From: Bacteroidota bacterium
Lineage (GTDB): Bacteria; Bacteroidota; Bacteroidia; B-17B0; Aurantibacillaceae
DNA: 42,764 bases
Assembly: GCA_013298715.1 (NCBI GenBank)
Contig: JAAFIQ010000026.1
Span: forward strand, 1-42,764
Direction: 5' to 3'
The position numbers and the translations under genes were made by a program. The notes under the pieces are model-generated. The model made no database searches. It was not told the DNA's origin and saw only the letters and a list, made by a program, of their open reading frames with translations. Position 1 is the stretch's first letter. Every line of letters begins with the position of its first letter. Shown here in pieces: positions 1 through 42,764 of this stretch.

Positions 1-1792
1 TCCCAGCAGCTAAGCCATTAATTGTTTGGGTTGGGATAGCTACGCCGTTGTTTGAAAAGCTTGTGGCTGTTTGACCACCAGGAGAGGTGTTACTTATTAC
101 AATTTGACCGTTAGGGTTGCCGCAGAGGGAATTGAAAGAATTTGCTGTTATTGAAGGCAAAGGATTAACGACAATTTGAATTGTTCGGGTGCCAATACAT
201 CCGTTTGCGTTTGAGCCAACCAAGGTGTAAGTAGTTGTAGAACTAGGTGTTTGAGTTAAATTTGCACCATTAGTATTTACAGGAAGCCAGGTATAAGATG
301 TAGCCCCTCCGCCACTAAGTGTAGCAGGTGTGCCATTACAGACTGTAGCACTCGCACCAGTAAGCGTAGGTATTGGACTCACAGTAACCGCTGTTGTTCT
401 TGTACAAGTTCCAGAAGGACTATTAACACTTACAGTATATATGTAGGTGCCACTTAAAGTTGGAGAAATAACACCATTAGGGTTTTGAACACCGGATGTG
501 AAGCCATTAGGTCCAGTCCAAGAATATACACCACTTGCTACATTTGATGAAGATAAATTGAAACTTGAATTCGGACAGATTGGACCAGTGTTGTTGGCAG
601 TAACCGTACAACCTGAGCAAGAAGCTGGTGCAACATAAGTAGCTACTTCAGTACATGATGAATTGGCCGAATAGGCTGCTGTGACAGAACAGTTTGCACC
701 ATTTGAAGTTAAACCAGTTAAGGTATAGTTAATAGGGTTAGGAAAAGGAGGGGTGAAAACTTGGGGCGCACCACCACAAGAGGAAGTTACAGTTAGGTTA
801 CCAGTGTTAGGCGGATTTGTTACATTAAATGTACCAGTTACACTATATTGATTTGTGCCAGGATTACAAGCACTTGGCAGAGCGGTCATACCATAAATAT
901 TACAAAGAATATTGCAATTGGTAGAACCAGTAGAACCTCCGCCAACACCTGCAGAAATATTTGTGGCTGCATTGGCGAAATTTGTAATTAAGAGCATGTA
1001 CCACTGACCGGCAACTGCACCAACAATATTAACTGTTTCTGTAGCTGACGTAGAAAAGCCACAGTCGAATGGAGCAATTGTGCCTGTTGAAATGGCTCCG
1101 CACATAGACGCTTGATTTGTAAATGGTCCCCAGATAGTAAAATCAATATCGATACCTGCACTATTTGATAAATTTATATTGATATTGCCTGATGTAGCAA
1201 CATTTAGATAATACCATGCAGGGTTAGGTTGACTGAGCATACAACCATAGTTTGGGCCAACTGGTGCGCTACCAGCATTAACTCCCCCTGGAAAAGTTGC
1301 GCCACCTGTTGTGCAAAAGGGTTGTGCGTTGGGGCAGGTGCTCCCAGTAGGCGGTGGTGGTGGCGGAGGAGTAGTTGAACAAGCAATAGATGCTGACCAT
1401 CCAGGATTGGTTACAGAGCCATCTGAAGTAAAGCTAAATGTAAGACATCCGCCTAAGGTAGAGGCAACCGTTCCTGGACTGGTAGCTCCTGTATAATTTC
1501 CAACAAGATTCCCATTGCTATAAACATATAAGTAGTCGTAATTATTCTCAAGACTGAAAGAGCTGAAATTTACAATAACATACTGCCCAAGAGGAGCGCA
1601 GAAAGTAACACTACTATTTTGATTATTTGAGTAATTTCCACCAGATCCTCCACCATCAAAGAAATTTTGACCGCAACCATTCAAACTCCCTAAATTCCCA
1701 GTAAGGTTAATTTGAGAGTAAACTAAATTGGAGCAAAATAAAAGTGCAAAACCGAATACAAGACGTAATTTTAAACTAGTAAATCTTTTCAT
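1..1792 (-). CDS. Secreted CUB-domain adhesin-like protein (3' part beyond window)
   Basis: The reading frame is open from an ATG at 1792 to the window edge: 597 codons with no stop, so the C-terminus is missing. Residues 1-28 form a signal peptide ending near VYSQ. Residues about 35-130 read as a CUB-like domain: Gly/Asn-rich start, Cys pairs, a YDYLYVY strand and a closing GWSASIAC. A run of seven prolines follows, then a domain with the phrases NPAWYYLNV and IDIDFTIWGPF, common in Bacteroidota secreted proteins, then Ig/PKD-like repeats rich in Thr, Ser, Asn and Cys (for example SWTGPNGFTSG). This build is typical of large surface proteins exported by the type IX system, whose sorting domain would lie outside the window. 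It starts 19 nt after the 118-aa gene, so co-transcription is likely. Role (adhesion, gliding or matrix) is inferred. Confidence 0.75.
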   Translation of the reverse strand, partial: MKRFTSLKLRLVFGFALLFCSNLVYSQINLTGNLGSLNGCGQNFFDGGGSGGNYSNNQNSSVTFCAPLGQYVIVNFSSFSLENNYDYLYVYSNGNLVGNYTGATSPGTVASTLGGCLTFSFTSDGSVTNPGWSASIACSTTPPPPPPPTGSTCPNAQPFCTTGGATFPGGVNAGSAPVGPNYGCMLSQPNPAWYYLNVATSGNININLSNSAGIDIDFTIWGPFTNQASMCGAISTGTIAPFDCGFSTSATETVNIVGAVAGQWYMLLITNFANAATNISAGVGGGSTGSTNCNILCNIYGMTALPSACNPGTNQYSVTGTFNVTNPPNTGNLTVTSSCGGAPQVFTPPFPNPINYTLTGLTSNGANCSVTAAYSANSSCTEVATYVAPASCSGCTVTANNTGPICPNSSFNLSSSNVASGVYSWTGPNGFTSGVQNPNGVISPTLSGTYIYTVSVNSPSGTCTRTTAVTVSPIPTLTGASATVCNGTPATLSGGGATSYTWLPVNTNGANLTQTPSSTTTYTLVGSNANGCIGTRTIQIVVNPLPSITANSFNSLCGNPNGQIVISNTSPGGQTATSFSNNGVAIPTQTINGLAAG

Positions 1793-1811
1793 TATTATTT
1801 ATTTTATAAAT

Positions 1812-2168
1812 TTAATTGGTTGACTGGGCTTTAACAGATTTTCCATCAAGGCTTATTGCAAACTCAATATTGTGGTGTTTGCTGTTAATACTTATGTTTT
1901 GGAGATGTATGGGTTTGTTATATTTTTCTAATAATTCATTCGCTGATAAAAGCTCGACCCAAGCTAATTTATCAGTAAAAAAAATTGTTCTACTTTTTTC
2001 AATAAAACGGAAAGCTTCTAAATTGCTGGTTTGATTTAACGCAGTTTCATACTTAGTTAAATCTATATCTGGAAATTTTGAGTGAATTATGAAATGTCTT
2101 TTTGTTTGGTTTTGCGCAGAAACACTGATTCCAAAAAGCAATAATAAAATAAAGTAAACGTTTTTCAT
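1812..2168 (-). CDS. Small secreted protein of unknown function
   Basis: A 118-residue protein with a clear signal peptide: MKN, a hydrophobic run of about 12 residues, then SVSAQ, with cleavage likely before Gln or Asn. The mature part is short, hydrophilic and mixed alpha/beta, with no cysteines and no motif I recognise. It begins with an alternating pattern (RHFIIHSKFPDIDL) and ends with FAISLDGKSVKAQ. It lies just upstream of the large secreted adhesin-like gene in the same direction (19 nt gap), which suggests joint expression. A plus-strand frame over the same bases lacks such features and is judged a shadow. Confidence 0.6.
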   Translation of the reverse strand: MKNVYFILLLLFGISVSAQNQTKRHFIIHSKFPDIDLTKYETALNQTSNLEAFRFIEKSRTIFFTDKLAWVELLSANELLEKYNKPIHLQNISINSKHHNIEFAISLDGKSVKAQSTN

Positions 2169-2438
2169 AACTAATTTTGTTTTTATTAATGTGCTAAATT
2201 AGTTATTGAGAAATCTTAATAGCAACAATTAACTCATTAATAAAACATGTTCACTCATTTAATTAAGTATTAATCAACAATTAAAAAGCATTATTGATAC
2301 AGCATTTAGAATAAAGAGCTAGCTCGTCGAAACAAAAGGTGTTTTTGTATTTTATTAAGGTAATTTAATCGAAAATTATTAAAGGAATCGAAAGGGGGGG
2401 TAATAAACGGTAGAGAAATGTGATTAATCAAGAAAAAA

Positions 2439-3317
2439 CTAATTATTCGACGCCTCAGCACCACCTACAATTTCTAAAATTTCTTTTGTAATTGAGGCTT
2501 GACGAGCTTTGTTGTAAGTAATTTTTAATTCTTTTTGCATAGCTTTAGCATTATCTGTTGCTTTGTGCATAGCCGTCATACGCGCACCGTGTTCACTTGC
2601 AAAACTATCTAATAATGCTTTATAAAATTGCGTTTTTAAACTACGCGGGATTAATTCGTTTATAATATACTCTTGACTAGGTTCAAAAATGTAATCGCCT
2701 GTAACTTTTTTTGTTGAATCAGCACCTTGCTCAATTGGTAAAAACTGTTCTTCGGTAGTTAATTGTACCGCCGCGTTTTTAAATTGATTGTAAACCAATA
2801 GAATTTTATCAAATTGTTTCGCGGTAAAAGTTTCCATTATTTTTTCAGCAATAGGCGCCGCTTTTGCGAAACTTAATCCATCAAATACTTCATTCAAGTG
2901 ATGTGGTAAATCTTGACCTGAAATTAAATATTGTGTGCGTTTAAAAGCATCGTGTACTTTTTTTCCAATTGGTAAAACAGTTATATTACATCCTTGATAT
3001 TTTTCCTTAATCAACAGATTTGTTTTTTTAATAACGTTACCATTAAAAGCACCTGCTAATCCACGGTTTGAAGAAATAGAAATAATCAAAACATTTTTTC
3101 CGCCACTGTTGCGTGCAAATACGTTTTCGCTTGCATCCACACTTGCGCTAACGTTTTCTAAAATTTCTTTTAGTTTATTAGCATAAGGGCGCATTTGTGT
3201 TATAGCATCTTGTGCACGTTTTAATTTAGCAGCACTTACCATTTTCATAGCACTGGTAATTTGCATTGTGCTACCAATGGATACTATACTATTTCTTACT
3301 TCTTTTAAACTAGGCAT
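2439..3317 (-). CDS. atpG: ATP synthase F1 subunit gamma
   Basis: The 292-residue central stalk of F1, which rotates inside the alpha3beta3 ring. The family N-terminus is intact (MPSLKEVRNSIVSIGSTMQI, then TSAMKMVSAAKLKRAQ) and so is the C-terminal helix that reaches into the catalytic head (YNKARQASITKEILEIVGGA). The SSNRGLAGAFN stretch in the Rossmann-like part is also typical. Length is normal. It is the last gene of the operon, 83 nt after atpA; that gap is very A+T-rich with short inverted AATTGTCAATTG-like repeats. No intrinsic terminator is evident downstream. The atpD-atpC pair is not in this window, which is usual for the phylum. Confidence 0.97.
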   Translation of the reverse strand: MPSLKEVRNSIVSIGSTMQITSAMKMVSAAKLKRAQDAITQMRPYANKLKEILENVSASVDASENVFARNSGGKNVLIISISSNRGLAGAFNGNVIKKTNLLIKEKYQGCNITVLPIGKKVHDAFKRTQYLISGQDLPHHLNEVFDGLSFAKAAPIAEKIMETFTAKQFDKILLVYNQFKNAAVQLTTEEQFLPIEQGADSTKKVTGDYIFEPSQEYIINELIPRSLKTQFYKALLDSFASEHGARMTAMHKATDNAKAMQKELKITYNKARQASITKEILEIVGGAEASNN

Positions 3318-3400
3318 CTGATATATTTACGATTTTTAAATTTACGATTTACAAATTTTATTCAATTGTAAATTGTCAATAAATAAATTGTCAATTGGTA

Positions 3401-4978
3401 TTAATTATATTTAGCAGTTAATTCTTTTGCACAAGCTTCTAATGTGTTAGTAATTTCGTCTGTGTATTTTCCAGCTTTTAAATCATCTAAAATATTTTTG
3501 TGTTTGCGCTCCATTGTATCTAAAAATTCTTTTTCAAACTCACGTACTTTGTTTACAGGTACTGAACGCATTAAATTTTTAGTTCCTAAATAAATAATTG
3601 CAATTTGTTGTTCAACACGTTGAGGCGAGAATTGACCTTGTTTTAAAATTTCCACATTACGTGAGCCTTTATCTAAAACCGATTTTGTTGCAGCATCTAA
3701 ATCACTACCAAATTTAGCAAACGCCTCTAACTCGCGGAACTGAGCTTGATCTAATTTTAAGGTACCAGCAACTTTTTTCATCGATTTAATTTGGGCATTA
3801 CCTCCTACACGCGATACAGAAATACCTACGTTGATAGCAGGACGAACACCTGAGTTAAATAAGTTACCCTCTAAGAAGATTTGCCCATCGGTAATTGAAA
3901 TTACATTGGTTGGAATGTAGGCTGAAACGTCGCCAGCTTGTGTTTCAATAATTGGTAAAGCTGTTAACGAACCACCACCTTTTACAATTCCTTTTAAAGA
4001 AGCAGGTAAATCGTTCATGCTTTGAGCAATAGAATCGTTAGCATTAATTTTTGCAGCACGTTCTAATAAACGACTATGTAAGTAAAACACGTCACCAGGA
4101 TAAGCTTCGCGCCCTGGAGGACGACGTAATAATAATGAAACCTCACGGTAAGCTACAGCTTGTTTTGATAAATCGTCGAATACAATTAAAGCCGGACGAC
4201 CAGTATCTCTAAAAAATTCGCCAATAGCTGCGCCAGCAAATGGAGCGTAAAATTGCATAGGAGCAGGATCTGAAGCATTAGCCGCAACAACACAAGTGTA
4301 AGCCATTGCACCGTTTTCTTCTAATACACGTACCACGTTAGCCACTGTAGAGCCTTTTTGTCCTATAGCTACGTATATACAAAATACTGGTTTTCCAGCA
4401 TCGTAAAATTCTTTTTGATTAATAATGGTATCAATACAAACAGCTGTTTTACCTGTTTGACGATCGCCAATTACTAACTCACGTTGCCCACGACCAATAG
4501 GAATCATGGCATCAATAGCTTTAATACCTGTTTGTAAAGGCTCAGTAACTGGCTGGCGGTAAATAACGCCAGGTGCTTTACGTTCTAAAGGCATTTCGTA
4601 AGTAGTACCAGTAATTGGGCCTTTTCCATCAATAGGATTACCTAAAGTATCAACAACACGACCTAACATACCTTCACCAACTTTTAAGGAGGCAATACGG
4701 TTTGTACGTTTGCAAGAACTTCCTTCTTTAATTCCCTCGCTCGGGCCTAATAATACAGCGCCAATATTATCTTCTTCTAAGTTTAAAACAATAGCTTGTA
4801 AGCCAGTTTCAAATTCAATTAGCTCACCAGATTGTACTTTAGATAAACCGTAAATGCGGGCAATACCATCGCCTACTTGTAATACTGTTCCTACTTCTTC
4901 TAATTCAGCTTCGCTTTTAAAGCCACTTAATTGTTGTCTTAAAATTGCAGATACTTCTGCGGGTTTTATTTCAGCCAT
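3401..4978 (-). CDS. atpA: ATP synthase F1 subunit alpha
   Basis: The 525-residue regulatory, nucleotide-binding subunit of F1. The Walker A loop is [13 protein letters not shown] (about residues 170-182), and the Arg-finger segment is [20 protein letters not shown]. The beta-barrel N-terminus carries [18 protein letters not shown], and the first residues ([17 protein letters not shown]) match the family. The ATG is 5 nt downstream of a lipoprotein gene instead of following atpH directly, which is the unusual point in this operon. Nothing in the protein looks degraded. It works with AtpG, AtpH, AtpF, AtpE and AtpB encoded around it and with AtpD/AtpC encoded elsewhere. Confidence 0.98.
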
Positions 4979-4983
4979 TGTTT

Positions 4984-5682
4984 TTAATTTTTAGTATAAC
5001 TTAAAATACATTCTCCGTTTGTTAGTTGAGTGCTATCTCCATTGCTTCTGTATAATTTGCAATTAAATAACGCTTTGAATTTTCTTACGGTTGTGGAAGC
5101 ATTGTTTACCGTGTACTCACCAACCTCTGTAATGGAAAAGGTTGATCCAGTTTGAATACTGCTTCCAGTTGTTTGTTTAGTGGTGTGCCAATTTACATTG
5201 TTATTATCCTTAATGGTAAGTAGAACGTTTACGTTATTAAGTGTAAAAATTTGACTTGACTTAGCATACGCATAATTTCTTACTTTTATAAAATTCCTAA
5301 ATTCATTTATTCCGAAAGAATTTACATTGCTTAACGTATCGCTTAAATTAAGGGTAACCATAAATGTATTTCCTTGAGGAAAAGTTTTTGAACTAGAAAC
5401 GAAATTTAGGTTATTAGCTCCAGATTGAAAAGTTGGGCCAAAACCCGAAGACCAAACCCCATTATCAGGTGCTATTGCAGAGTAACTGGTGCTTTGTAAC
5501 GTAAATTTAATGTATTCTTTAGTAGATTCCACCAAGCCTGTTGGTGTAGGAACAGCACCCGTAGTGGTTGAAGTACTTTGAGTGGTTGAGTTATCTGAAG
5601 TAGTTTCTTTTTTCTTATCGCAAGAAATGAATCCAATTGTTATTGAGCAAAACAGTGAAAATATTATACCTAATTTATTCAT
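4984..5682 (-). CDS. Putative lipoprotein inside the ATP synthase operon
   Basis: A 232-residue protein. A hydrophobic leader ends in a lipobox (GFIS-C, Cys21), followed by charged DKKKE and a Ser/Thr-rich linker of about 30 residues. The rest is rich in beta-strand patterns and Asn/Thr/Ser (for example [16 protein letters not shown] and [15 protein letters not shown]), resembling the beta-sandwich lipoproteins common in Bacteroidota; I cannot assign a family with confidence. It begins 8 nt after the preceding lipoprotein gene and ends 5 nt before atpA, so it must be transcribed with the ATP synthase genes. A link to the enzyme is inferred only from position; the predicted location (a lipid-anchored envelope protein) does not suggest a part of F1. 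Confidence 0.8.
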
Positions 5683-5690
5683 TCTAATTC

Positions 5691-6233
5691 TTACTTCTTA
5701 TTTAAATCAAAGTTTTTTAAAAAATCATTTTTTCTCAGCTTAAAGCCATGCTGTTGTGCATATGCTTTTTGAAAAGCTAAAAACTTTTCAAAGGCAGGAC
5801 CAACTATAGAGTCAATTCTATCACCTGCTTTTTTAGAGTTTTCATTGTCCTCTTTAGTAAAACTACTATCAGGAATACTGTATAATCGCGCATATTCTTT
5901 GTAATCTGCCTCAGTTTTTGCGTAAGCAGTAACTAATTCTAAACCTGCGTCTTTAATAGGATTTAACTTTTCGTGCAAATCCAAATTTGTTAATTCTTCT
6001 TTTGATTTTTTAATTAAATCTAAGAATACCGTTGTTTGATTATCGATATCTGTTTTAACATACGTTTTACATACCTTGAAAAATTTTTCTTCGCTTTTGC
6101 TTAACTTGTTTGTAACACCAACAACATCATCGTTAGCATTTAAGGCATCTTTTTTACTAGGACCACATGAGGTTACAAAAGCAAATAAAAGTACCAATGT
6201 AACTAATGAAACGATTTTGTTTGTTGTTTTCAT
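5691..6233 (-). CDS. Putative helical lipoprotein inside the ATP synthase operon
   Basis: A 180-residue protein with a lipoprotein signal (VLLFAFVTSC, Cys23) followed by GPSKKD. The mature part is strongly charged and looks all-helical, with heptad-like stretches (EEKFFKVCKTYVKTDID, LDLIKKSKEELTNLDLHEKL) and a Lys/Asn-rich tail. No enzyme motif was seen and I do not recognise the family. It starts 5 nt after atpH and is followed after 8 nt by a second lipoprotein gene. The two share no visible sequence similarity with each other, so they are not a simple duplication. Confidence 0.8.
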   Translation of the reverse strand: MKTTNKIVSLVTLVLLFAFVTSCGPSKKDALNANDDVVGVTNKLSKSEEKFFKVCKTYVKTDIDNQTTVFLDLIKKSKEELTNLDLHEKLNPIKDAGLELVTAYAKTEADYKEYARLYSIPDSSFTKEDNENSKKAGDRIDSIVGPAFEKFLAFQKAYAQQHGFKLRKNDFLKNFDLNKK

Positions 6234-6238
6234 ATTAC

Positions 6239-6790
6239 TTAATTTAAATTAGGCGAATAAACATTACTAGAGAAGTTCTTCTTTAATTCTGACAAACGGC
6301 GTCTAACGCTTTGATCCACCTGCGTATCGTTTATTGATAAAATAAAACCGCCAATTAATTCAGGATTTACTTTTTCAACTAATTCAATTTCTCCATTTGT
6401 TGTTTGCCTAACTATTTCCAAAATTTGATTTCTTGAAGCATCATCTAATTTAATAGCTGACTCAACTTTTGCAGTAGTAATATTTAGATAAGATTTGTAC
6501 ATCTCATCAAAAGATATGGCAATATCTTTAATATAACTTTCACGACGTTTGGAAGCAATTAGTTTTAAAAAGGATTGCGTGGTATTAACTATTTTTCCTT
6601 CAAAAATTGAAATAAAAATGGCTATTTTTTTATCGGTTTTTACTACCGGGCTTTCTAATAAAGTTACAAAATCAGGATTGCTTTTGCACACCTCATTAAT
6701 AAGTCGCATATCCTTGCGCACCTCTTCTAATTGCTTAGTTTCAATTGCTAGGTCTATTAGTGATTTTGCGTATCTTGATGCTACACTCAT
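6239..6790 (-). CDS. atpH: ATP synthase F1 subunit delta (OSCP)
   Basis: A 183-residue peripheral-stalk subunit joining the b subunits to the top of F1. Family signs are the N-terminal SVASRYAKSLIDLAIE, the helical N-domain with LLESPVVKTDKK, and the C-domain ending with VNPELIGGFILSINDTQVD followed by a basic SVRRRLSELKK. Length is normal. It sits 34 nt after atpF, and two lipoprotein genes separate it from atpA, whereas the usual order is atpH directly followed by atpA. Confidence 0.95.
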   Translation of the reverse strand: MSVASRYAKSLIDLAIETKQLEEVRKDMRLINEVCKSNPDFVTLLESPVVKTDKKIAIFISIFEGKIVNTTQSFLKLIASKRRESYIKDIAISFDEMYKSYLNITTAKVESAIKLDDASRNQILEIVRQTTNGEIELVEKVNPELIGGFILSINDTQVDQSVRRRLSELKKNFSSNVYSPNLN

Positions 6791-6824
6791 TGTTGGTTAT
6801 TAGTTGAAGTTTATTCTTTAAATA

Positions 6825-7337
6825 CTAATTTAAGTTTACATCTTTAATTAAACTACCTACTAAGGTTTTTTGCTTTTCGTCGTTAGATAATTCAGATTTT
6901 AATATTTTTTCTGCAATATCAATACTCAAAGTTGCAACTTGATTTTTTAAATCTGTAATGGCAGCATTTTTTTCGTTAATGATTTGTTCGCGTGCAGTTT
7001 GCATAATACGTTCAGCTTCTTTAGTAGCCTTAGTTTTTGCTTCAGCTAAAATACTTTCTTTGGTATCACGTGCTTCTTTTAATAAAGCATCACGTTCTGC
7101 GCGTGCCTCGTTTAAAATCCGCTCGTTACCAGCTTTTAATTCAGCCATTTCAGCTTTAGCTTTTTCAGCACCTTTTAAAGCCGTGTCAATACTTTCTTCA
7201 CGTTCTTTTAATGCTTTTAATATGGGTTTCCAAGCAAATTTACCTAATAATACAATAAGTAAAATAAACACTAAGGTGGTCCATACAATTAGACCAATTC
7301 CTGGAGTTACTAATGCGTTTAAAATAAATAAGTTCAT
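6825..7337 (-). CDS. atpF: ATP synthase F0 subunit b
   Basis: A 170-residue stator subunit. One N-terminal membrane helix (about residues 10-30, PGIGLIVWTTLVFILLIVLL) is followed by GKFAWKPILKALKEREE and a long Ala/Glu/Lys-rich coiled coil (KAEMAELKAGNERILNEA) that pairs with a second copy and with delta. The tail carries SIDIAEKILKSELSNDEKQ, typical of the family. It follows atpE after about 70 nt that contain an intrinsic-terminator hairpin, so its expression probably depends on read-through. Confidence 0.95.
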   Translation of the reverse strand: MNLFILNALVTPGIGLIVWTTLVFILLIVLLGKFAWKPILKALKEREESIDTALKGAEKAKAEMAELKAGNERILNEARAERDALLKEARDTKESILAEAKTKATKEAERIMQTAREQIINEKNAAITDLKNQVATLSIDIAEKILKSELSNDEKQKTLVGSLIKDVNLN

Positions 7338-7370
7338 TTTTTTTCTTTTTTAATAAAACAACAAATTTTT

Positions 7371-7402
7371 AAAAAAAGCCTGTAACCAACCGTTACAGGC
7401 TT
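7371..7402 (-). terminator. Intrinsic terminator/attenuator hairpin between atpE and atpF
   Basis: A perfect 11-bp stem (AAGCCTGTAAC pairing with GTTACAGGCTT, 7376-7386 with 7392-7402) with a 5-nt loop. Read on the minus strand, the direction of the atp operon, the stem runs straight into seven T residues. This is the textbook form of a rho-independent terminator, placed directly after atpE. The opposite strand also has a T run after the stem (behind CG), so it could act both ways. A role as partial terminator that raises atpE mRNA over downstream genes is inferred. Confidence 0.75.
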
Positions 7403-7409
7403 CGTTTTT

Positions 7410-7640
<231 letters not shown>

Positions 7641-7648
7641 TTAATTTA

Positions 7649-8794
7649 TTAATGATTTGCTTTTGCTACGTGAACATCGTCATCACTGGTGTGTGCTCCA
7701 TCCTCATTGTGGTCGGCACAAGCACTGCCAATAAATAAAGCTGTTAACATAGTAAAAATATAAGCTTGTAAAAAAGCAACTAAACATTCTAAAACATCAA
7801 TGAACAAAGCAAAAGCTACAGCAATAGGTGATACAGCTAAAGATTTGAAGATGAAAATTAAACCTATTAAACTAATAATAATAATATGTCCTGCTGTAAT
7901 ATTAGCAAACAGACGAATCATTAGAGCGAAAGGCTTGGTTAAAATACCCACCACTTCAATTGGAATTAAAATTGGGTACAACCATTTTGGCGCGGGAGGC
8001 ATAAAAATATGGTGCCAGTAATGTCCGTTTCCATTCACATTGGTAACAATTAACGTAATTACCGAAAGCACTAAGGTAAATGCAATGTTACCTGTAAGGT
8101 TCGCACCAATTGGCAACATACCTAAAATATTGTTTAATAAAATAAAAAAGAAAATAGTTAATAAATAAGGTACAAATTTCATGTATTTAGAACCAATGTT
8201 GGTTTTAGCAATATCATCGCGCACAAAAACAATTAATGGTTCAAAAAAACTTTGTTTGCCTTTTGGAGCAGAGTTGATGCCTGTTTTAGCATAAGCTTTA
8301 GCAATTGATGAAAATAACAACACAATAATTATCATAGAAATAATCATTTGCGCTACGTTTTTTGTGATAGATAAGTCATAAATGGTTTCATTTGCATCTG
8401 ATGATAATATTTTTTCTGCTTGTAAACTATAACCTTCGTAGCTAGCATGACCATGTTCAAACTTTGAAGATGAGAAAATTTGCAAACCTTTTGTTGAAGA
8501 ATAAATAATAACTGGTAAAGGGATGGCAACAGCCTCTTCTCCATGCCCCCATAAATGCCAAGAATGTGAGTCTAGGATGTGCTCAAAAGCAACGGCAGTA
8601 ATATCCACTTTATCATCATGGCCTTCGGCAGCGTGTGCTTCGGCAGCATTATTTACAGTAGAATCTGAAGATTGAGAAACGGCATGTTCCTCAAGATCGT
8701 TTGCTAATAAGTTTGACGTATTAAAGCTAAAAAACAGTAAAAACAATAAACTAAGTACGTTTTTACCTCTGAATATATTGATTTTGCTGAACAT
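7649..8794 (-). CDS. atpB: ATP synthase F0 subunit a with secreted N-terminal extension
   Basis: At 381 residues it is about 110 longer than the E. coli subunit. The extra N-terminus begins with a signal-like segment (VLSLLFLLFFSFNTSNLLA) followed by an acidic, His-rich region (EEHA, EAHAAEGHDD, LDSHSWHLWGHGEE), as is usual in Bacteroidota. The membrane part then has the conserved proton-path helices; MIRLFANITAGHI contains the essential Arg, here Arg294. The C-terminus is also His/Asp-rich (DHNEDGAHTSDDDVHVAKANH region). First gene of the operon, with a promoter 38-67 nt upstream. No atpI-like gene precedes it in the window. Confidence 0.95.
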   Translation of the reverse strand: MFSKINIFRGKNVLSLLFLLFFSFNTSNLLANDLEEHAVSQSSDSTVNNAAEAHAAEGHDDKVDITAVAFEHILDSHSWHLWGHGEEAVAIPLPVIIYSSTKGLQIFSSSKFEHGHASYEGYSLQAEKILSSDANETIYDLSITKNVAQMIISMIIIVLLFSSIAKAYAKTGINSAPKGKQSFFEPLIVFVRDDIAKTNIGSKYMKFVPYLLTIFFFILLNNILGMLPIGANLTGNIAFTLVLSVITLIVTNVNGNGHYWHHIFMPPAPKWLYPILIPIEVVGILTKPFALMIRLFANITAGHIIIISLIGLIFIFKSLAVSPIAVAFALFIDVLECLVAFLQAYIFTMLTALFIGSACADHNEDGAHTSDDDVHVAKANH

Positions 8795-8831
8795 TAACCT
8801 AAAAAATGAAATAGTTGTTATTTTTCGGGTG

Positions 8832-8861
8832 CAAATGTAGGTATTTTTTGAGGGAAAACAA
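8832..8861 (-). promoter_or_regulatory. Bacteroidota-type promoter of the atp operon
   Basis: Read on the minus strand: TTG (8861-8859), a 19-nt spacer, then TACATTTG (8839-8832), which fits the phylum's -33 TTTG / -7 TAnnTTTG consensus exactly in the -7 box and in spacing. The predicted start of transcription is near 8826, giving a leader of about 30 nt before the atpB ATG at 8794. No other gene lies between. Confidence 0.6.
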
Positions 8862-9303
8862 CAAATTTTCTTCTATTTTGTTTCGACAAATGATAGAGGT
8901 TGTTAACAAGCGTAATCTGTTTGACCAATAAACGGTTAAAAGAACAGCTAATGAGTTTTTGGATAATTCAACACTTTTATACGTTTTGATATCTGTAAGT
9001 TGATTCCATCTGGGGGTGATAAAAAAACAGGCCGCTCTTATGGAACTTATACTTGAAGTAAAACGGATGTTTTTACATATAGTTGGCCTCTAAGAGGCTT
9101 TTAAACAAACTCTTATTGACTGTTATGTTTGTATTAATAGGGTCTGCGTATTAACTAGAAAACTCAATAAAATCATTAGTTGGCAGGTGAAAATTAAAAA
9201 TATGTGTGCAAGTTGAAAATACGTAAAACCTCAAAATAGTATTAAATATAGTTGCATTGATCTAACTTTTTGATTCTAATAGTAAATGGATAACTTTAAA
9301 AAA
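8862..9303. other. Non-coding stretch upstream of the atp operon
   Basis: No frame longer than about 40 codons with a plausible start was found on either strand. A weak 5-bp hairpin with a 3-nt loop (GCCTC/GAGGC at 9086-9098) is followed by TTTT, but no gene ends there. I see no remnant of an atpI/atpZ-like gene, which often precedes atpB, and no tRNA-like fold. The large palindrome beginning at 9304 is listed separately. Confidence 0.5.
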
Positions 9304-9389
9304 TTGAACCATATAAGGCATTTAAGGTCATATAAGGTTAAAATATTGTCTTCTTATTTGCCCTTTTATGTCCTTGTAATATGGTTCAA
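9304..9389. repeat. Large imperfect palindrome, solitary copy of the ATATAAGG family
   Basis: An 86-nt inverted repeat bounded by TTGAACCATAT and ATATGGTTCAA. The left arm holds three copies of an ATATAAGG-like 8-mer spaced about 9-10 nt apart (ATATAAGG, ATTTAAGG, ATATAAGG) and the right arm holds their complements in diverged form. The same ACCATATAAG...CTTATATGGTT plan occurs in every unit of the tandem array at 13046-13695. It lies beyond the 3' end of the SGNH hydrolase gene (stop at 9500) and upstream of the atp promoter. It has no long T run on either side, so it is not a standard intrinsic terminator. Confidence 0.75.
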
Positions 9390-9499
9390 AAAAAGACTTG
9401 AGTTTTTGAGCAAACCCTAAATATAAAAAATCGCTTTACTCACTCCATCGTTTCGACCTTTTCGCTTCTAAAAAGAGTATCATGTATAATTTCTATACT

Positions 9500-10180
9500 C
9501 TATTGATTTTTTAAAACGGTTCTCGCCTTTTCTAAAATTAATTTCTCCCAAAGCGCGTATTCTTTAGCTGAAGGATGCAAGCCATCTTTAGCAACAAGTG
9601 AGCCGTCTTTTCCCATATTTTGCGTCAATTCAAAAATATCAACAACGGTTATTTTTTTAAGTAAGGCCTCTGCTTTAATAACTTCATTAAGCTCTGCAAT
9701 TCCTTTACTAATATTTCTTCCATCGCCATAATTTTTGCCTTGCGGCGTTACTCCAAAATCGGGTATAGTAATTATTATAAGATTACTTTTGTTTTCAAGA
9801 TTTGCTTGAATTTCGGTCACAATTTTACTAAAATTGGTTTTGAATGTTTCCTTTGGCACTTTGCGCACCCAGTCATTAACACCAATAAGCAAAGTTACAA
9901 AATTTGGTTTTAGTTTTTTTAACAAAGGTAATTCGTAATCTATTAAATTTTGAGTGCTATAGCCATTTCGCGCAGGATTATCAAGCAATTTAATGTTTAT
10001 ATTTTGTTCTTTTAAGTGTTGGGTTAATAAATAGGGCCAGCTTTCTGTTTGGTTAGCGCCTGTGCAAATGGTGTAAGAATCGCCTAAAGGCAAATAATTA
10101 ATTTCTTTTTTAGGTAATTGAAAAAACATGGCTGAAAAAATCAAAATTAGTAATGCTAATTTTAGAAAAACTTGTTTCAT
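9500..10180 (-). CDS. Secreted SGNH/GDSL-type hydrolase
   Basis: A 226-residue esterase or lipase-like enzyme. An N-terminal hydrophobic segment (residues 5-20) acts as signal peptide or anchor, so it should act in the periplasm or at the membrane. Block I is LPLGDSYT with nucleophile Ser35, block III is LIGVNDW (Asn oxyanion ligand), and block V is DGLHPS with the Asp199/His202 pair. All catalytic residues are present and length is usual for the TesA-like group. Substrate cannot be told from sequence. It is transcribed divergently from pabA, with 57 nt between starts, and a palindromic element lies 3' of it. Confidence 0.85.
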   Translation of the reverse strand: MKQVFLKLALLILIFSAMFFQLPKKEINYLPLGDSYTICTGANQTESWPYLLTQHLKEQNINIKLLDNPARNGYSTQNLIDYELPLLKKLKPNFVTLLIGVNDWVRKVPKETFKTNFSKIVTEIQANLENKSNLIIITIPDFGVTPQGKNYGDGRNISKGIAELNEVIKAEALLKKITVVDIFELTQNMGKDGSLVAKDGLHPSAKEYALWEKLILEKARTVLKNQ

Positions 10181-10224
10181 GGTATAATTACGAAAACTTA
10201 AAGCAAACAGATTTACTAAAAGTA

Positions 10225-10232
10225 TACATTTG
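10225..10232 (+). promoter_or_regulatory. Candidate -7 box of the pabA-aroB-aroA operon
   Basis: TACATTTG matches the Bacteroidota -7 consensus TAnnTTTG. It ends only 5 nt before the preferred GTG start of pabA at 10238, which would put the transcription start at or next to the start codon (leaderless mRNA). No good -33 TTTG lies at the right distance, so the call is tentative. Confidence 0.35.
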
Positions 10233-10237
10233 TGGGT

Positions 10238-10810
10238 GTGAAAGTTTTATTAATAGATAATTTTGATAGTTTTACTTACAATTTAGTTCATTTGCTTGAG
10301 AAAGTTGATAAGCAGGTTGAAGTAGTAGTTTATAAAAATAATCAAATTAGTTTGAACGAAGTAAATTCTTTTGATAAAATTGTGCTTTCGCCTGGGCCCG
10401 GATTGCCTAAAGACGCTGGCATAATGCCTTCAGTTATTAATAAGTATTATAAAACAAAATCTATTTTGGGCGTTTGCCTTGGCATGCAAGCTATTGGCGA
10501 AGCATTTGGCGGAGAGTTGATAAATTTAGAAACTGTTTTCCATGGCATTGCAACTCCTATAATAGCGAATAAAAATTCAAACTTATTTACTAATTGCCCA
10601 AAAACTTTTAACGTTGGACGGTACCACTCTTGGGTTGTAGGTAATAAGGATTTACCTGAAGAGTTAGAAGTAATTGCGAAGGATGAAAACGGCTCTATCA
10701 TGGCGCTGCAACACAAGGAGTATAATGTTTGTGGTGTTCAGTTTCACCCAGAATCGATACTCTCTGAATACGGCGAACAACTTATAAAAAATTGGATTAC
10801 ATTATACTAA
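10238..10810 (+). CDS. pabA: Glutamine amidotransferase subunit of aminodeoxychorismate/anthranilate synthase
   Basis: A class I glutamine amidotransferase that supplies ammonia to a chorismate-using partner. Typical features are the N-terminal KVLLIDNFDSFTYNLVH, LSPGPGLPKDAG, the nucleophile Cys80 in GVCLGMQAIGEAFGG, and the His/Glu pair in VQFHPESILSEYG. Starts are GTG at 10238 (giving VKVLLIDNF, the usual family start) or GTG at 10232; no ATG is available. Its neighbours are aroB and aroA, not trp genes, which favours a folate (PabA) role, but a TrpG or dual role cannot be excluded. The stop is 2 nt before the aroB ATG, so the three genes form an operon around chorismate supply and use. 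Confidence 0.85.
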   Translation: MKVLLIDNFDSFTYNLVHLLEKVDKQVEVVVYKNNQISLNEVNSFDKIVLSPGPGLPKDAGIMPSVINKYYKTKSILGVCLGMQAIGEAFGGELINLETVFHGIATPIIANKNSNLFTNCPKTFNVGRYHSWVVGNKDLPEELEVIAKDENGSIMALQHKEYNVCGVQFHPESILSEYGEQLIKNWITLY

Positions 10811-10812
10811 AT

Positions 10813-11865
10813 ATGGAAAAATTAGCACCTCTAACGTTTATAAAATCAAATACATTTGATGAATTAAGTAAGTTTTTAAAAACAAAAAACTACTCGAGTT
10901 ATTTTATTTTATGCGATGAAAATACTTTAGCGCACTGTTTGCCAACGTTAATTACCAAATGCAAACTATTAACAGATGCAGAAATTATAGAAATAGAAAG
11001 TGGTGAAGAGAATAAACAATTAGAGATTGTTGCAAATATTTGGCAAACGCTTATTGATTTTAATGCAGATAAAAATTCGTTGCTAATAAATTTGGGAGGC
11101 GGTGTTATAACAGATTTGGGCGGATTTGTAGCAAGTACTTTTAAACGAGGAATCGATTTTATTAATATCCCTACAACGTTATTAGCCATGGCAGATGCCA
11201 GTGTTGGCGGCAAAAACGGAATAGATTTTGCAAACATAAAAAATGTGGTTGGAACAATTACGCAGCCTAAAGCAATATTTATTTACGATAATTTTTTAAG
11301 TACCCTGCCGCAAAGGCAATACAGCAATGGCTTAGCCGAAGTTTATAAAATTGCTTTAATTGCTAATAAAAAATTGTGGCAAAACTTAAGTGAAAAGAGA
11401 GAAGCAAAAATTATTGAAACTAGCGTTGGCTTAAAGCAAAAAATTGTTGCAAAAGATGTGCATGATAAAGGACTAAGAAAAATTTTAAATTTTGGGCACA
11501 CGCTTGGACACGCAATAGAATCATTTTTGCTTAACACTGAAAACCCTTTACTACACGGTGAAGCAGTAGTGATTGGAATGTTATTAGAAAGCCACATTGC
11601 GTTTCAAAAAAAGATGATAACAAAGGAGATTTTTATTGAAATAGAAACTGTTTTATGTACACATTTTAATATTGAAATAAAGGAAAAATTGGGCTTTGAA
11701 AATTTGAAGCCAATTATTAGCAACGATAAAAAGAATAGCAGTAATAAAATACGAATGGCTTTGATTACAGATATTGGCGCATGTACCTTTGATGTTGAAG
11801 TAACTGAAAAACAAATTATAAACGCCTTAAATTATTTTGAAGGAAATGCCACAAAACGAAATTAA
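10813..11865 (+). CDS. aroB: 3-dehydroquinate synthase
   Basis: Second step of the shikimate pathway: converts DAHP to 3-dehydroquinate using NAD and a divalent metal. The NAD-binding and active-site block is intact (INLGGGVITDLGGFVAS, then FKRGIDFINIPTTLLAMADA and SVGGKNGIDF), as are the metal ligands in NFGHTLGHAIES and LHGEAVVIGM and the catalytic-loop region. Length from the ATG at 10813 is 350 residues, normal for the family. A TTG 21 nt earlier is in frame, but would overlap pabA and adds unconserved residues. Its 3' end overlaps aroA by 20 nt. Confidence 0.95.
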   Translation: MEKLAPLTFIKSNTFDELSKFLKTKNYSSYFILCDENTLAHCLPTLITKCKLLTDAEIIEIESGEENKQLEIVANIWQTLIDFNADKNSLLINLGGGVITDLGGFVASTFKRGIDFINIPTTLLAMADASVGGKNGIDFANIKNVVGTITQPKAIFIYDNFLSTLPQRQYSNGLAEVYKIALIANKKLWQNLSEKREAKIIETSVGLKQKIVAKDVHDKGLRKILNFGHTLGHAIESFLLNTENPLLHGEAVVIGMLLESHIAFQKKMITKEIFIEIETVLCTHFNIEIKEKLGFENLKPIISNDKKNSSNKIRMALITDIGACTFDVEVTEKQIINALNYFEGNATKRN

Positions 11866-13063
11866 GATAAGCATATCTGGTTCAAAAAGTTTAACTAACC
11901 GCTACTTGGTTTTAAAGGAAGTATTTGAGTGTAATCTAGAATTAATAAACACATCAAATTCTGAAGACAGTGAATTATTGAAAGAAGCTTTTTCAATTAT
12001 TAAAAACAACACGGGTGCCATTATTAATGTGAACCATGCAGGAACGGTGATGCGTTTTTTAACTGCATATTTAAGTACAAAAGAAGGCGTTTGGATTTTG
12101 AATGGCAGTGCGCGGATGCAAGAACGACCAATTGCACCATTGGTTGAAACATTGAAACAATTAGGGGCGGAAATTTTTTCTTTAGGAGAAGAAGGCTATC
12201 CGCCGCTAAAAATTGTTGGAAAAAATTTGCACGGTGGTCAAGTAGAAATTGATTCTAGTATTAGCAGCCAGTTTATAAGTGCGCTACTGTTAGCAGCACC
12301 ACTATTTAAAAATGGTTTAGAATTATTTTGGAAAACACCATCGGTTTCAAAGCCATATATAGCAATGACTATAGAATTATTGAAACAATTTGGAGTTGAA
12401 ACAGAATACCAAGCAATGAGTGCAAAAGTCAAACCGATAATTACTTTAAAACCAAAAATAGCTCAAGTATTTGTAGAGTCGGATTGGAGTTCGGCATCGT
12501 ATTGGTATAATTTTTTATTGATAAGTAAGAATAAAACATTTAGACTAAGTACTTTTGTAAACCATAGTGTGCAAGCTGATTGCAAGGTAGCGGAACTGTA
12601 CACACCGTTAGGAATAAAAACTACTTTTTTTGAAAACTATATTTTATTAGAAAGAGTTGATTGTAATTTACCAAAAAAATTAGAGATTGATTTTAGTGAT
12701 TGTCCAGATATTGCTCAAACGATTGCTGTGGCAAGTATATTACTGAAAATTCCTGCCTTTTTTACAGGCTTACAAACACTTAAAATTAAAGAAACGGATA
12801 GAATTGCTGCGCTTCAAAAAGAATTGCAAAAACTTAAGGCTCCAAGCATAGCTACAAAAAGTACTTTAGAAATTTATCCAACCTTGAATATGATGGAACT
12901 TCAGAGCTTAAATTGTGTAATTTCTACCTATAACGATCACCGCATGGCAATGGCCTTTGCTCCATTATTACTCCTTAGTAAAGGTATTACAATAGAAAAC
13001 AAATCTGTTGTGAGTAAATCCTATCCTAATTTTTGGGTAGATGTTGAAAAATTAATTCAATAA
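11846..13063 (+). CDS. aroA: 3-phosphoshikimate 1-carboxyvinyltransferase (EPSP synthase)
   Basis: Sixth shikimate step: joins PEP and shikimate 3-phosphate. The motifs ISGSKSLTNRYLVL (substrate-binding Lys/Ser/Arg), NHAGTVMRFLTAYL, SARMQERPIAPLV, SSISSQFISALLLAAP, KETDRIAALQKEL and YNDHRMAMAFAPL are all present. At 405 residues it is slightly shorter than E. coli AroA, as in other Bacteroidota. Start chosen at ATG 11846, preceded by AAGGAA; an in-frame TTG lies 9 nt upstream. It overlaps aroB by 20 nt. The last six codons (EKLIQ and stop) are also the first 18 nt of the repeat unit that is tandemly repeated downstream. Confidence 0.95.
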   Translation: MPQNEIKISISGSKSLTNRYLVLKEVFECNLELINTSNSEDSELLKEAFSIIKNNTGAIINVNHAGTVMRFLTAYLSTKEGVWILNGSARMQERPIAPLVETLKQLGAEIFSLGEEGYPPLKIVGKNLHGGQVEIDSSISSQFISALLLAAPLFKNGLELFWKTPSVSKPYIAMTIELLKQFGVETEYQAMSAKVKPIITLKPKIAQVFVESDWSSASYWYNFLLISKNKTFRLSTFVNHSVQADCKVAELYTPLGIKTTFFENYILLERVDCNLPKKLEIDFSDCPDIAQTIAVASILLKIPAFFTGLQTLKIKETDRIAALQKELQKLKAPSIATKSTLEIYPTLNMMELQSLNCVISTYNDHRMAMAFAPLLLLSKGITIENKSVVSKSYPNFWVDVEKLIQ

Positions 13064-13695
13064 TAGTTTTAACCATGTGAGACATATAAGGTATAACTTT
13101 TTCCTATGTGGTCTTATATGCCTGAAATGGTTTAAAAAATTTGGAATTCATACTTATGCGCTTTAAGATAAGCGTGCCGAAAAATTAATTCAATAATAAT
13201 TTTCACTATATAAGACATATAAAGTGTAAATTTTTCTTATATGCTCTTATATGACTTATATGGTTTAAAAAATTTGGAATTCATACTTATGCGCTTTAAG
13301 ATAAGCGTGCCGAAAAATTAATTCAATAATAATTTTCACTATATAAGACATATAAAATGTAATTTTTTCTTATATGCTCTTATATGACTTATATGGTTTA
13401 AAAAATTTGGAGTTTATACTTATCTGATTTATAATAAGGGTGTCGAAAAATTAATTAAAAAATAATTTTTACCATATAAGACATATAAGGACATATAAGG
13501 TATAACTTTTTCCTATGTAGTCTTATATGCCTTATATGGTTAAAAAAATTTCGAGTTTATACTTATCTTATTTATAATAAAGGTGTCGAAAAATTAATTA
13601 AAAAATAATTTTTACTATATAAGACATACTAGGTGAAACTATTTCTTATATGGTCTTATATCCCTTAAATGGTTTAAAAAAATCGGAGTTTATTC
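13046..13695. repeat. Five tandem 133-bp units each carrying a palindrome
   Basis: Units start at 13046, 13179, 13312, 13445 and 13588. The first three are exactly 133 nt; the fourth is 143 nt because one ACATATAAGG decamer is duplicated inside its left arm; the fifth is cut short at about 13695. Each unit begins with GAAAAATTAATT, then an AT-rich run, then an imperfect palindrome of the form ATATAAGACATATAAGG...CTTATATGCCTTATATGG, then a spacer ending GTGCCG or GTGTCG. Units 1-2 share one spacer version and units 3-4 another, while units 2-3 share their 5' parts. The array fills the space between the converging aroA and OmpA-type genes. The first unit begins inside aroA. Confidence 0.9.
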
Positions 13696-13716
13696 GTAGG
13701 CTTTTAAAGATTAAAA

Positions 13717-14721
13717 CTAGTTATTTCCTAAAACTTTAAATAACTCGTCTAACTTAGGAGTCAAAATTAATTCGGTACGGCGGTTCTTTTTTCTGGCTTC
13801 AGGAGTTTTTGAAGCATCTAAAGGAAAAAATTCACCACGGCCTGCACTTGTAATCCTTTTAGGATCAATAGTTGCAGAACCTAACATTATTTTTGTAACC
13901 GAGGTAGCACGAATCACACTCAAATCCCAATTGTCTTTAATTTCTCCTTTACCAACCATAGGTACGTCATCTGTATGGCCTTCAACCAAAACATTAATAT
14001 CCGGATTTGTTTCTAAAACTTTTGCCACATTTTTTAAAGCTTCAACCCCGCGTGGCTCAATATTTGTTTTACCACTTGCAAATAATAAACTTTCATCCAT
14101 ACTTACATATACTTTTCCGTTTTTTTGTGTAACGGTTAATCCCTTGCCTTCAAAACCAGTTAGGGCATCGCTTAACTTTTTCTTTAAGTCATTTACCGCT
14201 TGATCCTTTTGTTTTAAGATGGCTTCCAATTCGTTTACACGTGCTTCGCGTAATTTTAATTGAGCGCTCAATTCATCCAATTCTTTTTTCTGAATAATTA
14301 ATTTTGCTTCTAATAATTTTAATTCGTCTTGTTTTTTTAGAAGTTGTTCTTGGGTCATTTGTAAATCACCACTCAATTTAGAATTATCTTTTTCAGCACC
14401 ATTTAATAATTTGTTTAATCGGTCCATTAACTGATTATTCAAAATATCTAACTTATCGTATTTTGAAGTTAAATTGCGGTAGTTGCTTCCAATAATAGTG
14501 GTATCACGCTTTAGGCCAACATTTTCTTTCTCATTTTTTGTCATTTGCTCTTTAAGCTCAGCAACTTTTGCTTCGTTTTCTTGAGCAGATTTTTTTATAC
14601 TGGCTAATTCTGTTTCACAAGCTTTGTGTTTGGCTTGCAATTCTTCGTGCACGCGCGGCACAACACATGATGTTCCTAATATGGCAACAACAATTGATAA
14701 AGTTAAAATTGGTTTAATCAT
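13717..14721 (-). CDS. OmpA-family lipoprotein with coiled coil
   Basis: A 334-residue protein. The lipoprotein signal ends at Cys19 (AILGTSC). Residues about 25-200 form a long charged coiled coil (KKSAQENEAKVAELKEQMTK; LQMTQEQLLKKQDELKLLE). Residues about 205-325 are an OmpA C-terminal peptidoglycan-binding domain with INVLVEGHTDDVPM, NWDLSVIRATSV and GRGEFFPLD...RKKNRRTEL. The expected role is an outer-membrane lipoprotein that clamps peptidoglycan, with the coiled coil as spacer or partner interface. Transcribed toward aroA; the palindromic array lies 3' of it. It is close to the divergent TPR gene (101 nt between starts), and no strong promoter was recognised. Confidence 0.88.
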   Translation of the reverse strand: MIKPILTLSIVVAILGTSCVVPRVHEELQAKHKACETELASIKKSAQENEAKVAELKEQMTKNEKENVGLKRDTTIIGSNYRNLTSKYDKLDILNNQLMDRLNKLLNGAEKDNSKLSGDLQMTQEQLLKKQDELKLLEAKLIIQKKELDELSAQLKLREARVNELEAILKQKDQAVNDLKKKLSDALTGFEGKGLTVTQKNGKVYVSMDESLLFASGKTNIEPRGVEALKNVAKVLETNPDINVLVEGHTDDVPMVGKGEIKDNWDLSVIRATSVTKIMLGSATIDPKRITSAGRGEFFPLDASKTPEARKKNRRTELILTPKLDELFKVLGNN

Positions 14722-14803
14722 GATTTAAAAATAGATAAAATTTTCAATCAAAAACCTCATTTCGACTAGTTTTTCGTAACATAAAAATGTTTACAAAAAT
14801 GGG

Positions 14804-14811
14804 TATATTTG
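14804..14811 (+). promoter_or_regulatory. Candidate -7 box for the TPR gene and acs
   Basis: TATATTTG fits TAnnTTTG and ends 11 nt before the ATG at 14823, so the leader would be only a few nucleotides. No convincing -33 element was found at 19 nt spacing. Confidence 0.35.
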
Positions 14812-14822
14812 GTATAAAATAG

Positions 14823-16310
14823 ATGGATTCTTTCGATAAAAAAATAGTTTTAATTTTACTCATTTTCGCATTTAAGAAAGGTTTTTCTCAAAACGATTCT
14901 ATTCTTTACAAAAACTACATTGTTGCTTACCAAGACCAAGTTAACAAAGATTTGGATAAGTGTTTGATGAAGATGAACGAATACAAAACTTCGGCTGAGC
15001 AACGTTATGATAAATTTTTTCTGGCAGATGCTTATTACAAAATCGCAGTAGTTTATTACAAAAAAAGCTTATTTTCTCAAGTAAAGGAATACGCAGATGA
15101 ATCAATAAAATATGCTAAATTGAGCAATAACTCGAGTGTTCTGATGAATGCTTATAACCTTATTGGTGCCAATTATTATAATTTGGGAAATTTAACGTTG
15201 GCAGAATCTTATTATTCAAAGAAGATAAATATTGCGCAGACTGTAAATGATTCTGTCAAAGAATTTGAAACATATTATAACTTAGGATTAATTTATTTGC
15301 AAAGAGGTGAGTATTTTAAATCGGCAGATATGAATTTTAAAAGTTTAGCCTATTTTGAAAAAACCAAGGATACATTTAATCTTACTGCATCTCTGAGTTC
15401 AATTGGCTCGGCCTACAGAGGCGCAAAGGATTATCGTTCAGCATTAAAATTTTTATACAAAGCGGAAAAATTAGCTAAGTTAAAAAATTACAGCTATGAT
15501 TTAGGAGGAATTTATAACGATATTGCATACTGCTATCAAGAGCTAAATAAATTGGATAGCGTATGGCTTAATCTAGAATTCGCTGAGATTGTCTCGTCTC
15601 AGATAAAGGATGATTTTCATTATTACATGACACTCACTAGCAAAGCAAGTTGTTTAAACAAGCTTGGTAGATACCGTGAATCTCTCAAATATTGCTTAGT
15701 TTCAGAGAAGTTCAATTTAGAAAATCAATCAGAGATTAGTTTATTTAATTTATACGGTATTATGGGAGAAAGTTATTTTCATTTAAATTTATTAGATAGC
15801 GCGTTAATCGCCAATTACAAAGGAAATTATTATAGCAAAAAACAAGGAGCCTATAAAGCATTAAGTGATAACTGTCATCTTTTATCAACAATATTTGAAA
15901 AAAAAAATAAAACCGACAGTGCGTTAAAATATTTAAAACTTTATGTCGTGTTTAGCGATAGCACACAAAAAGCTGAACAATTGCGAGGCATTTCTCAAAA
16001 AGAATTTTTATTCGAAAAACAAAATCAAGAAAATTTAAGAGCAAAAGAAAAGCAATTGGCTTCTGTTAAATTGGCTCAACAAAAACGGATTAATGTCATA
16101 GTATCTGTAGCTTCGGTATTACTTTTAGTATTAATAATTATTGGCATTATTAATTACAAACAAAAGCAAAAAGCAAATGCCTTAGTGCTCGAACAAAAAA
16201 AATTATTAGAGCACAAACAAAAAGAAATAATAGACAGTATTAATTACGCCAAGCGCATACAAAACGCGCTACTACCAACAAAAAAATATATACACAAATA
16301 TTTAAAATAA
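14823..16310 (+). CDS. TPR membrane protein, truncated before its SpoIIE phosphatase domain
   Basis: A 495-residue protein. A signal segment ends near GFSQ (residue 23). Residues about 55-390 contain a series of TPR-like repeats (for example LMNAYNLIGANYYNLGNL and LSSIGSAYRGAKDYRSAL), then a coiled coil, one membrane helix (about 423-445, VIVSVASVLLLVLIIIGII) and a second coiled coil. It ends with DSINYAKRIQNALLPTKKY (about residues 470-488). That phrase is the standard linker in front of a SpoIIE/PP2C domain in Bacteroidota sensors: the 1752-residue protein in this window has SINYAKRIQTALLP followed by GGDFYW. Here a stop follows within eight residues and acs begins 5 nt later, so the catalytic domain is absent. 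It may survive as a non-catalytic sensor or be a remnant. Confidence 0.8.
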   Translation: MDSFDKKIVLILLIFAFKKGFSQNDSILYKNYIVAYQDQVNKDLDKCLMKMNEYKTSAEQRYDKFFLADAYYKIAVVYYKKSLFSQVKEYADESIKYAKLSNNSSVLMNAYNLIGANYYNLGNLTLAESYYSKKINIAQTVNDSVKEFETYYNLGLIYLQRGEYFKSADMNFKSLAYFEKTKDTFNLTASLSSIGSAYRGAKDYRSALKFLYKAEKLAKLKNYSYDLGGIYNDIAYCYQELNKLDSVWLNLEFAEIVSSQIKDDFHYYMTLTSKASCLNKLGRYRESLKYCLVSEKFNLENQSEISLFNLYGIMGESYFHLNLLDSALIANYKGNYYSKKQGAYKALSDNCHLLSTIFEKKNKTDSALKYLKLYVVFSDSTQKAEQLRGISQKEFLFEKQNQENLRAKEKQLASVKLAQQKRINVIVSVASVLLLVLIIIGIINYKQKQKANALVLEQKKLLEHKQKEIIDSINYAKRIQNALLPTKKYIHKYLK

Positions 16311-16315
16311 ATTGT

Positions 16316-18208
16316 ATGTTTCATATTACAAATTTTAGCGAATACGAAAAAGCTTACAAACAAAGCGTTGAGGAACCAGAAGTTTTTTGGAAAGAAATAG
16401 CCTCTTATTTTCAATGGAATAAACCATTTACTAAAGTGCTTAATTGGAATTTTAATGAACCAAAAATAGAATGGTTTATTGATGGAAAATTAAACATAAC
16501 TGAAAACTGTATTGATAGGCACTTACCAAGTAAAAAAAACGCAATTGCCTTTTATTTTGAGCCTAACGAGGCTAACGGTGTGCGGATTTCTGTTACTTAT
16601 CAAAAACTATATGAAGAGGTTTGTAAATTGGCCAATTGCCTTAAATCAACGGGTGTTGAAAGTGGCGACAGGGTGTGTATTTACTTACCAATGATTCCTG
16701 AAGCGGTTTATGCCATGCTTGCCTGCGCACGGATTGGTGCGGCACATTCTGTTGTATTTGGCGGTTTTAGCGCCCAAGCTTTAAAAGATAGAATTAATGA
16801 TAGCGCTTGTAAAGTTGTTTTAACGAGCGATGGCGCTTATAGAGGAAATAAGCAAATCCCTATGAAAGCCACAGTTGATGAGGCTTTGGTTGATTGCCCA
16901 AGTATTGAAAAAGTATTAGTGTATAAACGCACCAATCAAGCAATAACATTAAAAGCTGGTAGAGATTTAGATTGGGAAACAGAAGTAAATAAACAAGCTG
17001 CTGTTTGTGCGCCAACTTATGTTGATAGTGAGCATCCGTTATTTATTTTATACACCAGTGGTAGCACGGGTAAACCAAAGGGTGTGCTGCATACCACAGG
17101 TGGTTACATGGTGTACACTGCTTACTCGTTTAAAAATGTTTTTCAGTATAACGAAAATGATATTTATTGGTGTACAGCCGATGTGGGTTGGATTACAGGA
17201 CACAGCTATATAACTTACGGACCATTATTAAACGGTGCTACCTCCTTAGTTTTTGAAGGTGTACCTACATACCCAGATGCAGGGCGTTTTTGGAAGATTG
17301 TAGATACATATAACGTAACTCATTTTTATACAGCACCTACTGCTATTCGGGCTTTAGAAGCAGCGGGATTAGATTTTGTAAAACCTTATAACTTATCCTC
17401 TTTAAAAGTTTTAGGAAGCGTTGGAGAGCCTATAAATGAAGAGGCTTGGCATTGGTACAATACCAATATTGGAAAAAACAATTGCCCTATTGTAGATACT
17501 TGGTGGCAAACTGAAACAGGTGGTATTTTAATTTCACCATTGGCTGGTATTACAAAAACAAAACCAAGTTATGCAACCCTACCTTTGCCGGGGGTACAAC
17601 CAATGTTGGTGGATGATAAAGGCAACGAAATTATTGGAAATAATGTGGAAGGTAATTTATGTATTAAATTTCCTTGGCCATCTATTATACGCACAACTTA
17701 TGGCGACCACGAACGTTGCCGCCAAACGTATTTTGCAAGCTACACTAATTTGTATTTTACTGGCGATGGTTGTAAGCGCGATGAAAATGGGTATTATAGA
17801 ATTACAGGTAGGGTAGATGATGTAATTAATGTAAGTGGGCACAGAATTGGAACTGCGGAGGTTGAAAGCGCCATAAATATGCACGAAGCCATTGTAGAAA
17901 GCGCTGTGGTTGGCTACACGCATGATATTAAAGGGCAAGGAATTTATGCCTACTGTATTGTAACTGGTGATTATGCCAACGAAGAAACATTAAAAAAAGA
18001 AATTTTAGAAACAGTTACTAAGCATATTGGCGCTATTGCAAAACCCGATAAAATACAATTAGTAAAAGGTTTACCCAAAACACGCAGCGGGAAAATTATG
18101 CGACGTATATTAAGAAAAGTAGCCGAAAATGATTTTAGTAATTTAGGTGATACCTCCACCTTACTTGATCCAACAGTGGTTGAAGAAATTAAAAAGGGGA
18201 GAGTTTAA
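16316..18208 (+). CDS. acs: Acetyl-coenzyme A synthetase
   Basis: A 630-residue AMP-forming ligase turning acetate, ATP and CoA into acetyl-CoA. Family signatures in order: ACS N-terminal region with EPEVFWKEIASYFQW; phosphate loop YTSGSTGKPKGVLHTTGGY; TWWQTETGG; the hinge block DENGYYRITGRVDDVINVSG then HRIGTAEVESA; and the C-terminal PKTRSGKIMRRILRK with catalytic Lys593, the usual acetylation target. Length is close to the family norm of about 640-650. It starts 5 nt after the truncated TPR gene and is probably co-transcribed with it. Confidence 0.95.
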   Translation: MFHITNFSEYEKAYKQSVEEPEVFWKEIASYFQWNKPFTKVLNWNFNEPKIEWFIDGKLNITENCIDRHLPSKKNAIAFYFEPNEANGVRISVTYQKLYEEVCKLANCLKSTGVESGDRVCIYLPMIPEAVYAMLACARIGAAHSVVFGGFSAQALKDRINDSACKVVLTSDGAYRGNKQIPMKATVDEALVDCPSIEKVLVYKRTNQAITLKAGRDLDWETEVNKQAAVCAPTYVDSEHPLFILYTSGSTGKPKGVLHTTGGYMVYTAYSFKNVFQYNENDIYWCTADVGWITGHSYITYGPLLNGATSLVFEGVPTYPDAGRFWKIVDTYNVTHFYTAPTAIRALEAAGLDFVKPYNLSSLKVLGSVGEPINEEAWHWYNTNIGKNNCPIVDTWWQTETGGILISPLAGITKTKPSYATLPLPGVQPMLVDDKGNEIIGNNVEGNLCIKFPWPSIIRTTYGDHERCRQTYFASYTNLYFTGDGCKRDENGYYRITGRVDDVINVSGHRIGTAEVESAINMHEAIVESAVVGYTHDIKGQGIYAYCIVTGDYANEETLKKEILETVTKHIGAIAKPDKIQLVKGLPKTRSGKIMRRILRKVAENDFSNLGDTSTLLDPTVVEEIKKGRV

Positions 18209-18440
18209 GTTTAGTTAGAAATTGAAGTTTGTAATAAACCTCCATTTTTATATTGATGATTTTTCATTTTGCTAGATATATTTTTCTCAAATTTTGGAGT
18301 AAAATTTTTCAAAAACCGCAAATTGTTTAAAAAATAGTCTAATTTTATAGCTACTTCATCGATGATTTTAGACACTTTAGCTAATTAATCTTTTTTCAAA
18401 TTTTATTTAGCCTAAATTCGATTTAAAATTTGTTAAACCT

Positions 18441-19158
18441 ATGAAAAAAATTATCTTTTTTGGTTTTAATAACTCAAAAACCAACCCGTCTACCCCCCCC
18501 CCGCTTCGGCCTAAAATCTATTGTTAAAATAAGCGCGATGCTGTTATTGGGGAAAAATATAGCGGCTCAAACATCTACTACTTTTACTACAACTAATCTA
18601 AAAGTAACTGATACACTAACAAGTGTAAATATGGATAAAGCAAGCGAAATTGTAGCTTCCGAAACCATTACCGCAAAAGATGATATTGTTGCGGAACAAG
18701 ATATAAGAATAACTGGTGCTTTAACTGTAACTAGCACTGCTACTTTTAAAAGTACCATAAATGCCGACCAAGGCATTAATTTTGGCGGAAACTCCGGTAT
18801 GCGTTTTTTAGGAACTAATTCATCAGGGCATAGCTTTTTACGAATCGGTGAAAACACAAACAACTTATTAGTACCTCCACCTACACCAATTTTCCCCACA
18901 CCAGCAAGCAACTATTGGTGGATGCAAAATTACGGCGGCTATTTAAAAACCTTACAAGAAGTAGAGGCGTTTTATTTAAAAAATAAACATTTACCAGATG
19001 TGCCAAGTGAAAAAGAAGTAAAAGAAAATGGAATTAGTACTGCCGATATGGACGCAACCTTGTTGCAAAAAATAGAAGAGTTGTATTTGCACGTTGTTGA
19101 ACTAAATAAAAAAGTAGAAATGTTGCAAAAAGAAAACCAACAACTAAAAAACAAGTAA
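18441..19158 (+). CDS. Secreted coiled-coil-tailed surface protein, frame broken at a C10 tract
   Basis: The natural start is the ATG at 18441 (MKKIIFFGFNNSKTNPSTPP), but with the ten C residues at 18493-18502 this frame stops after 28 codons. The downstream frame continues to 19158 and encodes a signal-like core (VKISAMLLLGKNIAAQTS) followed by a Thr/Ser/Ala-rich beta region (LKVTDTLTSVNMDKASEIVA; ATFKSTINADQGINFGG). The C-terminus is a helical motif seen at the end of many Bacteroidota surface proteins (HLPDVPSEKEVKENGISTAD, then a Leu/Lys/Glu coiled coil). With nine C the two parts join into one protein of about 238 residues. In-frame internal starts in the present sequence are TTG 18460 and ATG 18538. 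Interpreted as phase-variable, or as a homopolymer sequencing error. Confidence 0.65.
18493..18502 (+). repeat. C10 homopolymer tract
   Basis: Ten consecutive C residues in a very A+T-rich genome, placed in codons 18-21 of the gene starting at 18441. The present count puts the start codon out of frame with the rest of the gene; losing one C, or gaining two, restores it. Such tracts are classic slipped-strand mispairing sites. Confidence 0.9.
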
Positions 19159-19238
19159 ATGAGAAATCACCAACGCCAAATAGTTATTATAACCGAGGTA
19201 TTACTTTTTTTAGCATTCTGTAATGGTTGCAAAAAGTA
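19126..19238 (+). repeat. 113-nt perfect direct repeat, copy 1
   Basis: Identical to 19832-19944. It runs from the last 11 codons of the preceding surface-protein gene, across its stop, through the first 26 or so codons of the lipoprotein gene that starts at 19159. Confidence 0.9.
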
Positions 19239-19683
19239 TTCAGAAAATAATGTTTGGTTTAAAAATCCAAAAAAAATTAATCCTTTTTGTGGGCGTTTAA
19301 GGGAATACAAAGTTAACGGTATTGATAGTTTAAGTTTATTAAATTCTTATTTCGATAAAACAATAAATGTTGTTGCCAAATGGGATACCAAGGTGGCATA
19401 TTTTGTTACTAATAAATTAATAAATAAAGAGAGTATAAGTTTTAATGATGGTGATGGGATTGGAATTGGAGGGTTAAATTTTTCTTTAACTAAAAGAAAT
19501 GATTTAATGAAAATAAATTATTTTCCAGGAATTTATGATGGAAAAATAATCTTTAATAAAAATTTATTCATTAGTTCAGAAACAGAATGGGAAATAATAA
19601 AATTGCCAAAAGCAGGATGCGATTTAAAATTACGTACTACTCTTGGTAATGGGAACAAGTATGAAATATCAATGGGTTATTAA
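19159..19683 (+). CDS. Putative lipoprotein, paralogue 1
   Basis: A 174-residue protein with a lipoprotein-like leader (VLLFLAFCNGC, Cys24) followed by KKY. The rest is a charged, Asn-rich globular domain that I do not recognise. It aligns along its whole length with the 175-residue product at 19865-20392 (shared YKVN.IDSL, W.I/VIKLPK and TTLGNGNKYEI-type stretches). The first ~26 codons are identical in DNA, while the remainder is strongly diverged. It starts directly after the stop of the preceding coiled-coil-tail gene, so the two are probably co-transcribed. Function unknown. Confidence 0.65.
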   Translation: MRNHQRQIVIITEVLLFLAFCNGCKKYSENNVWFKNPKKINPFCGRLREYKVNGIDSLSLLNSYFDKTINVVAKWDTKVAYFVTNKLINKESISFNDGDGIGIGGLNFSLTKRNDLMKINYFPGIYDGKIIFNKNLFISSETEWEIIKLPKAGCDLKLRTTLGNGNKYEISMGY

Positions 19684-19831
19684 AAATTATAACAATTCTA
19701 AAGGCTAAAAATGGATACTAACACAAAATTAAACTTAAACAAAAATGCCCCTCAAAACCAAAAGTATTAAATTAACATATACCAAAAAAGCCGAAAAAGC
19801 CCGAAAAAACTAACAAAGTAGCCAATTTTAC

Positions 19832-19944
19832 CAAAAAGAAAACCAACAACTAAAAAACAAGTAAATGAGAAATCACCAACGCCAAATAGTTATTATAACC
19901 GAGGTATTACTTTTTTTAGCATTCTGTAATGGTTGCAAAAAGTA
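19832..19944 (+). repeat. 113-nt perfect direct repeat, copy 2
   Basis: Identical to 19126-19238, 706 nt downstream. In this copy the first 33 nt are the orphaned last codons and stop of the surface-protein gene, with no upstream gene attached; the remainder is the start of the second lipoprotein gene. This shows that the second lipoprotein arose by, or was renewed through, a local duplication including the gene boundary. Confidence 0.9.
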
Positions 19945-20392
19945 CCCTGAAAATAATTTGTGGTTTAAAAATCCTGAAAAACTTGATTTTTTTTACGGAC
20001 AAATTACCAATTACAAAGTAAACGAAATAGATAGTCTGGCCTTGCTTAACGCATACTACAATCCAACGAATACAGAAATAACCAATGGTGATATTAGAAA
20101 GGGTGTAATTATTAATTCTGATGATCATCAAATGAGACAAATTTTTTTCAAAGATAGTCCAAGTGGATATGGACTCTTTGGATTGAGTTATTCATTTGAT
20201 AAGAAAAAAAAGAACCTAAAGATTAAATGCGATTTGAGTTCTTACAATTCAAAAACGTTTTTTCAAAAAAATATTTTTATTGGTGATGATGTAATATGGA
20301 AAGTAGTTAAATTACCAAAGAAACGAGGAGAATTTAAGATAGAAACGACTTTGGCTAACGGCAATAAATATGAAATAACAATAAATAGGTAA
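19865..20392 (+). CDS. Putative lipoprotein, paralogue 2
   Basis: A 175-residue protein, the local paralogue of the preceding gene. The leader is identical (Cys24 in AFCNGCKKY) and the mature domain is clearly related but diverged (for example WKVVKLPKKRGEFKIETTL against WEIIKLPKAGCDLKLRTTL). Upstream is an orphan copy of the 3' end of the coiled-coil-tail gene, and then 150 nt of A-rich sequence without a gene. The family is unknown to me. The pattern of identical 5' end and diverged body fits either selection for variation or recombination limited to the 5' part. Confidence 0.65.
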   Translation: MRNHQRQIVIITEVLLFLAFCNGCKKYPENNLWFKNPEKLDFFYGQITNYKVNEIDSLALLNAYYNPTNTEITNGDIRKGVIINSDDHQMRQIFFKDSPSGYGLFGLSYSFDKKKKNLKIKCDLSSYNSKTFFQKNIFIGDDVIWKVVKLPKKRGEFKIETTLANGNKYEITINR

Positions 20393-20419
20393 ATATTTTT
20401 AACTTAAAGCAATTTAAAA

Positions 20420-21049
20420 ATGGACAGAAATGTAAAAGTAAGAGGTAGAATTTTTTTTATAACGATAATTATACTAATATGTAAAAACGATATTGCATAC
20501 TCCCAAAATGAATTAGATCATCATAAGAAGTATTGGTATTATCGAAGCAGGTTAACTAATGACTTTATGAAAGTAGGCTTGGGAGATGGGGAAAGTTTGC
20601 AATTTCAACAAAGAGGGAAGGATGCCTCAAGTCATAATGCTGTTAATGCAGTAATGGCATCAGGCGACGCTAGTGCTTATCATGGCTATTATATTGGCGT
20701 ATTAGCAATGGAATACAAGTTATTACAAGCCAATAATCAAAGCACAGATAAAGTTAAGCACGAATTGTTTTGCGCCTTAAATGCTATAAATAGGTTAGAT
20801 TACAAAGCAGAAGGGCTTTGGCAAAGTGGAGCAGAAACATTAAATGGTTTTTTTGTAAGGGATGATTTTCCTAAAGATTTTGTAAAGAATAATTATGACC
20901 ATTTTAATTATTATAATAATGGCACAATAAGCAACAATAATAAGGCTTCTCGGGCTTTCATGTCAAAAATGCAATCTGGAGCGAATTCTAGTATTATGCT
21001 AAATAATAAACAATATGGCATTAATGCTAACAGGGCTTATACAAAGTAA
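20420..21049 (+). CDS. Secreted protein, apparent N-terminal fragment of a larger family
   Basis: A 209-residue protein with an N-terminal signal segment (FFITIIILICKNDIAYSQ). Residues about 35-150 contain YYRSRLTNDFMKVG, DASAYHGYYIGVLAMEYKLL, ELFCALNAINRLDYKAEGLW and NGFFVRDDFPKDF. From memory this pattern forms the N-terminal region of much longer Bacteroidota secreted proteins; that comparison could not be run here. The protein ends after an Asn-rich stretch, and a converging radical SAM gene begins 18 nt later, so the expected remainder is absent. It may be a truncated remnant. It is the last plus-strand gene of the accessory island, 27 nt after the second lipoprotein paralogue. Confidence 0.55.
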   Translation: MDRNVKVRGRIFFITIIILICKNDIAYSQNELDHHKKYWYYRSRLTNDFMKVGLGDGESLQFQQRGKDASSHNAVNAVMASGDASAYHGYYIGVLAMEYKLLQANNQSTDKVKHELFCALNAINRLDYKAEGLWQSGAETLNGFFVRDDFPKDFVKNNYDHFNYYNNGTISNNNKASRAFMSKMQSGANSSIMLNNKQYGINANRAYTK

Positions 21050-21067
21050 TGTTTCTTAAAATAAGGT

Positions 21068-22453
21068 TTAGTTTGTGTACCACTTCGCAAATTCCATTTT
21101 ACTTTGGTAGTAAAATGATTTTAATGTGAGGGCTATTTTTTGTTTGATATTAATTTTCTTGGTGTGCTTGTAAACCTCTATTTGTAGCCATTTTAAAGCT
21201 TGTTCGTAATACTTTCTTGGATACGTTCGCTTAAAATTAATGTCGCGGTCTGTATTGGTTTCAAAATTATAGTTGGTAGTAATTTTAGTTTCAATTTCGT
21301 TAAATAATTCTGTGCCTTTAATTGGGTAAGTTATAGTTGTGGTATAGAAATCAGGGTTGGCATTAATTAAATGTTGTATCGTTTCTTTTATATCGCTTTT
21401 ATTTTCACCCGGGTAGCCAAGCATAATAAATGTACCCGCCTGTATACCATATTTTTTTGCCAACTTAATTTTTTCTTGCGTGTCTACCACATCCACTCTT
21501 CTATCCATGGCATCAATAATTTTTTGAGAACCGCTTTCAGCGCCCACCCAAACTCTATAACAACCACTTTGTTTTAATAACGCAATAACTTCTTCGTTTA
21601 ATCTATCGGCTCTACTAATTATTTCATAGGGTATTATGGCGTTTTGCTCTATAACTTTTTCTGCAAATTCTTTTAACCATTTATGGCTAATGGTGAACAC
21701 GTCATCTACAAACCAAATCATATCGGGGTTGTAATTTGCCTTAATTAATTTTAATTCTTCAACTACTAATTCAGGTTTTCGTCTTCTATATGTTCCGCCA
21801 TAAACTGCACGGCTGCACCACTTGCAGGTGTAGGGGCAACCACGCATGGTGCTTACACTCATCATACTTAAATTGTGGTGTTTTTTCCAAGTGCTTAAAT
21901 ACTGTGTAAAGTCTATTTTTTTTCTGTTAGGAAAAGGCAAGGCATTTATGTCTTTTATTAATGTTCTTTCTGGCGTAAAAAAAGATTTATTTTCTGCATC
22001 TAAAAAGGCTAAACCGTTTATTGAATTTACATCTAAGTTATTTTTAAGTGCTAAAATTAATTCCAACATGGTTTGTTCACCTTCGCCAATCACCAAATAA
22101 TCAGCACCCGTTTTTAAAAAATTATCAGCGTTATGTCTTAGCTCTGGCCCACCTAAAACTATTTTTGTGTGTTTAAGAAGCTCTTCCGTTTTAATAAATT
22201 TAATAAGCTTAATTACATTGAGCTTCGTCATTAAGTTTACATAAATAGCAATTACATCGGGTCTTGTGTCTTGTAAAAGTTTTTTTTGTGCATCAAAGCT
22301 GCTAAAGGTAGAATCGAATAGTTCGTTTTCAATTTTATTTTCTTCTAAAAAAGCTGATATGTAAAGCAAGCCAAGCGGCACATAGGGCTTCATTATTATT
22401 TTTTCTTTTTCATCTTCGTTTAAGAAGTAACTATGTGTTAGTAGAATTTTCAA
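21068..22453 (-). CDS. B12-binding-domain radical SAM protein (1 of 3)
   Basis: A 461-residue protein. Residues 1-150 are a Rossmann-like B12-binding domain (PYVPLGLLYISAFLE; KIVLGGPELRHNADNFLKTG; DYLVIGEGEQTMLELI) without a clear DxHxxG motif. A radical SAM core follows, with the [4Fe-4S] motif MRGCPYTCKWCSRAVYGGTY (CX3CX2C, around residue 205) and MIWFVDDVFTIS, WVGAESGSQKIIDAMDR, GTFIMLGYPGE. Start is TTG at 22453, supported because the resulting KILLTHSYFL matches the ATG-started KLLFTHSYFL of the third-gene paralogue at 24681. It is the last gene of the operon and starts 1 nt after the methyltransferase stop. Such enzymes methylate or rearrange unreactive carbons; the substrate is unknown. 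Confidence 0.88.
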   Translation of the reverse strand: MKILLTHSYFLNEDEKEKIIMKPYVPLGLLYISAFLEENKIENELFDSTFSSFDAQKKLLQDTRPDVIAIYVNLMTKLNVIKLIKFIKTEELLKHTKIVLGGPELRHNADNFLKTGADYLVIGEGEQTMLELILALKNNLDVNSINGLAFLDAENKSFFTPERTLIKDINALPFPNRKKIDFTQYLSTWKKHHNLSMMSVSTMRGCPYTCKWCSRAVYGGTYRRRKPELVVEELKLIKANYNPDMIWFVDDVFTISHKWLKEFAEKVIEQNAIIPYEIISRADRLNEEVIALLKQSGCYRVWVGAESGSQKIIDAMDRRVDVVDTQEKIKLAKKYGIQAGTFIMLGYPGENKSDIKETIQHLINANPDFYTTTITYPIKGTELFNEIETKITTNYNFETNTDRDINFKRTYPRKYYEQALKWLQIEVYKHTKKINIKQKIALTLKSFYYQSKMEFAKWYTN

Positions 22454-22454
22454 T

Positions 22455-23231
22455 TTACTTCTTTCTTAAAAAAATAATGTAGTGGTCGGCTTTATTAGAT
22501 TGGAAGCTAAAGTTAGCAAAAAGTTTTTCTAAAAAATAAAGGCATGAAAGAAGAAATAAACGTGCTTTAAAAAAATAATTGAGATAACTCGGCGGAATGA
22601 AAAGCCCGATGGGTTTTGTGTCTAAAAACTCAAATTCACCTTTAAAAAGTTCCTCAATTTCGCTTGGTGAATAGTAAAAGGTTTTAAATTCTTGATTATC
22701 AATTTTTGCTAGCACACCATCTCTAGTTTGGCGGCGTTTGTAGAGTTTACTTTTTATTTTTTTGAAGTAAAAATTTTCCCAAATGCAATTATTGCCCATA
22801 ATTACAAAGGCAAGCAAAGCCTTGTTACTTGTTTTGTTTTGCAATGATTTGCTTAATGCGCTTATTTCATTTTTACTTAAACAGTTTAATCCACCAAAAT
22901 TTGAAAACACGAGAGTAAAATCAGATTGTGGTAATTCCTCAACGTGTAAACAGTTTAATGCAATAAAATTTTGAGTGAAGTTTTTGTTTTTTTCTTTTGC
23001 TACTTCAATCATTCCTTCAGAAATATCTGTTCCGAAATAGCTGTGCGTATTCTCTAAAAAATAGCGAGCATCTTCGCCGGTTCCGCAGTTCAATTCAAGT
23101 ATTGCTTCTTTATTTGAAAGGTATTTCTTTAAAAAATAATACACACGTTTTCTTTGCATTATGCCAATTGGCGAGTGAGTAAAATGCGCATCATAAGTTG
23201 AAGCATAGGTATCAAAGGCTTGTTGCTGCAT
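22455..23231 (-). CDS. Class I SAM-dependent methyltransferase
   Basis: A 258-residue protein. The SAM-binding motif I is AILELNCGTGEDARYFLE (about residues 39-56), followed by TDISEGMIEVAKEK (motif for the ribose-binding acidic residue) and FTLVFSNFGGLNCLSK. The N-terminus AFDTYASTYDAHFTHSPIG resembles UbiE/BioC-type small-molecule methyltransferases. The C-terminal part has a basic, hydrophobic tract (FFKARLFLLSCLYFLEKLFA) suggesting contact with membrane or a lipid-like substrate, which is only inference. It overlaps the upstream radical SAM gene by 20 nt and is followed by another after 1 nt. Confidence 0.85.
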   Translation of the reverse strand: MQQQAFDTYASTYDAHFTHSPIGIMQRKRVYYFLKKYLSNKEAILELNCGTGEDARYFLENTHSYFGTDISEGMIEVAKEKNKNFTQNFIALNCLHVEELPQSDFTLVFSNFGGLNCLSKNEISALSKSLQNKTSNKALLAFVIMGNNCIWENFYFKKIKSKLYKRRQTRDGVLAKIDNQEFKTFYYSPSEIEELFKGEFEFLDTKPIGLFIPPSYLNYFFKARLFLLSCLYFLEKLFANFSFQSNKADHYIIFLRKK

Positions 23232-24681
23232 CTTTTTCTAGTTTCTTTAGTATGTTTTTTAAAACAATACTTTGGTAGATTGTTTTTGGCAAAGCAAAGA
23301 ATCGTTTTAAAGGAATTTCGTTGTCGATTTTAAATGAGAGTATATTTTTTAATGCAACAATTCCTTGTTCTCTTCTGTAAACGCTGTGCACGTATCGGTG
23401 TAGTTGTTTGTAAAATTGCGGTTGATATGTGTTTTTAAACAACAAGGCTAAATCGTCGCTGTGTGTCCAATTGGTTTTGGTAACTAAATCGGCTTTTACA
23501 TTTTCGTAAAATTTTGTGTGTGGTAGCGGGTAAGAAACAGAAATGCCTATATCGCTTGGTAATGTTGTTTTTACCATGTTTATAGTAGCTTTAATATCGT
23601 CCATTGTCTCACCTAAATAACCAAATTGTAAAAAGTAGGCCGCTTTTATTTTGTGGTGCTTAAGTAACTTTCGAGCATTAACTATTTCTTCAACTTTGGT
23701 ACCTTTATCCATAGCATCTAAAATTTTTTGAGCGCCGCTTTCTGCGCCCATCCAAACTTCATAGCAACCAGATTTTGCTAAATCATCTACATATTTTTCT
23801 TGCACTAATAAATCGGCACGGCTTTGTATTTTGTATTTAATAGTTATTTTTTCTTTAGCAATTTTGCTGGCAAATTCTTCTACCCAACTTCGTTTCAATC
23901 CAAAAATATCGTCTGCAAACCAAACATACTCTGTATTAAATAATTTTTGTACAAGTTTTATTTCTGCAATTACATGCTCTACGCTACGCATATTGTAAGT
24001 GTTACCGTATATTGGCTTTGCGCACCAATTACATTTGTAAGGGCAACCACGTGTTGTGGCTAAGTTAATTGCAAAAAAATTATTGCGCTCGGCCCATTTA
24101 TTTTTATAAGGTATAATGTTTATCAAATCCCATGCTGGTAGAGGCAATTCGTCTAGTGCTTTACTTACGGCTCTAGGGGCTGTTTTTATAAGTTCTTGCT
24201 CTTTAAAATAGGTTAGTCCTTTTATAGTTGTAAAATCAGTTTGTTTTTGTTTTAATGCGTTAACTAATTCCAATAAGGTATACTCACCTTCACCAATTAT
24301 AACAAAGTCTGAAAAATTAGTTAGGTAAAGTTCTGCATTATCTGCCGCATCACTACTTGTAACAATTATTTTGCAGCCATATTTTTTAGCAATTTCCTGC
24401 ATCTTAAATGCTGCTTCGCGCATATTGCTCAAGCACATTTTTGTTAGGTAATTAAAGCCATCATCGTACACCACTAAAATATCGGGTTTGTAGTTTACCA
24501 GTTCTTTTTCAATCTCTAAAGGATTTTCGCAAAACATGGTGTCAAACAAAGCAACCTCATAATTATTTTGGCGTAGTAAACTTGCCGCAAGTATTGTACC
24601 TAAAGGCGGGTAGGGTTGTGCATGATGAATTTGTTTTACATCAAAAGTTAAAAAGTACGAATGTGTAAAAAGCAATTTCAT
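23212..24681 (-). CDS. B12-binding-domain radical SAM protein (2 of 3)
   Basis: A 489-residue protein. B12-type N-domain with AQPYPPLGTILAASLLRQNN and DFVIIGEGEYTLLELVNALK. Cluster motif TTRGCPYKCNWCAKPIYGNT (CX3CX2C, around residue 212), then EYVWFADDIFGLKRSW and YEVWMGAESGAQKILDAMDK. It is a clear paralogue of the 461-residue protein: same N-terminus, same GESG.QKI.DAMD signature and same domain spacing. It starts with ATG in TAATG overlap with the nucleotidyltransferase stop, which implies translational coupling. The C-terminal ~90 residues are basic and likely specific to the substrate. Confidence 0.88.
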   Translation of the reverse strand: MKLLFTHSYFLTFDVKQIHHAQPYPPLGTILAASLLRQNNYEVALFDTMFCENPLEIEKELVNYKPDILVVYDDGFNYLTKMCLSNMREAAFKMQEIAKKYGCKIIVTSSDAADNAELYLTNFSDFVIIGEGEYTLLELVNALKQKQTDFTTIKGLTYFKEQELIKTAPRAVSKALDELPLPAWDLINIIPYKNKWAERNNFFAINLATTRGCPYKCNWCAKPIYGNTYNMRSVEHVIAEIKLVQKLFNTEYVWFADDIFGLKRSWVEEFASKIAKEKITIKYKIQSRADLLVQEKYVDDLAKSGCYEVWMGAESGAQKILDAMDKGTKVEEIVNARKLLKHHKIKAAYFLQFGYLGETMDDIKATINMVKTTLPSDIGISVSYPLPHTKFYENVKADLVTKTNWTHSDDLALLFKNTYQPQFYKQLHRYVHSVYRREQGIVALKNILSFKIDNEIPLKRFFALPKTIYQSIVLKNILKKLEKDAATSL

Positions 24682-25646
24682 TAGTTAGTAGTTATTTTTT
24701 GGTTTGATGGAATGTGTAGTTCTATTCCAAATCGCTTATTATAATTTTCAATTTTTTTATTGAATGCATCTAATACTTTATTTTGAAAACCTTTTGTATG
24801 GCGTTTACTCACATCTTTTCGCGATCTAAATTGTAGTTCAAAATCTTCATCATTTAAATCAGAAAATTTTTCTCTCCACCGTTTTATTGTTTTAATATGA
24901 AGATAGTTTTCAATTTTATTACCTAATCTCCCATTAAAAATAAATTCTAAAGTTTTTTTAAGGATATTATGTTTTAGATTTAATTCAAACGATTTATTAA
25001 TGTTTTTGTTATCTACAAATTGTTTTAGCCAAGCGTTATTGTTATAAAAATTTTCAGTAGCGGCTGCGTTAACCGTTGGTATTAAATAGGAAAGCTCAAC
25101 TGCGGTAAAATAATTTTGATCTTCTAAGGTACTTATACTTTCATCGATGAAATAATTGGTACACCAATACTTCTTTTTACTTTTTGGTAATAGTTTCCAG
25201 TAAAGAATTAAAAAGGTTCTGCAAATCCAAACACGATTTTTTTTAGCAATAATAAAATAATCAATATCTGAGTTTTCATCAAAGTAATTTTTTGATAGTG
25301 AGCCGGATATATTTATAGAATGCACAAAAGGGAATTGGAACATTTTTTTAGAGTAACGCTGAGCCACACGCATTAAGTCTATAGCACGTTTATTCCCTTT
25401 TTCTCTTCTTACTATGTATTCTGTATTAATTTTTCCTGTAAAATAGTAATCATCCTTTTTTGTAATTAAACCCTGAAAAATTAGATTTGATAAGTACAAA
25501 CCTAACTCTTTGTTATTGTTCGTTTTGCAGTGGAAAGAAAGTTCCTGTTGGTTTAAAGGATAATTAAACACATCAAAATAAAGTAATGCTAAAAGTATTT
25601 GTTTTTCTTTTTCTGAAACGAGAATATTTATTTGCGAACTATCCAT
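24681..25646 (-). CDS. Nucleotidyltransferase-fold (Pol beta superfamily) protein
   Basis: A 321-residue protein. Residues about 105-135 hold the NT-fold signature: SINISGSLSKNYFDENSDID (GS followed by a DxD pair) then YFIIAKKNRVWICR. The N-terminal 100 residues resemble a winged-helix or helical domain (LLALLYFDVFNYPLNQQELS). The C-terminus is basic (QFRSRKDVSKRHTKGFQ). The motif would bind metal and NTP and transfer a nucleotide group to a small molecule or protein; no specific family is claimed. It overlaps the upstream methyltransferase by 8 nt and couples to the downstream radical SAM gene by TAATG, so it belongs to the pathway. Confidence 0.78.
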   Translation of the reverse strand: MDSSQINILVSEKEKQILLALLYFDVFNYPLNQQELSFHCKTNNNKELGLYLSNLIFQGLITKKDDYYFTGKINTEYIVRREKGNKRAIDLMRVAQRYSKKMFQFPFVHSINISGSLSKNYFDENSDIDYFIIAKKNRVWICRTFLILYWKLLPKSKKKYWCTNYFIDESISTLEDQNYFTAVELSYLIPTVNAAATENFYNNNAWLKQFVDNKNINKSFELNLKHNILKKTLEFIFNGRLGNKIENYLHIKTIKRWREKFSDLNDEDFELQFRSRKDVSKRHTKGFQNKVLDAFNKKIENYNKRFGIELHIPSNQKITTN

Positions 25647-26304
25647 TTAATTGGAGTTTGAAGATAAAATTATTCTCCCACTTAATTCTTTTTTCTTTTA
25701 CCAAAACAAAGGTTATTTTGTAACTATTTGCCATTTTTTTTATACGTTCAATCTCGCAATTGCTCGCCAGTATCATAAAAACATTGGTGTTACTATCGGC
25801 GAAGAGATGTAGCTTAGAAAAAAATTTCTCAAAAAATTCACCATTTTTGCCACAATTCCAAGCCAGTTGTGATGTTGTTTTTACCTCATTGAAAAAATAG
25901 GGTGGGTTTACACATATTACATCAGCAATAAATGGTGTTAGGTTGTTAAACACATCACTCTTTATTAATTGTGCCGAATGGCTTTCTCCAAAATTTATTT
26001 CAAAGTTTTTTTTAGCGCAATCAATTGCATTTGTATCCATGTCAACTGTGGTAACTATTGCTTTCGATTTATAAGCTAGCAGGCTTAATAGACCAGAGCC
26101 GCAACCTATTTCAATAAATTTTTTCGACGCTAAATTTTCAGTTTTTAAAAAATCGTAAAAAAAGGTGGAACTAAAAAAGTACTTAGGATGAAACACACCT
26201 TTAAAAATTATTAAACGCAATTCATCATAATTAAATCTTAAATTTTGTTTAAGATAAAGTGATAATAATGGTTTACGAATGTTGTTATTGTAGAACTTTC
26301 GCAT
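25639..26304 (-). CDS. Methyltransferase with NPPY motif
   Basis: A 221-residue class I SAM methyltransferase of the PrmC/TrmN6-like group. Motif I is FIEIGCGSGLLSLLAYKSKA, followed by TVDMDTNAIDCAKKN, and catalytic motif IV is VICVNPPYFFNE. NPPY normally marks N-methylation of a planar nitrogen (Gln side chain or nucleobase). Start chosen at ATG 26304, which shares its A with the TGA of the upstream radical SAM gene (TGATG); an in-frame TTG 3 nt earlier adds one residue. It overlaps the nucleotidyltransferase gene by 8 nt. Being in this operon, it may act on a pathway intermediate instead of on translation factors or tRNA. Confidence 0.82.
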   Translation of the reverse strand: MRKFYNNNIRKPLLSLYLKQNLRFNYDELRLIIFKGVFHPKYFFSSTFFYDFLKTENLASKKFIEIGCGSGLLSLLAYKSKAIVTTVDMDTNAIDCAKKNFEINFGESHSAQLIKSDVFNNLTPFIADVICVNPPYFFNEVKTTSQLAWNCGKNGEFFEKFFSKLHLFADSNTNVFMILASNCEIERIKKMANSYKITFVLVKEKRIKWENNFIFKLQLNG

Positions 26305-27800
26305 CAAAATCCTTCAATTTCTGGCTGGCGGTAACGCCAAACTCGGTGTAAAAAATTAATCTCTTTTGGGTATTTATAAAATCCAAAATTATAACGCCAA
26401 TAACCAAACGTTTTTAAAACAGTTCTTTTGAAGTTGTTTAATCTTACGTCTGAATTGGTTGGATAGCAAGCATTAAGAACAGTTTCAAAATTCTTTATTC
26501 TATCTATCATATAGGGTTTTAACCAAGGTGTTAATGGATTCTTTCTTAAGTCAAAATTTTCCCAAGCAGGATTCATCCAATCTTCTAATTTTTGTGGAAA
26601 CTGAAATCCTGACTTTATAACTGCTTCATATAAGTCTGAACCTTCAGTTGGCACAGGGCTGTATGTATAAATAATTATTTCTGTTTTGGGATTAGCCACT
26701 TTTACTTTTTTAATAAACTCAATATCTTCATTTATTTGAGCAAATACTTTTTCTTCTGTTTCTGCGGGTGTACCAAGCACAAAGGAATATTCAGGAATAA
26801 TATTAAATTTTTTTAAGCGTGTGGCAAAATTAATAATTTGTGCACCTGTTTGTGTGCCGCCTTTATCCATTTTTTTCAGCAACTCATCGTTCCCAGTTTC
26901 AGCGCCAAAAAATATCATTCTACAGCCACTATCACTTAAAATTTTCAACGATTCATCGCTGTATTTGTCCATGGTATCAATGCGCGCTTCACCCCACCAA
27001 TTTATTTTATGTGCTTTAATTAATTTTGCAAAACTTACAGCTCGTTTTTCTGAAACAAAAAAATTATTGTCGTGAAATTCTACTGAATCGCCTTTGTATT
27101 GTTCAATTAATTTTTTTACATCTTTATATATGCTTTCGGCGGATTTGCCTTTCCATCGGGCATTGTAAATAGGAACTACAGCACAGAAAGAACACGTAAA
27201 TGGACAACCAAAACTGCTATGGTAACCAATAGTTTTTTTACCCAAAAAAGTTCTCGGTAAATAATTTTGTAAATTATAAATTGAGTTTAGTTTATCATAA
27301 GGTAATTCGGGCAAGGTATCTTGATTGAGTAATTCTTCTTTAGCAGTTTTAATTATTTTTCCATCTTCAACAAAAATTAAATTTTTTATATCGTGTAAAC
27401 TTTCATTTTTCCCGATTGAATTTAATAACCTCGGAAAAGTTACGTCTCCCGGCCCATTAATAATATAGTCTACAAACCCCGATTCAATGCAGACTTTATA
27501 TTGATTAGATGCGAAATAACCACCCCACACAATTTTTATATTAGGGTAGAGTTCTTTAATTTTTTTACTGTAAGGAATTGCCTGTTTTAACTGCGGGCCG
27601 GGCATAACTGTAACACCAAAGCAATCAATAGTGTTGTTTCGTAAATAATTTTCAAGTTTAGACCATGGATCTTGTTCTAAGTTGCCATCTACAAAAAACC
27701 AATTATGCTCTTTATCAATACTAGCAGCAACCTGAAGTATGCTATTTGGTAATCGTGGATTGTAGGTTAAAGCCCGAGGATTGAAGAGCAGTATGTTCAT
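26304..27800 (-). CDS. B12-binding-domain radical SAM protein (3 of 3)
   Basis: A 498-residue protein. The N-terminal domain begins MNILLFNPRALTYNPRLPNS and includes VWGGYFASNQYKVCIESGF and INGPGDVTFPRLL. The radical SAM motif is SSFGCPFTCSFCAVVPIYN (CX3CX2C, around residue 200), followed by VEFHDNNFFVSEKRA, IFFGAETGNDELLKKMDKG and YSFVLGTPAETEE. It is more distant from the other two radical SAM proteins than they are from each other, and resembles the HpnJ/BchE-like group. The C-terminus has aromatic and basic residues (YWRYNFGFYKYPKE). First gene of the tightly coupled six; 21 nt downstream of the beta-barrel gene. Confidence 0.88.
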   Translation of the reverse strand: MNILLFNPRALTYNPRLPNSILQVAASIDKEHNWFFVDGNLEQDPWSKLENYLRNNTIDCFGVTVMPGPQLKQAIPYSKKIKELYPNIKIVWGGYFASNQYKVCIESGFVDYIINGPGDVTFPRLLNSIGKNESLHDIKNLIFVEDGKIIKTAKEELLNQDTLPELPYDKLNSIYNLQNYLPRTFLGKKTIGYHSSFGCPFTCSFCAVVPIYNARWKGKSAESIYKDVKKLIEQYKGDSVEFHDNNFFVSEKRAVSFAKLIKAHKINWWGEARIDTMDKYSDESLKILSDSGCRMIFFGAETGNDELLKKMDKGGTQTGAQIINFATRLKKFNIIPEYSFVLGTPAETEEKVFAQINEDIEFIKKVKVANPKTEIIIYTYSPVPTEGSDLYEAVIKSGFQFPQKLEDWMNPAWENFDLRKNPLTPWLKPYMIDRIKNFETVLNACYPTNSDVRLNNFKRTVLKTFGYWRYNFGFYKYPKEINFLHRVWRYRQPEIEGF

Positions 27801-27821
27801 GGATTAGGGCTAACTAGTAAA

Positions 27822-28817
27822 TTAATTTTTTTGTAAACTCGTGTTAGGGTCTGGCCTCAATTTTTTTTCTTTGTACGGAATTAAATAACCAATTCTAAAT
27901 CCAAACGTGCCCGATAGACCGAAGTTAGGCACTCTGCTAAAACCATAGTAATTGCTAATTCTTGAATAATCATTAACATAAGAATAATTATAGTTAATAG
28001 AGTTGAAAAATGGATTTACTTTGAAATCAGGATTTGATAATTTTTGTGTTTGGCCCGTGAAGCCAACACCAGCGTATACATCCATGGTTAAAATATTTCC
28101 TAAAATTGTTTGATAACCTAAATTAACAAAGCCACCGTAAGCTGATGAAGTTAAGTCTGAGGTTTTAGTTACCGAAATTGCTGGAACAGAGTAACTGCTT
28201 TGGGAATAATAAGTAGCCTTCAAATTATTATATTGCAAAAAAGAATAAGCCAAATCAAATTTGGCGTAGGCGCCTTTTAGTGGATGCGCAAGTTTTACTC
28301 CTTTAACAGAATTGCTTGGACTTAGTAAAAATTTAATACCTGGTTTAATATATACACCGTTCATACCATCGGAAATACGATTAGCACCATTATTCGTTAA
28401 AGTATAATATTCGCGATTAATTTGGGAAGTTATGTAACCAACTTGTACGTCTAAATTAATACCTAAGCGAATAACTTTCTCATACGCCAAAGAAATGTGA
28501 TTAAGCCCAATGGCAAACGGATGGATTTTAATTGCCTCTCTGTTTTGTAATATAGATTCATGTGAATTCACTAATTCCATTTCATCTTTGTTAATGTACT
28601 CAGTATATCCGTTTTTAAGTGTGTATTTAATAACTGAAGATGTTGCACAAAAAACGATTGGTCCATCACCAAATAACTTGTATTTAATTTCGTATTCGCT
28701 TATTTCGAGCAATTTACAAGCAATTTTTTTGTTTTTTTCAAAATACAATGTATCTGATTGTGCCTTTATGCAAAGATTAAAAACAATACAAGTTGTAAGT
28801 AAGAATAACTTTTTCAT
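27822..28817 (-). CDS. Outer-membrane beta-barrel-like protein
   Basis: A 331-residue protein. Signal peptide to CIKAQ (residue 19). A short N-terminal domain (residues 20-90) with SDTLYFEKNKKIACKLLEIS and EIKYKLFGDGPI resembles a domain found in many Bacteroidota envelope proteins. The remainder alternates hydrophobic and polar residues in strands (INLDVQVGYITSQ, GAYAKFDLAYSFLQYN, TMDVYAGVGFTGQ, FGFRIGYLIPY), as expected of an 8-stranded barrel. It lies 21 nt upstream of the first radical SAM gene in the same direction, so it may be the first gene of that operon, although its product does not suggest a shared role. Confidence 0.72.
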   Translation of the reverse strand: MKKLFLLTTCIVFNLCIKAQSDTLYFEKNKKIACKLLEISEYEIKYKLFGDGPIVFCATSSVIKYTLKNGYTEYINKDEMELVNSHESILQNREAIKIHPFAIGLNHISLAYEKVIRLGINLDVQVGYITSQINREYYTLTNNGANRISDGMNGVYIKPGIKFLLSPSNSVKGVKLAHPLKGAYAKFDLAYSFLQYNNLKATYYSQSSYSVPAISVTKTSDLTSSAYGGFVNLGYQTILGNILTMDVYAGVGFTGQTQKLSNPDFKVNPFFNSINYNYSYVNDYSRISNYYGFSRVPNFGLSGTFGFRIGYLIPYKEKKLRPDPNTSLQKN

Positions 28818-28953
28818 AATTATTATCTAAAATTAATAAAAATATGTCTTTATGTAAAGATATAACTTTTTTTTAATTTACAAAAAGTATTTCCTGCTAT
28901 AATTAGCTCCAATTAAATATAGTTTCATAAATTAGTAACTTATTATTAAAGCA

Positions 28954-29547
28954 ATGTTTACTGGAATTATAGAGGGTTTTGCCACACTTACAAGAATTGA
29001 AGAAGAAAAAACAAACAAGCATTTTGTATTTGAATCTGTATTTACCAATGAATTAAAAATAGACCAAAGTGTAGCCCACAATGGCGTTTGCCTTACTGTT
29101 GTGCAAATTATTGGGAACACATATACTGTTACTGCAATTGAAGAAACACTTAATAAAACTAATTTGGGTTTTTTAAAAATTGGCGATAAAGTTAACCTTG
29201 AACGTTGTATGCTTGCAAATAGTAGATTTGATGGACATATTGTGCAAGGCCATGTAGATACTACAGCCAAATGTATCCGCATAGAAAATAGAAATGGAAG
29301 TTGGGAATTTGAATTTGAATATAGTTTTAAACCAAATTTTGTTACAGTTGAAAAAGGCAGTATTACTATTAACGGAGTAAGCCTAACTGTTGTAGATAGC
29401 ACAAAAAACACCTTTAGCGTTTGCATTATACCCTATACATTTGAGCACACCAATTTTAAACATTTGCACGTTGGCAACTTGGTTAATTTGGAGTTTGATA
29501 TAGTTGGTAAATACGTTGCTAAACTCTTAACTTTAAATCAAGAATAA
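28954..29547 (+). CDS. ribE: Riboflavin synthase subunit alpha
   Basis: A 197-residue enzyme that dismutates two 6,7-dimethyl-8-ribityllumazines to riboflavin. It has two lumazine-binding repeats. Repeat 1 starts MFTGIIEGFATL with NGVCLTVV and NSRFDGHIVQGHVDTTAKC; repeat 2 holds TVEKGSITINGVSLTVVD and EHTNFKHLHVGNLVNLEFD. Length is normal. It begins a plus-strand run with murF-alr 18 nt downstream. No FMN-riboswitch-like fold was noticed in the 136-nt divergent intergenic region. Confidence 0.96.
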   Translation: MFTGIIEGFATLTRIEEEKTNKHFVFESVFTNELKIDQSVAHNGVCLTVVQIIGNTYTVTAIEETLNKTNLGFLKIGDKVNLERCMLANSRFDGHIVQGHVDTTAKCIRIENRNGSWEFEFEYSFKPNFVTVEKGSITINGVSLTVVDSTKNTFSVCIIPYTFEHTNFKHLHVGNLVNLEFDIVGKYVAKLLTLNQE

Positions 29548-29565
29548 ACACTTGATTTAATTAAG

Positions 29566-32004
29566 ATGTATCAGTTAAAACAAATTGCAGAAATTACAAA
29601 CTCAACTTACGTTGGCAACAACAATTACAAAGTAAATCAGTACTTAACTGATAGTAGAAATTTACGTAATGCCGAAAACGTTTTGTTTATTGCAATAAAC
29701 ACCCAGCGTAATAATGGTCACAATTATATAAATCAATTAATTGAAAAAGGGGTAACTTCTTTTTTAATAAACGGAGGCGAGTATGATGCAAGTAATGCGC
29801 CTTCTCATATTAGTTTTATTGTTTGCAATAATACGTTGACTGCGCTTCAATCCTTGGCAAGTTATCACAGAAAACAGTTTACGATACCAGTAATTGGTAT
29901 TACAGGAAGCAATGGCAAAACAGTTGTAAAGGAGTGGTTATATCAACTATTAAAATCAAAATACACAATTTGCCGTAGCCCAAAAAGTTATAATTCACAA
30001 TTGGGTGTGCCATTAAGCGTTTTAAATTTAAATGAATTGCATAACCTCGCTATTTTTGAAGCCGGTATTTCTAAACCGCAAGAAATGCCACAACTTGCAA
30101 AAATAATTCAACCTACAATAGGTATTTTTACCTCAATTGGAGACGCACATAGTGAAAGTTTTTCAACGATTGAACACAAAATTGAAGAGAAGGCGTTATT
30201 AATGCGAGAAACTGCTCTTGCGTTTGTTAATGGAGTTTCAAGGCAGTCTACACATTTCAAAAACAACAAAACCGTTTTTATAAATACAGAAAATGCTGAT
30301 GTTACTTATACTTTCAAAAATAATTTATTACATTATAATTCTGTAGCAGTAAATCATGGCTTTACGATTCCTTTTAAAGATGAGGCCTCTGTAAAAAATT
30401 GTGTTACCTGTATCACAATATTACTACATTTTAATTATACTACAAACGAAATTCAACACGGTTTAAATTTATTGCAACCAATAGCTTTAAGACTAGAGGT
30501 AAAGAATGGGGTTAATAATTCAATCATAATAAATGATTTTTACAATTCGGATAGCGATTCTTTAAAAATTGCTTTGGATTTTTTGCAGCAACAGCACCGA
30601 AGAAATAAAAAAGTAGTTGTGGTGTCAGATATAGAGCAGTCAGGTTTGTTACCAAATCAATTATACAAAAAATTAGCCGATTTATTTCATTCTTCTCAAA
30701 TAGATTTGGTGGTTGGTATTGGAAATGAAATTGAAAAATTCAAATTTTTATTTAAAGCCAATTCATTATTTTTTAAAGATACTGCAAACTTTTTACAACA
30801 GTTCAAACTTATAAATTATTTATTTTCTGATAGTACAATTTTGCTTAAAGGTGCTCGTAGTTATGGTTTTGAAGCAATAAGCGCTTTGTTACAACAAAAA
30901 AGTCATGATACCGTTTTTGAAGTTAATCTAACCAAGCTAACCAATAACATAAATTATTTTAGAGGAAACATTTCAAACACTACCAAAATAATGGCAATGG
31001 TAAAAGCCACAGGTTATGGTAGTGGTAGCATTGAAATTGCAAAAACCTTACAGCACGCTGGTATAAATTACCTGGCGGTTGCTTACGCCGATGAAGGGGT
31101 AGAATTAAGGCAAGCAAATATTAATTTACCAATAATGGTAATGAATCCTGAAACGGATGCCTTGGAAGACATTATTACTTATAATCTAGAACCAGAAATT
31201 TATTCATTTAAGTTGTTAAATGAATTCGTTTCAAAGCTCGATCAAATGGGAGTTGTTAACTCATTTCCAATTCATTTAAAAATTGATACGGGCATGCGGA
31301 GGCTTGGTTTTGAGCCGAGTGAAGTTGACGAATTAATTAATAAACTAAAAAGTTGTTCTACAATAAAAGTTGTTTCAATTTTCTCGCATTTAGCGGCTAG
31401 TGATAATTCAGATTTAGATGAATTTACTAACCATCAAATAAGCGTATTTAAAACTTGTACTTCTAAAATTGAAACAGCCCTTGGTTATTCTACAATAAAA
31501 CATATTTGCAACAGTGGTGCTATAACACGTTTTAAACAGGCGCACTTTGATATGGTACGTTTAGGAATAGGCATGTATGGCGTGGGAGTTAATAATTATG
31601 AACAAAAGTTGTTAGAGAATGTTGGTACGCTCAGAACAAAAATCTCACAAATTAAAATCGTTGAGGCGGGTGAAACCGTAGGCTACAACCGAAACGGAAA
31701 AACTGATAAACGAACGAAGATTGCAACAATACCAATTGGTTATGCCGATGGGTTTAGCAGGTTGCTTGGCAATGGCAGGCATGGTGTTTATATTGATGGC
31801 AGTTTTATAAAAACTATAGGTAACATTTGTATGGACATGTGTATGATTGATGTTACAGAAATAAACTGTAACGAAGGAGATGAGGTTATAATTTTTCAAA
31901 CAATACAACAAATTAACGATTTGTCTGCTGCTATAAGTAGTATTCCTTACGAAGTACTTACTAGTGTTTCTTCACGTGTTAAGAGGGTTTATGTACAAGA
32001 ATAA
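29566..32004 (+). CDS. murF-alr: Bifunctional UDP-MurNAc-tripeptide-D-Ala-D-Ala ligase / alanine racemase
   Basis: An 812-residue fusion that is a hallmark of Bacteroidota. Residues 1-440 are MurF: N-domain DSRNLRNAENVLFIA, P-loop VIGITGSNGKTVVKEWL, and NDFYNSDSDSLKIALDFL. Residues about 447-812 are alanine racemase: PLP lysine Lys480 in MAMVKATGYGSGS, DTGMRRLGFEPSEV, HICNSGAITRF, FDMVRLGIGMYGV, the catalytic Tyr in GETVGYNRNG (about residue 707) and IPIGYADGFSRLLGNG. The protein makes D-Ala and adds D-Ala-D-Ala to the peptidoglycan precursor. In MurF the Mur signature ends GKTVVKE where GKTTTKE is common; the Walker Lys and Thr are kept, so activity is expected. Confidence 0.95.
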   Translation: MYQLKQIAEITNSTYVGNNNYKVNQYLTDSRNLRNAENVLFIAINTQRNNGHNYINQLIEKGVTSFLINGGEYDASNAPSHISFIVCNNTLTALQSLASYHRKQFTIPVIGITGSNGKTVVKEWLYQLLKSKYTICRSPKSYNSQLGVPLSVLNLNELHNLAIFEAGISKPQEMPQLAKIIQPTIGIFTSIGDAHSESFSTIEHKIEEKALLMRETALAFVNGVSRQSTHFKNNKTVFINTENADVTYTFKNNLLHYNSVAVNHGFTIPFKDEASVKNCVTCITILLHFNYTTNEIQHGLNLLQPIALRLEVKNGVNNSIIINDFYNSDSDSLKIALDFLQQQHRRNKKVVVVSDIEQSGLLPNQLYKKLADLFHSSQIDLVVGIGNEIEKFKFLFKANSLFFKDTANFLQQFKLINYLFSDSTILLKGARSYGFEAISALLQQKSHDTVFEVNLTKLTNNINYFRGNISNTTKIMAMVKATGYGSGSIEIAKTLQHAGINYLAVAYADEGVELRQANINLPIMVMNPETDALEDIITYNLEPEIYSFKLLNEFVSKLDQMGVVNSFPIHLKIDTGMRRLGFEPSEVDELINKLKSCSTIKVVSIFSHLAASDNSDLDEFTNHQISVFKTCTSKIETALGYSTIKHICNSGAITRFKQAHFDMVRLGIGMYGVGVNNYEQKLLENVGTLRTKISQIKIVEAGETVGYNRNGKTDKRTKIATIPIGYADGFSRLLGNGRHGVYIDGSFIKTIGNICMDMCMIDVTEINCNEGDEVIIFQTIQQINDLSAAISSIPYEVLTSVSSRVKRVYVQE

Positions 32005-32053
32005 ACAGTTTGTGTTGAGTTTTTAAAAATTTTCCTAAATTAGATAGCTTAAA

Positions 32054-35002
32054 TTGAAAACATTTTTTAAAATAGTTATTCTAACTGCCTTTACTTTTTT
32101 TAGCGAAATAATCTACTCGCAGAAGGATAGTATCAATGCCGAAAAAATTAGCAATTATACGGATGATGTTTTAAGTATTAAAAAACGAAGGTTCACTTAT
32201 TTCGTTTCAAATAGATACAGCGATGATAGTAAGTTTGATGTTTACAAATGTTTGCCTTATTCGAATAAAGCAAATGTAATTTTAATACGTGGTAAGTTTG
32301 AAGCAACTGATAATTCAAAAATTAAAAAAGCGAAACTTTCGCTTTATAATGCCAGTAATAGTGAGTTGGTGGGTGTTTTTAACACCAATGGCTACACAGG
32401 TAATTATATTTTAGTATTGGTTCCAAACGTGCGTTATATTTTAAAAATAGAAGTTCAAGGGTATGGCATTTTTAAAGAGTTAATTGAAGTACCAATGAAA
32501 ATTGATTACGAAATTTGTCAACAAGAAATTAAAGTTCGACTCAACGAACAAAAAAAAGGTAGTTGTAATGTGCTAAGTTTTTTTAGTGATGAAAACGAAA
32601 AAGTAACCTACATAAAAGCCGTAACAGATACCACAAAAATAATTTCGATTACAGATGTTGATGATAACTCAAACTCAAAAGAAAATAAAAGTGGAAAGCA
32701 AAAGAAAGTTGCCTCTACCATAGATGAGCTTGTAAAAGATCAATTGGAAGAAGAACGCAAAAAGCCTTTAGCTGCGCTTGCAGCATTTAAGATCAAAGAT
32801 TTTGAAACAGCATTAAACTTATTTGGCGAGCTCTTAAAAAATGACCCTATTGAGCCATTTTATAATTATTACTACGGCGTAAGTCTTGTAAAGCTTAATA
32901 AAAGTCGCGTGAAAGCCATACACAGTTTACAAATTGCTTCAGGCTATAAAGATGTGCCTTATGATGTGTTTTTGTATTTGGCAAACAGTTGCCGTTTATC
33001 TTATTTATTTAGTGAGGCACTGGCTGCGTTTAATGAATACAAATCAAAAGCAAAACCAGCAGAAATAACATCAAACAATGTATTGCAATTAGTTAAGAAT
33101 TGCGAAAGCGGTTTAGAATTAATGAATGCACCGGTGGACATAGATATTTTGAAACGCTCGCCAATTGTGGAAGGCGACGTGTTATTAAACTACAATCCCG
33201 ATTTGGTAAATGACAAAGTAAAATATAAATCGGATGCTTTTTTTTCAATGTTAGACAAAGCGCGCAAACAAAAATTGCTTATTACGCAATTTAAAAACAA
33301 ATCGTACGTGCATGTTGGATATTCTGATAAGCCAAGCACTAATCTAGATTTATTTAAAAATAATTTGTTGCCAAACGGTAAAATGGGAGCAACACAAAGT
33401 TTTACTGATGCTAACAGCCCGATGGATGAGAATTATCCTTACATAAGTAATGATGGCAAAACCTTGTATTTCTCTTCTAAAGGGCATAACAGCATGGGTG
33501 GTTATGATATTTTTAAATGTACCCGGCAAGATACCTTAAGCGATTGGGGAAAGCCTATAAACATGGGCTACCCAATAAACTCTGCATACGATGATTATTT
33601 TTTTATACCAGATACAAGTGGAAAACATGCTTCCTTTATAACTACCAGAAAAAATGATAAAGCAGAGTTGTTTTATGTACGTATGCCATTTAGTGAGTTA
33701 ACGTTTTCTGTGTTAAAAGGAAATTTTAGCACGCAGGATTCTGTAGTTAATAAAGACGCTTTAATTTCTGTTTTTAATAACAAAACAAATGAATTGGTTG
33801 GGGTATATAAAACGAACCCACTTACTGGTAACTATTTGATGATTCTAACCGCGGCAACTAAATACGATATTAGTGTTGAAACACCCGGCTATCCCGAGCT
33901 TACTACAAGTTTTGAAATTCCGGGCAAGCGTGGCGAGTATACGCTAAAACAATTGATGAAATGTGTGAAAGAAAAAAATAAGAAAGTAATTAAACTGACC
34001 AATTACTTTACCCAATATGAAGCAGACAGAATTAATTTGGACGCAATAAGCACAACTACAGTTCTAGTAAAAAATGAAACAACTGTAACAACGATTACAA
34101 AAAAAGTTTCAAGAACTGCAATTGAAAACGAAAAAGATAAATCGGATTTAGAGTTGGCGCAAAAATTATTTGAACAATCAAATTACCAAGAGGCTGCTGC
34201 TATATATGGGAAGTTATCGCCTATAATTAATTTCACCGCAGAACAGCATTATGAGTATGGGTTGAGTTTATATCACACAAAACGAGATAAAGTAGATTGC
34301 CTGAAGGAATTAGAAACAGCTGCTAAAAGTAAAGAAACAAACCCAAATGTGTTTTATTACATAGGGAAGTCGTATTACGAAAACTATCAATTTAAGGAGG
34401 CTATTAAAAACTACAAACGTTTTGAAGGACTCGTAAAAGCTGAAGAGTTAGTAAATTATTCATTAGAAAAAGAATATACAGCATGTAATAACGGGATTCT
34501 TTTAATAAACAATCCGTCGCTTATTATGGAGATATATGATAAAAAGCATGTAGATATGAATGCGATACAAAACTCAATCACCAATTTAGAATCGGGTGGA
34601 AAAATATTGGTGCTTACTGATGATTTGCGCTCATCAATTGATAAAAAGAAAAACTATAAGCCCTTGTTTTTTATAACTTCAGATAAATCTACCATTTATG
34701 TTAGTAGTTATGGCGATGCAGAAACAAATAGTAAAGATATTTACCGCTTAAAAAAATTATCGAATGGTAGGTGGAGTACTCCAATGCCAATAGAGGCGAT
34801 AAATACTAGTTTAGATGAGGAGTTTCCTTGTTTATCAAAAGACGGCAAGACCTTGTATTTCTCATCAAAAGCGCATGATAGCATGGGGGGCTACGACGTT
34901 TATAAAAGTGAGTGGAACGAAGAAACAGAATCATGGGGAAAACCAATAAACATGGGTGCGCCTGTAAATTCTCCATTTGATGATTTGTATTATTTAGAGT
35001 AA
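32054..35002 (+). CDS. Envelope protein with duplicated TPR/PD40 halves
   Basis: A 982-residue protein. Signal peptide to YSQ (residue 23); start is TTG 32054, as a stop lies three codons upstream and no ATG fits. The protein is built twice. A beta domain occurs at about residues 70-160 and 550-640 (ELVGVFNTNGYTGNYIL and ELVGVYKTNPLTGNYLM). A TPR region follows at about 235-350 and 690-800. A PD40 beta-propeller-like segment comes next, with near-identical DGKTLYFSSKGHNSMGGYDI and DGKTLYFSSKAHDSMGGYDV. This recalls the PorE/OmpA-type proteins of type IX secretion, but no OmpA domain follows and the protein ends after the second PD40 block. It lies 49 nt after murF-alr. Exact role unknown. Confidence 0.8.
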   Translation: MKTFFKIVILTAFTFFSEIIYSQKDSINAEKISNYTDDVLSIKKRRFTYFVSNRYSDDSKFDVYKCLPYSNKANVILIRGKFEATDNSKIKKAKLSLYNASNSELVGVFNTNGYTGNYILVLVPNVRYILKIEVQGYGIFKELIEVPMKIDYEICQQEIKVRLNEQKKGSCNVLSFFSDENEKVTYIKAVTDTTKIISITDVDDNSNSKENKSGKQKKVASTIDELVKDQLEEERKKPLAALAAFKIKDFETALNLFGELLKNDPIEPFYNYYYGVSLVKLNKSRVKAIHSLQIASGYKDVPYDVFLYLANSCRLSYLFSEALAAFNEYKSKAKPAEITSNNVLQLVKNCESGLELMNAPVDIDILKRSPIVEGDVLLNYNPDLVNDKVKYKSDAFFSMLDKARKQKLLITQFKNKSYVHVGYSDKPSTNLDLFKNNLLPNGKMGATQSFTDANSPMDENYPYISNDGKTLYFSSKGHNSMGGYDIFKCTRQDTLSDWGKPINMGYPINSAYDDYFFIPDTSGKHASFITTRKNDKAELFYVRMPFSELTFSVLKGNFSTQDSVVNKDALISVFNNKTNELVGVYKTNPLTGNYLMILTAATKYDISVETPGYPELTTSFEIPGKRGEYTLKQLMKCVKEKNKKVIKLTNYFTQYEADRINLDAISTTTVLVKNETTVTTITKKVSRTAIENEKDKSDLELAQKLFEQSNYQEAAAIYGKLSPIINFTAEQHYEYGLSLYHTKRDKVDCLKELETAAKSKETNPNVFYYIGKSYYENYQFKEAIKNYKRFEGLVKAEELVNYSLEKEYTACNNGILLINNPSLIMEIYDKKHVDMNAIQNSITNLESGGKILVLTDDLRSSIDKKKNYKPLFFITSDKSTIYVSSYGDAETNSKDIYRLKKLSNGRWSTPMPIEAINTSLDEEFPCLSKDGKTLYFSSKAHDSMGGYDVYKSEWNEETESWGKPINMGAPVNSPFDDLYYLE

Positions 35003-35300
35003 TACCAAGATGAAGTATATTTTAGCTTAGTGTTGATGAAATTTTTAATTCTTCTTCGTTGAAAATGCTTTATTTATCTTATTGCTATGCCCTAGCAGCC
35101 CACTAACTCGCTCAAATATCTCGCAGGTATTTGCCGTGCTTTGAATAAAGAAAAATTTCTAATCATATCTTCAGTCTAAAATATCCTTCAACTTTATATA
35201 AGTGGTAATGGATTCTAAATTTATTAAAGGATTATTAACATCGCCATCTAAACTACGAAAATTGTAATATCAGAATGTTTGATGAGATTGCTTTGTGTTT
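35003..35300. other. Non-coding stretch 3' of the TPR/PD40 gene and the toxin remnant
   Basis: No intact gene on either strand. The patch around 35085-35160 is richer in G+C than its surroundings. On the minus strand a short open frame near 35010-35130 ends FERVSGLLGHSNKIN..., which faintly recalls a tyrosine-recombinase C-terminus, but without the following catalytic Tyr context. I regard it as unassigned, possibly decayed, sequence. Confidence 0.3.
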
Positions 35301-35636
35301 CTAAGTACCAAGATCCAAACTTTCAATTATGTCTTTAAGCTCGTTTGGTTTTATAGCTTCTTTTTCTCCTTTGTCTTAAATAGTTAAAAGATAAACTATT
35401 TTTGTTTGTATGTATAAATAGCTGATAATTCTTGCGCCACCGCTTTTTCCTTTCCCTTTACTTTTAACGGCTAATCGAATTTTATAACAATTATTACCTA
35501 TAAAAGTACCAATTTCTGGATTTTTAAGAATTTCACTGATTAGTTCAGCGAATTCACTTTTTAGTGAAGGAAATTTTTTAGCAAGTCGCTTAAGTTCTTT
35601 TTCGAATCGGTAAGTAGGAACAATGTTATAATTCAT
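35301..35636 (-). pseudogene. RelE/HigB-type toxin interrupted by an in-frame TAA
   Basis: The first 86 codons (ATG 35636) read as a RelE/ParE-fold toxin: YRFEKELKRLAKKFPSLKSE, FIGNNCYKIRLAVKSKGKGK, SGGARIISYLYI and KIVYLLTI. A TAA at 35378-35376 ends the frame, yet the same frame continues directly with DKGEKEAIKPNELKDIIESL and stops at TAG (35303-35301). Family members read LLTIYDK at this place, so the TAA replaces a Tyr codon (TAT or TAC changed by one base). Reading through gives 111 residues, the normal family length. The lost C-terminal strand and helix hold residues needed by RelE-type nucleases, so the toxin is probably inactive. It overlaps the antitoxin gene by 11 nt. Confidence 0.75.
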
Positions 35637-35835
35637 TTAAAAGTTCTTGTGCGGTTTTTAATTTAAGTTTGCCTTGCTTATGAAGACGCACCTCTTCTGC
35701 TGCCTCTTTAAGTTGTTCCCAAAGTTTAACTCCATTGTCCGTCAAAGGTTTTGCTGTTTTTATAAATGTTAAACTTTTTAGAACTTTCATTCCAAAATTG
35801 GCCTCATTATCTGGTATGTCTATTAATACTTTCAT
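35626..35835 (-). CDS. Antitoxin of a RelE-type toxin-antitoxin pair
   Basis: A 69-residue protein: MKVLIDIPDNEANFGMKVLK, then SLTFIKTAKPL, and a charged helical C-terminus ending KLKLKTAQELLNEL. This layout (short N-terminal strand for DNA binding and dimerisation, then a toxin-binding helix) is that of the small Bacteroidota antitoxins paired with RelE-like toxins. It precedes the toxin and overlaps it by 11 nt, the usual coupling. Because the toxin is interrupted, the antitoxin may now be an orphan, still able to bind its own or related promoters. Confidence 0.75.
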   Translation of the reverse strand: MKVLIDIPDNEANFGMKVLKSLTFIKTAKPLTDNGVKLWEQLKEAAEEVRLHKQGKLKLKTAQELLNEL

Positions 35836-36007
35836 AATACAGTTAAATTAAACACATTAGTTTGTTGAAATAGAATTGAACTCTGTTTTTATAAACTTTA
35901 AAAATCAATGCTCTCAATCAAATTTACAATAAATTTTTCAAATGATTAAAATTACTAGGTGATTTTTGATTTCTACTTCATGACTAAACTAATTTTAACT
36001 AAAAGTC

Positions 36008-36382
36008 TTATTCAGTCAATTCAGTATATTCAAACTTTAATAGCGATAACTCTTCAAACACCTTGCCAGATTCAAAAAGTTCACCATCTTCAAACTGATA
36101 AATCCAATTGATTATAACCTCATTTCTAAATTTTAAATTACCAGAGATGCTGTACATTAATTCTAACAAACATTTTGATGAGCCTGTATTAAAATACTCT
36201 AGGTAAATACTTAATTTATTTATAATTCCATTAGAGATACTTTCAATTACAATTTTTTTAAGTCCATCAAAAAATTCTGTTGGATCTTCAGGTATACAAA
36301 TTCCTTCAATTGAAAATTCTTTTAAAAATTCATTAAGCGTAAGCGATGGCGTTTTATCTGTTTTCGGACTAATTATCTGCAT
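36008..36382 (-). CDS. SiaC-type (DUF1987) phosphoprotein, second copy
   Basis: A 124-residue protein of the DUF1987/SiaC family, the anti-sigma-antagonist-like target of a SiaB kinase and SiaA phosphatase. Seen here: a PSLTLNEFLKEFSIEGIC strand region, IPEDPTEFFDGL (family pattern PEN..EFF.P) and SIYLEYFNTGSSKCLLELM. Thr66 in the N-T-G-S context matches the phosphorylated Thr of the family. The gene overlaps the SiaB-like kinase gene by 14 nt. The other copy lies just upstream of that kinase. It is the more diverged copy, for instance in having GICIPED where the family has a shorter turn. Confidence 0.8.
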   Translation of the reverse strand: MQIISPKTDKTPSLTLNEFLKEFSIEGICIPEDPTEFFDGLKKIVIESISNGIINKLSIYLEYFNTGSSKCLLELMYSISGNLKFRNEVIINWIYQFEDGELFESGKVFEELSLLKFEYTELTE

Positions 36383-36887
36383 AATCTAGGGTAATTTCTA
36401 AGGTAAAAATTGTTATGTTACCAGCACTAGTGAATTTATATTTATATTGGTTATTGCTTCGTTTGGCAATTGTAATTAGTCCTAGCCCAGCATTGCCTGT
36501 TGCTGATAGTTTACCATTAGCTAATTGATTAATGTACATTTTATTAATCTCTTCTTTATTAAATTTTTTAAGATTGCTAAGTTTTTCACTTAATTCGGCA
36601 TGCTTAGAAGGATTAATTTGATTAGAAGCAGTAAGCACTAATTGATTGTTATTTTTTTTAATTGAAAATTCTGGATACTCTACAACTTCTTTATGTTGGT
36701 GTTTGCAAATGTTTTCTAAAATTTCTACAGCAATGAGCTTAACCTTTGAAATAATATTTTGAGTAAGATTCAACATCTTTAGCTGAGAGTCAATTATCAA
36801 AATAATATTTCTACTCACCTCATGGTTTATTAAGCCAACAATATTAATTGGTTGGTAACTCAAAGTTATATTTTGTTCACTCTTCAA
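36369..36887 (-). CDS. SiaB-family (DUF6272) GHKL-type protein kinase
   Basis: A 172-residue protein with a histidine-kinase-like ATPase fold. The N box is LIAVEILENICKHQHKE and the G box is GNAGLGLITIAKRSNNQ, both in the SiaB style. SiaB phosphorylates SiaC and opposes the SiaA phosphatase, so here it should phosphorylate the two DUF1987 proteins encoded on either side. Start is a TTG at 36887; the next ATG is 37 residues in and would remove conserved sequence. An 88-nt gap separates it from the upstream SiaC copy and contains a TAAATTTG box, so it may have its own promoter. Confidence 0.8.
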   Translation of the reverse strand: MKSEQNITLSYQPINIVGLINHEVSRNIILIIDSQLKMLNLTQNIISKVKLIAVEILENICKHQHKEVVEYPEFSIKKNNNQLVLTASNQINPSKHAELSEKLSNLKKFNKEEINKMYINQLANGKLSATGNAGLGLITIAKRSNNQYKYKFTSAGNITIFTLEITLDYADN

Positions 36888-36894
36888 CTATTTA

Positions 36895-36902
36895 CAAATT
36901 TA
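36895..36902 (-). promoter_or_regulatory. Candidate -7 box for the SiaB-like kinase gene
   Basis: TAAATTTG on the minus strand matches TAnnTTTG and ends 7 nt before the TTG start at 36887, giving a leader of only one or two bases. No matching -33 element was found. Confidence 0.3.
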
Positions 36903-36975
36903 GCACCAATTGTTGTATTATGAATTATTTGTTGATTGTTTTATCTATTTTTAGCTGTATTAGTTCAACAGCGTG

Positions 36976-37353
36976 TTAGGATTTTATTGGAATAAAGCTA
37001 AACTTACAACTACACACAAGTTCAATGTCTTTGCCAAGCGCCTCTATATCTTCATCACCAGCTTCATGCACCCATTCTACTGTAAAAGAATTTTTATAAG
37101 AGCTTGCCTCTACTAATTTTCTGATTAATTGTATTAATATTCGGGTGGAGGAGGTATTTAAATATTCAATTTGTATTCTTAAAACTGTTGATGAAGGATT
37201 TGTTTTCAAATAAGAATCTACCCACAAAAAAATTGGAGAATAAAATTTTTCTACATTTTCTGGCGTTGAAATGCCAGATAAGCTCAGGTTTCCATTGGGG
37301 TTAAATACCACATTAGGACTGGTGTTTGAGGGTATTATGTTTAAAACATCCAT
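36976..37353 (-). CDS. SiaC-type (DUF1987) phosphoprotein, first copy
   Basis: A 125-residue DUF1987/SiaC protein, closer to the family consensus than the second copy: GNLSLSGISTPENVEKFYSP, FLWVDSYLKTNPSSTVLRI and QIEYLNTSSTRILIQLI. Thr67 in the N-T-S-S context is the expected phosphorylation site. Start chosen at ATG 37353, one nucleotide after the stop of the giant phosphatase gene; an upstream in-frame TTG (37383) would overlap that gene and adds unconserved residues. The spacing implies translational coupling with the phosphatase that should dephosphorylate it. Confidence 0.82.
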   Translation of the reverse strand: MDVLNIIPSNTSPNVVFNPNGNLSLSGISTPENVEKFYSPIFLWVDSYLKTNPSSTVLRIQIEYLNTSSTRILIQLIRKLVEASSYKNSFTVEWVHEAGDEDIEALGKDIELVCSCKFSFIPIKS

Positions 37354-37354
37354 A

Positions 37355-40300
37355 TCACTTTTTTTCTTTAATATTAATTCCAAATAATATCATGTCATCG
37401 GTTTGTGTAGCACCGTTCATCCATTCGCTGTAAAAGTTTTCAAAGTATTCTGTTTGCTCACACATTTTAATTGTATTAGCTTTTTCTAAAATTTCTAAAA
37501 ATCCTTTTGATTTTAATCGTTTTGTTGGATTGCCACCGAATTGGTCTACCAGGCCATCGCTAAACATATATAGTCTATCAACGTTAATTGGAAGTTCAAA
37601 GTCTAGGTACTTCTCATCGAGTATTTTTGAGCCTACTGATTTTTTTGAACCCTCTAGTTTCAGTAAATTGTTTTGCTCAAAACATACTATTGGCCTGCAA
37701 GCCAGAGAGTATTTAATTTTATTTGTTTCTAAATTTATCGAAATAATAGCCATGTCAATACTATCATTTAATTTCGAATTCACATCATCTTTTGGTCGAA
37801 TCAGTTCGTAGATATAATTATCTAAATAATTAAGTATAGCAGCAGGTGAAGTTTCCTTTGCTTCGCTAACAGAATTTATTAACCCATTAATTCCAATTAA
37901 AGTCATTAACGCTCCAGGCACTCCGTGTCCGGTACAGTCTCCAACAGCTATGATTAAATGATTATTTATAGTATCTGTCCAATAAAAATCGCCACCAATA
38001 ATATCTTTTGGTTTGTAAAAAATAGCATTGTGATAAGGTAAATTTTGTAAACGTTCTAAAGAAGGTAACAAGGCCGTTTGAATACGTTTAGCGTAATTGA
38101 TACTTGCCAAAATATCAGAGTTTTGGTTTTCAATGATTAACTCTCTTTGCTTTCTTTCAGAAATATCTGATTCAATTGCCACGTAATTTTTAAGCTCTCC
38201 ATCTTTGTCGAAGATTGGACTGATGCTTAAATGCAGCCAATAGGTTTCACCATTTTTCTTGTAATTTAATATTTCGGTTGCAAAACTTTGTTTATTCTTT
38301 AAAGCATTAGTAATATTTATAATTGTTTCTTTATTTGTTAATTCTCCTTGTAAAAACTCGCCTAATTTTTGATTTAAACTTTCCTCTAAAGTATAACCGG
38401 TTGTATTAACAAAACATTGATTTACCCATTCTATCAAACCAATTGCATTTGTAATTACAACCAAATTATCAGTATTTGTTGCCACTACAGATAGGCGGCT
38501 CAATTCTAACTCATAGTTTTTCTTTTCAGTAATATCACTAACAACTGCTTGAAAGCCGCTTGGTTGATTTTTTTCATCAAGAATTACACTTACTGTTTGA
38601 GAAACCCAAATTGTTTTTCCGGATTTATGTATTACTTTAAATTCTTGTTTTGTAGTGGTTAGATTATTTTTAAATTGTTTTAAGTAGAACAGATTAATTT
38701 TTCGTTGGTGATTTTTTTCGATAATACTGCTAAAGTGATGGCCTATTAATTCACTGGCGGTATAGCCAAGTATAGTTTCAACAGTATCGTTAATGTATAC
38801 AAAGTTGCCATTAAAATCGGTTGTAAAAATAATTTCAGCAGCATTTTTTAAAATGTGTTTATAGTTTGCACGTAATTTTTTTATGTCAGTTATATCTTGA
38901 ACAATTTCAATTTGTTTTTCTAAAACACCTTGCTCATTGTAAATAGATGTATTAGTAACATTTAACCATTTTGATTTACCATACTTGGTATGTATTAGAA
39001 TATCAAATATTGAATTTCGGCCTCCAGTTAATTGGATTTCTTCTTTTGTGCCGTTATTGGTTTGCTCTCCGCTGAATTTTTCTATTGGCCTAACACCAAT
39101 AATCTCATCTAAATTGTACTCAACAATTTCTAAAAAAGAGGTGTTTGCCCAAGTTATTTTATTTTCAGCGTTAAGAATAATAACACCATTACTTACAGTT
39201 TGTGCAACTAACGAGAGTTCCTCGAGTTCTTCTCGCTGCTCAGTTTCTGTAGTAATGTCTTTACCAATACCTAATAAATACTTACCTTCTACAGGTGTAT
39301 CTATCCATTCAATTGTATAATCTTTATTATTTTTTTTAGAATTAAGTACATTGATATATCTTTTTGTTTGATTGGAGCGGATAGTTTTTGCGCATTCTAT
39401 TTTAAAGTCTTTGATTTGTTGCGGGCTCATACCTCTATAATCCCACCAAGCATTCTTATAAACATCCACATTTGTGAGCTGTAATGTTTTTAAAGTAAAT
39501 TCGTTTACATAAATTATTTCACCAAATAAATCTGCAACAATTACAAATTGTTGTGTGTTTTGTAAAAGTAAATCAGAGAAAATTACTTTTTGTAATTTCT
39601 TTTCTTCGATAAAATAAAAAATGTGTATTGTTATTAGTGCCTGAATAACAGCCGATACGTATAACGATTTATTATCAATGTTTGCGTCAGATATAAATAA
39701 AAGAGTAATTATCAGAGCTAAATTTCCAATCGAAAATGCAAATAACCACCTTACCTCTTGAATAATAAATAAAACAAATAAATAAACCAAAGCCGATTCA
39801 ATTGATAAAATTGGGTCATAGTTATTAATGTGCAGTCGGTAAATTAGAGATACTACTATAATTAAATAACCTATTACCAGTGTTAATTTAAAGTATTTTG
39901 GTTCAACTTTTTTTGCGTATGTATATAAATAAGCACTTAAACACATAATGAGGATGAAGAAATTTACTGGCCACATTACTATATACCGACCAGAAATTTC
40001 TGAGTAATAATAATCAATAGGTGCCGTGAGTATACTGCCCATTATGGCTAATAATCGTACTTTTTGAATTAAATAACCATCGTTTCCGTAATTTAAAACG
40101 GATTCGAATTTAAAGGTTGAAAATTTTACGAATATAAAATAAGCGAGTATCAAGAGTAAAGTAAAGCAGAGACTTATGAACCACGTTTTTTTATAAAACG
40201 GTGTAAGTACTTCAAATTCATAACTCAGCGAAGTTGTTTCTGCGCCATCTGCAAGAAAGGCATGCACCTCTAGCGTGTAAACATTTGAAGCCAGATTATT

Positions 40301-42613
40301 AAGTAACAAAGTACTTCCTTCAATCATATTCCAACTTTCTGAAGTAGGAAGTAATTTATAATAGTATTTAATTAAATTTTCTTTACCCCAATCGTTAGAA
40401 AAGAAACTGAATTTAATCTTATTTAGTTCAGGCGGCGTTCTTAATCCATAAGGAATTTCTCCTTTAACGTAATCGTATCTCACTTTGTTGGCTTTATAAA
40501 GTGAGTCTAGCTCTATTCCTGTTGTAAATAATTCTACTTTATCTAAAAATATTTTTCTTTGAATTTTGTTAGATGCAAAGTTGAATTTTTTGTATTCAAT
40601 GATACCGTTGCTTGAAACAAAAGCCGCTTTATTACCCAAACTAGCACAAGCTTGAAATTTAAAAGCGGATGAGTTTAGACCGTACGATTCGTTATAAAAT
40701 TTTACTGTACTATCTTTAATGAATACTAAACTATTATTTGTGCCTGCAACAATTGTGTTATCATTTAACCTAGTAATAGAGTTTACTCTGCTACTCATTG
40801 AATTTGAATTTGCCTCCAATAGATTAAAAATACCTTTCGAAAATTTTACTACCCCAATATTTGTAGCTATAAATATATTGTCTAAAGAATCTATTACACC
40901 TTGAAAAAATTTAATTGGATTTTTTTTATAGGTTAAATTGTAATTTTTAATTGAGTCCCCGTTAAACAAACTTAGGTTTCCATTGTCGCAAAGTGCCCAA
41001 ACTTGCGCTCCCTTCGTTACAATTGCGTAAGCTAGGGTGTTGCCATTGTTTTTCCAATTATTGTAAATTTCAAAATTAGTACCATTTAATTTTATTAGTC
41101 CAAAATTGTAGTTGGCCACATAAATATTTGCGTTACCGTCTTCTGCAACGTAGAGTTGGTTATTTAGTCCGTCATTACTTTCGGTAGTTTCAATTTTGTA
41201 CAAAACGTTATTTGAAATTTTATACAAACCAGTGCTAGAAGCTATAAAGTAAGCCTGATAATTTGAGCTGAAGTATACGTAGTTAATTTCACTTAATAAT
41301 GGATGGGTAATAATGGATTGCGAGGAGCCGTCTTTTATTACTATTTTATTTCTATCCGACACAAAACATAACTTTTTTTTATCATTATAAAATACCGAAC
41401 CAATACTGCTATTGCCGGATTCTATATTGTTGAATTGAGAGGGAGACCAGATACCAATACCATTTGATAAGGTTGTAAACCATAAATTATTTAAATCATC
41501 CTGTATTAATCCTGTAATATTATTCTCAGGCAGGCCCACCGCTTTGGTAAACTTTACTGCCACACTATCCTCAATTTTAAGAATACCTTTATTTGTAGCC
41601 AACCATATTGACCCTGATTTAGATTTAATAATATCGTTTACCTTACTGCTCTGAAACTCTTCATTTTGGTAAGCATACAAAGAAAAATTATTAAAGTATT
41701 TAATTTCGTTTTCTGAACAAATATATACTTGACTAGAACTTGTTGTGAAAATATGATCAATAGGTTTTGAGTTCTTAAAATTAATATGCGTAAACTCCTT
41801 GTTGTTAAGCCTAGCAAAACCGTTATTTAAAGCAATAAATAAATTATTATTATTTATGGTGATACTTGAAATAATTGAATTTTCTTTTTGTTGCAATATT
41901 GGACATAAAATTTTGTAACAATTCACTAAGTTATTTATGTAATAGATTCCGTTACCATAAGTTGCTACATAAATATTTGGTCCATTCACAGCAATGTCTA
42001 AAACCAAGTTTGTTTTAAAACCTGTTTTTTGGTTGTTCACCGCATAATAATCTTCACCCAGCTCAATTAATCCTCCGCCAAAGGTTCCTACTAAAAGTTT
42101 GTTGTCAAACCAAGCTATTTTTTTTATTTGATAGTCAGGGAAACCAACTTTGGCATTGTAAACTGAAACACTATTCGGACTTAATTTTGCAACACCCCCA
42201 TCATAAGCAATCCAAATTAAATTGTTATTATCAAAAACAATGTCAATTATTTTATTACTTGGTAAACCACATTTTACATCTAAAAATTTTATAGCATACT
42301 TTAAATTATCTTTTGTGTTAAAACCTAATAAGGGATATTTTTTTGGCTTGATAAAAACATATTCTTTATTAAGTGAAATACCAGGCTCGTAATTAATTTT
42401 GTACTTTTTTGTTGTAAATGGAATATTCAATTTACGACTGTTTAAATAGATAGAGTCTATTTCAATTACTTTGTTTGTGCTAATAGTTATCTTTCCTAAA
42501 TTTTTTTGTTGAACAGGTTTTAACTCGCGCGAATCCTTGGTATTAAAGGTTTTTGGCTGAACGAATGGAAGTTGAATAACGCTTGATGATTGGGCAAGGC
42601 CAAGCATATTCAA
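37355..42613 (-). CDS. Giant two-component-propeller, PAS and SpoIIE/PP2C phosphatase sensor (SiaA-like role)
   Basis: A protein of about 1750 residues. Residues ~90-720 are Reg_prop-type beta-propeller blades (for example NIITGLIQDDLNNLWFTTLS and LLVGTFGGGLIELGEDYY). Next is a Y_Y_Y domain (~740-800), a membrane helix (~808-832), about six further membrane helices (~855-1000), then four PAS domains (~1018, 1133, 1250 and 1374 onward). A complete SpoIIE domain (~1525-1750) has GGDFYW, VGDCTGHGVPGALMT, MFSDGLVDQFGG and TDDMILFGI, so metal ligands are present. It presumably dephosphorylates the SiaC-type proteins encoded next. The start is unclear: TTG 42613 or ATG 42607 leave only a stub of the signal peptide, while upstream codons in the same frame read FFIIQIFILNMLGLAQ after a TGA. 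Confidence 0.82.
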   Translation of the reverse strand: MNMLGLAQSSSVIQLPFVQPKTFNTKDSRELKPVQQKNLGKITISTNKVIEIDSIYLNSRKLNIPFTTKKYKINYEPGISLNKEYVFIKPKKYPLLGFNTKDNLKYAIKFLDVKCGLPSNKIIDIVFDNNNLIWIAYDGGVAKLSPNSVSVYNAKVGFPDYQIKKIAWFDNKLLVGTFGGGLIELGEDYYAVNNQKTGFKTNLVLDIAVNGPNIYVATYGNGIYYINNLVNCYKILCPILQQKENSIISSITINNNNLFIALNNGFARLNNKEFTHINFKNSKPIDHIFTTSSSQVYICSENEIKYFNNFSLYAYQNEEFQSSKVNDIIKSKSGSIWLATNKGILKIEDSVAVKFTKAVGLPENNITGLIQDDLNNLWFTTLSNGIGIWSPSQFNNIESGNSSIGSVFYNDKKKLCFVSDRNKIVIKDGSSQSIITHPLLSEINYVYFSSNYQAYFIASSTGLYKISNNVLYKIETTESNDGLNNQLYVAEDGNANIYVANYNFGLIKLNGTNFEIYNNWKNNGNTLAYAIVTKGAQVWALCDNGNLSLFNGDSIKNYNLTYKKNPIKFFQGVIDSLDNIFIATNIGVVKFSKGIFNLLEANSNSMSSRVNSITRLNDNTIVAGTNNSLVFIKDSTVKFYNESYGLNSSAFKFQACASLGNKAAFVSSNGIIEYKKFNFASNKIQRKIFLDKVELFTTGIELDSLYKANKVRYDYVKGEIPYGLRTPPELNKIKFSFFSNDWGKENLIKYYYKLLPTSESWNMIEGSTLLLNNLASNVYTLEVHAFLADGAETTSLSYEFEVLTPFYKKTWFISLCFTLLLILAYFIFVKFSTFKFESVLNYGNDGYLIQKVRLLAIMGSILTAPIDYYYSEISGRYIVMWPVNFFILIMCLSAYLYTYAKKVEPKYFKLTLVIGYLIIVVSLIYRLHINNYDPILSIESALVYLFVLFIIQEVRWLFAFSIGNLALIITLLFISDANIDNKSLYVSAVIQALITIHIFYFIEEKKLQKVIFSDLLLQNTQQFVIVADLFGEIIYVNEFTLKTLQLTNVDVYKNAWWDYRGMSPQQIKDFKIECAKTIRSNQTKRYINVLNSKKNNKDYTIEWIDTPVEGKYLLGIGKDITTETEQREELEELSLVAQTVSNGVIILNAENKITWANTSFLEIVEYNLDEIIGVRPIEKFSGEQTNNGTKEEIQLTGGRNSIFDILIHTKYGKSKWLNVTNTSIYNEQGVLEKQIEIVQDITDIKKLRANYKHILKNAAEIIFTTDFNGNFVYINDTVETILGYTASELIGHHFSSIIEKNHQRKINLFYLKQFKNNLTTTKQEFKVIHKSGKTIWVSQTVSVILDEKNQPSGFQAVVSDITEKKNYELELSRLSVVATNTDNLVVITNAIGLIEWVNQCFVNTTGYTLEESLNQKLGEFLQGELTNKETIINITNALKNKQSFATEILNYKKNGETYWLHLSISPIFDKDGELKNYVAIESDISERKQRELIIENQNSDILASINYAKRIQTALLPSLERLQNLPYHNAIFYKPKDIIGGDFYWTDTINNHLIIAVGDCTGHGVPGALMTLIGINGLINSVSEAKETSPAAILNYLDNYIYELIRPKDDVNSKLNDSIDMAIISINLETNKIKYSLACRPIVCFEQNNLLKLEGSKKSVGSKILDEKYLDFELPINVDRLYMFSDGLVDQFGGNPTKRLKSKGFLEILEKANTIKMCEQTEYFENFYSEWMNGATQTDDMILFGINIKEKK

Positions 42614-42665
42614 AATAAATATTTGAATTATAAAAAATCACTACTAACCGACTAATCTTTTAACT

Positions 42666-42693
42666 AAAAGGGTAACTTTTGTTACCCTTTTTT
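42666..42693 (+). terminator. Terminator-like perfect hairpin between divergent genes
   Basis: An 11-bp perfect stem (AAAAGGGTAAC with GTTACCCTTTT) and a TTTT loop, followed on the plus strand by further T. It lies between two genes that both start here and point away from each other, so it terminates no visible gene. Such hairpins near the end of an insertion sequence shield the transposase from outside transcription. Confidence 0.55.
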
Positions 42694-42734
42694 AATAATG
42701 TAAATTTGTGTTTACTAAGACATAAAAAAACATT

Positions 42735-42764
42735 ATGGGTAAAAATACAGAAATAAAATTAGTC
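42735..42764 (+). CDS. Start of a gene cut by the window edge, possibly an IS4-type transposase
   Basis: Only ten codons are visible, reading MGKNTEIKLV. The opening MGKNT resembles the N-terminus of IS4/DUF4372-type transposases common in Bacteroidota, as I recall them, but ten residues cannot prove this. Context helps a little: a terminator-like hairpin lies 42 nt upstream, and the neighbouring phosphatase gene has lost a normal start. Confidence 0.35.
   Translation, partial: MGKNTEIKLV

Follow-up and report, generated by a model that had tools for sequence, protein, structure and literature searches.

We found that six tightly packed genes, A to F, of an uncultured Bacteroidota bacterium, on the minus strand of the window (the whole 42,764-nt stretch analysed; the genes span positions 27800–21068) recur together and in the same order in other genomes, where genes for glycan assembly neighbour them far more often than in control stretches. 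The link between A–F and glycans is well supported, and we regard it as moderately probable that the six genes constitute a tailoring module of a Bacteroidota surface glycan. They probably make or decorate an unusual sugar-like building block.

All six genes lie on the minus strand. A (26304–27800, 498 aa) encodes a cobalamin-type (class B) radical SAM protein, assigned by Pfam, motif and fold; B (25639–26307, 222 aa), a small methyltransferase with an NPPY motif (MTS/PrmC-like; Pfam MTS and motif); and C (24681–25646, 321 aa), an N-terminal winged helix with a Pol-beta-like nucleotidyltransferase core (motif and model). D (23212–24681, 489 aa) encodes a radical SAM protein with a divergent cobalamin domain (Pfam and motif); E (22455–23231, 258 aa), a class I, UbiE-like SAM methyltransferase (Pfam Methyltransf_25); and F (21068–22453, 461 aa), a cobalamin-type radical SAM protein paralogous to D (Pfam and motif). 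The ORF coordinates bear out the tight packing described in the original prediction at all five junctions: with a TTG start for B, A and B overlap by 4 nt, and with the following ATG as start they meet in TGATG; B/C overlap by 8 nt, C/D by 1 nt and D/E by 20 nt, and E/F are separated by 1 nt. On the same strand, a gene for a 331-aa beta-barrel-like protein (27822–28817) ends 21 nt upstream of A and is a possible leader gene that may share a transcript with A–F; its product scored 17.1 bits with Pfam DUF3575, below the cut-off, and no ORF at the 36 family loci described below clusters with it. Scans of the locus for promoters (44 versus 40.3 in shuffles) and terminators (4 versus 4.0) equalled the shuffled sequences and were uninformative.

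The A–F order was found again in other genomes, with 32–48% identity to C and 61–72% to A, and C is present in 37 of the 87 genomes of the host's family, the host counted. Cultivated relatives with all six genes include Niastella yeongjuensis and Crocinitomix catalasitica. In a phylum sample of 395 genomes, 31 carry C, among them all 17 with A, the two genes lying no more than about 20 kb apart. In a sample of 395 genomes of the host's class, C occurs in 63 overall and in 55 of the 56 that carry D, directly upstream of D in 45 of the 56, with D spread over 35 of 197 genera; the gene-neighbourhood check, run for C, D and A, thus did find co-occurrence. Adjacency was scored at 36 family loci (window excluded) and 63 non-family loci, counting those where both genes were found. 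The family values were 29/30 for A–B, 29/32 for B–C, 28/32 for C–D, 23/27 for D–E and 16/16 for E–F, and the non-family values 51/54, 5/27, 17/30, 28/32 and 17/17 respectively. At 21 of the 63 non-family loci A was accompanied by B only or stood alone, so A–B may have a separate role. Divergence was correlated between genes (r of 0.70 for A–B, 0.71 for A–D, 0.78 for C–D and 0.86 for D–F, uncorrected for species history; permutation p 0.001) and, together with conserved order and co-occurrence, upholds the proposal that the six genes belong together. Distribution was sampled within Bacteroidota; a scan of genome contigs confirmed at least 564 relatives, of which the best 80 were listed. A plasmid-borne origin was rejected for gene A, which matched none of 72,556 plasmid records at E 1e-50.

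By Pfam type, the neighbours of the set in relatives are glycosyltransferase, flippase, polymerase/ligase, Wzz, exporter and deacetylase genes. At least one cluster of glycosyltransferase, Wzx, Wzy or Wzz type was found near the set at 30 of 36 family and 44 of 63 other loci, compared to 2 of 40 control stretches from eight family genomes scored for the same marker types, and at least two such clusters at 14/36, 24/63 and 0/40 respectively. Within the stretch examined, a recognised glycan gene was absent from 6 of the 36 family loci and 19 of the 63 others. The flippase-like neighbour has no Pfam match and was named by eye. In relatives A–F thus sits among glycosyltransferase, Wzx, Wzy and Wzz-type genes, as in Wzx/Wzy polysaccharide clusters, but here it stands apart, with no glycosyltransferase, flippase or polymerase gene beside it in the window and its companions on contig C11 of the same genome. 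The absence of glycosyltransferase genes noted in the original prediction therefore holds for the window but not for relatives, and its view that the genes fit no standard cluster type gives way to a polysaccharide or glycoconjugate neighbourhood far above controls.

For all four companion families searched in the host's own genome, the best copy was on C11, within 22 kb. Counterparts of the C11 genes form a run immediately upstream of A in one relative (locus L044), comprising a GT87 (44% identity), an acyltransferase (49%), the flippase-like protein (45%) and a GT2 (33%), and the C11 SPASM radical SAM protein is 86% identical to one encoded two genes upstream of A in another (L037). The glycan neighbourhood appears to be split between the A–F contig and C11 in this genome. 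The copy of a CxxCH lipoprotein gene on C11 has two in-frame TAA codons, a possible sign of decay in the companion locus.

A, D and F all exceeded the Pfam cut-off for Radical_SAM (50.3, 61.8 and 87.6 bits respectively), and the CxxxCxxC iron-sulfur motif is present in every aligned row (51/51, 27/27 and 27/27), whereas DxHxxG is absent from the first 200 residues in all of them (0/51, 0/27 and 0/27). For B12-binding, with a cut-off of 32.1 bits, A (35.5) and F (50.6) exceed the threshold and D (19.8) falls short of it; of the three B12 radical SAM enzymes originally predicted, all are thus radical SAM proteins and two, A and F, have a firm B12 domain. F and D are paralogues with 35% identity. 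Both predicted methyltransferases were recovered, B by MTS (57.5 bits; NPP[YF] in 28/28 rows) and E by Methyltransf_25 (47.0 bits). C fell just below the cut-off for NTP_transf_2 (PF01909; 19.3 versus 21) and below that for PF18765 (17.0 versus 26.9); we therefore speak of a Pol-beta-like core and place C in neither Pfam family. Its GS...DxD-type catalytic motif, defined by our own pattern, occurs in 40 of 44 rows, and D127 and D129 are invariant in all 44, so that the proposed Pol-beta-fold nucleotidyltransferase is borne out by motif but not at a Pfam cut-off.

The model of A (pLDDT 85, falling below 50 at residues 196–215, where CxxxCxxC sits) has the fold class of cobalamin-dependent (class B) radical SAM enzymes. 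It shares a Rossmann domain and radical SAM barrel with OxsB, AprD4, CysS, TsrM, TokK and MgmA (Z 19.5–23.4 over 371–433 residues, identity just 11–16%), AprD4 belonging to this structural group by its fold match to A and not by cofactor use; a difference from these enzymes is that A–F has three such proteins in a single operon. OxsB, which catalyses a ring contraction, and AprD4, a diol dehydratase, tie as nearest folds (Z 23.4, rmsd 3.6 over 424 residues, and Z 23.1 respectively), and AprD4 is also the best PDB sequence match of A (E 2.5e-9) and the second of D and F, so methylation is not assured. A, D and F might instead act as AprD4 or OxsB do, dehydrating or epimerising a sugar or rearranging its ring, with only B and E methylating. 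We consider this doubtful, if deserving of serious attention, since the methylases CysS, TsrM and MgmA lie no more than 2 Z units, and TokK no more than 4, behind the top match, and MgmA (9ccb) comes first by PDB sequence match for both D and F. It seems unlikely that C (model pLDDT 94) is a regulator in place of a pathway enzyme, using its winged helix and MNT-like domain to sense the pathway or to nucleotidylate a protein partner. Its winged helix does align with many DNA-binding domains (Z 8–9.3, second structural aligner), and MNT antitoxins are among its weak Foldseek matches, none at E ≤0.001, but its nearly constant company with D and the invariance of both catalytic-type aspartates argue otherwise, as does the sugar-modifying nature of the nucleotidyltransferases among its structural matches, ANT(4') and kanamycin nucleotidyltransferase (Z 8.6–8.9, rmsd 2.9, 110–113 residues). 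With Foldseek null, this likeness comes from the second structural aligner; by sequence, C had no significant match in the PDB (best E 0.15). The shared features are the nucleotidyltransferase core and GS...DxD-type motif, the N-terminal winged helix belonging to C, and the model suggests that C is related by fold to sugar nucleotidyltransferases.

None of the NCBIfam matches listed for A–F (the best 25 for B, D and F) reaches its cut-off, in line with the expectation that no strong match would place the genes in a described pathway. The highest score was that of F with PhpK (168 versus 600), and F also gave the best scores with the equivalog profiles for the ladderane-type enzyme (TIGR04072; 139.5 versus 360) and hopanoid HpnJ (130.1 versus 577.6) and HpnR (112.7 versus 650); BchE and PhpK identities were likewise rejected on scores far under equivalog cut-offs. 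That HpnJ, BchE, PhpK and a ladderane-type lipid enzyme figure among the best matches of A, D and F could point to a pathway for a lipid, a cofactor or a small-molecule natural product with no glycan link, which the low scores and the glycan genes around the set in relatives make very improbable. Rather less remote, though still quite unlikely, is that what A–F decorates is not a polysaccharide but the outer glycan of general protein O-glycosylation in Bacteroidota. As described in the review PMC12871550, outer-glycan loci contain a wzx flippase and many glycosyltransferases, the general O-glycan locus is defined by its metG–wzx start, and the glycan carries methyl groups, the stage at which they are added not being known. 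The word 'radical' is, however, absent from the main text of that review, and Wzz and Wzy_C genes adjoin A in some relatives, which points to a polymer.

For a surface-glycan tailoring module, we infer the following scheme, including its substrate, methylation in preference to another radical reaction, the methyl sites, the step order and the role of C. C would transfer a nucleoside monophosphate onto a sugar-like substrate, either to activate it or to provide a handle. Carbon substituents would be attached by D, the closest partner of C, and its paralogue F, most likely as methyl groups taken from methylcobalamin; A would perform one more radical step; and O- and N-methylation would fall to E and B. 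The glycan, which may be an exopolysaccharide, an O-antigen-like chain or another lipid-linked oligosaccharide, would then be built and exported by glycosyltransferases, a flippase and a polymerase or ligase, whose genes lie beside A–F in relatives and, in this genome, on another contig. The stepwise C- and N-methylation with nucleotide activation initially envisaged is still a reasonable guess. A precedent for a nucleotide handle is Fom3, which, according to PMC8992657 and PMC8158854, methylates cytidylyl-2-hydroxyethylphosphonate. In fosfomycin biosynthesis (Fom1/Fom3/FomD), nucleotidyl transfer by the Fom1 cytidylyltransferase, a transient cytidylylation, is paired with C-methylation by a B12-dependent radical SAM methylase, a likeness that extends to A–F if the putative role of C holds. 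On a tentative and rather unlikely reading, C may temporarily tag a sugar, or an acid resembling one, with a nucleotide as handle, and the three B12 radical SAM enzymes may then C-methylate it, giving a multiply C-branched, N-/O-methylated surface sugar by a fosfomycin-type strategy in many environmental Bacteroidota.

The gene set was not found described in the titles or abstract starts of the open-access papers listed, and neither these nor any family library searched gives it a name. Of the 395 genomes sampled from the host's class, 55 (roughly one in seven) nonetheless carry both C and D, and because the two are so tightly paired, the nucleotide-handle idea could be tested with two purified proteins. 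Should A–F indeed decorate a glycan, the module would offer a testable origin for carbon-linked modifications of sugars on bacterial surfaces.

Six minus-strand ORFs overlap or abut from 27800 to 21068 in the ORF listing, bearing out the original prediction. In transcription order they are A (27800-26304, 498 aa, B12-type radical SAM), B (26307-25639, 222 aa, NPPY methyltransferase), C (25646-24681, 321 aa, Pol-beta-like nucleotidyltransferase), D (24681-23212, 489 aa, radical SAM), E (23231-22455, 258 aa, class I methyltransferase) and F (22453-21068, 461 aa, B12-type radical SAM). Each class assigned from the sequence alone is backed by Pfam, but two domains, B12-binding in D and nucleotidyltransferase in C, scored below their cut-offs. 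Among the NCBIfam matches listed (the best 25 of 32 for B, 25 of 32 for D and 25 of 40 for F), none reached that database's cut-off, and C had no match there. In pairwise comparison, D and F are paralogues (35% identity), A being more distant (25% identity to F over 396 columns). A 331-aa beta-barrel-like gene (27822-28817, same strand as A) ends 21 nt upstream of A and could be on the A-F transcript; none of the 36 family loci (stretches from 36 genomes of the host's family other than the host) contains a cluster mate of it. Counts from a promoter and terminator scan were not above those of shuffles. Elsewhere in the window lie tandem 174/175-aa lipoprotein-like genes (19159-19683 and 19865-20392), identical in their first 27 residues and diverged thereafter, and an 812-aa ORF (29566-32004) read by eye as a putative MurF-alanine racemase fusion.

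Gene-neighbourhood analysis of C, proposed as a check along with the prediction, showed that its relatives recur with A-B and D-E-F as neighbours. They occur in five of the ten genera of the host's family and in 37 of its 87 genomes, counting the host; one genome has two C genes. Scored only over loci where both genes of a pair were found, adjacency in the family was 29/30 for A-B, 29/32 for B-C, 28/32 for C-D, 23/27 for D-E and 16/16 for E-F. We also scanned GTDB contigs with gene A and kept the best 80 of at least 564 loci, which include Crocinitomix catalasitica, Roseivirga, Niastella, Mucilaginibacter kameinonensis and Ignavibacterium MAGs; 17 were dropped because the last 300 residues of A were the same as in a family locus. 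Adjacency in the remaining 63 loci was 51/54 for A-B, 28/32 for D-E, 17/17 for E-F, 17/30 for C-D and only 5/27 for B-C, so that outside the family the set mostly forms two blocks, A-B and C-D-E(-F). All six genes lie inside the stretch in 15 of the 36 family loci and 11 of the 63 others, of which 16 have A and B only and five A only. At family locus L035 (G031:C35), two divergent C genes lie on opposite strands about 8 kb from each other; D follows one of them, and A and B precede the other. Among the loci from the GTDB scan, L085 lies on a contig labelled Verrucomicrobia and has members of all six families in separate blocks, reflecting either a transfer outside Bacteroidota or an error in binning.

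Co-occurrence, whose lack would have spoken against the prediction, was found in both genome samples. In a phylum sample of 395 genomes, host included, 17 genomes contained A (E 1e-150) and 31 contained C (E 1e-5); all 17 A-genomes had C, with weak matches (E about 1e-28) in G168, G262 and G479. Both genes share a contig in all 16 non-host genomes, with 2.6 to 19 kb between their first coordinates; leaving the host out and ignoring relatedness, the hypergeometric p is about 1e-20. A class sample of 395 genomes had D in 56 (E 1e-120), C in 63 (E 1e-20) and both in 55, the single D-genome lacking a C match being 57% complete. C is directly upstream of D within 300 nt in 45 of these 55; five more have the pair within 20 kb and five on different contigs. 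Inter-copy distances are also correlated across loci (A-B 0.70, A-C 0.59, A-D 0.71, A-F 0.79, C-D 0.78, D-F 0.86, A-E and C-E 0.46; permutation p 0.001 each, species history uncorrected).

Among representatives of the recurring neighbours, Pfam identified glycosyltransferases (Glycos_transf_1, Glycos_transf_2, GT87), Wzz, Polysacc_synt (Wzx-like), Wzy_C, ABC transporter, Bac_transf, GNAT, polysaccharide deacetylase, an FkbM methyltransferase domain and a SPASM radical SAM protein. Clusters of glycosyltransferase, Wzx, Wzy or Wzz type served as markers, and one or more of them was matched in 30 of 36 family loci, a partly circular figure, although within-locus matches were left out, because these markers were defined from family-locus neighbourhoods, and in 44 of the 63 other loci, which had no part in that definition, compared with 2 of 40 control stretches (one-sided Fisher p 6e-13 and 1e-11, relatedness ignored); at least two were matched in 14/36, 24/63 and 0/40 respectively. 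For the controls, matched in the same way, 20-kb stretches away from C were taken at round coordinates from long contigs in eight genomes of the family. Some of the loci that lack markers are on short contigs. A rival explanation is that a pathway unrelated to glycans lies behind A-F; given the control result, we now consider this explanation quite improbable, slightly more so than before, and have raised a little our already better-than-even confidence that A-F tailor a surface glycan, with the odds of the other rivals left as they were. The glycan link is the best-supported step of the mechanism, and probably correct. Rivals overlap with this reading and with one another, so the odds do not sum to one.

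In the high-confidence predicted structure of C (pLDDT 94), a nucleotidyltransferase core comes after an N-terminal winged helix. A second structural aligner matched it to ANT(4') and kanamycin nucleotidyltransferase (Z 8.6-8.9, 110-113 residues, rmsd 2.9), a modest relation since Foldseek returned nothing at E 0.001 and unrelated winged-helix structures score equally via the other domain. The model of A (pLDDT 85, below 50 at residues 196-215, the site of the cluster motif) shares the architecture of cobalamin-dependent radical SAM enzymes: OxsB, AprD4, CysS, TsrM, MgmA and TokK align to it at Z 19.5-23.4, and AprD4 is its best PDB match by sequence too. Because these structural matches include methylases and a diol dehydratase, the fold leaves the reaction undecided. 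DxHxxG, a marker of histidine ligation elsewhere among B12 proteins, is absent from the first 200 residues of A, D and F.

The radical SAM enzymes of the set would methylate carbon, and B, whose NPPY motif suggests N-methylation, may methylate nitrogen. C would supply a nucleotide handle, an idea favoured most by the C-D pairing. Fosfomycin biosynthesis offers a published precedent, in which the substrate is already cytidylylated when Fom3 methylates it and FomD afterwards takes off the CMP (PMC8992657, PMC8158854). The enzyme classes and cluster type are already known; the A-F combination is not named by the Pfam or NCBIfam matches listed, nor, as judged by titles and abstract starts, by the papers listed in searches of an open-access library.

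Searches of the host genome for four companion families placed every best match on another contig, C11: GT87 (27110-28621, 45% identity), a flippase-like membrane protein named by eye and without a Pfam match (43131-44255, 25%), a CxxCH lipoprotein (46524-47621, 40%, two in-frame TAA) and a SPASM radical SAM protein (47666-48739, 67%). The lipoprotein is the host copy of a ~380-aa family found near gene A (L037, L049, L067 and others) with a lipoprotein- or signal-like N-terminus and a single heme-c-type motif, CxxCH, in 32 of 33 entries (25 of 26 distinct ones), the miss being a 124-aa fragment; three members scanned, against Pfam or against NCBIfam, gave no family match. Given the in-frame stops, the C11 locus may be decaying. 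Acyl_transf_3, GT2 and SGNH hydrolase genes lie nearby. At L044 a run of GT87, acyltransferase, flippase-like protein and GT2 stands directly upstream of A, and the C11 genes are 44, 49, 45 and 33% identical to these; at L037 two genes separate A from the lipoprotein and SPASM protein upstream of it, and the SPASM proteins of L037 and C11 share 86% identity. A-F lie at least about 15 kb from either window end and the C11 genes at least about 25 kb from either end of C11, placing them at least about 40 kb apart. As the C11 genes match the neighbours of A at L044 and L037, it appears that a cluster kept together in relatives has been split in the host.
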